Assembly (NCBI GenBank): GCA_916610825.1
Contig: OU744449.1
Location: 12,469,520-12,533,519 of the forward strand
Source of the DNA: Haliclystus octoradiatus
Lineage: Eukaryota > Cnidaria > Staurozoa > Stauromedusae > Haliclystidae
Reading direction: 5' to 3'
Length of the DNA stretch: 64,000 nucleotides
The position numbers and the translations under genes are program-made. Numbering within the stretch: the stretch's first letter is position 1; each line of letters begins with the position of its first letter. Below the pieces are notes generated by a model. It saw only the letters and a program-made list of their open reading frames with translations, was not told where the DNA came from and did not search any database. This document shows, piece by piece, positions 1-64,000 of the stretch.

Positions 1-2232
1 GAATCAAGTAGCCCATGCAAAATAAATAGGAATGGCGGCAATAATTTTTCGATTTGGACTCTTATAAGCGGAGATATTTAATTTCGAAAGTACCATATTT
101 CAGAAATTGTGCTCCTTCGAAAGTCGGAACTCATGCCGGAATGACAAGAAAGCCCACTATGGAAAAATAACCAAGCCTAGACTTCAAAAAATCGTAACTT
201 TTTTCTCGCGAAAAAGAAATTGTCCACTTTCCAGAACAGATATGCCCATATCTTCGGGACACCTTGTTGGCCATATATGACTGAAATTGAACGTAAAATG
301 TAGAGTTTATAAAGGTTTTATTAGACTTCGATAAAGTTTTTCTGTCAAAAAGGTGTTAAAACACTGGATTAACGCATGTTATGCATCAAGGTGTTGACTA
401 CTAAAACAGCGGCAAAATGCTTTGTATTCACCTCGCCGCGGATGATGATCTAAACGTCTATAAAATTGAAAAAAAATTCATTGCGCTATTTTGGTCGATC
501 TCCCGCAGCTTAACGTCAGTGCTTCACTGATTTGTTAGCTTCAATCTCAATGATTGGCTATTAAAAACCATTGCATGACCCCCTGTTTGCCTTGCAGCAG
601 ACGCGTTTCTTCAACAAAAACACAATTACAGAAAGATGAAATCGACACACGCAATGTGTTTAATATCATACCTTAATCTAGTTTTATATTCGACGGACAA
701 CGGTTGTTGTCGACTTCTTCACAAAGCTATCCTGTCTAAGAATTATATTTAATCACTGAATTTAATATGCTGGAGATGTTTTTATCTGATATATAAAATA
801 CAATATTATATCACAAAAGACGTAATATATTGACGACACAGAGAGTTGTCTCATATTCGGGGAAAGATGGATATAATAATTCACTGAAATTAAAACATTT
901 TGTACAGTTTAGACACACATATGGACAGTTTTACATTAATTTTGGCTTTCTAATCAACTTCATTGTTCAACTAATTTACATTTTATGTTGACGAAGACTA
1001 GATGTTATTCGTGAAATTATACAGTACAGTAACAAATCATATGATATTGCATTGTTTTTCGTTTCGAGCACTTCAGTGAGTGAATCATCGCTACAGATAC
1101 ACATGGCGAGTAGAACCGCCTTCAATGTCTGTATTATATTTACCTCGACCCTGAAACAATTCGAGTGTGCCCAGTGCATATCAGCATGCGAGTGTTGTTC
1201 AAGCAGAATCAAATCATGACGATCATCACGAATAACATTTAGCCTTCGTCAACATAAAATGTAAATTACTTGAACAATGAAGTTGAATTTGAAAAGTCAA
1301 AATTAATGTAAAACTGTCCATATGTGTGTCCAAACCGTACAAAATGTTTTGGTTTCAGTGAATTATTATTTCCATCATTACCCAAATGTAAGACACCTCT
1401 CTGTGTCGTCAATTGATATATTAAAGTCTTTTGTGATATAATATTGTATTTTATATATCAGATAAAAACATCTCCAGCATATTAAATTCAGTGATTAAAT
1501 ATAATTCTTAGACAGGATAGCTTTGTGAAGAAGTCGACAACAACCGTTGTCCGTCGAATATAAAACTATATTAAACACATTGCGTGTGTCGATTTCATCT
1601 TTCAGTAATTGTGTTTTTGTTGAAGAAACGCGTCTGCTGCATGGCAAACAGGGGGTCATGCAATGGTTTTTAATAGCCAATCATTGAGATTGAAGCTAAC
1701 AAATCAGTGAAGCACTGACGTTAAGCTGCGGGAGATCGACCAAAATAGCGCAATGAATTTTTTTCAATTTTATAGACGTTAAGATCATCATCCGCGGCGA
1801 AGTGAATACAAAGCGTTTTGCCACTGTTTTAGTAGTCAACACCTTGATGCGTAACATGCGTTAATCCAGTGTTTTAACACCTTTTTGACAGAAAAACTCC
1901 ATCGAAGTCTAATAAAACCTTTATAAACTCTACATTTTACGTTCAAATTCAGTCATATATGGCCAACAAGGTGTCCCGAAGATATGGGCATATCTGTTCT
2001 GGAAAGTGGACAATTTCTTTTTCGCGAGAAAAAAGTTACGATTTTTTGAAGTCTAGACTTGGTTATTTTTCCATAGTGGGCTTTCTTGTCATTCCGGCAT
2101 GAGTTCCGACTTTCGAAGGAGCACAATTTCTGAAATATGGTATTTTCAAAATTAAATATCTCTGCTTATAAGAGTCCAAATCGAAAAATTATTGCCGCCA
2201 TTCCTATTTATTTTGCATGGGCTACTTGATTC
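1..2232. repeat. Large inverted repeat (about 1 kb arms, about 0.2 kb spacer)
   Basis: The first ~1,014 bases are repeated in reverse complement at ~1,228-2,232; position 1 pairs with 2,232, and 961-970 with 1,271-1,280. Stretches I compared (for example 241-297 against 1,938-1,994) differ by about one base in 57, so the arms are similar but not identical. The spacer is ~1,015-1,227. Small ORFs occur in both arms but none resembles a protein I know. The left end coincides with the window edge, so the true extent is unknown. The right arm abuts and truncates a retrotransposon protease region at 2,232. It could be a foldback transposon, or an inverted duplication that also includes the retrotransposon to the left. 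Confidence 0.85.
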
Positions 2233-3199
2233 CGGAATAAAATTTTTTGGTGTCATGTGCACTTTAACAATATTTACAACGGGGAAAACAACCTGACCTA
2301 ACACGGATAACAATGTACCGTCATACATACGTAAATTCTGAGGAGACTTCAACTCAGCATTTGCAGGTACAAATTTAGAACACAATAGATTACATGTAGC
2401 TCCACCATCTAACAAAAAACGAACCTTTCTATCAGATACCAACATATGAGTACGCCATACCGAATTATCACTAGCATCACTCAATTTCAAAAAGTTGGCA
2501 GACTTCCCAACATTACTTTTACATGTCTTTTCGTTATTTGATTTATTTATAAAAGCAACACTTGCTACTTTCTTTTCTATATTAGCAGTTTGTGAATCAG
2601 CAGCATCAGAGACTCTAGCTATTTCAAGAATACGAGATAGTGTAACATTTTCTTCTCTAAACGTTCATACCTGATGCTCTTCCGAGGCATAAAATATTGA
2701 TCAAACGCGTTAGTTAATACCATAAAAGCATCGTCTTCTGTATACTCATCTAATTCTAATGTCTCTTTAAGTTCTTGTAATTCACTTCCACCAACACGCA
2801 ATAATAGCGAAGATTTTCTTGCTGGAGTCAACTGACCACAACACAATAATATAAATATTAAACGACTTCAATCATTTTTCCCACCGACTAGCGACAGTAG
2901 AAGGTGGCGACAATGTAAACACGGAAGCTGGCACAAACAATGTATGCTGGCACATCCAGCGTTTCTGTTAATCTATTTACATTTTCAGTTCTGGGGTCTC
3001 TAGGAACTAATTCCGACTTTGATATGAAACCGAACGCAGGGTTTGGGTTAATACCAGCAGCAGATAAGCTAACTTTCAATCGCTCGACTAGCTCATCTCT
3101 ACTTCCTTCTGTTGAAAACCCCCATTCCGTACAAGCAGCAATGGCTTGCTCTTTACTGATAAACGATAGCAATAACACATTACTCATCCTCGTCGCCAA
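2233..3199 (-). mobile_element. LTR-retrotransposon gag-protease remnant
   Basis: Three minus-strand reading blocks follow one another. The first (3,199-2,888) begins with a SAP-like helix-turn-helix segment (WGFSTEGSRDELVERLK). The second (2,846-2,619) is gag-like, with YTEDDAFMVLTNAFDQYFMP. The third (2,490 downward) carries the retropepsin-type active-site segment FLLDGGATCNLL, in which the usual D-S/T-G is D-G-G. Block junctions change frame and no zinc knuckle is seen, so the element is broken. The protease block runs into the inverted repeat and ends there. Gypsy-type is most likely given the layout and the primer-binding region next to the adjacent LTR. Confidence 0.7.
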
Positions 3200-3203
3200 T
3201 TGT

Positions 3204-3397
3204 TGTGTAACTTACAACACCAATAAGATATACATATATTAATGTAAAGACTGTAATTACATGAGACTACTCATAACATCAACCACTCCTTGTACTGCTC
3301 AACTTAAGACTGTTTTATTGCTGCGTGTTAACATATACACATAACAACTAACACATACGTAATCACGTAATAACATTGAAGTGTGCATAACACTACA
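3204..3397 (-). repeat. Probable 5' LTR (194 bp) of the gag-protease element
   Basis: On the minus strand this block starts TGTAGTGTTATGCACA and ends GTAAGTTACACA, giving TG...CA ends. It is followed at once by ACAATTGGCGACGAGG, a primer-binding-site-like sequence just upstream of the gag start. Size, ends and position fit a short LTR. No second copy is in the window to prove it. Confidence 0.5.
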
Positions 3398-4187
3398 AAT
3401 ACCAAGAGGGTTTATTATGGAATTCTGTTCCGATCAAAATACCTTATTTATTATTTAACGCACACACATGATATAGGAAAGACCTTTGTCCTTCAGTGCA
3501 ATATATTGCAGTCCGGGTTACAGAAGCATAGATAGATAGATAGTAGACTGCAGTGTTCAGTATCATAGATTTTCATTTGATATATTTTTTTTAAACAGGT
3601 TTGAAAAAGTTACCAATATATACATTATAAAGTACTGCATTACATATTTGTATTTACTTTTTAGCTAAAATTTTCTCTAGAATTTCTTTTATGCTTTCTA
3701 CGGCACAATTTATCAGATTTATCCCCAGAAGTTACCCATTCTAACTTGTAAACGATAGCCGACAGAGGGTTTTCCCTCTTCATCATTTGTTCTTCTTCGT
3801 ATTTTTTGCACCAAGGCTCATCATCTAGGAGTTCATCCAGGATGCTAAACTTTTTTTTGTATGAGGCTCTTAATCATTATCGAATTATGTAAATATGCTC
3901 AATTGCAATGATGCATCGACTGTATGTAATCATAACTAACTACTCTATAGAAATATGCAACTATGAAAGGTCGCATATGTGAACATTTTGTTTTTCTTAC
4001 ATATAATAACTAGGGCTAAATGCAATGCAGAATTGCAAAGGTAGATTTATATGAATACCAGTATTCACTTTGAGGTACTAAAAGACCTTAAAGAATTGCC
4101 AACAGTGCGAGAAGGCTCTAGTACATTGAAATGCAATAAAATGTTACTATTTATGCCTCATTTACTTGACCTAAGGACAGCTGCTGC
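3398..4187. other. Non-genic stretch with one unassigned minus-strand reading block
   Basis: Contains a short GATA-type microsatellite (near 3,525-3,541). On the minus strand, about 3,850 to the stop at 3,661 is an open block of ~63 codons without an ATG, rich in acidic and basic residues (ILDELLDDEPWCKKYEEEQ). It looks like a terminal exon of an unknown gene or element. Its upstream acceptor is not clear. Otherwise I see nothing. Confidence 0.35.
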
Positions 4188-4467
4188 TTAAAGTGCCTAT
4201 GAAATGAAAAAATGGGTATTGAGGTTTTTACAGATTATGAATCTGCATGTTCGACATAGTACCATGGCAATATTTTTTTATGAAAATTTTAAGTAAAATG
4301 TATCTTTTTCGCATCGCAAACATGATGCATTTTGGGGACAAGCGCCTGGGCACTAATTTAGATGTCGTGACGTCAAGAGTTGTACACACGATTTTTCACA
4401 CAAGCAGACACGAAGGCAAGAGAGAAAACATAGTAACTTTGTTCTTCTTTATTCCAACAAAAAAACA

Positions 4468-5607
4468 ATGTCTGGTATTGATTCTTCGGAAACAATCTCT
4501 GAATCGGAAATCAGTTCATCAAATGAAGAAATTTCAACTGCCACACAGCCATACCAAGGTGAACCACTTGCTATGAGCACTGAATTTAGTGGCGAAGAAT
4601 GCAACCAGGAAGAAGACGCTGACAATATTCCTCAGCAAACGCTAGAGGCAAGATTTGAAGAGAAAGATCCTGTCAGTGCTTGGTAAGTAGTCATTGCAAT
4701 ATAATAAAAGCTGCTGTTGGGTTTAAGTTGTATGGGGTTTTTGAGTATGATTAATGACAAACGCTATATGTCTACATGAAATCATATTCACAATTTCCTC
4801 CACTCGATGAAGTAGACCTACTTGTTCGCCCCAATTTACATCAATATTTTGCGTAGGCTACATGTAAAAAGTAAATTTTCTTTCCTGTACTCATCTGGAT
4901 TAGGTCTGAAGCAATCTTATCACATTTTAATTTTTAGGTGCGAATGTAGTAGTTGCCATAATGAGTTGTTGATTGGAGCACTGGAGTACCGATGTTGTCA
5001 TGAAGTCCTACCTGCAATTGGAATGCTGATGTTCGATGGTAACCCTGAAAAGCTGCTATGTATTACCCAACACAAGGACTATACTGCTCTGATAAATACC
5101 ACAGTTCTAAGGACTGCGGCCCCACTATTGAGGGATCGCAATGGGAGAAGTTATAGAAGGAATACAAAGCAAACTGAAAATGAGTAAGTTCTATTATAAT
5201 TCACAGTTGATTTGAATGCAGTCAGTTGATTTGAGTCAGTTGATTTGAATGCAGTTGATAAAACTTCAAAATATTTTCATTGATAAAATCTCAATTATAT
5301 ACACGCAAATATGAAATGTAGGCTACCATAATAAAGTTAATGTAGTAATGTTTGTTTATTTACTGTTCATATAATGCTGTTTACATGAAGAATTCCTAAA
5401 TCAAAAATAATTTTTCAAACATTTCATTGACTGATCTTTCACAGATTTCTTAGAGCCGTTTCCTACCGATGGCTTATCCGATGGTTGTGTGGGTCGCTTG
5501 GATGGGACAATTCGAGACCGCTACCAGCATGTATATACCACAGTATACGAACAAAGTTTGGTAATGGTGGGATGCACGGCTACCTAGCTGCAACAAAGAG
5601 ACTGTAA
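4468..5607 (+). CDS. P2X7 C-terminal-type zinc-domain protein, transposon-borne
   Basis: Three exons, 4,468-4,682, 4,938-5,183 and 5,445-5,607, join in frame across GT-AG introns into 207 codons ending at TAA. The N-terminal ~70 residues are Ser/Glu-rich and disordered-looking. Residues ~71 onward match the cytosolic C-terminal domain of P2X7 receptors that also occurs in free-standing invertebrate proteins: W-C-E-C-x2-C, then E-x-R-C-C-H-E, a CITQHKDYTALINTTVLRTA segment, YRWLIRWLCGSLG and LPACIYHSIRTKFG. The Cys pattern suggests zinc binding. There is no membrane segment, so this is not a receptor. It lies within the TIRs of the Kolobok-like element, opposite the THAP gene. The frame is intact, unlike its neighbour, hinting at recent activity or selection. 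The molecular role is unknown. Confidence 0.7.
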
Positions 5608-5724
5608 ATATATTGTTTGTATAAATATCTCACACTCCTGTAAAAAATATACGGCATAAAAAAATAAAAAATTAATATTCAAGAAAATGAAAACCACTCT
5701 TTCTATCACAAAGCAAATGTAGGT

Positions 5725-7562
5725 CTATACATACAATACCTTCCTAAACACGCGACCCAATTTTATGACCTTTCCTAGGTTTACCGCATGATCTGCACAT
5801 CGGTGCCTTTCGAGTGGAAGTAGAAGTGCTGTTTACAACTTGCTGACTTTGCGATTCCTTCTCTGCCGCCAAAAGTTTGTCTTGTTTATCGCCTGGGGAT
5901 AGGGGAAGCATAAATAATCTGAATGAACACTCAGCATAACACTATTTATAGGCAACTAATCTTAGCTTTTTTCATGGCTTACCAGCAGGACACAATTCTG
6001 CTGTCGTTGACTTCTTTTCAGTCCAATGCTTGATGGCTGCTTTCCTCTCGCGCTTCTCTGTAAATTTAGAATTCAATGGTAACGGGACTAGCTGTTCATA
6101 TTTCTTCATAATAGGCTCCAAGGTAGACATAGGCATTGTAAATATCAGTTTCTTTATCTTATCTGCATAACCTACATAGAAATGTATGTTTAATGAGTGG
6201 TACACTGCTAGTGTGTTAAGCAGACCTATAGTGACGGATTTTCAGATTTTTTTTAAATACTTGAGATGCACTAGGAAAGACTCCATCTTACCATAAGTAG
6301 GGGGTACCATAACCTCTCTCACAATATCTTCGCCAAGTTTGAACTTTGGATAAGTTATATGAAAATAGGTTTCACCAGCTATTGTCTTCCTTGGTTCTCT
6401 TTTCAAGTTTTCATTAAAATGAAGGCTAGCTAGAATATGTCTGTTAATGTTAATCTATGAATATGTTTGTCTGTTAATGTTCATCTATTTTGAAATCCTC
6501 GTCACTATCAATACAATGTTCGTCATCACTGCCCTCGTAGTATGTATCGGCATCCTCAATGGTTGTGGGAACGTGTGCAGGCATGCAATTGTCATGCAAA
6601 GTTGCCTACAGGTAAGTAATTTCATATTTAAAACCCTACATGTGTACAAAACACTTCAGAAGAGACATAAATTACAGATTAAATTAGCAGTTAAATTTTA
6701 ATGTTACTAATGCATGTACTTACATGACTCACACTTTCGAATCTAACTTTCAACTGCCTGATGGAATTTTATAATCTGTAGTTTGCCTTAAGAAGGTTTC
6801 TTCTTTTTATTGACAACTGTTGACAACGTTGGCAATTATTGTTTGATGACACCTTAATATGCTGTTGGACCAAAGACGATGCAGAAAGAATTGGACTAGT
6901 ACACGAGGGTTCTTTATCAGGTATAGAGGTTTCCATGTGAGTTGAACATGGTGACTCAGGCAACTCTGGTTTCACAGGAGGACAGTCTTCAGACTTTGTA
7001 GAAGCAGGAATCAAGGAAGAACCACAAAGTGCATTTCTGATAATCTGAAGATTTTATATTGCATATTATAATTATTTATCTGCCTGGATTTAAGTTGTAA
7101 TATGTATAGTAACAAGTAAAACCTGTTCATAATTTGTGTGGCAAGTCCTACCTGTCTTTTTTCACGTTTTGATACATTCTTACTTGCCACTGTAAAACTA
7201 GAATCAGTATGAATAGTTGGAACAGCTCCAAACTGAAGACGTATCTTTGTAGGTGGAGAACAAACCAACGATTCAGGCATATCGGTCAATGATATATCTT
7301 GACGTCGAACAAACGAAGTAGGCTCAAAATGAACGGAGCATAATTGAGAAGTTGGAGAAGGGACAAAATCACTACGATGAACCTTCACGAAAGCCGTCCA
7401 TAACCTGTTTGTTTCTTTATTCTTCGGGAAAGTATGCAATGAAACGCCCTTTATACCTGTTTTGTTTGTACAACTAACCTGGTTTGCAACACCTGCTACG
7501 CAGTATTTGCCCCCTCTTTGACTAGAAGTAACCTTAACCATAGGATTAACTCCGTCCGCCAT
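5725..7562 (-). pseudogene. THAP-domain transposase gene, catalytic core missing
   Basis: Exon 1 (7,562-7,152) starts with ATG and encodes a C2CH THAP DNA-binding domain: C-V-A-G...C, LHTFPKN, W, HRSDFVPSP, CSVHF. Exon 2 (7,044-6,733) encodes a Ser/Pro-rich linker and a basic coil (SIKRRNLLKANYRL), with an in-frame TAA near 6,769 before the donor. Later blocks encode an acidic segment and HFNENLKREPRKT (about 6,606-6,291, disturbed by a short direct duplication near 6,440-6,480). They continue with KHW (6,171-5,983) and a C-x2-C-GKPRKGH zinc-knuckle tail (5,892 to about 5,725). The tail blocks match what follows the DDE core in Kolobok-type transposases, but the core itself is absent between exon 2 and the acidic block. 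So the gene is deleted and mutated. Confidence 0.65.
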
Positions 7563-7816
7563 GCTTGCTTAGATCTCTTGTTCTGCTGTTCTGCTTGTGT
7601 ACAACTCTTGACGTCACGCGCCTCATTTGCATAATCTGACCGCGTAAAAAGTGTCCCTCGAAATGTAGCGAAAATGCCGACTTTAGGCATTAAAACGGTA
7701 GGTTAAAATGTGTTTGTTTAAAAAAATATATATATCATCGGAATCAGCGTAAAAAACTCTACAATAATATGTGAAAACCTCAATACCCATTTTTTCATTT
7801 CATAGGCACTTTAAGT

Positions 7817-8368
7817 TGACATCATTGGAGCACACAATATAGTTATCATCAGGTTCAATTAATATTACTTCAATCATTATGTTTCTGACAGGCAACCTAT
7901 ATTTTAGCTGAAACTGTCAAAGAATTGAAAGGAAGTATGGCAAAAAGAGCAAGATTATCAAGAAGCACTATATGACGGAGCAGAATAAAAAATCGGACTA
8001 AAGCTGCTGCCAAGATAAAAGTGGATTTCATCAATAACATCGATAAACAATTAATTGTTCACTGGGACAGGAAATTGATGGAACCCATACAGAGGGACAA
8101 AGCTTGTAGAGAAGAACAGCTACGGCTTGTGGTAACAGGCTATAATGTGGAAAAAGGCGGCCTTTGTGACAAATATTTCCAAATATTACGTTTGTTGACT
8201 AATTCTGATTTCTCGTTCATTATTTCATATGGCACATATTATTAGATGGAAATGGACATTAAAATCTATGTCTGTATCATTGATATTGTAATATATTGTT
8301 TGGCTTTTGGTGCTTGGTTGATGGGACGGCTGGCGGTTGACCATAACCAGGGCTAGGCTACCGTAGAC
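7817..8368 (+). pseudogene. Transposase-like fragment of unknown superfamily
   Basis: From about 7,905 the plus strand reads ETVKELKGSMAKRARLS, a stop, then from ~7,999 an open block with DFINNIDKQLIVHWDRKLM and LRLVVTGYNVEKGG up to the stop at 8,245. The xxVHWDxKLx segment is familiar from uncharacterised invertebrate transposase-like proteins, but the match is short. Sequence on both sides of the Kolobok insertion may once have been one element. The rest of the stretch shows nothing. Confidence 0.35.
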
Positions 8369-8534
8369 AGCAGACCTGTCACCACCAAAACCAAGCACCC
8401 GTCACACTGCTATGTCAGTGGAATACCTAATATACTTACCTAACCATGTTGAGAGAGAGAGGAGGGAGGGTGTGGAGAAAAACTGATCAGTTGCAATATC
8501 GGTTAGCCTCATTGCAGTATAGCAATTTCCTCAA

Positions 8535-8725
8535 GTGCAGTATAGCACAAAATCAGTAATGTGCAGTGTAGCACATACTAATCTATGATGATGAATCTGT
8601 GTAGTGTAACACACACTTCGTACTGTGCAGTATAGCACATACTATACAAGTGCAGTATAGCACAATACTCAAAAAGTGCAGTATAGCACATAAAATAAAG
8701 TGATGACAATGTGCAGTTTAGCATC
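8535..8725. repeat. Subterminal GTGCAGTATAGCAC repeats
   Basis: About eight irregularly spaced copies of GTGCAGTATAGCACA and variants (AGTGTA, AGTTTA centres). Each has complementary GTGC/GCAC arms. They lie just inside the left inverted end of the SWIM element, where DNA transposons often carry transposase-binding repeats. Confidence 0.7.
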
Positions 8726-9069
8726 GGCATACCTTGATGTCACAAGGATGCCACATTGCATTTGAATGAGACAATTAGAAAATGTTATTGCACATGTAGC
8801 ACATGATAGTATGTAGTAGAGTGATATGCCCGGAATTCGCAAAAGCAAGATCTTCACGATTCTCAAAGAGGTAGCAACATGAAAATTCAAGAGCTTCTCA
8901 AAAGCAACTAGCAAGCTAGATCACGATGGCAAGAGTGATTGACACACCCAGCCCTTTGGGACATGCGCACACATACAAAGGGGTACTGTTACACTCACCG
9001 ACTCGTATTGCTTCAGTAGTCGATCCGCTAACCTGCTGCGGTTTTATCATTGCATCTTGTTCACTTCCG

Positions 9070-9840
9070 CTACTAATAAACAGGTCCTAGATAGCCTAAC
9101 AGTAGCACACCATACATCATTTTAACTTCACTTAAATCTTTGATTTAACCACATCAAACACGAACTGGTTCAACCCCGTGTCAACATAATGGCGGTTGAG
9201 AAATACTTTAAAGCAAAGATTCTATACGCTTACTTACTGACTCAATAACTTGCCACAGCCCATCCATACTATCATGTATCCTTAACCACGAAATATTATT
9301 TACACCGATGTGAGTAGTAACATACCAATAACTTTTGTTGATATGATTAATCTGGACAAATTCACTTTGGTAATGTTTGAAGTGAATCGTACCTTTTTAC
9401 GAAGACCCATTTTATTTGAACGAAAAGAGCCTGGCACTAGTTCCGGTGTCACATTTTTAATGTTTTTTCTTTCGGGATTGACTTATATGATCATACCAAA
9501 GAATTCTGCATCATTTTCATACCAAAAATATTCAAGATAAAACATTTCAAAATGGCTACAAAAGATTTGACTACCATGCTAGCTTAGGCCTAAGCATCCC
9601 AACGGTCGACGTTCAACACAAAATATCTTGTTTTTAAGTTTAAGTATGAAGATATACAAAATTGGTACATATTGGTCAAAATTGAATCAGTGAAAGTCCT
9701 GGCACAAAATTATAATAATAATAATAAAAGCATTTATAGCAGTAAGCATATGAGCATTTATATTATTTATATAGCGCATATTCATTTCTGTTCTAATTTC
9801 TAATTTAAGTCATTGGCTAGTCAATAGCTCTACCTGTTGG
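9070..9840. other. Interior of the SWIM element without a recognisable gene
   Basis: A plus-strand ORF at 9,310-9,540 has no family motif. Bases ~9,426-9,455 (GAGCCTGGCACTAGTTCCGG) resemble the arms of the foldback element at 60,651-60,876, so a fragment of that family is probably inserted here. Nothing else is recognisable. Confidence 0.3.
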
Positions 9841-10374
9841 CTTTCTGATGATTGTTTTTCTTCTTCCACTCTTGTCTGGTTAGTTTTCCGTTTTTTCTTT
9901 TTCTCTGCACACAGTATAAGTTATGATTAAAAGCGTGGTAACAAGTTATGATGTGTAGTATTACAATTTAATCAGGATAAAAAGTACAATAGCCTGCTCC
10001 AGTAAGCGTAAATGTTTACATGAAGTATTAAGTCCCAACCTGAATAGTTCTTGTGAGCTAAGCTGCTAAAACAATATATGAACTATTTTACATTATAAGT
10101 ACCTACTTGACACGTGTTCTTTCTGGGTATGTTTCCTTTTGCTTCTTGCTTCTAATGGTATTGTAGGATTTTCGTTTGATTTGCTTAAACTCTCTAGTAG
10201 TAGTTTCCCTTCATCAGATATACCAATACTTGAATACGACTGACATTGCATGTCTGCAACCACACCTGATACAACAAGAGAAATTGTATTGTTTTTAGAA
10301 ATTTGGTCTGCTTAATATATATCCTAGTACTTTTCAAGTTGGGATTGCTGGCATGCTTGGAAATCAGATCCAAG

Positions 10375-11230
10375 TTATATCATAATTAAAAATGCAATTA
10401 TACCATAACGTTTATGGTTCTTCTTTTTCTTAATTTTAGTGGACAATGTATGAGAGCAGGTGTTTGGCCTCTTTGGCTTCTTAGGTGAAGCATCTGTGTC
10501 TTTTCGAGGTAGACTGTTTTCTGTTGGCTGCTGGGATCTAAAGTTAATGACATTCAAATTAAGAAGTTTGTTTCAAATGTTCTGGACCATTTCTGAAAAA
10601 CTTTCAATATGATTGTCCAAGCCTATTCTCTTACCTTGCATATGTCAAGACTTCACCAAGCATATTGTTTAGCCTACCAAAGCAATGTGGATCTTTGATC
10701 ACATGCAGTGTATCCGTTGCTCATCACGGCTTTCAAAATCCGGAATCAAACAATCATCGTCTACATTGAGTGCTTCATCTTCAGACTTTTCAATGGAATG
10801 AAACATTGGTGATTGTACAGGAAGATCATCAGAAGATGAGAATGATGCTTGCATTTGTGGTTGCAAGGGCTCAGTAAGAGGTGGTAAAATAGGCAACAGC
10901 AGAGGAGGAGGTCAAATTTTGTTTGTAATACTTTTCTTTCTCCAACACTAGAAACAGCCTCATTAAGCATCAAATATTGGCTTTTGTGGAACTTTCGCCC
11001 AGGGCATCCCATTTATTCGGGTGGCAACCAAGAACAGCGTACAAATGTTTACATAGTAATCTGTATTTGATAAAATCTATGCATTGACAGGTTGGTAATT
11101 TGTGAGCATCTCCTAGCCAGACCTGGTATTGTTGTTTGCTGTCTTCTTCGTTTTGTGTAGTGTAATGTCCATCGCTGACGAGTTCAATGCTACTATGATT
11201 AAGATATTCTGCACTTTCTGTTTCCTAATG
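10375..11230 (-). pseudogene. SWIM zinc-finger transposase-like gene, 3' part
   Basis: Minus-strand reading from ~11,190 gives VWLGDAHKLPTCQCIDF, then KYRLLCKHLYAVLG. This is a complete C-x-C-x(n)-C-x-H SWIM finger, followed by a segment reaching ~10,900 that is split over frames. Downstream blocks (10,896-10,699 acidic/Ser-rich, 10,557-10,375 Lys-rich, PKKPKR) look like the C-terminal tail. SWIM fingers followed by such tails are found in Mutator- and Zisupton-type transposases. The catalytic domain was not found, and frame changes suggest decay. Confidence 0.5.
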
Positions 11231-11699
11231 CTAGTAATATTGTTTCTTACATGCTTTCCCCTTCGCTAAGAATTCAAGGTAATACCCTTGAATAGATAGA
11301 TGTTTATTTATTGTGGTTAAAATGATTAATTTTAAGTGAGGTTAAACTGATGCCTATATGGCAGTTAATAACTTATTAAAGTTGAGATTATCATGGCAAG
11401 TGCTATATTGAATAAATGGTCAGCGGACAAAGTGATTGACACTAGGATCGTATTGGCCACATGACGTGAGTATTGATAAGTGAGATTTTATGAATTATTT
11501 GTAGTGCGCATGTCTCTATTATCTTGGTGTGGTAGTCAGTCTTGCCATTTTTGTCTAGCTTGCTAGCAGAATTTGAATCGCTCTTCAACTCGGTATATTT
11601 GTTTTGATAGTTTGATACTGATTTTTCTATTGGTTATTTGGATATTTTGAGTTTGATTTAGAAGTTGATACACTGATTGTTTACACACCATAAATGGTG

Positions 11700-11965
11700 A
11701 TTTTTCGTGCATTATATTTATTAGAGTTATTAGGTTACTGAATGATGTTATTAATTATTTGATTGAAATGCGAAGTTGCATTGAGTGATATTAGAGTATT
11801 GAATGATGTTATTAATTATTTGATTGAAGTGCGAAGTTGCACTGAGTGATATTAGAGTATTGAATGATGTTATTAATTATTTGATTGAAGTGCGAAGTTG
11901 CACTGAGTGATATTAGAGTATTGAATGATGTTATTAATTATTTGATTGAAGTGCGAAGTTGCACA
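11700..11965. repeat. 61-bp tandem repeat, about four copies
   Basis: GATTGAAGTGCGAAGTTGCA recurs at 11,761, 11,822, 11,883 and 11,944, a period of exactly 61. Each unit holds GTGC-GAAGTT-GCAC, the same hairpin class as the left-end repeats of the SWIM element. The first copy has ATGC...GCAT instead, a paired change that keeps the stem. Confidence 0.85.
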
Positions 11966-12171
11966 GAATGTGGATATTAGATTCCCCTCCCTCCGCAGAA
12001 AATATGGTAAAGTAAGTATATTAGGTACTCCACTGATTTAGCAGTGTGACTGGTGCTTGGGTTGGTGGTGACAGGTATGGTTTATGCTGTATGGGTGCTA
12101 ATATATTTGGGTGCTAATAATCACAAAACCGTTTATGGTGAACTAAAGACCACAAAACCATTTATGGTGAA

Positions 12172-12345
12172 GTAAAATCAAGCACACCGGATCGTGTGAC
12201 TGTTGAAACAGAAGGAGGGAAAGAACTAATACGTTCTCGATCACATGTTAAGACCGTTACCAGACCAGCTGTTACAAATGATAAAGTCGTAACTAGGTCA
12301 GGACGGGTAATAAACCCACCTAAGAGGTTTGATCCTCGCATGTAG
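12172..12345 (+). mobile_element. C-terminal end of a Gypsy/Ty3-type Pol
   Basis: The open block ends VVTRSGRVINPPKRFDPRM then TAG. The T-R-S-G-R-x-x-x-P-P-K-R tail is typical of the integrase C-terminus in Gypsy-type elements. Only ~57 codons remain. A short direct duplication (CACAAAACC-TTTATGGTGAA, near 12,122-12,171) precedes it. Confidence 0.65.
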
Positions 12346-12509
12346 ACAGCGGAAAAGTAGAATATACATATATACAACGCATTTAATGTTATATTTAAGT
12401 TTTATTTTATCTTTTATTATTGAAAAAATATATAACATATCTAATTATATAATATAGGATAAATGATTGAATATATATATTATTAATTGTTAGATTGATA
12501 TTCTGGTTA
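12346..12509. other. AT-rich spacer between two Gypsy fragments
   Basis: Very AT-rich, no gene. It could be decayed LTR sequence of either neighbour, but no LTR ends are visible. Confidence 0.3.
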
Positions 12510-12962
12510 AACGTTTAATTTTCGTCAGTGTACCCACATTCATCATAAACGCTTCTCAATTGTTGCAAGAATTCTTGAATAGGTTGATCAGGACCTTACT
12601 TTAAATCTAGTAATTTACAACGATATTGGAGATGTCTCCTCTGTGGCTTTAATACTGTTTCACTTCCAGTTAATACATTTGCCATAGTTTCAGGATTAAT
12701 ATTTGTGAAAGCATCAGTTCCTTGTAGCAAACTGTCTGAAATCTTCTCCTGCGATGTTGAATAATGAAGCTAATTTTCGTTCTTGTGGTTGATCAGTTAA
12801 ACCAGTGGCCAGCATATAATTTGTAATCGTGGCTCTCCATTTCACGTATTTATCGTAAGCATTCTTTTGACTTGGATCAAATTCTGTCGGTAACCGACCT
12901 CTGAACGAAAATGCAACTCTTTCATTCGGCACAATTAAGTATATTAATATTACGTGTATCAA
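12510..12962 (-). mobile_element. Gypsy-type gag fragment
   Basis: Minus-strand blocks read GRLPTEFDPSQKNAYDKYVK and YMLATGLTDQPQERKLASLF, then further down GPDQPIQEFLQQLRSVYDEC. These are typical of capsid-region gag proteins of Gypsy elements. Frames shift between blocks, so it is a remnant. It converges with the pol tail at 12,172-12,345, so two separate elements, or one rearranged element, meet here. Confidence 0.65.
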
Positions 12963-12998
12963 ATCAAATCAAAGTAGTATAATGAACTATCAACTGCG

Positions 12999-13247
12999 CC
13001 AGTGTTGTGCCCGCTACACAATCATAAGTACTCGGTTCATGTATGCATACTCAATAATGACAACAGTAATAAAACATAACAGTAATTATAATTCATTGTC
13101 TCAGTTCGCCGTTCTAACCATCTCTGCCTCTGGCATGCGGTCCTTACACAGAAATCAGGCTATTCATCCAGACGAGGCTGGTGATCACTACAATGCTTCA
13201 ATTAGATTGTTACAAAAGTTGACACGGTCAAACTTTTTGTAGGAGCG
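12999..13247 (-). repeat. Possible LTR next to the Gypsy gag fragment
   Basis: On the minus strand the block begins TGTCCGCTCCTACA and ends TGTAGCGGGCACAACA. A CTGGCGCAGTTGATAG segment then follows, which could be the primer-binding site. Its place just upstream of the gag block supports an LTR, but no partner copy exists in the window. Confidence 0.4.
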
Positions 13248-13722
13248 GACAACTTTAGTTGGTAGGTCGTATTGTATATTGTCTTTTTGGTTGATATCAA
13301 AGGTGACTGCAAGATGTTCTGAGCCACAAATAGTAAATACCGTTTCTAGAAACAAAGCTTAATGTGAAAATATCTTAATTAACTAATTTACGTAGGATGC
13401 CCAATAGTTTCTCAGTGATTGTGATTGGTTTCCAACTCATCATGTTAGCAACAATTTTTCTATTTCATTGATATCATTGATGCTTAAATTATCATTGCTT
13501 GGTAATGTCTGATGATGAATCATATGGATGATGAATATTATAGAGCAACTAGCAACAGGCTGCAATTTCTACAAAATATTTATTTCAAATGTTTGTTCTT
13601 TGGGCAGCCATTATAATATCCATCTATTTGTAACTTTTATTTTGTTTGTTGATTTTATTATAGCAAAAAGATCTGTGCTTGATTATATTGAAATTTTTTC
13701 ATTTATTATTTATTATTTTCAG
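13248..13722. other. Intronic or upstream sequence without a recognised exon
   Basis: AT-rich. The polypyrimidine tract and AG at 13,721-13,722 serve the first recognised SMARCAL1 exon. No HARP-domain exon could be read here. Confidence 0.4.
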
Positions 13723-16700
13723 TGAAAGAATTAAAAGGAAATGGATTTTTCATGGAAGAGATCCCATCATCTGTGATGAAGATATTATTACAGACTACAC
13801 ATAATGATACAGATATTACTACACTACAGGATGTTGATGATATTGAACCAAAGATTATGGAACAATTGATGCCGTTCCAAAGAGATGGTTTGAAGTAGGT
13901 TGCCTACACACATACAGATAACCTTCTATCTCTATATTAATAGTAGTGTATGTTTGTAAATAAATTATTTTTATTACTTCTATGTGATCTATATTATTTA
14001 AAGCTCAATTATTTGTGTTTGCACATATCTGAGGGCACAGGATTTTCATTTGTTATTTCTAGTTTTGGTATTCAGAAAGGTGGTAAACTGATTATTGCAG
14101 ATGACATGGGTCTTGGAAAGACATTACAAGCAATTACAATTGCAAGTTATTATAAAAGCGATTGGCCTGTTCTGATTGTGTGTCCATCATCGCTTCGACT
14201 GGCCTGGAAGCAGGTAAGGCTGATTCAAATATATAGGTTCATAATTAGACAGACTGCAGTCTTTGTGCTCATGTAAAAGTATCTACCATACTTCATCATT
14301 CCTGTTGACAATTGAGATAAAGTTAAATGTTCACAAAACGTTTTTTGAGGTTTGGCCTAAAGTCAGAAAACTATCAATTCTCTTCTGACTATTTTGAAAT
14401 TGTTTAATAAAATGTAATAGTGAAGACATGACTCAAACTGTAAGAACACATAGGCCCAATATGTGTATCACAATTGGTACGCTCAGCTATGTGTTACATG
14501 ATTAATTCCTCAGCCACATTAACAGACACTTACAGTATATTGACTTAACATTCATGGACTGTTTACAATCCTTAGAACGTTTCAACCTAACTTACACCTA
14601 TCCTAAATATCTTCTTATTCTTTTAACCTTGTTCTCCATTTTTTGGAAGGCATTTCTTAATTGGCTACCTTCTCTGAATGAAGAAGACATTTACGTTGTT
14701 CTGAGCGGTAAAGATGATCCCATTGCTGGATTAATCAACATTACCAGTTATGATTTATTAATGAAAAATGCCAATAAAGTTGCAAATGCACAATTCAATG
14801 TTATCATTGCGGTATGTAAATCTTTTCACTTTTGGTTTTATTTTAAAAGAAAGTATACATTGGTTTAGATAAGATAGAATAGATAGTTAAAAATTTATTT
14901 TAATCAAGTGTTTCAATAAGGGACACATAAAGCCATTAAGTCCCCTGTAAAAACTCCACTATATGGATAGTTGACCAACAGATTGCCACTTCACCATATA
15001 TACTAAATGATAATTATTTTTGTGTTACCTTAAGTGCTGCTATGTACACTTCAAGTTATCTAATAGAAACACTTGAAAAAGACTCGCAAGGGCTCCGCTA
15101 TTTGCAGTTTGTATAATTGTAACTCTGTGTTTAAAAATGACATGTTCCTTCATATACTACTCATTTGTGCATCAGGTATAATATTGCTAACAATATGATT
15201 GTGTTGTTGTTTTTTCCAGGATGAATCACACTTCTTGAAAAATTCCAAAGCTGCACGTACGAAAGCTGCTTTACCACTTCTCCAGGTTAGACATTCGATA
15301 TTATTGGGAATATTTCCCAAAGTGTCTTATAATTGGTCTATCCACATTGATTAATTTACTTTGTTATTGTTTATATCAAATATCTAACTAATTATTAGAA
15401 ATAACCGTGTAATGTGTTAACGTTACCTGATTTTATATGTAACAACAAAGAAAAGACCAAAGCATGCAGGAGTATTTATTAAACTTGCTCAATTTAAGAA
15501 AACATTATTAGCTACGGTAATTGGAATATACCATCACTATTAAAACCATTGGATTCATAATTCATAAACGCCACAGATTCATAAACGCCCTATTGGAATT
15601 ATGTCAATGCAAAAACAATATCGTTTATAAAGAAAAGAAAGATCTGTTTGGTTTTTGCACTTCATCCAACTAGCAACAGTCTTATATTGGTAAAATTTAT
15701 GAATGATTTTAACCTGTCCGTTGAAGATGTCACATCTAGCGGAACTTTACTGGATGTTATACTTACAAACACAATCACAATGTATCATTCTACGACAGTG
15801 ATTCCTTGTGCAGAAAATGATCACTCGATAATATGCTCATCGCTAAAACTGACACCGAGGCCCAATCCCCGATAAGTGCGCCACAGAATTACCAAACATC
15901 TTGAAAGAGACACTCTGGAGTATTATTTATCAAAGTTAACTCTTGACCAGTCACTATTGAACTCTAGTCCATCATCAGTCGTAGAAGCCTTTGAAGCATC
16001 CTTAAAGAATACTCCTGAAGACCACTGTCCCACAGGATGGAGAGTTGTAAGATTGGCCCAACAGCCTGGCTTACCCCACGTCTCATGAAATCAATCACAA
16101 ACAGGAAACGTCTATATAATAAATTTGGATGTCAAAAATGAACGATCGCCAAACTATATAAAGGAACTTTTCGCGCTAGTAAATCAAAAACAGGTACAGA
16201 AAAGTGGGGAAATTTTTACATACCTTGTTACAGTGGAAAACTGTCAATTAAGCAAATAAGTGATGTTTATTAAGCGAATAAGTGCTATCCTTTTTAACAA
16301 TATTCTCAAAATGTCACCCAATTTAATGAAAATAGCGAGATCAAATTTCTCAGAATACGTAGCGAATATTATAATCTGTTAATCAAAACTTGTCGTATAC
16401 TTTAAATACATTCAATCCCAATAATGTAGCTTTTAACCATGTTATTTATGTATTTTTAATTTTGAATGAATTATATGCTTTTTTAAGATCATAAATATGT
16501 AAATATGATGATGATGATGATTTTCAAGTCTTGACTATATGTCATATTCAGTCTACTGGCAGATCACAAACAGTTTGACTATATGTCATATTCAGTCTAC
16601 TGGCAGATCACAAACAGTTGACTATATGTCATATTCAGTCTACTGGCAGATCACAAACAGTTGACTATATGTCATATTCAGTCTACTGGCAGATCACAAA

Positions 16701-19700
16701 CAGTTGACTATATGTCATATTCAGTCTACTGGCAGATCACAAACAGTTGATTAACAGATCATGAGTACGGAATTTCTAACATTATTATTGTGAGATGTTT
16801 GTTTTGTTAATTCATGAGACTATTTATGACCGTATTTATGCAGTGAATGTTTATATTATATTTGCTAATATTATATTGTCCCTTTGAAAGCACATCCAAA
16901 TTGTTTTGTGATACCAATCATCATTTAAATGGCCCCTTTTCGGGTACAGTTTATGATATTTCCAAATGAAATTATTCATAGAAAGGGAATAGCTTTTCTA
17001 TGAATTATCACATTCCTTGTTTCAAGATGACAGACTTCTCAATTTCAAAGTAAATGAATGAATTCCAACTACTTATTTGCATTTAAATCAACAAATTTTG
17101 TTTCAAATTGAAGTCACAGATTAAAACTATTCAACATATTACTTTTCAGAATGCGAGACGTGCAATATTACTTTCTGGTACACCTGCATTATCGAGACCA
17201 GAGGAACTCTTCACACAGATTTTGGCTGTCAATAAAAGTTTGTTTCCTTCGTTTATCCCATTTGCAAAACGGTATTGCAATGCAACAAAGGTAAGATTGT
17301 TGAGTAAATATATTAAGAATGATGTTATCAGCAGGTACACATGTTAATTGACTTCCCTCAGAGTATTTATTGAAAATGCTCCAAATGCTGCTAATTAACT
17401 GAAAACAAAATCATTTGATGGTACATGCTTTGGTGATGAGATCTGAATAATGCTATATTTGTCAACGCTGGATGTATGGATCAATGTATAGTCAGTACCA
17501 CATGATATGATAACTATTATCAAGACCTTGTGTGTTAACTGTGTCGGAGCTGAATCACAAGATTGAATACACTGTTATGCACTTGGCTGCGAAGAAGTGT
17601 ATGTTTCTTATTTATACTAGAATCCTGTCTGCTAAAACATATCTCCCGCGAAAAAAGTTTATGAGTTCATGAACTGTTCATGATCTCATGGTTTTCTTTT
17701 AAAGGGGCTGTGCCGAATCCCTTGTCAGCAGCCGGTTTAATGTGAAACGGAAATTTGTATTAGCTTTATAACATTAATTAAATGATGTGAAATTATACTA
17801 GTTACTGTATTTCTTGCTTCAGTAGTTCTTACGTTGATTCCTCTCTAGAGCTTTCTCCTGCTTCCTTCTTTATTCCAATTCATTAAATGATAACAAATTC
17901 CCTATCCAAAATCTTTATTGAAAATCTCACCCATTTAGCTGAGTCTTCACAAGGCGAATTGATAGCTTATGGAATATGTTTTAACCCATGATAGAGTCTT
18001 GTGTTTGTTTTCTTAATGCAATCAATCAATTTATTTATTTTACCTCGCATTCAACTATATACATTATTTAGAAATCATGGTAAAATAAAATATACACTTG
18101 CGAATACCTTTGCTGTAATGAGACATCACTCTCACAACATGGTTGGATCTTGATATTTAAATGAAGCCTTTGAGTAAGGTTTTAGCAAAATCAGTTGACT
18201 CTTGACTTGATTAAAATTCAGGGGATACCATTTTCCTGCATGATCGTTTGCGAAGAAACATCTTGTGCGGTTCTTTGTTAGTTTATGTTCTGTTTTGCTC
18301 TTTTAGCCACAGCAATTTATTGTTTCATGTTGCTAAATTTCATTGATTTGAACATTTCTGGTAGAGATACTCAAATACATACTATTGATAGGATAATCCA
18401 TAGTTGAATTGTCGCTGGACCTGTCCATTGCAGCTTCAGCATATCATACGCTCCTAGATGTAAAATAGAAATTGAGTTCAATTGCACATTTCCTCGTATA
18501 TTTGTAATAAAGTTTTATGATACTCTACATCAGAAGGATTCAGTAAATACCTGGATGAGAATCTTTTAACATCATCATCTCTAACCAATAGGCAGTACTG
18601 TAGTGGGAATAATGAATGCTGTCAGCTGCAAATAACCACAGTAACATTGAGGGCAGGGCCGTTTCAAGACATTTTGGGCTGTAGGCACTTATATTGTTAG
18701 AAGGGCCTATTTTTAAAAAACATTTCTGGAACCTCATGGAAGTGTAGATGCAGACACCATACCGTCAATTAACTATATGCTAGATATTTGTATTTATCTA
18801 TCCTATCCAAAAGAACTCACTCTAAACTTTATTTTAAAAATGTTTGAAATCGAATTAACTATCTATAATTCATGGGTCAAATTTCAAAAATTAAGCACCA
18901 CATAAAATACAGTATGAACAGATCAATTTCGTATTAATAAACGTATATAAATTGAGATGCATCACATTCTCTCAATAAACGTAACTTAACATAAAAAAGC
19001 AATATTACTTTTGCAAAATAAAGTCTACTATTATAATGTTTAAATAGCTGCAAGATAATTTAGATAATAAAATATAATGAATTGAATTGGTGAATTATGA
19101 AAGTATGAAAGTAGTGTATAACACTGTAGGCCACAGGTACAGATATTAGTGGTCAAATAAAATTGGAATTCCCGGCTATATCATAACTCTTTTTTTCTTT
19201 AGTACCGGTACATAGTTTATTATATTGCCTTTTTCCTAGATTTTAGTTTGGCAAAATCATCAATTATATCATCGAAGTTTAATGAGTGTAAAAGTTCACT
19301 CTCGATGCTTAATACAGACAGAGATCCGAGTCTTTCTTGTGACATGGTTGACCTGAGACAATTTTTGATAATTTTTAGCTTTGAAAACGATCTTTCACCA
19401 GTACAATTTGAAACCATTATGGAAAGGTACATTCTTAAAGCGACTTCAACATTCTGGAATACTGCTACAATGTCTTGTTTATGTATAGTGGTATACATAA
19501 GTAATTCGTTTCTCAATTTACTTTTCAACTTCTCTGCTTATAAAAATTCTGGTTTCATGTAGGTTTTGAAGGACAAAAACTCACGAAATAATGATGGTGA
19601 TAAATCTATCAGAATCTTGTTGGTGATAAGTTTGGTACAAAATAACAACACAACTAAGTTTGCACAACTTTTCGACTGATTAGCTTCAGCCATTCTCAAG

Positions 19701-22700
19701 TGAATGCTTTTTTATTAATAATTAAGATATATATATATACATAAAAATTGTTTTCCCCTTGAGGGTAAAGTTACATTATGAAGAATATTTACAATATGAT
19801 ATTGATATCAGTAACAACAGTAACTATGGTAACTAGTCTAGATATATGTCTAATCCTTAGAGGAAATGCTGTATCATGAAATGCTTGCAGTTATTTGACA
19901 ACTGTGGCTCGGATGGAATCGCCTTGAACGTTTAATGTTGGTTTCAAATCTTGAATTGCCAGCATTTCATTCACGAGACAATCGAATTTATTTTTGCTCT
20001 TTTTATGATTTTAAAATGTTTTTCAAATTCATCAGTAGATATGCTGTGCTCTTGACGGACGTGTGTACCAAGGTTACCTTTGTTGTGTTCATCTATGCAT
20101 TCGTATAGGTGCGGGCATGTATAGCCGACATAGTCTTCTTCGCACAGACCACATTTAAAATGATATATAACGCATTGTTGGGTTAACAAATCTGGCTTCT
20201 CCTCACGGGTACTCAAGTCGTCGTTGAGCTTCTTACTATTAAAAATAGCGTTAAAATTTACACTTATTTTACAATTTAAACGGTTAAGTTCTTTCCTTGT
20301 TTCGTCGCATGATTGTTGATCTTTAAACGGTAAAACTATGCTAACATGTTTTATATTATTGTCTGGTAAAATTGGAGAATTAAAATCATTACTTGGCATT
20401 TTATTTAAAATAGAATTAAAAACACGGGGCGGATACTTAAGTTTACTAAAATTGTTAAAAAGCAAATTACATTCAATGTTAAAATCAGCTTCAGAGAAAC
20501 AAAGACGATGCGCTCTGTGAAGCATTTTCTTTAAAATACCAGTTTTATACCTTTGGTCTATGTGACTCTGATAATGTAAAAGTAGTCCTTTGTTTGTTGA
20601 TTTTCGGTGGACACTCGTTGATATTTGTGTGCCGGTATTGGTCATTTTGATTCCAAGAAAAGGTAGTTGTTTATTTTCCTCTAACTTAATCGTAAAGTTT
20701 ATTGACGAGTGTGCTGCATTCAGAATCGATAATAAATTTTCTGCTTCTTTTATATTTTTTACAATTGCCAAGGTGTCATCCACATAAATATGATAAATAT
20801 GATAAATCTTTATCATATTTAAAAACAAGATTGTCACAATGGAGTTCAAGTTCTTCATCCTCACATGATTGGATGTTCGAGAGAAAACCGAATCTATTTG
20901 ACAGTTCACCATACTTAAGGCGTTTCTTTGTGAGATCTTTCTTCAATTTACTAATAATAATATTAAAAGTCGTTGCCTTGAAATTTTCGCGAGGAGACAA
21001 AGCGATAATATCATTACGTTTCAGGCAAGTCTTTCATCGACGGAAGAATAATCTGATGCCCCACTGAATTGAGGTATACGTTTTGATCCTTGTAGTTTTT
21101 CACTAACATTGTTGAATGATTGTAAACTGTCGTTCCACAAGTGGGCCATAAATGTGATCTTGAAACGAAGAATAATTTGATATACACTGTGTGCTTTTAC
21201 CCTTGTAATCTCGTTTTCTTCTTCGCTTTCTGCAATATTACCAAGTTAATCCGTTATTACTGTGTAGCCTTTTTAGCGCCTTTGTCGCATCCTTTGCATG
21301 CATGCTGACCATCTGGTCTCTCTCAAACTTTTTACAACTAATAGCTTTTCACCCGAATTAGAGATAGCCTGTTTTAATAAATGCCACCTGTGAGTTGAAG
21401 CAGAAAAGAAATTGTACAGACTTTGTACAAAATTAAAGAATGCAACCGCTTCGTTACAGCTGCCTACAGCGCATTGGCCAACTAAGTTCAACAAATGAGC
21501 ACTGCACGGTACATACACAGCATGGGGACTTGTATACCTTGTACAGCCTGTACACCTTTATATTTCCCACTCATGTTCGCATCAGTATCATATGATTGTC
21601 TCTTTTTGACGTTGGTGAAAAAGTATCAAGGGTATTGGTAAATCGAGGCAGCTCATTTGATGTATATATGGTAGAGGCTGCGGTCGAAAAATAATTGCGT
21701 ATGATAGCGATTTTTTTATCAAAAAACTCAAAAAATTGTTGTGCAAGATTTGCCGCATTTGTATATGATGGTAACTTTTTTTCTGACTTGAGATTTAACA
21801 TTTTGGATACAGTAGAAAATAAAACGCGCTGGTTATTTTTATGTTCATCGATAACATTTGTATAAAAGTTAATTCTTGATTCTAGAATTACATTGCTGAC
21901 TTTTTTGCATTGATCAACGTACAATTCTCTATCAGTGGTAAGTCTGTTCCTTCGCCATCTACGTTCTAATCGTCTTCGTAACCTCTTTTCAATGCGTATA
22001 TCACTAGAGTACCATTGTGCTTTTGGTCTAATAGTTACAATGCGGTGTTTAATTGGTGCATGTTGGTCAAGCAAAGACTGTAATGTTTTATCATAAAGAT
22101 TAGCAAGGAATGACACATCATTGTATTGATCAAGGTTCATAAGAGAAGAGTTGATAATATCATTGAGTAAAAGATCTTTTGTCAATAGACTTTAATTTAC
22201 GATAGATAATTTCCTTTCTTTTGTGCGCTGGTTTCAATGCGTTTCCATAGCAAAGTGATTGTCTTAGTACTTTTTAAAAGATCTTGTTCCCATTGTTCTT
22301 TCTCTTTCCGTTTTATGTGTTTCTGCCATCCACTTGAGGGTTTCTTGGCCATCTCTGTAGATTATAAAGTTAATTAGTTCCAATCTTCAATGTAGCAAAT
22401 TGTATTAAAATATAACGAACAATAAAAATACAAGTATTACTTTCTCGCACGTATAATATGCTCAAATGATGGGAATGTTCTGATGTTGCAATGGAGTTCA
22501 TTGATTTGTGTCTTGGGAAATCATCACAACAAGAAATGTCACAACAAGGAAAGAGTTCAGAATCAAATCAAAAAGAGAAATGAAATATAATACTTTTTTA
22601 ATCTAAAGATGTTACTTTACGCCACAGTACAGTATATTAAATTAAACCACAGTATAGTCATTTTATTTTCGACATTTGATATATATATTTATTTTAAATA

Positions 22701-25700
22701 TGAACGCAATTTATTTATTTGGAACCAAACCTGTGTGGTATCTTCAAAGGTGACGAGTCTTTTTACTCTGGTTTCTCCTGCAGTCTCTTACAGCTAAACA
22801 AAGTAACATCCTTATCTAACTTATCTTTGCCGTCAGGAAATCTCAACTCGAAGCTATTTGAGTCAGCATACATAATTTCCAAGACGTGTCTATTAATGAT
22901 ATGATTTATATTAAAAAATATCTTGTTGAAAAACAATTAACACATTAAAAAATTTGTAATAGGAACTAAACATGATTACCTGATTTAGAAATATGAAAAC
23001 TAAATAATAAATTTTCAGATGATATAATGACCTATAATGATTAAAAAGTTCATTTTTTTTTTTTTTTTTTGTTGAATTTAATTACTATATATATATATAT
23101 TATTTTTTGAGAAAGGGCCTACCTGAACTTGGGCCGTAGGCATATGCCTACTGTGCCTCCGCCTTAAAATAGCCCTGATTGAGGGATGGATAAACAGATG
23201 AAGGATCCAGTCATTTTCACACGTTGCTCTAATAAATCTCATCATAAGACATGCATGTAGAACATACAGGTCGTGGGTGACAACACTTCAAATGGCCGAG
23301 TGCAGAATTACAAAGGCGGGGAATACATTTTGAAAACAGAAATATCTGCTGAACAATGAAAGTCTATCTGTTTTTCAATTATCTGTTGATTTTTCTCACC
23401 TTAAATTGAGCCACGGAACAATGGAAATGTCACATATGTAGCTTTTCAACAACTAAAAAGTGGTCTTGGTGAAAAATGTATTATTAGTATAGATCCCATC
23501 ACTTTAACTGATCAAAGGTGAACTGTGGAAGTAAATCAAATATTATGACCCAATATTATTCTGTCTCCTGTTGTTAATTACTCCAAGTTAGATGTTTTGA
23601 GAGCATGATGACATCTAACTATCAAGTACTTATCAAAAATTAACTTCTGCATTGATATAATATGATCACACCGAGTAAAACTATCAAATGTTTCATTTGC
23701 AAGATCATTCAGATGTCCCCAGTAATTGGTCTCTGACATGGCAAGTAGTATTTCTCGTTCTGCAGATTTTATTTTGGCAGGAGTTAGCTCATTGAGGTAC
23801 GGTTTCACATGTCGTTCAACAAATACACAAGTTTTAACCAGAGCAACACTTGGAATTTTCAGTCCACCTCGATTTTCTAATTTCAAAAGTTTTAAAATGT
23901 TATTATTGTTCAATTTCCTTAATATTGTCTTTGTTCGTAGCTTTTTATGCACCCATAGAAAGACTTAGACAAGAATTGAGCATATCAAACGTTGTATTGA
24001 TAGTTTTGAAAAGATCTTTTGTTGGCTTAAAACTTAAAACCATCGAATTCTCTGATATCTAAACTTCTGCAAAACTAGAAGGGGTCTGCAGTTGAATTAG
24101 ATAGAGTCTGTGTAGCCAGGCGTACTTTCATTATTTTTTTAAAGTGGACATGAATTGATTTTATTTCCACAGCGCAGGTCCTCGCTGCTCTACAATTCGT
24201 GCAGTTTTGTAACAAAGCTCCTAGTCAGTATCCTATCATCCAATACTAAGTGGAGAGTAAACCTCTATTTTTTGAACTACGTCAGAAAATATGTAAAAAT
24301 TGTCTTCTTTTTCTTTTTCCTTGCCAGCAAGGCCCCTAATCCAATTGATGATATTTTGGGTCAAAATGTGCTATGCCCCCTAGCCCTTTTTAGCCCCATG
24401 GCACTGTTTTATTCCCATTTGATCAAAAATTTAATGAACACGTTCCATACAATGATTTGTCCTCTATGATCTGGGAAAATATCTCCTGGCAGAAGGTCAC
24501 TGTTTTGTCAATGGAAAGGTGGTGTTGAAAGTAATTTAATGCCTTTTGATAATTCTTTGAAAAGAAGGAAGCCACCTAATTCTGCATCCATAGAGGTTCC
24601 CAAAAAGAACACAGTTGATGCAAAAGCACCATCTAAGAAAGCAGAATATGCCAGCCATAAAAACGAAACAAACCATAGATATCTAAACCTTCTATGCTTC
24701 CCAGTCCCTTTAGGGAACTCACAAACAAGAGATACAGAGATATGAGATACAGGTGTAGCGACTGGAGACATCCAAAGTGGGAAGGATGCAATCTGATTTT
24801 GAATTGTTTTCGAACAGTGCGTTGCATGTTAACTATGCTTTTTTGTTCCTTTCTCTTCCAGCATTTTTGAAAAATCTACAACCATCTCTTTGTAGCTTTG
24901 ATATGTGTTTGGCACCTCTAACATTGAGCCTCCTGTATTGTTTTCCAACGGTACGTTGCATTAGCTGACATGGAGAATGTCAAAAACAGAATCATTCCCT
25001 CTACACATCTTGATCCAATTTCGAAATGTTCAGAAAGTTGCCGGCATTGAAAGAAGGATCACTTAAATACTTAGCATGTTAACAATGCTTTTTTGTTGCT
25101 TTCTCTTCCAGCAAATTTGAAAAATCTACTGCCATCTCGTTGTAGCTTTGATATCCTCTAACATTGGGCCTCCTGTATTGTTTTCGAATGGTACGTTGCA
25201 TTAGCTGACAATTGGAGAATGTCAAAAACAGAATCATTCCCTCTACACATCTTGATCTAATTTCTAAATGTTCAGAAAGTTGCCGGCATTGAAAGAAGGA
25301 TCACTTAAATACTTAGCATGTTAACAATGCTTTTTTGTTGCTTTCTCTTCCAGCATATTTGAAAAATCTACTGCCATCTTGTTGTAGCTTTGATATGTGT
25401 TTGGCACCTCTAACATTGGGCCTCCTGTATTGTTTTCCAACGGTACGTTGCATTAGCTGACAATTGGAGAATGTCAAAAACAGAATCATTCCCTCTACAC
25501 ATCTTGATCCAATTTCGAAATGTTCAGAAAGTTGCCGGCATTGAAAGAAGGATCACTTAAATACTTAGCATGTTAACAATGCTTTTTTGTTGCTTTCTCT
25601 TCCAGCATATTTGAAAAATCTACTGCCATCTTGTTGTAGCTTTGATATGTGTTTGGCACCTCTAACATTGGGCCTCCTGTATTGTTTTCGAACGGTACGT

Positions 25701-28700
25701 TGCATTAGCTGACAATTGGAGAATGTCAAAAACAGAATCATTCCCTCTACACATCTTGATCCAATTTCGAAATGTTCAGAAAGTTGCCGGCATTGAAAGA
25801 AGGATCACTTAAATACTTAGCATGTTAACAATGCTTTTTTGTTGCTTTCTCTTCCAGCATATTTGAAAAATCTACTGCCATCTTGTTGTAGCTTTGATAT
25901 GTGTTTGGCACCTCTAACATTGGGCCTCCTGTATTGTTTTCGAACGGTACGTTGCATTAGCTGACAATTGGAGAATGTCAAAAACAGAATCATTCCCTCT
26001 ACACATCTTGATCCAATTTCGAAATGTTCAGAAAGTTGCCGGCATTGAAAGAAGGATCACTTAAATACTTAGCATGTTAACAATGCTTTTTTGTTGCTTT
26101 CTCTTCCAGCATATTTGAAAAATCTACTGCCATCTTGTTGTAGCTTTGATATGTGTTCGGCACCTCTAACATTGGGCCTCCTGTATTGTTTTCGAACGGT
26201 ACGTTGCATTAGCTGACAATTGGAGAATGTCAAAAACAGAATCATTCCCTCTACACATCTTGATCCAATTTCGAAATGTTCAGAAAATTGCCGGCATTGA
26301 AAGAAGGATCACTTAAATACTTAGCATGTTAACAATGCTTTTTTGTTGCTTTCTCTTCCAGCATATTTGAAAAATCTACTGCCATCTCGTTGTAGCTTTG
26401 ATATCCTCTAACATTGGGCCTCCTGTATTGTTTTCGAACGGTACGTTGCATTAGCTGACAATTGGAGAATGTCAAAAACAGAATCATTCCCTCTACACAT
26501 CTTGATCCAATTTCGAAATGTTCAGAAAGTTGCCGGCATTGAAAGAAGGATCACTTAAATACTTAGCATGTTAACAATGCTTTTTTGTTGCTTTCTCTTC
26601 CAGCATATTTGAAAAATCTACTGCCATCTTGTTGTAGCTTTGATATGTGTTCGGCACCTCTAACATTGGGCCTCCTGTATTGTTTTCGAACGGTACGTTG
26701 CATTAGCTGACAATTGGAGAATGTCAAAAACAGAATCATTCCCTCTACACATCTTGATCCAATTTCGAAATGTTCAGAAAATTGCCGGCATTGAAAGAAG
26801 GATCACTTAAATACTTAGCATGTTAACAATGCTTTTTTGTTGCTTTCTCTTCCAGCATATTTGAAAAATCTACTGCCATCTCGTTGTAGCTTTGATATCC
26901 TCTAACATTGGGCCTCCTGTATTGTTTTCGAATGGTACGTTGCATTAGCTGACAATTGGAGAATGTCAAAAACAGAATCATTCCCTCTACACATCTTGAT
27001 CCAATTTCTAAATGTTCAGAAAGTTGCCGGCATTGAAAGAAGGATCACTTAAATACTTAGCATGTTAACAATGCTTTTTTGTTGCTTTCTCTTCCAGCAT
27101 ATTTGAAAAATCTACTGCCATCTTGTTGTAGCTTTGATATGTGTTTGGCACCTCTAACATTGGGCCTCCTGTATTGTTTTCGAACGGTACGTTGCATTAG
27201 CTGACAATTGGAGAATGTCAAAAACAGAATCATTCCCTCTACACATCTTGATCCAATTTCGAAATGTTCAGAAAGTTGCCGGCATTGAAAGAAGGATCAC
27301 TTAAATACTTAGCATGTTAACAATGCTTTTTTGTTGCTTTCTCTTCCAGCATATTTGAAAAATCTACTGCCATCTTGTTGTAGCTTTGATATGTGTTTGG
27401 AACCTCTAACATTGGGCCTCCTGTATTGTTTTCAAACGGTACATTGCATTAGCTGACATGGAGAATGTCAAAAACAGAATCATTCCCTCTACACATCTTG
27501 ATCCAATTTCTAAATGTTCAGAAAATTGCCGGCATTGAAAGAAGGATCACTTAAATACTTAGCATGTTAACAATGCTTTTTTGTTGTTTTCTCTTCCAGC
27601 ATATTTGAAAAATCTACTGCCATCTCGTTGTAGCTTTGATATGTGTTTGGCACCTCTAACATTGGGCCACATATATGCGCAACAATGCGTCTTGCTGTAC
27701 CTGTGCATGTAGTGAACACCACCTCAGTTTGACCCACACTACATGTTGCTTCCTGTTACAAATTGAAGAAACCCGATCAACTGGGAATTATCCAGTGATT
27801 TGACGTATCTCTTTGTGTGGAGAATGCATTCCTTGGACTCCCTTATTATTGGTTCACCTTTAAATAACTTGTTAACACGTTTAATGGTAGGTTTCTTTTC
27901 GGCGTACACCGCCAACAAGTTCTTCATATTTGTAAAATTTGGACTTCCTTTTAGTTGACTTAACATTTCACCTAAAATGCTGAAAATGTACTTGGGTTTT
28001 TAAATAATTTCTTGACACGCCAATTCAAGAAATACTATTTTATATTTTCTTTGTTTGGTAGCTTTTTGCAATTGTATGCTTGCATGAGCTCCATAAGTAT
28101 TCATGTTTGGATTCTTGGTATATAGTCTTTATAAGTTTTAGTACGTATTTGGAACTTTAAGGGAGCTATATTATTCATTATAGATTCAATCAATTTGGAT
28201 CATTTTTAAAAAGGTTATTGACTCTCCTAATTAGTTGCCTTTTTGAAGCATACATCTCCACCTCATCTCTTTTTGAATGCCTAAGTATTTCAAGAGATAT
28301 ACTCTTTCGACAGGTTTGTCATCTAGTTTTACTATCCTATCGATTGGTTCTTGTTTATTTAGTTTTGGCATGGAACCTATTTACCATACAGTTAGTTTTG
28401 TTAATATTTAATGTTAGCTTGTTTGCACACAGCTAGGCATGTCTGCAGGGAAGTCTTGAGGTCATGTTTAAAGGCTTGGGGTATGTGGAACACTCTTTCT
28501 TGATCGAAGTCACAAGGAATCTATTTGTTAATACATTCCTTGATGAAATTCAATTTCATAGCTCCAGAAAGAATGTTCCTTATGTCTGGCAGGAAGGTAG
28601 GGAAGCGGTTTGCAGTGTCTGAGGAGTTTGTGGTGCGGGTTGATCGTGGTTTGGTGGGGGATATGTGACTGTCTTGTAGCTGAGGAAAAAACAGTTCTCT

Positions 28701-31700
28701 TAAAAATAGTATAACCATTTCCATTCCTAAGAACTTGTGCCAGGAGGTTATGAGTAGCTCAGAGATAAGGAATCTCTTAGCAGGTGAGGGGTAGTGTTTG
28801 TTTTGGTTATGGAAGTATCTTCTTCCATAGGCTCAGATTGTGTTCCAGGTGAGATAGAGGGTTAAAACACACAAGGTCTACACATGTAAGCTGTAATGGA
28901 CATATGTGGATCTAGGGTATAATCACTGTGTTTGAGCTGCTGCACCAACATGAATTCCAGTCATGGCACCAGCATTGTCATATGCTTTCACCCCTACTTA
29001 GACTTGTACATATTCCATAGCCCAGAACAGCCTTTATTCTAAGTTTTAGACAGAGCTAAGCCACTCATTTCTGTAGAACAGCATGGAAGCCACTGAATTC
29101 TTCACAAATGTATTTTTGTCTACAAAACGGATCACAATAGACATTTTCTCAACACCAATTAGAAAGAATAATTGTCACTTTTGATTTCTTGTTTTTTCTT
29201 AAAAATGAGCCACTAATTGAAATGAACTGATTCTGAATTGTTTTCGAACGTTACACTGCAATAGCTGACATAAAAAAGCCTACATTGAAAGAGGATCATT
29301 TAAATACTAATTAGCATCATCACAATGCCCTCTAATTATGAGTGAAATATTTGCCATACCATGCAAAAATATTTCAGCAATTGTTGGCCTTTAGCCATGC
29401 TTTGTTTTTTTCCAAATTTTTTTTTTTAATTGAACTGTCCTGGCACTAATCCCTAATATCTTCTATTCACTGAACTTCCAGAATTCTATAGCTCAAGCAG
29501 TGGCAATTGAATGCAAGGGAGGTTTTAAATCATGATCTTGAAAGTTATTTAATGCCTTATGAGCGATGGCTTTAGCTGCTCTGGCTTACCTCCTTATGTT
29601 TCATCACTTGTTTTCACGTTTTTATAAGGTCAAATTCTCGTTTGTTGCAACTATTGTATTGTAAACTCATACTCAGATGAAAATAGTGTTAATTCAGAGT
29701 TATAGAAATGTAATTTTTTTTCCAAATTTAAAAACGTTCTTATTTCTTTTTACGTACTGATTAATTTCTTGTCTGAATTAATAAGTTTTCCTATTTTAAA
29801 TATATATTTAATCTAATATCTAATATCTATGTGATATCTTAGTGCTCTATTCTTTCTATTCTGATGTAGGTATACTCGCTCTTTGCATTCTTTGGGAACT
29901 TGGATATGGTTCCATTTTCTATTGAAAAATACAAGTGCTCCCTCATGTAGCTGTTAGCACAACCATTGTTTTGTCAAGGTTCTTGTTGTAACAGACTTTA
30001 ACTGCATACAAAATGGCATAAAGGCTGCAGTCAAGGCAGTTCTGTTGGTCAACATCTGGAGTTACGACTTCAATCGGATGATCCCAGTGTTGATCTATTT
30101 GTTGTAAGAATCTTTTTTGCATTTTTGTCAAATTTGACATACAGCTGGATCAAGCTATCCAAAAAGTATATTGTTCTACCAACAAATGTGACCCAATGAT
30201 TTCGCCCGTTGAAGATAGGCTGAACAGCTTCGCCAGGTCAGGCCTGCTGCTCGGCACACACTGACATATCCATGAATTGAACCTCTCGAATGTGAACCAC
30301 TTCTCTTTACGGGCATTTTCTGATTGGAAACTGAATGAAGAGAATCTAAATTAAACCAAACTTACATCAACCTGACAGTGTTTTGATTTTGAGAAATTCT
30401 TACGAATGAAATGTCCGTGGGTATTTTCATTTTGAACCGCTTTCTTCATCTTCACTAACTTCGCTGTCACTTCTGATAACTAAACTGTCCCGCTTTCGTT
30501 TATGTCGCTTTGAACAACCAAATTTATTTATTTATTTATTTATTTAGACCGAATAAAATAAAAAATAAAATTATTCAACGGTATAATTTATATTTCTATA
30601 CCTGTGATTGATTTATAGTTTAAAATTATATGGAGGGTGATTCTAATTGATATAAAATGATATAAGAGCTAATTTTCAGGTTTCTATTTGTTGTGAATTA
30701 AAAAGTTTGGCTCCTTAGTAATAAAATCCATTTCTTCCTACTCGGTTTTTATTTTGGGTAAAGCAACACTGTAGCCATTATTACGAGTGTTTTTGTTGTG
30801 TAAAAGAGGAGCAAAATGGTCCACAAATGCCTTGTAGATATTGCCTACCAATACATTTTCCACTAGCTTGTAAACTCTTTTTTCTATGGATGTAATAGGG
30901 TCTGACAGTATTTTGGTATCTTTGTGATTGATGATGTCGATTGCACGAAAGTGAAGGGATTTGAATTTGTTTCGTTGGGTGATATTTAGATTTAGATGAG
31001 TGGTACAACAATATGTGAGTAGTGGCAAAGCCATTGTGATATACACTGTTTTGGCAGAATTTCCAATTAGATAGACTCGTAATTTTGCAAGCAGTCACAA
31101 TCGGCCAGAGGCTTTCTTGTACTTTTATCAAAATAATTTTTACATATCTCCTAATGTCATGTAAGAGTAGAGTTGTTGCCTCCTCAGTTGACATTTTCTT
31201 TCTAAAACCAAACTGAAATTTTGATAATAATTTATTGTAGGTAATAGATTGGCCATGTATTATCTTTTCAGCCATATCTTTTCATCTTTTTATCTTTTCT
31301 TTGGATATTGCTGGTAATATAGATATTGGCCTATAATTGTCCAAATATAATTTTGATCCAGACTTATAAATTGGAACAATTCTGGCAGACGTCCATTCAT
31401 GCAGGAATACCCCTGATGCTATTGATGTGTTGTTGACAAGGGCTGTAATCGACTGAATAAAACTCAAAATACAACATCGTATAATGATGAATATGCTGTA
31501 ATAAACTGAACTTAAATACTAGCAAGAAATTGTAAGAAACGATAATTATATCAATATACAATGTCCTACAGACTGCTCATTGCAAACGTCTGATCAGGAG
31601 TGCGTAATTACACGTGCTCTCTCAATGCGAGGCTAAATCATAAATTTGGAAACACACTCCTTCGAGATTCTTAAATCTATAAATAAACTCAAATCGATTA

Positions 31701-34700
31701 TAACTTATAAACTGCAATAAAACAAAACAAAATTGATACATGATAATCAGCGAGCCAAACTGGTGCACGTCGTTCACAAGAAGGCCGTACCAATGGCTCG
31801 TCATCATTGCTACAATTATCTTCCTCACTTGATGCTTTAACAGCTGTATACTCTTGATCACTACTATTGTTTGTAAAATCTTCAATATCGTCAAGATTTT
31901 CACTGCGATGTCTCAAATGGGATATATGACGAATGGATATAAAGTTTTGGATAACAACCTTAACCTTGTGGGCAGAAATTTGTAAAAATGACTTTACCTT
32001 GCAGCCATTTTTGAGAACACCGAACAAATTGATCAGGCTTACCCATACTTTATCACTTGTATGAAGAGTAGGTGTAAAATCATCAACAGTAACCTTCGGT
32101 TTGATAATTCTAAGACGAGCGTTCTATGAATCCAAATGTCCTACAGGTGGAACAATACGTTCAGTAGTAGGTAAATGATTATAAAGATAGACAGCATCAT
32201 CAACAGAGATATCATTTCATGTCGCTACCACTTTTACGGTTCTGTGGCTGCGTTCAAGAATGCCATTTCTGCTGGCCTTATAAGCTGCATGAGGGCTAAG
32301 AGTAATTTTCCATGTAACACAAAGAGCTTCTACGCCACGCGACTGAAACGTATTAAAGTTATCCAAAATAATTTCATTTGCGGGCCACGTTCAGTAAAAA
32401 TATCTTGCAATGCTGTAATAATTTGAGTTCCACTTTTGTTCGAAATCCTCCTCCATATAGCGAATCGGGACAGCCCACAATCAATAAGTGTAAGATAAAT
32501 ATTACCTTTATACTTAGCCACATCAATAGCCAACCTCTTCCAATTTTTAATTACAGATAAGTGACCTTTTTCCCACACAACAGGTGACGGGTCAACAGAT
32601 TGACAAATATTACACAAAGAAATAATATTACTCAAGTCTTGTGCTTTAAAATTAATCTTTAATTTGCTTACAACGTAAGAAGACTGTGCAAAACTTAGAA
32701 CTCATGTGTCATTTTTAAATGTTCTAAATTACATTCATCGTTACTTAAACAGCTCCAGTTGAACAAAAATCACTGTTATCCAGTTCCAAAGTGACATCAT
32801 CAGAAGTAACAGTCCAAGAAGAGTCAACACGAGTTAAAATGTCAGCTAAATTTTCACAGAACGGTACATATTTGACACTGAGTAACAGTCCATATTCCTC
32901 TTGTAAATCACTAATTAGCTGCAATCAACGACGTATTAACATTTCATAGCTTGCCTTAGTATGCACACAACGTTTAGATGAAATTGTATCAGTTAGCCAT
33001 TTACAAACAACCATTTAATCAGTTGAAATTTCAATGTTCTTTGCTTCCCATAATAGCACCTTATTTAAGCCACAGCATCTAATTCCGCCATATTAATATG
33101 TAAATTGTCACTCCTAAGCCATGAACCATCCTCTATAAAAGCACCATCATTTTTGATACAAATACCAATGGCTAAGGAACTCGCATCACACCACTTGTCA
33201 ATAACGTTATCAAGGGACAGAACTTTTTTGAGGATTGTTGTCATAATTATGGGTGCAGAACAGAGACCAAAGTCTAACCGCGTAAGACATCATTTTTATC
33301 ATTGTACACAATAGTTTGGTCGTCCTACCGAAAGCACCCGTACCACTCCTATATTTCTAGTTAAGTGGCTTTTTTGCTGAGAGCAATGATTCTAAACCCT
33401 CTTTGTTGATCCCAGCCGTGACACTGCAGATCAATTTCAACAGATTCATGCCAGATAAGTCTTGGATTTTCAATGCGCAACGATGCGCCGCAGCTACTTA
33501 CGATGAAATTCCATATAGACCATTCCATCCGCCATCTTCAGATGGTAGTCATTTGTTTCAGATAAAGTCAAGGCTGAGTTGAACTTCGAGGGATTTGAAT
33601 CACAGTCGATCAGATATGATCCAATCTGAAGTTCGGTTGCTCTGTCATCTGAGCTAATCCTCCTTAAACTTAGTAGCTAACACGCTACAACACTGTTGTA
33701 ATACCTTTTTCAACTTTCCTGCGAAAATGTGGGTCACAATAGCACGGCGGTCTGTGATTTATTGTGGCTTCAAATAGCGCAGGCAGAGAACAATAGGACA
33801 CTCTATCCAGTCTTTATTTTGAGATCAATGGAAAAATCAGCCAGTACTAGAAGAGAAGCATTTGCTGCTTGAATCTTTTTGATCATACATTATCGTGGAG
33901 TTCTATCATCGGATATTTCTTATAAAGTTCTTAAACCTAGATTAGAAAGATTTGCATGATTTTTTAAACGTCTTATTTTGCCATAGGAGATCATCAATTG
34001 TCAAATAGCGGCGATCATCCTGTTGATTCCCTTGTAGAAAATCTTTATCCATTATATCAAAATCCTCTGCACCATTCCGTAACCAATCCATCAGCAAATC
34101 AATATGTAGTATATTGTGAACATTCACATTGCCTCCTCCATGGCCTATTTGATCATCATTGTCCATCAGGTCAATAGCAGCATATCTTTCATGCCTCTGC
34201 AGGTGTAGTACTGCTCGATATTGCCCAGCATTTTGGCTGAAATTTTCTCAACAGCACTTCGTAGCTATCATAACATCTATATCATAGCGCACATTGTTGA
34301 AAACACAGTCTCCAATTTGAATGTATTGTACATTAACACTTCTTCGTTTCTGATTCACTCTGAAAATGATAGAAACCTGAAAATGATATGAATATTTCTT
34401 ATATTGGAGTTTAAAGAACCATGAAACAGTTTAATTAAATCTTACTTTTTGAAAAAATACAAATTTCTTTTCTTGCATACAATCAATGTAAACTTCCAGG
34501 AGTAGAAGATGGGTTGTTTTCTTCGCTATTCCTTTTATAGAAGACGGATTTGAAGACCTTGTTGCTTTCTTCAGAATTGGCTGTGTAGTGCATGTCTTTC
34601 AACTTTATAAAATGCAAGAATCATTTTTACTTGACAACCACGCTGCTGAGCGTTGCCGTTTACATGAGCGTGATAACTTGAAGAGGAAATGTTTCTTAAC

Positions 34701-37700
34701 TATCTAATCTCCTTTGAGTGTGCAATTTTCACAAGAAATTATCTACAAGCATTATGCTACTAGCAATTGAATGAAGTATTTGATATAACAGAGTGTGAAC
34801 ATCCAACTCCAACTCAGACGCTCCTCACCAACATAAACTTTGTTCGAGCAAAAAGTCCATATGACATTATGGAACGATTGATTGATATTTTGAGTGCCAC
34901 CATGTAAACATTTTTGAAGCTGCTCTACATTTATAAGAGCTGGTAAGACTGGCTCCACAGCTGTCATGACAAATGCTGGCATAGTAAGTACTGAGTTTTT
35001 TTTCCTGTTTTTACTAGGCACATGAATCTCCACATTTGGTATGCTTACCAGCAGTAATGGTATATTGCCCAGATTGCATCCTGCATTGCCTTTACACCAG
35101 AATTGCAATGTTTTTGAATGGCAGCACCATAGCGTAACTGTATACTGTGTATAAGCTTTTTGGGTCAGCTTTCCTTTGCCCCCAATCCTTGTTGTTTGTT
35201 CTCCTTTAGATATGGTGAAGCTCTGCTTGGTTTTCTTCCGAGTACATCAAAAATAAGCTTGAATTCGCTACTTGTTGCTGTCTTGAACATCATCAAATCC
35301 AGTAATTAATTCATCTAAAGTATATCAGCATTCCAATACAGCACATAAAAAAACAGAAAAACAAGAATATATATTGCCAAGAAGCTAATCTTCATCTTCA
35401 AATAAGTGGTGAAAGTTATGATAGCTTTTCAAAAACGCTGTCTTATTTTTGCAGTTTATAACTAGCATTTTTGACAAAACCAGCAGCGATATCCAACGAA
35501 AAAACATTTCCACCGCTATTCCAATGATATGATCAGTCAATAAAATAAATTAATACGTTGATAGTGTTTCGTTAAACTTTAGAAAGGTGGTCCAAATGAG
35601 AGATCAAGTTGCAGAATCAGCCTGTTTCTTCAACTAACCACGCAAAGAAGGAGAATCGCTTACAGGGACTACCTTGCTTTGACGCAGCCTCCGCAAAGAG
35701 TGCAAAGGGCCTATGCCTCTTCATTAGTTATTTCAAATCCTGCATTGTAGCATTCAGTAATTAAATTGTGATAATCATTCTCTTTGTATAGATCTAATAT
35801 TAGTTCTAGTTTTGCAACTGCTTAATTTGTTGTAAAATGGTTGCAGCTTATCGTCTGTGGTTAATGGTGTTTCTACAATATTTGTTTTGTTGATTTTTAT
35901 CATTGGCATAATAAACATTGAACAATGTCCCTGCTTATCGATAGCATTACTACCTAAATCCCCAACCAACTTGTCTAAATTTGATTTCATCTTTGTACTC
36001 AATGTTAAATTTATGTTGAGTACTTGGCATCCTTCACGAAGGTAGATAAAATCCAGCTGCATTTCATTTTCTCATGGTGATTGAGGTGTAATTTGTAATA
36101 CAACAACTTTTGCGTTACTTGTTTTATCTGATGATGCAACACAGATGATCGATTTATCACTTTACAGACACCCTGTATCAATTAATCCTTTCAAAACCAT
36201 TCCATTGACAAGAGTGTTGCAAGTTAGCAGCTCTTTCAAGGTTTTGATACGACTAAGAATAGTCCACAAATTGAGTTACCACCTCTATGTTTTACTAATA
36301 CATATATTTATGGAGTGGGATTTACTCTAAACATAAGAAATATTTATATTTGTTGTTTGTTATCATGTTTTTAATTGTAAAATGTTTGTGAAATGAAATG
36401 GTTTTTAACGTATGATGTATAAATTGTCATTGGTAGTTAACAACATTTTGCTTGTTATTATTTATTCAGACTGCCTTTGGTTGGGATACATCTGGTGCAT
36501 CTAACTTGGAAGAATTGAAGATTATTTTGGAAAGTAAAGTTATGATCAGGTAAGATTATTTATCAAGAAGTACGCATGGGCAACAACCAAACACAGGTCA
36601 GAAGAGAATCGCAATATTTTGCTTTTTCCAATCAATGGTGACCAAAGCTACATACTTAGGCTACTTTGTGAGGATGTTTGAATCACTTAATGGTTAGGGC
36701 TTTGGATCTTTGTTCGCAAAAAAAATTAGATTAAATCGCAAACATGATCAGTTCATGACTAACTTTATGCTTTCCTTTTGTCTATAGAAGAATGAAACAA
36801 GATGTTGTGGCACAATTACCTGAGAAAAGCCGCCAATTGGTTTGTAATAATCTTTGGGAGACTTCTAGGGAGGCGTTTTAATCAGATGGCAGTGCTTTAG
36901 TCGCTTCCTGAGAGTCTCAAACTTTTTTAATCTATCACAGTAAATATGAATACAAACACAAAGGAAATGTGTGAACCCTTTTCTGAAATAAAATGATAAA
37001 TAGGAAGTGATGAGTGGGACTCTATTATTTCGCAGTTTCAATTTGGTTTAAAGTCAATGTTCTTACTTCAGTAAACAATGATTAATTTAGCCTTCATTAA
37101 ATAGCAAATTCATTTTTTCGTCTTATTACTTTTGAAATAATAATTCTTAAATTGTTCAACTCCAATTTCTACTCTGTTTTCATGCACATTTATTTGACCA
37201 ATCTCATTGCAGTACTCCTTAATTGGGATGTTTTAGAAATCATTTCATCACCATGAACTCTTTTCATGAGAACTATTCAAAGTCGATTATGAAGGGTTCA
37301 TGAATATTGTTTGTTTATATATAATATTTCTTCAAAATGACCTCTCCTGTAATTCTTTGTACTCTCTGTGTCTTCTAAATGCATTCTATGACCTCTTACT
37401 GTGTTTGTGTTCATCTTTTGTAGGTCACATTGGATCCCTCACTGATCAATGTACGCAAATTGGAAATCGATGCAACAAGAGTTTGTAATGCATCAAAAGT
37501 AGGTACAATGACGTAATATCTGTAATTTTCAGTCAATTCCATTCATTTATTCAATTGTGCACACTTTAGAAATTGTTCAGCAACAAGTAGTTGGCAACAA
37601 AATATATTTCAGAAAATCAGATTGCTAAAACCAGGCTGACGCATTAAAACAGTACTCTCATTTCCTTGCAACCTAATTCATGCATAAGCATTTATCAGAC

Positions 37701-40700
37701 TATTTATACCCTTGAGAAACTCTAGTTAGTACCTTTTCCCCATTGCAATCCAGTTATCTGTAGCAATCAATTAAATGTAGACATCTATGATTTCAGACTA
37801 TTTATGAAATTTGAATTCTAATGTCGCTAACTGCCTTACAACAGTAAATACACTACATTAGCAAGCTAAGATTTTAAATAGGTCGCACAATACGACTTAT
37901 TTCAGACTTATGTTTTGAAATTCTAAGAAATAACTAAATTTGAAACAGAAACCTAAAAATTTAAACTTTGCTGTACGTATGTATGTATGTACCTTTATTT
38001 AAACAGTGTAAAACTCTTTCAGCGAAAATGCATGATCCATATTACTGCTATCAATAGGGGCCCCAAAGTGTAGAGCAAATGTGTATCAAACAGCTATAAG
38101 GTTTGCAATATGGAATTCATATCCAAGTGACGTTTTTGAAATAATTATTTATCTTTACAGAGGGACAAGCATGGTGCTCTGTTACAATATTTCAATTCAA
38201 CAAGCTCAGCAAAAATGAAAGCTGTTTGGTAAATATGTTACTTATAAGTCCGTTCTTAGAAATGCTGTATAGTTAACAAGAGACATCATACAAGAAGATT
38301 TCCACAAATGAAAAATGATGCTGTTCAGACAATTTTTAAAGATTTTTCAGAATAAGCAAGAGGGACATCACTTCTCAAAAGTTAAAATGGCTTTTGATGT
38401 CATACGGTAACACCAAGCTCAGGCGCTCTATTATTTATGTTGCAATCATGTCCAATGCAAGTAGCACACAAATGTGGTTGTAAATATTCTATTGACAGTT
38501 CAGGAGTTCATGAACAGTTCATGAACGTTTCATGGCCCCAAATTTTCATGAACTGTTTATGACCTGTTCATGAACTACTGAACTGTTTTTCACAGGGGAT
38601 ATGCTGAACGTCACCACTCATGCAATAAACTCATCTGTAACCCATAAAACATGATGTCAACTTATTTTTATCTCTTTACTTACTTTTAGTGTTTATCTCA
38701 AAGATCTTCTTGAGTCTGGAACAAAATTCATCGTATTTGCTCATCACAGAGTTATGTTGGATTCTATAACAGATGTTTTATGTAAACGTGTAAGTTATTT
38801 ATATATTCTATGTTTAAATTACGTTTGCAAGGTTGGCAATAAACGATACTCAACAAAAGTTATTGTATGAAATTAAAATCTGACACAAGATAATTATTAC
38901 ATGCCTTTGAAATTGTACAATTTGTACCTTATCAAAACATATCAAGAGAGTGGCACAATTAAATGTCATAGTTACGGCCATCATAATAACATTGTAACTC
39001 TGTTAGTCATTGTGTCATGTGCAATTCAGGGTAGCACAGATGCTCAAGCCTCATGGGATATCAGCTGATTAAGATTCTGAAATCGGTTTTGAAAATGCTT
39101 TTACAAAGAAGTAACATTGTTTTGTTCAAAATCCATAATAGAATTGATATATGATAAACCAAACAACAAACCGTAATACAGTAAGTTCAATAATAAACTC
39201 ATCCACGTTGTGCTATATATTGCGGTTTGTTTTGTTTCAGAAAACAAATTATATAAGAATCGATGGTGGTACATCATCGGTACTTCGACAAGAAGCTGTT
39301 AAGAAGTTCCAAACCGATGACACTTGTACAGTTGCTGTTCTTTCAATCCTTGCTGCTGGCGTTGGTGAGAACACATTGATTTCTTCTCTTTGTGTCGGCT
39401 TGTTAATTGGATAAACAGTGTTGAATTAAAGTTCTTGATAATTTGGATGTTTTACAATGACCATCCTAGTGATGAAAAAGGGGCTGCAACTCAGTTGCAA
39501 TTCACCCTTTATATATTATGTTTGAACTTTTAGATATTATGCAATTGGCGCACAGTTTACAATGAGCTATTGAAATTTGGCACACGAGAGGGCAATTAAG
39601 AGGATGCAAGAATGCACTGGAAAGTCACGAGCCGCCACAGTGATTTTCGCCTTTGAGGTTTCTGCTGAAATGACTTGAGTGCGCCAAATGTCAACAGCTG
39701 ATAGGGAACTGTGTGCCAATTGCTTTGCATTATAACTAACACAACTTTTACAAGCATTTGCATGACCTTTTTGCCCATAAAACGTTTTGAAAACTACTCA
39801 TCAAGTTGGAAATTTTCATTTGTGATGTCATGTTCGAATTGTAAGATCGATTATGTTTTCTAACCTAGTTTTGCTATAATGATTTGGCGTCATAACTCTA
39901 AACCAATTAGATTGATCAAGTCAATTTCGCTATAATACAATATCTAATAGCAAAAAATAGTGCTCAATGTCAACATTTGACAGAGCTATTAATATAATAG
40001 AAGAAGTCAAAAGACTACACATTCATAATTCTAAATAATAGTTACATGCTTGACACCATCATCAGACAAATAAACTAATAAATAATCTATTTGGTCATTC
40101 ATTAGTATTATTAAGTTATTTATTTTAGTTATGATGTTTTGTTTGTTTAGTTGATGACCCTTGAATAAATCTCAATTCAAAAATCATAAAGATATTTACA
40201 AATATTTACAAATTAGTTAAGTTTCACCTCCCGAAGAATGAATGTGTGAAACTTTTATTTTGTGCAGGATTCTATTTGACTCACAATTGCTTTTTACTTT
40301 ATATGAAGCCCACCCTTTTTAATCTATCATGGGTCATTCTTGTATATACAACAACTAAATTGAACTACTACCCCCTGTGGAGTCAGTTGATGGACAGTCA
40401 GTTCATGAATTCAATCATGTATTCACAGAGGTACTCATGTCCTATTTCTTATCCTTTATTTTTATTAGGTGTGACACTAACTGCTGCTACAACGGTGATA
40501 TTCGCAGAGCTATATTGGAACCCAGGGGTAGGAATACACACACCCTTAATCAGGATATATTTGAACTCTCGTACAAAATTAATAAACATGTAATCAGCAT
40601 CTAAAATATCAACATATTACAATGACACCCATTACAAGGCTGCTAATAGTGCAGTCGACTCAAACCTTTCTATAGAAACGATGCCACAGAAAGCTTATAA

Positions 40701-43700
40701 TTAGGCATACAATATTATTCCAATTTCAAAATACAGAAATAAAACCATCTACAGTGCACTGTGCAAATATGCTGTTCAATCGATAAAAATATTAGTGAAA
40801 ATTTGTATGCATTATATTTAAGGCAATTGGCTTTACTTGTCTTGGTCAGTTATTTACTACAGTATAGTTCTTTCAATGATGGTAAACTATGCTCTATTAT
40901 AATTTTTTTGGTTAAACTTATAGGCATTGATTCAAGCTGAAGATCGAGTTTATCGCATTGGACAAAAGAATGCTGTAATGATTATCTATCTTGTGGCAAA
41001 GAAAACAGCTGATGATTACATATGGTATGTTGCTGAATATTAAAACAACAATTCGTGTTCTAACCCCAAATTTTGAGGTTCAATCCAGGGGGTCGATTTT
41101 GATTTGTACTCACAACGTTTCGACTATATCAGTTTTGAATGAAACCCTTTTTGATGGTCAAAGATGTAAGCTGTTTCAATTCTCTTTGTACTTGTACGTT
41201 GGATCATCCGTTTCTTATAAACAGGGTCTTACATCTTGTGAACCTTTTGCCAACTGTTCATTAATGGCTCCTGAGCTGTTAATAACGTGTCCAGTTGTGT
41301 TAGATACTGAGTGGAAAATTATGATTATTTTTCTTTCTATTATGTGGTCCCTTGAACAACTCTAATCTCAATAATAAAAAATCTATTTAGTTTTACAGTC
41401 TACTTAAGTTGTTCTGCAATTTTCAACTAGGCCATTGATCCAAGAGAAACTGAAAATTTTGTCAACAGCTGGATTGGGACAGAATAAAAGCTTTGATGTC
41501 AAAGTCTCTATGTATAAGGTGATTTTGATTAATGTTATGGTCTATTGTAGATTGTCTGTTAGTAAAACATAAATGTATTTGATTGTGATTTGTCAATGTT
41601 AGATATATATGAGACACCCTTATCCAGATGAAAACCCCTCTGAAAACGTTTGTGAAAAAGACCATTTAGCTTTCATGAACTGTAGAAGAACTGTTCATAA
41701 ATTGTTTGCAAGGTGTTCATAAACAGTTTTTAGCGTTCATAAGGTTCATTTCTATAAAAACAGTTCATGGTAACGTTTGTGAAAAACATACCATTTTACG
41801 TTCATGAACTGTTCATGAATTGTTTGTAAGATATCCATGAACAGTTTGTGAGCGTTCATAAAGTTCATTACTCTGAAAATAGTTCATGAAAACGTTTGTG
41901 ATAATAGACCATTCAATGCTCATGAGCTGTAGAAGAACTGTTCATGAATTGTTTGCAAGGTGTTCATGAACAGTTGGTGAATGTTCATAAGGTTCATTTC
42001 TATGAAAATAGTTCATGAAAACGTTTGTGATAATAGACCAGTCAACGCTCATGAACTGTAGAAGAACTGTTCATGAATTGTTTGCAAGGTGTTCATGAAC
42101 AATTGGTGAGTGTTCATAAAGTTCATTTCTATGAAAACAGTTCATGAAAACGTTTGTGATAATAGACCAGTCAACGCTCATGAACTGTAGAAAAACTGTT
42201 CATGAATTGTTTGCAAGGTGTTCATGAACAGTTGGTGAGTGTTGATAAAGTTCATTTCTATGAAAACAGTTCATGGTAACGTTTGTGAAAAACAGACCAT
42301 TTTACGTTCATGAACTGTTCATGAATTGTTTGTAAGATGTCCATGAACAGTTTGTGAGCGTTCATAACGTTCATTCCTCTGAAAATAGTTCATGAAAACG
42401 TTTGTGATAATAGACCATTCAGCGCTCATGAACTGTAGAAGAACTGTTCATGAATTGTTTGCAAGGTGTTCATGAACAGTTGGTGAGTGTTCATAAGGTT
42501 CATTTCTATGAAAACAGTTCATGAAACGTTTGTGATAATAGACCAGTCAACGCTCATGAACTGTAGAAGAACTGTCCATGAATTGTTTCCAAGGTGTTCA
42601 TGAACAATTGGTGAGTGTTCATAAGGTTCATTTCTATGAAAACAGTTCATGAAAACGTTTGCGATGATAGACCATTCAACGCTCATGAACTGTAGAAGAA
42701 CTGTTCATGAATTATTTGCAAGGTGTTCATGAACAGTTGGCGAGTGTTCATAAGGTTCATTTCTATGAAAACAGTTCGTGAAAACGTTTGTGATGATAGA
42801 CTATTCAACGCTCATGAACTGTAGAAGAACTGTTCATGAATTGTTTGCAAGGTGTTCATGAACAGTTGGTGAATGTTCATAAGGTTCATTTCTATGAAAA
42901 TAGTTCATGAAAACGTTTGTAATAATAGACCAGTCAACGCTCATGAACTGTAGAAGAACTGTTCATGAATTGTTTGTAAGATGTCCATGAACAGTTTGTG
43001 AGCGTTCATAAAGTTCATTCCTCTGAAAATAGTTCATGAAAACGTTTGTGATAATAGACCATTCAATGCTCATGAGCTGTAGAAGTACTGTTCATGAATT
43101 GTTTGCAAGGTGTTCATGAACAGTTGGTGAATGTTCATAAGGTTCATTTCTATGAAAATAGTTCATGAAAACGTTTGTGATAATAGACCAGTCAACGCTC
43201 ATGGACTGTAGAAGAACTGTTCATGAATTGTTTGCAAGGTGTTCATGAACAATTGGTGAGTGTTCATAAGGTTCATTTCTATGAAAACAGTTCATGAAAA
43301 CGTTTGTGATAATAGACCAGTCAACGCTCATGAACTGTAGAAAAACTGTTCATGAATTGTTTGCAAGGTGTTCATGAACAGTTGGTGAGTGTTCATAAAG
43401 TTCATTTCTATGAAAACAGTTCATGAAAACGTTTGTGAAAAACAGACCATTTTACATTCATGAACTGTTCATGAATTGTTTGTAAGATGTCCATGAACAG
43501 TTTGTGAGCGTTCATAAAGTTCATTCCTCTGAAAATAGTTCATGAAAACGTTTGTGATAATAAACCATTCAACGCTCATGAACTGTAGAAGAACTGTTCA
43601 TGAATTGTTTGCAAGGTGTTCATGAACAATTGGTGAGTGTTCATAAGGTTCATTTCTATGAAAATAGTTCATGAAAACGTTTGTGATAATAGACCAGTCA

Positions 43701-46484
43701 ACGCTCATGAGCTGTAGAAGAACTGTTCATGAATTGTTTGCAAGGTGTTCATGAACAGTTGGTGTATTTTCATAAGGTTCATTTCTATGAAAATAGTTCA
43801 TGAAAACGTTTGTGATAATAGACCAGTCAACGCTCATGAACTGTAGAAGAACTGTTCATGAATTGTTTGCAAGGTGTTCATGAACAATTGGTGAGTGTTC
43901 ATAAGGTTCATTTCTATGAAAACAGTTCATGAAAACGTTTGTGATAATAGACCAGTCAACGCTCATGAACTGTAGAAAAACTGTTCATGAATTGTTTGCA
44001 AGGTGTTCATGAACAGTTGGTGAGTGTTGATAAAGTTCATTTCTATGAAAATAGTTCATGAAAACGTTTGTGATAATAGACCAGTCAACGCTCATGAACT
44101 GTAGAAGAACTGTTCATGAATTGTTTGCAAGGTGTTCATGAACAATTGGTGAGTGTTCATAAGGTTCATTTCTATGAAAACAGTTCATGAAAACGTTTGT
44201 GATAATAGACCAGTCAACGCTCATGAACTGTAGAAAAACTGTTCATGAATTGTTTGCAAGGTGTTCATGAACAGTTGGTGAGTGTTGATAAAGTTCATTT
44301 CTATGAAAACAGTTCATGGTAACGTTTGTGAAAAACAGACCATTTTACGTTCATGGACTGTTCATGAATTGTTTGTAAGATGTCCATGAACAGTTTGTGA
44401 GCGTTCATAAAGTTCATTCCTCTGAAAATAGTTCATGAAAACGTTTGTGATAATAGACCATTCAACGCTCATGAACTGTAGAAGAACTGTTCATGAATTG
44501 TTTGCAAGGTGTTCATGAACAGTTGGTGAGTGTTCATAAGGTTCATTCCTATGAAAACAGTTCATGAAAACGTTTGTGATAATAGACCAGTCAACGCTCA
44601 TGAACTGTAGAAGAACTGTCCATGAATTGTTTCCAAGGTGTTCATGAACAATTGGTGAGTGTTCATAAGGTTCATTTCTATGAAAACAGTTCATGAAAAC
44701 GTTTGCGATGATAGACCATTCAACGCTCATGAACTGTAGAAGAACTGTTCATGAATTATTTGCAAGGTGTTCATGAACAGTTGGCGAGTGTTCATAAGGT
44801 TCATTTCTATGAAAACAGTTCGTGAAAACGTTTGTGATGATAGACTATTCAACGCTCATGAACTGTAGAAGAACTGTTCATGAATTGTTTGCAAGGTGTT
44901 CATGAACAGTTGGTGAATGTTCATAAGGTTCATTTCTATGAAAATAGTTCATGAAAACGTTTGTAATAATAGACCAGTCAACGCTCATGAACTGTAGAAG
45001 AACTGTTCATGAATTGTTTGTAAGATGTCCATGAACAGTTTGTGAGCGTTCATAAAGTTCATTCCTCTGAAAATAGTTCATGAAAACGTTTGTGATAATA
45101 GACCATTCAATGCTCATGAGCTGTAGAAGAACTGTTCATGAATTGTTCGCAAGGTGTTCATGAACAGTTGGTGAATGTTCATAAGGTTCATTTCTATGAA
45201 AATAGTTCATGAAAACGTTTGTGATAATAGACCAGTCAACGCTCATGAACTGTAGAAGAACTGTTCATGAATTGTTTGAAAGGTGTTCATGAACGATTGG
45301 TGAGTGTTCATAAGGTTCATTTCTATGAAAACAGTTCATGAAAACGTTTGTGATAATAGACCAGTCAACGCTCATGAACTGTAGAAAAACTGTTCATGAA
45401 TTGTTTGCAAGGTGTTCATGAACAGTTGGTGAGTGTTCATAAGGTTCATTTCTATGAAAACAGTTCATGAAAACGTTTGTGAAAAACAGACCATTTTACG
45501 TTCATGAACTGTTCATGAATTGTTTGTAAGATGTCCATGAACAGTTTGTGAGCGTTCATAAGGTTCATTTCTATGAAAATAGTTCATGAAAACGTTTGTG
45601 ATAATAGACCAGTCAACGCTCATGAACTGTAGAAGAACTGTTCATGAATTGTTTGTGAGGTGTTCATGAACAATTGGTGAGTGTTCATAAGGTTCATTTC
45701 TATGAAAACAGTTCATGAAAACGTTTGTGAAAAACAGACCATTTTACGTTCTTGAACTGTTCATGAATTGTTTGTAAGATGTCCATGAACAGTTTGTGAG
45801 CGTTCATAAAGTTCATTCCTCTGAAAATAGTTCATGAAAACGTTTGTGATAATAGACCATTCAATGCTCATGAGCTGTAGAAGAACTGTTCATGAATTGT
45901 TTGCGAGGTGTTCATGAACAATTGGTGAGTGTTCATAAGGTTCATTTCTATGAAAACAGTTCATGAAAACGTTTGTGATGATAGACCATTCAACGCTCAT
46001 GAACTGTAGAAGAACTGTTCATGAATTGTTTGCAAGATGTTCATGAACAGTTCATGAGGGTTCATAAAGTTCATTAATCATTCCTGGATAGTGAATGATT
46101 TCATTTAATTTTCGCAACGATAGTCAATATATTTTGGTTGAAGAAATTGTGAGATAAGGAACCATCATATCTAAACATGTACAATACTTTCTGAAGGATT
46201 TAAATGCTGATCATTTATCTTTCACACAAATAGTTTGTGATAAATAGGATACAACTTGTTTGTTTTCTGTTGCATTCTGCCATCAACAAAACTAACTATT
46301 TACACTTTGCAGTGTGATCATTCCATCATTCACCAGCTTCAATTTTCTGTTACAGGATCCACATCAAAAACAGCTTTTTGATTATTTTCAAGAATTCATT
46401 GATTTAGAAGGAGATAAATTAATGGCTGAAATGAACTCAGAACCAGTTGAGGAAGTTCCCCCAAAGAAACCAAAACTAATGTAA
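13723..46484 (+). CDS. SMARCAL1: SMARCAL1/HARP annealing helicase, 3' part (15 exons)
   Basis: SNF2-family ATPase that rewinds RPA-coated DNA at stalled forks (family knowledge). Exons: 13,723-13,894; 14,063-14,213; 14,650-14,811; 15,220-15,285; 17,150-17,290; 36,470-36,549; 36,788-36,839; 37,424-37,498; 38,161-38,228; 38,690-38,789; 39,241-39,364; 40,469-40,527; 40,924-41,024; 41,431-41,518; 46,356-46,484 (TAA). All join in phase and give 521 residues. Motifs, counted from the first complete codon: [19 protein letters not shown] (70-77, Walker A), DESHFLKN (162, DEAH box), [11 protein letters not shown] (~190), FIVFAHH (335-341), AAGVGVTLTAA (~392), [11 protein letters not shown] (420-430). 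DESHFLKN separates it from ZRANB3. The end is Lys/Pro-rich. The N-terminal RPA-binding and HARP exons were not found; they lie left of the window or in unrecognised form. Catalytic motifs look intact despite a 19 kb intron full of transposons. Confidence 0.93.
15640..16510 (+). mobile_element. Non-LTR retrotransposon fragment (CR1/L2-like), endonuclease end and linker
   Basis: Lies in the intron 15,286-17,149. Reads [14 protein letters not shown], then [18 protein letters not shown], the end of an APE-type endonuclease (S-D-H position). After a frame break comes the linker found between endonuclease and reverse transcriptase (VRLAQQPGL..., about 15,876-16,260). No reverse transcriptase remains. 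An ATG/GAT microsatellite at ~16,505-16,522 may be the 3' tail. Confidence 0.6.
16531..16747. repeat. 43-bp tandem repeat, five copies
   Basis: TTGACTATATGTCATATTCA plus GTCTACTGGCAGATCACAAA recurs five times with a period of 43-44 bp and almost no divergence. It lies in the SMARCAL1 intron between the DESH and SGTP exons. Confidence 0.9.
17291..18645. other. Intronic stretch without recognised elements
   Basis: Start of the 19.2 kb SMARCAL1 intron (17,291-36,469). Holds one isolated TTCATGAACTGTTCATGA motif (~17,668) of the satellite family described at 41,650. Otherwise I see nothing. Confidence 0.5.
19640..20810 (-). mobile_element. Penelope-like element, 5'-truncated
   Basis: One long minus-strand ORF (main part 20,800-19,971) starts at the reverse-transcriptase catalytic motif YVDDT. 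It continues through the thumb (LPFLGIKM) and a linker, and ends with a GIY-YIG endonuclease ([18 protein letters not shown], with a downstream E-C-I-D-E-H segment). RT plus GIY-YIG in this order defines Penelope elements. Everything upstream of YVDDT is gone, as in 5'-truncated insertions. It interrupts the hAT transposase, so it is younger than the hAT copy. The ORF stays open for ~270 codons. Confidence 0.85.
21603..22195 (-). mobile_element. Non-LTR (CR1/L2-like) fragment inside the hAT element
   Basis: A 204-codon minus-strand ORF reads [20 protein letters not shown], then [15 protein letters not shown], then [16 protein letters not shown]. This is the linker between endonuclease and reverse transcriptase in CR1/L2-type LINEs. 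Neither end domain is present. Boundaries follow from where the hAT reading resumes ([16 protein letters not shown] near 21,600). Confidence 0.7.
22361..23177. other. AT-rich hAT 5' region
   Basis: Non-coding interior of the hAT element, with a T run at ~23,050-23,070 and an (AT)n tract at ~23,084-23,100. Confidence 0.5.
23578..23952 (-). pseudogene. P-element/THAP9-like transposase C-terminal fragment
   Basis: A 124-codon ORF has [20 protein letters not shown] and, later, DHI and [12 protein letters not shown]. The RGGL-x-x-P-S block followed by a helical tail with LR-x-H-H is seen at the C-terminus of P-element-like transposases. No upstream domains are found. Identification rests on short motifs only. 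Confidence 0.4.
23953..24820. other. Intronic stretch without recognised gene
   Basis: Several short ORFs on both strands, none with a family motif. It leads into the 252-bp satellite. Confidence 0.4.
24822..27668. repeat. 252-bp satellite array, about 11.5 copies
   Basis: GCATGTTAAC recurs at 24,824, 25,074, 25,316, 25,568, 25,820, 26,072, 26,324, 26,566, 26,818, 27,060, 27,312 and 27,562. The spacing is 252, or 242 where a TGTGTTTGGC-type block is missing. Copies are nearly identical. Read on the minus strand, every monomer contains the last ~34 codons and stop of the HECT-like gene that lies intact-looking just to the right ([13 protein letters not shown]... to KKHC-stop). A diverged piece reappears at 29,221-29,330. 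Confidence 0.95.
27571..27966 (-). pseudogene. HECT-like (G2E3-type) C-terminal fragment
   Basis: Minus-strand reading: [20 protein letters not shown], then [13 protein letters not shown]. After a frame change it reads [20 protein letters not shown], then [12 protein letters not shown] and DFSNMLEE to a stop near 27,571. The FLxFVTGS block followed by AHxC-x(2)-xLxxP is the C-terminal part of HECT-like domains in G2E3-type and transposon-borne proteins; the catalytic-type Cys is present. The frame change makes it a remnant. The adjacent satellite monomers copy its end. Confidence 0.55.
27967..29930. other. Intronic stretch, no recognised gene
   Basis: Minus-strand ORF 28,521-28,724 shows no family motif. 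29,221-29,330 is a diverged satellite fragment (GAATTGTTTTCGAACG, GAGGATCATTTAAATACT). Confidence 0.4.
29943..30290 (-). pseudogene. Ulp1/C48-type cysteine protease fragment
   Basis: Minus-strand blocks: [20 protein letters not shown], then in another frame [20 protein letters not shown]. These carry the His (NHW), Asp (LDS) and Q...DC Cys positions of Ulp1-like SUMO-protease folds. Such domains are common in large DNA transposons, where they are thought to process element proteins. A frameshift near 30,130 separates the two blocks. It lies in the same orientation as the HECT-like fragment and the Mutator-like transposase fragment. Confidence 0.55.
30523..30546. repeat. (TTTA)n microsatellite
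   Basis: About five TTTA units at the downstream (minus-strand 3') end of the LINE fragment; on the minus strand this reads (TAAA)n and may be the LINE tail. Confidence 0.75.
30547..31467 (-). mobile_element. CR1/L2-like LINE, 3' part with internal RT deletion
   Basis: The minus strand begins with the RT fingers ([24 protein letters not shown]), then [17 protein letters not shown]. After a break it continues at the C-terminus ([41 protein letters not shown]). The palm with the catalytic YADD box is missing between ~31,160 and 31,120, and frames change several times. The element ends in a (TAAA)n tail. Confidence 0.7.
31695..33340 (-). mobile_element. Gypsy-type pol remnant: RT end, RNase H, integrase
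   Basis: Minus-strand order: the end of an RT palm ([19 protein letters not shown], near 33,220) directly joined to an RNase H start ([11 protein letters not shown], ~33,170) with [12 protein letters not shown]. Next come a tether region, a zinc-binding CNICQSVD, and the integrase core start ([20 protein letters not shown], ~32,510). A further integrase block ([16 protein letters not shown], ~32,230) precedes a tail ending APVWLADY (~31,745). Stops and frameshifts are frequent. The YxDD part of the RT is absent. Confidence 0.7.
33341..34750. other. Intronic stretch, one unassigned minus-strand ORF
   Basis: ORF 34,166-33,942 (Asp-rich, [17 protein letters not shown]) has no recognisable domain. 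It could be an upstream part of the Gypsy element or the tail of the Mutator-like gene. Otherwise nothing. Confidence 0.3.
34752..35260 (-). pseudogene. Mutator-like transposase fragment
   Basis: Minus-strand reading from ~35,200 gives [19 protein letters not shown]. The ORF 35,108-34,752 follows, with [20 protein letters not shown] and [19 protein letters not shown]. The pair GxGKLT...LQxxYG and KCLxGxTQNxNxSFNxxxW is the C-terminal half of the invertebrate Mutator-like transposase family. The catalytic part is not recognisable, and frame breaks are present. Confidence 0.5.
35261..36469. other. Intronic stretch before the next SMARCAL1 exon
   Basis: Minus-strand ORF 36,062-35,775 ([20 protein letters not shown]) is open for 95 codons but unrecognised. 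It may belong to the Mutator-like element. The branch/acceptor region of SMARCAL1 exon 6 ends the stretch. Confidence 0.35.
38505..38600. repeat. Small cluster of TTCATGAAC repeats
   Basis: Several TTCATGAACAG/CTGTTCATGAA words in ~90 bp in the SMARCAL1 intron 38,229-38,689, of the same family as the array at 41,650-46,075. Confidence 0.7.
41650..46075. repeat. 129-bp satellite array in the last SMARCAL1 intron, about 34 copies
   Basis: The repeat unit is about 129 bp, built from TTCATGAAC-type palindromic words (TTCATGAACAGTTGGTGAGTG, GTTCATGAAAACGTTTGTGA, GCTCATGAACTGTAGAAGA, TTCATGAATTGTTTGCAAGG). A second unit type (GAAAAACAGACCATTTTACG, TCCATGAACAGTTTGTGAGC) alternates at wider spacing. 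Private variants at 42,541-42,810 recur at 44,585-44,853, and those at 43,430 at 45,475, an offset of ~2,044 bp. This is therefore a higher-order repeat of about 16 units. It fills nearly all of the intron 41,519-46,355. Confidence 0.95.
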
Positions 46485-47024
46485 ATGACACTTGAATAAT
46501 AATTGCGAAGTAAAGAAATTACATAATATTTGTAAATATGTAGGCTAATAACCTAACTGTCAACCACGTTTTGGAAAGTTTGCATCAAACAAATGTTTTT
46601 GTTGTTAATATTTTTGCTATGAATATACAAAAACTTTACAATACAGTTGTTATGTTTATAATTTTTTTTTGACTGACTTAAATAGTACCTTGTAAATAAT
46701 TTTCATTCATTGTTTGTATTGAAATGTTGATAATAACAAAGAAAAACAACAACAAGTCATTATCTGCAAATAATGTGTTTGTATTTTTAATGTGTTATTT
46801 TGGTGTCTTTCAATAGCAATAAATATGTTGAATTCTTTATATGACTATATGATTAATTTATGATATATTTAATAAATAATTCATTATTATTATTTGTTCA
46901 TTTATATTATTTTCTTTTGTAATTAATTCAAATTTGTTAGTATAGCTATATTAATGTTAGTATTTAATTCTGGGGAAGGATGATGAAGTGAGGGGGCATA
47001 TGTTGGGCAATCAATGGAACTAAT
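46485..47024. other. Convergent 3' intergenic region
   Basis: Lies between the SMARCAL1 stop (+) and the PCBP-like stop (-). AATAAA at 46,818-46,823 is a plausible SMARCAL1 polyadenylation signal. Only 540 bp must hold both 3' UTRs, so the transcripts may overlap. Confidence 0.55.
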
Positions 47025-50000
47025 TTATTCAATTTCTTGTTCAAGTTCAATTTCTTGTTCTTGTTCCTGTTCTTGTTGAACTTGAGGCATTTGTTTGGGT
47101 GCTCTGTTTCGTGATTGCCGACTTGCTTGAATCCTACAAAAGAAATCCAATGGCAACCTTGTTAACCTCCAAAATTGTTACAATTTTTTCTTCATTTGAC
47201 CAGCTTTAATTTGATTGATCATTAATTTGATGGGATCGTATTTCAATCCTGAATCCTAACATTGATCATAAATCTTGATCTGAAATTTAAACTAATGAAA
47301 ACTGTGATCATAGAGAATTGCTAGCGTTTGATAAATTAAATCTGAACATAGAATCTGACATATATTCCTTACTGATCATACCTAAATCTGTAACATAAAT
47401 CCAGTCTGGATGAAAATGACTAAATAAATAAATAATACCTTGCATTGATTAAGAAGTAGGCAGCACTGACAGCTTCGGGGGTACCAGATATAGTCACGGC
47501 AGACCTTCTGACATTTCCTTTCACTTCTTCTATCTGGATGTTAGCCCCTGAGAATTGCCTTTAATGCAAATAAAATAAAAGTTGAGTGTGGAGTCTGAAT
47601 ATAATGAACACTTAAGATACTACACAGTATTCATCAACTGTAAACTCATTTCTTTGCTTCAACACAAAATATACAGTACCTCAATCATTTTCACAATTGA
47701 TTGTACATTTCCGTACTGTTACTGAAAGATTACGTCCATACAAATAGTACCAAAGATTCTTAACACCTTCAGTTTCGTCGGACATGAAAATGTCTTTGCA
47801 CTTTGTTTACGACAATATTTGTTCGTCAAACATAGCAAAATAAAATTGTTTGGCGAACACGGAACACGACTGGCCAAACGAAGGAACATTTCTATCAAAC
47901 ATGCATTCAGTGAATGCTTGGTGAAATATTCGTTGTTTGTTCTAGGCTTGAAACCGAAGGCAAATATATAGAAATACAAAACGTCAATTTATCAAACACA
48001 CCAATCTAACAATAATATACAAAAGTGAAATTACCTGACTTCATTAATGTGACAGCCTCCTTTTCCAATCAATGAACCAATTATCTAAAAGAGGCAAAGA
48101 TTAAATTGTTTATGATGTCAAAGCTGCCTATAGACAGTTAACTCTCACATATTAACATAGTCACCCAACCTCCCCCCCAATAAAAAACATCTCAAAGTAA
48201 CATGATTACAATAGACCCCAAAAAGGCTCTTGCAATATCACATATAAGAGGAAAAACAGGTACAATCAAACTTGCTACAATGGTCACCTCTATATATTGG
48301 TCACCTGTCAATAATGGTCACTTCAGTAATATGCAATCAGTATTATTCTTCTGAATCAACCCTGCGTAAAAAGGATACCTCTCTATAGTAGCCAATGTAA
48401 CTAGATTTTATAGGTGGCTGTTATGACAAAATCCATTATACTTCACTGAAGATTTGTACCTTTTATTGACATTTCACATATTTAGTACTCTACAGATGTA
48501 TACAATTAACTGATTGCTGATGCAAAGATTGTGTTACAGTCAATTGAGACGGTATAACATTTAAATGAATCTAATATCATACCGCACTTGGTAGGAATAC
48601 CCTCTGTTGATTCTTTCGTGATAAACCTAGCACCATAACAAACATAAAATTAGGATAATGCAACAATTTTCTACATCATATCTATGCCATGCTTCCCAAA
48701 TGATGTAATTTTCCATAAATACAATGACGTCAGTACGGGTAAACGCAAAACTGTATCAAGATCGTATAAGAAGAAGCAAGAACTCATCCTTCTTCATTGT
48801 TAAATAATCAGATACCTCCTATTCATATACTTTCTCTTATCAGCCATATTAAAGATTTATTTGTCCGTCCTTCAATTTAATTGGTAAGCACGTCATTTAT
48901 CAAACAGGCTTAAAATTAATTAACTGTTTTAGCATTTCTCTTTAAACGAGTCAAAACGTCCTGCAAGTGCCATGCATATAAAATAACGAAGAATAATGAT
49001 TTACAAATCAATATATTATTGGATTGGGGGCACATCTTGATATCATTTGGATATCAGTAATTGATCATTAAGAAACAAAATTAATATTCAATTCAATTAT
49101 TTTTATTTATGAAAATATATCCTATCGCACTCACCTGTCATTGATAATTGTCCTGTCAATAATGATAGCTAAAACAAATGAACCAACAAACTATCACATT
49201 GAAAGTTAAACAACACTTAGGACTAATTAGAGTTAAATATTCAGATAGTTAATGCTTAATCATACCATACACACTAGTCTGAAACATGGGCAAAGGGGCG
49301 CCTGAGGCTGAGATTCCACTGTGCCGGATAGCCGTCCAAGTGTAGTGATTTTAGTACTGGTTAGGCATTCGAGTTATACTAATCACTGAATTCCATCACC
49401 GGTAATTTTTTACGCCTTTGGTGCAAAGCGTTGTAATGTAACTGGTCGAATCCGGTGTTACTGTTGCCGGAGCCATCATGTTGCAATACACCAATTGTGT
49501 TGCAACAAAGGTGCCAATCAGCAGCTAGCGAATTAACGAACGCAAGATGATTCGATCTGTATATTGTTCGGAGCTTTTCTACTGTATTCCAACATTCAAT
49601 CTGGTATAACTTTTAGTCTGATGGTGTAGTACTTATCCGATATGATTTCTAATCAGTAAAGTGGAATCCTCACCTGAGCGTAGACAAAGGCACATTGTAT
49701 TTTTAAAGTATTTGCATTTGGAGCTAATTAGGCCACATCAAGGATCTGGAGGCATAATAATAGGTAACAATCATCTGAATATATAAACTAAAGGCATACC
49801 TGTGCTGGTGTGCCCATGTCCATTGGTCCTGCAATCTGTGGCATGAATTTCACGTTGTTATTTCTCGGTGGAAACTAAAAGATATGCAGGAGAATCAAAA
49901 TCATCAAATGCAAACAGAAGCAACACAGTAGATATATATGGTGTAACACATGCACAGCCAAACATTAAGAAATAAATACTGTATGACTATAATACTATAC

Positions 50001-53000
50001 AATAGGATATTAAATAAGCAAGTGAAACAAAATTTTATATAAAATGAAATCATTGATCAAAAACACATTACTATATATATAGCATTATCATGCATACTGA
50101 TGTCCATGGACACAAACTTATTTTGATTGCAATGTAATAGTTTCAAACTTGTTGAGAGATGCTACAGTTCGGTGTGCACATACCTCCACAAAAATGCTGC
50201 AGATTTTGTTAACGCAAAATCCAAGTGCCTCTGGTGTTCCTGGATTTAAAATAAAATATAGATTGTTTAAATTTATCGGTTTGAACATATGAGTCAGTTG
50301 TCTATATATGTTTCTGTAGCTATAATATGCTCATACTACAATCTAAGAATCCTATTATTAAAACTGTATGTTATGTTTAAGGAGGTTTGGAACAGAAGAG
50401 CCAAAACTTTATTTCTGCTGAAATGTTTCTTTATGTTTCTGATTTTCACAATAAAATTCAGGCTTTCCGGAATAAAGTTTAGACGTTCAGAGCTCCATGA
50501 CACAAAACTGTAACATCAAATTTTAAACTGCTCAAATATTGCCATGGCAACACCATGGAAATCAAAAAGACTTTGATTTCTTTCCCACCAATAAACAATC
50601 AAAGCATCTACCCTTAATCCCTTCAAAGTAAAATTATCCAAAGGAAATCTTTACAAGTTCTGTAAATGTTATTAGTTTCATGTCAGTCACAATCATCTAT
50701 GTATAGTTACAAAGAAATCAGAATGATATTTATAAGAGAATTACGCATTTATGTTTGAGAAACTAACCTGCAAGCGTGACAGCTCTTTCTGTGCAACCAG
50801 GTAAAGTTTCTGACGGTATCTGCAACAAAATACATAATCATGCAGGCTAATCATTATTTATAATTATGGTGTATCCGAATGCATCAGCGGTATGTGAATA
50901 AGCAAATGTTAGTTTATCATCATGCAAACAAACTACAGTGAAACCGGCTTAAATGCAATTTGTATAAGTGGAATCCCTGCGTGACTGCAACATGACTTTG
51001 AAACCTTATTAACAATATTGGGGGTATGTAAATCCTTCTTAAACAATTTCAAAAAAGTACAAGGTGGAATAAATACAATGAAAACCATGGGCAAATTTGA
51101 CTTGCATTTAAGAAGGTTACACTCTGTTACGGTTACACTTGCAGCAGTCTAACAATTAATCTACATTTTATAACTGTTCTAAAACATATAAAAAAAAACA
51201 CTTACCATGATGGTAGCTCCAGATCCCTAAAATGAATAGTAATAAAACCATCAATTATTCCCAACAAAATACATCTTGATGAATGAAAACGCCATGAAAT
51301 TATGTTTGAATTAATTAAAACAGAGCACTATACAAACCTGTCTTATTTCCTTAATTGTAGCTCCACCTTTTCCAATGACAGGGCCACATTGGCTGTTAGG
51401 TACAAGTAGGCGCATTGTGACTGGTGGGATTTGTGAATGACTACCTGATGTGGCGTACGTTGTAACCTAAATTTCAAAAAAGTATTATTAGTATATTTGA
51501 TAACTATGTCAACTATATTTTGTTTGTACCATGTTTCATAGTGAATGGCTCACTTGCTGCTCTATATGTCAACAGAGGGTGAGTAGAATTTGGTGATCAT
51601 GCTTTTTGGCACGACAAAACAAATTTCGAAGTATTTGCGAAAATAGTATATTGGAAAGATAATACAATTTGCATCAATCCACTGGATTCTTTATGAATAA
51701 TTAGTTATTTTGATAAAACTTTTGTATTTGAGACACTTTTGCAACTAAAAAACTAGATAACAATAGAAAAAAAGCTTGTTTCAAATTTTGAAGTTCTGAA
51801 CATCAACAAACAAAGTTCCACGACAGATCAAGGCTCCTACGAAATGAAAAATTAAACATTTTTTTAGTTGGTAAGCTGTTACTGTTTTCCGAGTTTAATA
51901 ATAATATTAATATACAGTAATACTATTCTCCCTATACCGATAAAAATAAACTGCTATATATGCTGGACTTGTGCAGCTTAAAGTGGACGCTAAACATCGA
52001 CAATAGTTTGTTTTAATTTTATGTAATTTTTTATTTATCCAGCTATTTATTATTTATTTAGGAATTTATTTGATTATCGGAATTTTCTATATCATTATAT
52101 CATTATCATATGATTGTATATATCATCATGGAATTGATAATGCAAAATAAACATAAGCATATCAATTAAATTCAGCATTTGCGCCCAATATAAAATAGAA
52201 GCTGCATAGACATTAGGCCTACCCATGTGCTTAAAACAATTTGCCTTTTAAAACAAACAATTGTATGCAAATTACAAGGCTGCTAGCCTTTTACACATAA
52301 TCCCAACCTCTTCTAGTATTTCTGCAACCATGCTGACAGCTTTTTGGATCTCTTCAACTCTGCCAGTAACATTTAAGATTCTAAAATAAAACATAACAGT
52401 TTGAACATCTTTTGTAAAATTGTAACAATCAGTTTTCAAGGTGATTCCCTTGATTTAGTCATTGCAAAACATGTAATGTAAAATGTAGAATGTAAAACCA
52501 GATTTACATGATAACAGTCCGCAAGGACAGTCAACAATTCATTGTAAATTGATATATGATTGATAGGAAAGTCCTCTTTGTTTGAACTTTGAACAATTAA
52601 AATTTAAATACAATCATTGGTCTAGTTTTCATGGTTTTTAACTTTCAAGTTTTGTATATAAGCACCTAAGCAACCAGTAAAAATATGTTGCATAGAAAGG
52701 TGGGAGTTACAAAACATTGTAGTATTGTTGTGTCGACTTTTTAAAATATGAGATTTGAATGTCATTGCTTACGTCAACCCCCTAACTGATAAGAAATCAT
52801 AATATTCAGCAATACAGTATTATATAGCTAATATAGAAATATAGAAAACAAAACAAACCTTTCAACTCCAGCTGTTCCTGATACGTTGATCAAGGCATTA
52901 CTCTAAAAGATATAGAATATCCATTAAACATAATATACATATGCAGTTGATTTAAATAAGCCAATATGTCTGAAAAGTATTACTTATAAAATATTTTATT

Positions 53001-56000
53001 ATAAGGGGAACATAACATGATATATACAAATTGCAGTCAACAGGTTTATTGACATCTAACAATCCCCTAACCCCTAAGCATCAATGCTTCTTTCCGTGGA
53101 GATACAAAGTACTTAAAAAATTGAAAAGAAAAAAAGAATAAATTTGAAGAAAAAGAAAACTATTGAGCATTGAGCAAAAGATTACCCCTACGGAAAAGTG
53201 TGTGGAGTTCATGAATTGTTCATGAACTTACAAACATTCATGAACTGAATGAGCAGTTCATGAAAACCTTATAAGTAGTTCATTAACTAGTCCATAAATG
53301 GCATCAATTTCATGGATTTCCATGGACCATTCACAAGCAGTTCATGTAAATTTGGCCATTTGAAAACTCGTTCATTAACTATTTTCACATGGGTAGAATT
53401 TGAAAATATTTTAATCTAACTTTTGATCAGATGATTTAATTAGTGAATATTTAAAAGTGTTTCAAATCACAAGATACTGGATAGTATCGCATCATTAATA
53501 TCTATAATTAGTTCAATAAAATCCAGTAGGAAATCTTAAGGTTCATCGATACAAAAGTAAAATTGCTAAATTACACTTCAAATAAGTTTTAGAGGAAATA
53601 ATTAATGATCAGAATTTTATTTAGTTAACAATGACAAATTCTATACGTAACAACAATAATGCAAACTTCTGAAAGGATGAAATTTACTGAGATACCGGTA
53701 GGCAATATAAAAAACCTCATATAGCTAAAGTTTACGTTCCCAGAGCTACTGCAGCATCTTCATACTTATCAGATAACAATTAATTTCAAGTTAGTTAGTG
53801 GAACTATTTCCGATTTATAACAAAATATTTTCTTTACCTCTTCTCTCATGTTTCTGATAGTGTTACCACCCTACACAATAAAATAAAAGAACTTTAGAAA
53901 ACTTGATTTATGACATCAAATTTAAATTAATTAATGATTACCTGATCAATCTTCTTGTGTCAGGTAAACCCAAAATCAATTTATCAGCATCATTTCAACG
54001 ATATAATTAAAATAGGGCATCTCACTTCCCTTTTTGAATCATATGAAAATCATGGTTTACAAAATCCCTAAGGTTTATGTTGTCAAAATTTAACTTGTTT
54101 TTATTTACTATTATTTCAAAGACGTGAATGATGAAATTATACGGCAGCATAACACTGACAACAGTTGGCTAGTAGGCTTACAATTCAAAAACAATATTTG
54201 ATTATATTGATAAAAGTATTGCAACTGTTAAAACTGACATATATATATATAAATATTATGATGTTTCTATTTGAAATCAATTTGAGGTTACAATCAATTG
54301 AAAAAAAACTTAAAATTTAAAACAAATGATGCATCAATTAAATGGAAATATAGTCCATCAACTTAAGTACATACCTTGCCGATAATGCCTCCTGCATCCT
54401 ACATAAGAAGATATTACAAAGAAACGTTGTATACATCAATTTAAATTTTCATGAACTATTCACAAAATGTTTATAAACAGTTTGTGAATTTTCAAAAGGT
54501 TTATGAACTGTCCGTGAATTATTCACAAAGTGTTCACAAACAGTTTGTGAATTTTCATAAAGTTTATGAACTGTTCATGAACTGTTCATCAATTATTCAC
54601 AAAGTGTTCACAAACAGTTTGTGAATTTTCATAAAATTCATGAACTGTTCATGAACTATTTACAAGGTAATCATAAACAGTTTGTGAATTTTCATAAAGT
54701 TCATGAACTGTTCAAGAACTATACAAGGTGTTCATAAACAGTTTGCAAATTTTCATAAAGTTCAGGAACTGTTCATGAACTATTTACAATGTGTTCATAA
54801 ACAGTTTGGCATTTTTATAAAGTTCATGAACTGTTCATGATCTAGTTACAAGGTGTTCATAAACAGTTTGTGAATTTTCTTAAAGTTCATGAACTGTTTA
54901 TGGACTATTTACAATGTGTTTGTTAACAGTTTCTAAATTTTCATAAAGTTCATGAACTATTTATGAACTATTAACAATGTGTTCATAAACAGTTTGTGGA
55001 TTCTCATAAAGTTCATGAACTACTTACAAAGTGCTCATAAACAAATTGCGAATTTTCATAAAGTTCATGAACTATTTACAATGTGTTCATAAACAGTTTG
55101 TCAAATTTTATAAAGTTCATGAACTGCTCATGAACTATTCACAAAGTATTCATAAATAGTTTTTGAATTTTCATAAAGTTCATGAGCTGTCATGAACTAT
55201 TTATAAAGTGTACATTAAACAGTTTGTGAATTTTCAATAAGTTTGTGGTAGTCTAAGCAATCAAAGTTCCATTGAGAATAACTAACTACTAGCTATATGA
55301 TGCTATAGGTAATATTGGATATTTTTAATTTACATCTAGATCAAGGATTTTCAAAGAGATTATGTTAAACGTTTTCTAGGAATGAATGTTAGATCAATTG
55401 ACCAAACTTGATCAATTAAAGTTGTAGTGAATAGCTTAGAAAACATACTTTCATGATTCAAAAAAATCAAATACATTTTTGTGGTATAAGATTTTTGTAT
55501 GAGAAAGTGTCTAAGCAAATATACAAACCATTAAATAAAAACGGACTAACAATGCTATAGTTAGTTAAATAACCTATAAATAACCTATAATATCCCATAA
55601 GGACATATATTCTAACTTGGAAGGTTCTAGAGTACCAAACAAAATTAACAAGATATTGGTCTATGAGCAACAAGGCAAAAACATGCTCATAATTTATTTT
55701 CAAATTACTTAACGTCCTGCTGAGCAAAAAATCAATGAACACAAGAATTATCACCAGAATTTCAATAACTTCAGTAGATTTTACCAATAATGTAATTTCG
55801 AAAGCTTCACACTGATCCTAGTCTGCGTTACAGACCGCGATTCATTCACAAAATAATAGGGTCCGTGTCATTTGCACAGATCTCTGTCCAGCCACTCTAC
55901 GAAAACGTAGAGCGGAAGTTTCTGATCGATGCATGGTAAATCTATTGTTCCTAGTGATTAAATTCATCACCTCTGTTCGATCAATTAATTGTCATAGCTA

Positions 56001-58034
56001 CGAAGCCTAAAATAGAACTTATTGCAATCAAGTAAACTGAAGTAAACAAAGTAATGTGGAATCCCGGTGAGAATCACCTTGATCTTGCATAATTATGTGA
56101 CATCAATCTTATTCTGATACGAGGGCCGGACAGAGAAACCGAGCAATTCACACAGACCTTATTCTTTCGTGAATGAATCGCAGTCTGTAACGCAGGCTAC
56201 ACTGATCCATGATTCACAATGATTCAACAAGCAAATTCGAATGAACTTTTCAATCAAAGTTTTTGGGATTAAGACTTGAATGATGTTCTGAATTCCTTAC
56301 TTGAAATTCCTCAAATCGATAAATTATAGTCAACTTCACTTTAATCACTTTTTCAAAAGTTTACCTGACTCAGGATAATAAATCTTAATGTAAGTTTAAT
56401 ATCATCCATATTGATATCTGGTGTCTCTAATTAAGTAGAAAGAAAAAAGAATATGGTTAAACTAAAGGGTTAAACTTAATATACTCAACAGTTTAAAAGT
56501 CTAAATTTAGTATTTTTATAAGCTATTTAGTATTTTCTGAAATCTTGAGACTAGACAGAAAAATCATTCTACAAAATATAGTTGATGTGACAATAAATAA
56601 CAGCAACTGCAGAGCTTGGATGTGGTTCCTTCGTAATCATTCCTTTGAAAAAAACTTTTATGTGATTTTAAGGTTTCTGAATAAATGATGATGATCATCA
56701 TCATCATAGCGCATAGGTAGGTAGATATAATTTACAAATAGTAAAAAAGGTCATGTCATGCAGATACAGAGTAAAACAATTTTTTTTTTTCTATCGTTTA
56801 TGTAAAGCCTATAGGCCCTATGATGCATATTTATATTGAATTTTAAGATACAAACTAATTAATAAAATCTTGAAAATAGATAAAAAGATTCACAGAACAG
56901 CGTCATTGCAGTATACGAATATAATCATAAAATACTTTGTTCAGCAGATTACCGAAATGGCTTCAAGTAGTTCAATATCAAATATTACCTAAAAAGATGT
57001 TCAATGTAGGCAGTCCAAACAAAATGTAGGCCTACATAACTCTGAATTGTAAGTAACTTTTCGTGATCCAGGAGGTTGCTTAGCAGCAATTTGTAAAATT
57101 CAAAAAAGCTTATAGTGTTACACTTGAATATTTGTTTTGAAAATTGGACTTTGAAGAAATAAACAACAACCTATTTTTGCTCAAGAAGATTAAAAATGAG
57201 ACTGTAAATGCATATTTTGGCACAACGTATGATGCAATCCTCGTTACAGCTCAGAGGAGTCGTTCTAGAATCAAGACGTTCGAATTTGGCGCAGCTCGTT
57301 ATAGCACTGTGTTTGATCAAGGCCTGAGGGATTAATATATTTTGATTGAAGATTATAAATTTTATTGTTTTGATTATTTGTTTCTCTCAGGATGATGCTC
57401 ATTTTGCTCGAAATCGGATGTGTCACATATATTTTAATGTAGTTAATAAATCATGCTATGTAGCCATTAATTAATAAAAAATGCATTTAGTTAATCGTTC
57501 ATATTACACATATCTCAGAGCGAAGAGAAATTTATCCTTTACCAATTAACCCTCCGCCCCATAAGAATTGAAAAAATATATATATTTCACCCCTGATATA
57601 AAGATGATACAAGTTACAGTCACAACCAAGGCTACACAATACAAATATCGAAGTGCAATAGCAGGGAACGTAATTAATACAGGTATATTCAAATTGATTT
57701 GCTATTCTAACCCTAGCCATAATGGTAGAACTGTAAACTTCCCTCACTACCATTCAGTATTTATTGGTTCAAATTGAACAAATTCTGGATTTTTAATACA
57801 AAATAAAGAGTTACAGCCTGCCTTGACCATTATATCGATGAAATTTATCAATACTATTTTATTTTGTTTATAAATAATCTATGTATTCTTCTAAAACAGC
57901 AATGTATATAATGAAGAAGTCTTATTATCATCGATTCGTGGTGGGCTGAACTTAATTAAAATGCCCGATTGTTGTTATCTACTAAGTGGGTGTTATAAAA
58001 CGTGCTTTGATTTACCTTCAACTGCAGTTGCCAT
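47025..58034 (-). CDS. Poly(C)-binding protein (PCBP/hnRNP E-like), three KH domains
   Basis: RNA-binding protein of the PCBP/hnRNP K group, which in animals acts in mRNA stability, splicing and translation. Sixteen coding exons (minus strand): 58,034-58,016; 56,426-56,365; 54,398-54,375; 53,870-53,838; 52,902-52,859; 52,380-52,308; 51,466-51,338; 51,226-51,206; 50,819-50,768; 50,239-50,184; 49,874-49,800; 49,168-49,135; 48,626-48,583; 48,084-48,035; 47,558-47,439; 47,133-47,025. Phases agree throughout: 945 bp, 314 aa. KH1 ~16-85 (GKGG at 34-37, NMREES), KH2 ~99-171 (QCGPVIGKGGATIKEIRQ, ERAVTLAGTPEA), KH3 ~213-280 (IIGSLIGKGGCHINEVRQ, SGA.I.I, VTISGTPEAV, YFLINAR). Two-domain N-terminus, linker and third KH follow PCBP order. 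The tail is short and Gln/Glu-rich. The start ATG gives MATAVEE just before KH1. The choice among PCBP paralogues cannot be made. Confidence 0.92.
49291..49690. repeat. Possible SINE/MITE-like insertion in a PCBP intron
   Basis: Imperfect inverted ends, CGCCTGAGGCTGAGATTCCA at 49,299 and TGGAATCCTCACCTGAGCG ending 49,680, bound ~380 bp that is GC-richer than its surroundings. Inside, GATAGCCGTCCAAGTG and, ~35 bp on, GCATTCGAGTTAT resemble the A and B boxes of a tRNA-derived promoter. Either a MITE or a SINE would fit. Confidence 0.35.
53205..53395. repeat. TTCATGAAC repeat cluster in a PCBP intron
   Basis: Diverged TTCATGAATTGTTCATGAAC-type words over ~190 bp; same family as the arrays at 41,650 and 54,440. 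Confidence 0.7.
54440..55250. repeat. Diverged ~63-bp satellite array in a PCBP intron
   Basis: About 13 irregular copies of TTCATAAACAGTTTGTGAAT + TTTCATAAAGTTCATGAACTG + TTCATGAACTATTTACAAGG. The unit is ~63 bp, about half of the 129-bp unit in SMARCAL1, and copies differ much more from each other. This suggests an older array of the same family. Confidence 0.85.
55819..56199. mobile_element. MITE with 9-bp target duplication (Mutator-type)
   Basis: Inverted ends TAGTCTGCGTTACAGACCGC (left) and TAGCCTGCGTTACAGACTGC (right, reversed) extend ~85 bp with good pairing (GATTCATTCAC). They are flanked by CACTGATCC at 55,810-55,818 and 56,200-56,208, an exact 9-bp duplication typical of Mutator-like elements. 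The element is 381 bp and non-coding. It lies in the PCBP-like intron between exons 2 and 3. Confidence 0.85.
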
Positions 58035-60120
58035 AACGATTGCGCTTCAAAATATATGCAAAACAGCTGAATAAATAAAATCACACAAAAATAACATCAT
58101 TAAAAATCTATATAATCCATGAATATTAAATAGATGAAGTGCATTCGCACAAAATTTGAATTTCTCAAACCTAGTCATCGAGTAGAGACGTTCGATACCT
58201 CTCTAAAGGATTTACCCACGGTTTCAGCATGGTCTAAGCGTATTTCAAAATGATGGTCACAAGTTTGGTATACAATAAAACTTACCGAAATCCAAGCATA
58301 GACTATAGAGATTTGATTTTTGATTTACAAATACTTGAAAAAAGAGCAGATGAACCAATATTTAATAATTCCACAGCATTAATAATCAAGTAATTGAGCG
58401 AAAACAGGCCACAAATATATGCCAGCAAACTTAAAACGAAGAAGTAATAGGTATTTTATGAAGTGATAAAGAGGTGTTTGAAAATGTCGAGTAACGTCTT
58501 TTTACATCAAGATTGATGGATAGATAATTTTATTTTCAAGGCAATATTGGATGTCTGAATTGTTTTAGAAAGCATTGAAAAAGTCTTGAAAAAGTTCTTT
58601 CATGTTTCACAAACAATGGAAACGTGTCATGGCTGATTAAGGGGAAATGATCATTCCGGGTCATGCAAGGCGTCAATCGATGGGGGCACGCACTCTGGTG
58701 GAGATCATAGTCTTTGACTTCGTTCTTCAATGTGATTTCTGAAGTATTAGCCCCCGTAAAACCCAACAAATTTACGTGGCAGTAGGCGTGGCATCAAAAA
58801 CTGAAGCAAAATTACGAGGAATAGATTTCACATGCTCATAATGAAGTATTGTTTTCAGAACATACTGTCCTGAACTTAGCATAGCAACCCGCATAATTAT
58901 AGCTGTCGCTGTTTGTCTTGATTGACTGGAGGGAACTTTTAATTATGAAATAAATAAAGACTTTGGATTAATTATGCATGATTTCTGTTGACTTTACCAC
59001 TAAGATAACAATCTAACCTGATCTGAGAACTTGCGTTGCACAACTACGACCTTCGCTCGAACCATAGTCACTAGAATATATTCTAGTGACTATGCTCGCA
59101 CCCTATGTATCTCTCTTGTATCCAGCCGCTAAATTTGCGTGACCGTAATAACAGAGAAGACAAGGAATGATACAGAAATGATGGGGCTGGTTTATGTACT
59201 GTATATATCTGGGGAGAAGGCAATACGAGCTTTACCTGGTTCTTTGAAAACATCTACAGGAACCGTAGCTAATCAGTAGGACCATAGAGATGCAGTCATC
59301 AAACATGTACCACGACGTCATTTCATCCCTCGTTATTTTCAAATGATGGTGATATTAAAGCTTATTTGATTCAAGTAGCAATCGTAAACCATTTAAAGGC
59401 TTCAATGGAGATTCGTAAATGTTCTAAGTTTGTACGACTCTATAATTAGTGTAGGCTATAATTACCAACTAAATACAGTCGAAAACATGCCATTCAGGGT
59501 TCGATTTTCAAATTACAGCGTAGCAAAGTTTTTCCAAGACAACAGATTTTTCTAATCGATCTTCACTGCAGAGATTAAGGCCTTTAAGTAAAATATTTTA
59601 AAATTTAGTTCAATACGCAAAATGAAATACCATGGAAATACTTACTACAGTACGTAGATATCAGCCACGTGAGTGTGAACGCTGTGTGTAGACTGTAGTA
59701 AGTTAAACATTTGAATGGAAAAACATCAAATTCTTAACAACGCCCGAAACAATGTCACATTTTACACGATATTATACTTGAGCTTATATGCGTACTACAT
59801 ATTCAGGTACGTATTTGTATCCAGATTTAGCTGAAATTTTGGTTACTTATTCGTCATCTGCGGTTTGATATGATTGGTTGATAGTGGATTTGTTATAGGC
59901 TTAAAGAGATTATACAATGAGACTGAAAAATCTAGCTCTGTTACGCTTATTTTTATCAAGCATCTAATCTATAGAAAATCTAAGTGATTGTAGGTAAAGG
60001 GAAAACCAAACACGTGTTTTCGTAAAGAACGACGATAGAATGTTGTACTGATGAAGTTATACAATATCCAGTCAGTGTATATATACAATCCTGAAAAGTT
60101 TTAATTCATATAGTTAAAGT
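58035..60120. promoter_or_regulatory. Divergent intergenic region of the PCBP-like and galactosyltransferase genes
   Basis: About 2.1 kb between two start codons facing away from each other. It must hold both 5' UTRs and promoters. No clear TATA/Inr pair was identified. It contains a perfect 32-bp palindrome (59,063-59,094). A minus-strand ORF at 58,536-58,769 shows no family motif. Confidence 0.5.
59063..59094. repeat. Perfect 32-bp palindrome
   Basis: CATAGTCACTAGAATA is followed directly by its reverse complement, with no loop. It lies in the divergent intergenic region, ~1.0 kb from each start codon. Confidence 0.95.
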
Positions 60121-62773
60121 ATGCTTAATGTGCCTGAGTTTGTTACGTTAGTAGTGGTAATAATACAGGTGTTAATTATCATATTATACATTACAGATGG
60201 TAATATATTAGACTTTTCAAACCACCACGAGGCAGGTAGTTTACAAGTAGTTCACGAAAAAGATGTAAAAAATGAATTACGAAATATATTAAATGAAAAT
60301 GAACAGAAGCTATCTTGGTTTAGAAACAATTCAATTGATTTAATTGGAGATAATCAACTGTCGATGATATTAATAGTAACAAGCGCTCCGGAAAGATTGG
60401 CTAGAAGAAACGCTATTAGAGATACGTGGTGGAATCAATGCAAACACGAAAAGGTGAATATAATTACTGCTCTTCCGATCACTTTCCAACTAATCAACGA
60501 ACTTCCACAAACTAAACTCGGGATTAGACTATTTATTTAGTATAGTATAGGGGTTAACTGAAATTAATCATCGATCTGCAGGTCAATATGGAAATCGAAC
60601 TAGTAGTATAGTCCCATAGAAAAATCAATCAATCATATCGACACTTTCACTGGAAGATAGTTATTGGAAATAGTATAGAATTATTCAACATGATATTCTG
60701 AACAAATTTAAGTCAAAAAATATCATAAAATGTGCACCGGAACTAGTTCCAGGCTCTTGTTAAAACTCAGATACAAATAAAAAGAGCCTGGAACTAGTTC
60801 GGGTGCACAAAACATTTCATTTGTTCAGAATATCATGTTGAATAATTCTAGACTACTTCCAATAACTATCTTCTAGTCAATCGGAATCGTGATATTATCG
60901 AGAGTGATATTATAAGCGGGTAAAATTAGTTGAATTTCATAGAGAGCGGTCACTGGTTTCTGAAAAATCATGATAATAGGCTGGTCGTGATATTAACCGA
61001 GGTGATATTAACGGGGTTTCACTGTACACAGATTGTAGATTTGCGATCGAGCAGCGGTCAATTCTAAATTATATTGGCCACTCCGTGTCTCCTGACAGTA
61101 ATAGCGGAGGAAAGAACGACGTGAGAGCAACGGATAATTGCTTTACTGATGCATTAAAATACACAATTCGTCTTAAACATATTTTGTCCTCGCGAAAAGG
61201 AGTAAATTAAGAAATTAAGTCTAATAATAACTCCAATGATATAATGCACCCGAATATCATACTAATAAATCCATAATTAAAGTATTTTATAGTCCATTGA
61301 ATAGAAATTTCTTCTGCAATTAAATTAGACTTCATTATACCGAGTAGCGACAAATAAAACACACGATAATCTGCAATGGTTTCGATTTATTCTAAAATCA
61401 TCGTCAGGCAAGTAAAAAAAAGAGAGAACAGGTTTTACGTCGTATTTATAGTTAGGAAGTAAATCAAAGCCCTGCTGAACAGCAACGAAATTTAAAATAA
61501 TCAAGATCGCCGTGGTAATGTCCTCTGTATAAATCTGGATTATTCGTTGTCGACGTTGATCAATGTTATCATTAGTATTAGTAATTATATTTTGTATTGT
61601 ATCAATGGAATGTATTACTGGAAATTGGAAACAATAATGTGGATGCAATAAATAGATACAAAAATGAATTTAAAGATTGGGAGCAATACCTAGTTCACTT
61701 GTTTTTATGCCTTAACGTTGATAATACTGTTCTATTGTGTGATCTAGGTGAAGTGCATTTTCTTTACTGATGGCCTGGGTTCTACTTTACAAAAAAAACA
61801 ATTACTGAAAGAGCAGTCTCAGTATCATGACATGCAAGTTCAACCTCTTTTAAGTGGTGCAGAATTCGGAGAACGATTCCTATATCAAATTCAATGGACA
61901 TTTCTTAATTATAAATTTGATTATTTGGTTCGCCTTGATGATGACATGTTCTTATGCTTGGAGAGATTAATATCCAGTATTCCATTGATACCAAAAACTA
62001 ATTATTTGAGCGGTTGGTTCCACTGTGAAAAAGATTTAGTTCGACCAGAAGAAAGTTTTCTTGTAATATCATCAGATGTTGTACAGAAATACGTTTCACA
62101 AGTTCAACGTAAAATGTTATGTCACCCATTTGCTGATCAACAAATAGCATTATGGTCACAAAAACTAGAATTAAATCAATTAATATATTACCATGACAAC
62201 AGAATACACCATCATCCGCCTGCTTCGTTTATGAAACAATTTCTTCATAAGAAAAATATTTGTGAACATTACATTAGCGTACATGGGACATACCCCAAAG
62301 AAATGAGACTATTTTGGAATAATAGAGGACCATCAACGTATCAAAGGCAAGAACCAAGACCTTTGTCAATAGTTTGTAAACAACCGCCCGTTATGAAATG
62401 GAGAGCATTTGGAAGTTTATGGAAATATGAACCAAAATTATGTTTTTGGAAACCAAAATGGAACTTACAAAGACATAATACAGTTGGTAAAGGATATTAT
62501 GTCGGTAGAGAAGGGAATAGAGGAACACAGGGTAATATTTATGAAGATTTAGATAAATTAATGACCAAAGAATCTACTGATAAAAAAGAGGATAAATTAT
62601 TACACCACACAGAAACCAGTAGATCCATTGCGAAGGATTTAAAAAATAAATTAATTATAGAAAATAACGGAGATTTATTTGCTGAAGTGATGGAATTTTT
62701 AGAATCAAAGAAGAAAAGCAAATCATTTTTAAGAAATTTACCAATGACAAGAAAAGACCCATTTTCATATTAA
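60121..62773 (+). CDS. Beta-1,3-galactosyltransferase family (GT31) type II membrane protein
   Basis: Two exons, 60,121-60,453 and 61,748-62,773, join in phase (AAG|GTG) to 452 aa ending at TAA. Residues ~7-25 are a single hydrophobic signal-anchor (VTLVVVIIQVLIIILYI), placing the enzyme in the Golgi membrane with a lumenal catalytic domain. GT31 motifs: LIVTSAPERLARRNAIRDTW (~84-103), LVRLDDDMFLCLERL with the metal-binding DDD at 175-177, YLSGWFHC, and CHPFADQQIALW (~236). The family transfers Gal or GlcNAc from UDP-sugar in beta-1,3 linkage; the exact acceptor cannot be told. A basic, low-complexity tail of ~150 residues after the catalytic domain (KKEDKLLHH, ESKKKSKSFLRN) is unusual for the family. 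The start is chosen because the anchor begins seven residues later. Confidence 0.88.
60651..60876. mobile_element. Foldback MITE in the galactosyltransferase intron
   Basis: The left arm (60,651-60,756: GGAAGATAGTTATTGGAAAT ... GAACTAGTTCCAGGCTCTT) pairs with the right arm (60,784-60,876) around a ~25-nt loop, giving ~95-bp arms. The inner AGAGCCTGGAACTAGTTC segment also occurs at ~9,426-9,445, so this is a dispersed family. No clear target duplication. Confidence 0.8.
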
Positions 62774-63711
62774 ATTAAGGTCCTCTTTGGTAGAATTAAA
62801 AAGTGAAAGCTTGGATACTTTGAGTGGACGTCAAATCAAAGCAGTGCAAATGAAATTCGTCAAGTTGGATTCCACGCTAGAAAAATCTACAAATCTATAG
62901 CGTAAGGTTGCTAAGCTGCCAATATGATGCCAAATCTGTATCATTCATGGGAATCATTGAAAATCATGCTTATTAATCATGGTATTAGTACTACGTAAAG
63001 GAAAGATACTATCTGATCTTCCAAAGAAAAGCATGCTAGCAAACCAAGACACTTCAAGACAAAATAAGACAAAATAGGGTTAAAAAAATATTTTTCGATA
63101 ATTAAATATTATTACTGTTGTTTAATTAAATTTCTATGACATTGGTTAAAAGTCTATATTAAATGATTAAATGGTATCAAAAGTCAATTGATGTACTGTA
63201 TCACGTAATTTTATTCAAATTTAAAAATGTTTCATCTTTGCGTTGCATTCCATTCTTGATTGTCCTTCAGCGGCATGGTGATCTGGACATCGCGTTACCA
63301 AAACACAAACTCGTTGTCACTGGTATGATTATTGTTCAATCAATTAATTCAAACTTCTATGTTAACTTTAGTTCCTTTCTTTCTAAATGATGCTCTGTTT
63401 GAGTCTCTGTCCGGTTGCATAACCATCTCGACAGGAGAACGACCGTATTGCGCTGTAAATCTGGATATGTAAGAGAATATATCTGTATTAAGCAGACAAC
63501 TGACACAGAAAGGAGAGACAATTGTGCGGGAGCCATCCACAATTGGCTGGTGATGGCAACACCTCTATAGTGGAGATTGATACAAAATGCTAGACATTGG
63601 TTGCTTTCTATACCGATAAACGCGAAAATATGCGTGTATGTGGTCTAGTTTCCACTGTTTTCTCATTCGGCTTTCAAGTGAGATATTTGAGTTGCGTATA
63701 TAACGAGTTAC
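62774..63711. other. Downstream region of the galactosyltransferase gene
   Basis: No gene recognised. Minus-strand ORF 63,540-63,349 reads SCLLNTDIFSYISRFTAQYG but I cannot assign it. GCGTATATAACG at 63,694-63,705 is TATA-like, close upstream of the hammerhead candidate. Confidence 0.35.
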
Positions 63712-63832
63712 ATAATAAAAGTCAGAGAATCAGACAGTCATGGAGTCGATATTGAATAGATTGCCTGATGATCGCCTCGGCGTGAAACTTCAAGTAGCAA
63801 ACATGACTGTCTGATTCTCTGACTTTTATTAT
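63712..63832 (+). ncRNA. Candidate type I hammerhead ribozyme between 31-nt inverted repeats
   Basis: Core positions on the plus strand: CTGATGA at 63,765-63,771, GAAA at 63,784-63,787, cleavage triplet GTA at 63,794-63,796. Stem I: TTGC (63,761-63,764) pairs with GCAA (63,797-63,800). It then extends, after an internal loop, into a perfect 31-bp stem (63,712-63,742 with 63,802-63,832). Stem II: CGC/GCG with a CUCG loop and a U-U mismatch at its base. Stem III: A-U, C-G, U-A closed by a UCA triloop, the miniature stem III known from metazoan and Penelope-associated hammerheads. All invariant core nucleotides are present. Self-cleavage is predicted after 63,796. Confidence 0.7.
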
Positions 63833-64000
63833 TTAAAGCTCTGCTATATTTTGCATTGAGCCCTATGTTCAATCAGTAAGACAACGTTTTACAAATAATG
63901 AGTTACATCTGTTCTCCAGTTGTGGGTAGGATGGGTTTCGATATTTTAATTTCTGTCTTACATAACAAAAACAAAATACGTTAACTCTCCTTTTCCATAT
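63833..64000. other. Right window edge, nothing recognised
   Basis: AT-rich, no ORF or repeat seen. Confidence 0.4.

What the first reader, a model, noticed from the sequence alone, without database searches (positions are those of the whole stretch)
63712..63832. Hammerhead ribozyme fold with complete core, wrapped in perfect 31-nt inverted repeats
CTGATGA, GAAA and GTA are spaced so that three stems form: TTGC/GCAA (I), CGC/GCG with a four-base loop (II) and a 3-bp stem with triloop (III). Chance occurrence of this order next to compensating stems is unlikely. Small stem III type I hammerheads are known from Penelope-like elements and retrozymes. The perfect 31-bp extension of stem I is not something I recall from them. 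It could mark a small ribozyme-bearing mobile element or a retained RNA-processing site.
Basis: partly seen in the sequence, partly recalled or inferred. Interest (0 to 1): 0.82.

Follow-up and report, generated by a model that had tools for sequence, protein, structure and literature searches.

The report
Hairpin repeat with hammerhead-like loop
A short stretch of an animal-like genome folds back on itself in a perfect 31-base-pair hairpin, and its loop carries a weak look-alike of a self-cutting RNA (hammerhead ribozyme) that may be a fossil or a coincidence and is unproven as a working ribozyme.

Summary
The inverted repeat is real: 31/31 bp (63712-63742 / 63802-63832), 59-nt loop, far beyond chance. 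The loop holds every fixed hammerhead core nucleotide in type I order. Rfam: no hit at gathering score; best hammerhead score 13.6 bits against 56.3. In the hairpin the ribozyme fold lies 7 kcal/mol above the best fold. Equally good type I motifs occur in 5 of 300 shuffled windows. Two facts keep it alive: it sits in this loop (0 of 300,000 shuffled loops), and a second minimal motif lies 2.4 kb away at 61407, minus strand (two or more in 2 of 300 shuffles). Exact-pattern searches found no copies; the source genome is not held. Best reading: a recent inverted duplication downstream of a galactosyltransferase-like gene, whose loop motif is at most a decayed minimal hammerhead and probably inactive in place. 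A ribozyme-bearing mobile element is not shown.

The parts
63712..63742 (+). left arm of the perfect 31-nt inverted repeat (34/35 when extended to 63708)
   Evidence: no further copy in the window with up to 3 mismatches over its inner 26 nt
63802..63832 (+). right arm of the perfect 31-nt inverted repeat (34/35 when extended to 63836)
63743..63801 (+). 59-nt loop, 44% GC (window 34%)
63761..63764 (+). helix I, 5' strand TTGC of the hammerhead-like motif
63765..63771 (+). CTGATGA core (C3-A9)
63772..63783 (+). helix II: U·U mismatch at 10.1/11.1, then CGC/GCG with 4-nt loop
   Evidence: helix II length 0 when flush with the core, 3 when moved in by one base on each side
63784..63787 (+). GAAA (G12, A13, A14, A15.1)
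63787..63795 (+). helix III: 3 bp (A-U, C-G, U-A) with triloop; pair probability in the hairpin about 1%
63796..63797 (+). predicted scissile step A17 / G1.1 (cleavage inferred, not shown)
   Evidence: position from the sequence
63797..63800 (+). helix I, 3' strand GCAA
61371..61411 (-). second minimal hammerhead-like motif: TTGC-CTGACGA-(T)-GATTT...AAATC-GAAA-CCA-TT-GCAG, no helix III, extra T between A9 and helix II; relation to the first motif is suggestive only
   Evidence: no hammerhead family in Rfam at E up to 10
60121..62773 (+). galactosyltransferase-like gene (exons 60121-60453 and 61748-62773, GT...AG intron) upstream of the hairpin; setting, not part of the motif
   Evidence: joined product hits Pfam Galactosyl_T, E 3.4e-07

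Best explanation
The physical feature is a recent inverted duplication about 0.94 kb downstream of a galactosyltransferase-like gene. One 31-35 nt stretch was copied as its reverse complement about 60 nt away, either in one replication template-switch event or as the terminal repeats of a very short MITE-like element. As DNA or RNA it makes a very stable hairpin with a 59-nt loop; if transcribed, the likely fate is a double-stranded-RNA substrate (hairpin siRNA or miRNA-type precursor), not self-cleavage. The hammerhead-like letters in the loop are either chance or a decayed minimal type I hammerhead of the dispersed sort reported from animal genomes, and are most likely inactive in place because the loop prefers other folds. 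Shown: the inverted repeat, the motif, the predicted fold competition. Inferred: origin, age, transcription, inactivity.
For: Perfect 31/31 arms with different flanks and no other copy in the window. The hairpin dominates predicted RNA folding (z -8.6, 0 of 200 shuffles as stable) and DNA folding (z -10.4). The ribozyme fold is 7 kcal/mol above the minimum, with helix pair probabilities 0.004-0.04 in the hairpin. No Rfam match at gathering score; best hammerhead 13.6 bits. Comparable type I motifs in 5 of 300 shuffled windows, up to 79 of 200 under looser rules. Template switching is reported to create perfect RNA stems in one event, including microRNA loci (PMC8794818, passages). Another hairpin-rich element lies in the same gene's intron.
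Against: A hammerhead-like motif inside this very loop is improbable by chance: 0 of 300,000 shuffled loops at 4/3/3 and 5 of 300,000 at 3/3/2. All fixed core letters are intact. A second, similar motif is nearby. In the isolated 51-nt stretch helix II (0.78-0.81) and helix I (0.38-0.47) do form in prediction, helix III does not (about 0.01). Folding programs do not model the tertiary contacts of real hammerheads. No target-site duplication was found (3 bp or more at symmetric ends, 5 bp or more at asymmetric ends), which fits a template switch but leaves a MITE with a TA target site open. No homologous empty site could be examined.
Confidence: 0.6

Rival explanations
1. The loop motif is a genuine, possibly decayed minimal type I hammerhead descended from a Penelope-like element or animal retrozyme; the perfect hairpin formed around it later or independently. 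At best it cleaves slowly after A63796. (This overlaps with the best explanation where the motif is called chance or decayed; the confidence here is for hammerhead descent.)
For: All core nucleotides present. U10.1-U11.1 is a reported natural variant (PMC3088659). Animal genomes are reported to hold thousands of dispersed minimal type I hammerheads with weak or no helix III (PMC7761336; PMC7229834). Of 32 CTGANGA sites in the window two are preceded by TTGC, and both are followed by helix II, GAAAC and a helix I complement. Two or more minimal motifs occur in 2 of 300 shuffles; the shared sequence pattern was seen 3 times in 1000 shuffles, never twice in one (pattern fitted after seeing both). 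A weak reverse-transcriptase match lies at 19971-20942 (RVT_1 E 0.016).
Against: No Rfam support at either motif, although no positive control for minimal hammerheads was run. Outside the core the two motifs share only short matches. A mispaired 10.1-11.1 is a rejection criterion in PMC3088659. The motif at 61407 has an extra T after A9. No tandem copy upstream and the RT-like ORF is 43 kb away; only 168 bases beyond the hairpin are in the window.
Confidence: 0.3
2. A functional unit: a small mobile or RNA-processing element in which a type I hammerhead sits at the tip of a long perfect helix I extension, so that cleavage opens the loop of a double-stranded RNA.
For: [quoted passage not shown] the conjunction is improbable by chance.
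Against: The internal loop is 18/1, the predicted best fold does not form the ribozyme, and no second copy was found (the collections hold little animal DNA).
Confidence: 0.07
3. A microRNA or hairpin-siRNA gene: the stem of about 35 bp is processed by RNase III enzymes and the loop sequence is irrelevant.
For: Stem of 31 bp plus a mismatch and 3 bp, extreme predicted stability; long-form miRNAs are described from the sponge Amphimedon (PMC6211395, passages).
Against: No Rfam miRNA family at the site; a 59-nt loop is long; perfect pairing equally fits a recent neutral duplication; no small-RNA data here.
Confidence: 0.1

Closest known systems
Minimal type I hammerheads of Penelope-like elements and Terminons
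   Same: type I order, intact core, weak helices, dispersed in non-coding animal DNA (PMC7761336)
   Different: those usually lack helix III nucleotides, and the PLE ones sit in pseudo-LTRs; here a 3-bp helix III with triloop, a U·U at 10.1/11.1, no PLE seen next to it, and a perfect outer hairpin
Animal retrozymes with canonical type I hammerheads
   Same: type I order, small size, low GC
   Different: retrozymes come as short tandem repeats (150-450 bp) with loop-loop contacts (PMC7229834); no tandem repeat on the upstream side here
Template-switch-generated hairpins
   Same: perfect reverse-complement repeat a few tens of bases apart, able to seed new hairpin RNAs (PMC8794818)
   Different: the ancestral state cannot be compared here, so the mechanism is inferred
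MITEs / foldback elements
   Same: short terminal inverted repeats around a short middle; TA lies at both ends of the arms
   Different: no second copy seen and no target-site duplication found beyond TA/AT

Membership tests
Hammerhead ribozyme (type I) | core C3 U4 G5 A6 N7 G8 A9, G12 A13 A14, A15.1-U16.1, H17 | tested here: met
Hammerhead ribozyme (type I) | paired positions next to the core in helices I, II and III (curation rule of PMC3088659) | tested here: not met
   helices I and III can pair; 10.1-11.1 is U·U (rule seen; natural U·U exception)
Hammerhead ribozyme (type I) | covariance-model match at Rfam gathering score | tested here: not met
   (RAGATH-1 13.6 of 56.3 bits); no positive control for minimal hammerheads
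Hammerhead ribozyme (type I) | predicted fold in its native context | tested here: not met
   7 kcal/mol above the minimum, pair probabilities 4% or less; tertiary contacts not modelled
Hammerhead ribozyme (type I) | self-cleavage after H17 | not testable with these tools
   needs in vitro transcription
Animal retrozyme | tandem repeats of 150-450 bp around the ribozyme | tested here: inconclusive
   none in 60000-64000 except one unrelated short array at 63099-63149; the window ends 168 bases after the hairpin, so a downstream array could not be seen
Penelope-like element | RT/GIY-YIG ORF with hammerhead in the adjacent pseudo-LTR | tested here: inconclusive
   upstream the + strand has no ORF of 90 aa or more between 62773 and 63765; the nearest RT-like ORF is weak and 43 kb away; DNA downstream of 64000, where such an ORF would lie, is not in the window
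MITE | multiple genomic copies with the same terminal repeats | tested here: inconclusive
   none in the window nor by exact pattern in collections that hold little animal DNA; own genome not held
MITE | target-site duplication | tested here: inconclusive
   none of 3 bp or more at symmetric ends or 5 bp or more at asymmetric ends; a TA duplication cannot be told from the palindromic arm ends
microRNA / hairpin siRNA locus | discrete small RNAs from the arms | not testable with these tools
   no small-RNA data; no Rfam miRNA family at the site

The most novel reading that the evidence does not exclude
A hammerhead at the tip of a long perfect hairpin: a type I ribozyme whose helix I runs through an internal loop into a 31-bp duplex, so that self-cleavage after A63796 opens the loop of a double-stranded RNA. 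It would be the first known member of a ribozyme-tipped hairpin element derived from dispersed minimal hammerheads such as the one at 61407.
Probability: 0.06. Interest if true: 0.7.

Novelty: new member of a known kind. Interest (0 to 1): 0.28.

Why it matters
If the ribozyme were active it would join self-cleavage to a double-stranded-RNA hairpin, a combination I do not know of (recalled; one search for 'hammerhead ribozyme' with 'inverted repeat' and 'MITE', listed six papers, judged from titles and abstract starts only, none evidently on it). If not, it shows how easily a short ribozyme consensus is met in a 64-kb window and that shuffles and fold competition should come before such a claim.

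Tried and rejected
Copies elsewhere: 20-nt arm pattern, exact, 0 in viral contigs and 0 in genome contigs. Paired inner-arm pattern: 0 in viral contigs, 11 loci in genome contigs. In all 11 the outer arm identity to this hairpin is 3-10 of 21 per side, i.e. unrelated; five of the 11 are contigs of one Lachnospiraceae MAG with its own hairpin repeat. Loop and core patterns, exact: 0 in viral contigs. These collections are viral and prokaryotic, so the zeros say little about an animal repeat.

A hammerhead consensus that I recalled as common in invertebrates (TTGCCTGAYGA...GAAACGTTGC): 0 in viral contigs. A looser form gave one hit, L012; its surroundings look like protein-coding DNA (my reading; ORFs not listed), and Rfam lists no hammerhead at L012 8880-9030. 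The recalled consensus therefore remains unverified.

U·U at 10.1/11.1 as a disqualifier: weakened after passages of PMC3088659. An assembly fold-back artefact: judged unlikely because the two arms end in different flanks. A selenocysteine element (SECIS_1, 14.6 bits, threshold 35): rejected. PMC4209133, the PLE hammerhead paper, is not held. Papers: passages of PMC6155905, PMC544870, PMC2837043, PMC6257768, PMC7761336, PMC6211395, PMC8794818 and PMC3088659; outline with abstract and one results section of PMC7229834; passages and part 2 of 2 of section 3 of PMC11167929; all others search listings only.

Full report
What is there. The window's last 300 bases hold a perfect 31-nt inverted repeat, 63712-63742 and 63802-63832, with a 59-nt loop. 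One C/A mismatch and three more pairs make it 34/35. In 100 shuffled windows the longest perfect inverted repeat with gap up to 200 was 18 nt, mean 12.6, so the hairpin is not chance. RNA folding of 63700-63845 gives -61.7 kcal/mol against a shuffle mean of -28.9 (z -8.6, 0 of 200); the other strand is alike (z -9.5), and so is DNA (z -10.4). The arm's inner 26 nt occur nowhere else in the window at up to 3 mismatches.

Setting. No genome is held for the window. It reads as an animal-like nuclear genome at 34% GC: a galactosyltransferase-like gene with a GT...AG intron (exons 60121-60453 and 61748-62773; Galactosyl_T E 3.4e-07), an SNF2 exon, a THAP ORF and a hAT ORF, and a satellite of about 129 bp. 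'Animal' is an inference. The hairpin lies 0.94 kb downstream of the stop codon. The only AATAAA after that stop lies in its left arm at 63714; five ATTAAA variants lie earlier, between 62795 and 63171. The hairpin could thus fall in or at the end of a 3' UTR; this is untested.

The motif. CTGATGA, GAAA and TA stand in type I order with helix I TTGC/GCAA, helix III ACT/AGT around a triloop, and helix II CGC/GCG. PMC3088659 rejects candidates with such a mispair but reports natural U·U cases and says that this mismatch is the best tolerated. So the U·U lowers but does not exclude activity.

Family tests. Rfam at gathering score: 0 matches in 64 kb. With lax thresholds on 251 bases there were five matches: RAGATH-1-hammerhead reached 13.6 bits (threshold 56.3, E 9.6), with SECIS_1 higher (14.6) and the unrelated STnc420 equal. 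Whole window at E up to 10: 57 matches, none at this site and none a hammerhead. Minimal hammerheads may score low in general; I had no positive control for that.

Chance. Type I, helices at least 4/3/3 with a mismatch next to the core allowed in helix II: 5 hits in 300 shuffled windows. Types I and III with more helix II registers: 13 of 200 windows at 4/3/3; 46 of 200 at 3/3/3; 79 of 200 at 3/3/2. The real window holds one such place at each of the three settings, the one reported. So a reader who may choose among such shapes will often find one per window. Against that, within the 59-nt loop itself shuffling gives 0 of 300,000 at 4/3/3 and 5 of 300,000 at 3/3/2. How much it weighs depends on how many windows and motif kinds were read in the first stage, which I do not know.

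A second motif. Of 32 CTGANGA sites in the window the only other one followed within 50 bases by GAAA with helix II of at least 3 bp is at 61407 on the minus strand: TTGC-CTGACGA-T-GATTT...AAATC-GAAA-CCA-TT-GCAG. It has a helix-III-less layout like the minimal hammerheads of Penelope-like elements (PMC7761336; PMC11167929), but with an extra T. Two or more such minimal motifs occur in 2 of 300 shuffles, at least one in 35 of 300. A pattern fitted to both afterwards occurs 3 times in 1000 shuffles and never twice in one. The two places share only short matches outside the core, and Rfam lists no hammerhead at 61330-61450. This is suggestive of dispersed hammerhead fossils, not proof.

Does it fold? 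In the 121-nt hairpin the hammerhead structure costs 7 kcal/mol over the minimum (-49.8 against -56.8), and its helix pairs have probability 0.004-0.04. The isolated loop prefers another fold (-7.0 against -4.0). In the 51-nt stretch 63755-63805 helix II reaches 0.78-0.81 and helix I 0.38-0.47, but helix III stays near 0.01. Tertiary contacts are not modelled. The PLE hammerhead tested in PMC11167929 cleaved only with its protein present, though its authors also cite self-cleavage of PLE hammerheads at 3-25 mM Mg2+. A poor predicted fold is therefore not decisive.

Mechanism. I take the hairpin as a recent inverted duplication. Template switching is reported to make perfect stems in one event (PMC8794818, passages). 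A MITE-like element with TA target site remains possible: no duplication of 3 bp or more at symmetric ends, or 5 bp or more at asymmetric ends, was found, and the same gene's intron holds another hairpin element, 60646-60880. If transcribed, the RNA would first of all be a double-stranded-RNA substrate. The loop motif is either chance or a decayed minimal hammerhead; I put an actual hammerhead descent at about 0.3 and a functional ribozyme-hairpin unit at about 0.06.

Verdict. Interest is modest unless self-cleavage or copies are shown.

Noticed in passing
window 61371-61411 (-): Second minimal hammerhead-like motif without helix III, in the intron of the galactosyltransferase-like gene, sharing TTGCCTGAYGAT with the reported one.
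   Followed up: partly
window 60646-60880: Nested hairpin element in the same intron: 62-nt arms 94% complementary and an inner perfect 19-bp inverted repeat; Rfam mir-3116 at 35.8 bits, below its threshold of 65.
   Followed up: no
window 41677-46137: Satellite array of about 129-bp units with some 119-bp spacings and near-identical copies 2044 bp apart, suggesting a higher-order repeat.
   Followed up: no
window 1-2232: Large inverted repeat, arms 1-1014 and 1226-2232 in five blocks of 90-99% complementarity.
   Followed up: no
window 19971-20942 (-): 323-aa ORF with a weak reverse-transcriptase match (RVT_1, E 0.016), by eye possibly Penelope-like; beside a hAT dimerisation ORF at 19220-19537.
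   Followed up: no
L004, L006, L007, L009, L011: Five hairpins of a GGACAGTCATG...CATGACTGTCC family on five contigs of one Lachnospiraceae MAG (SUG1588), unrelated to the window.
   Followed up: no
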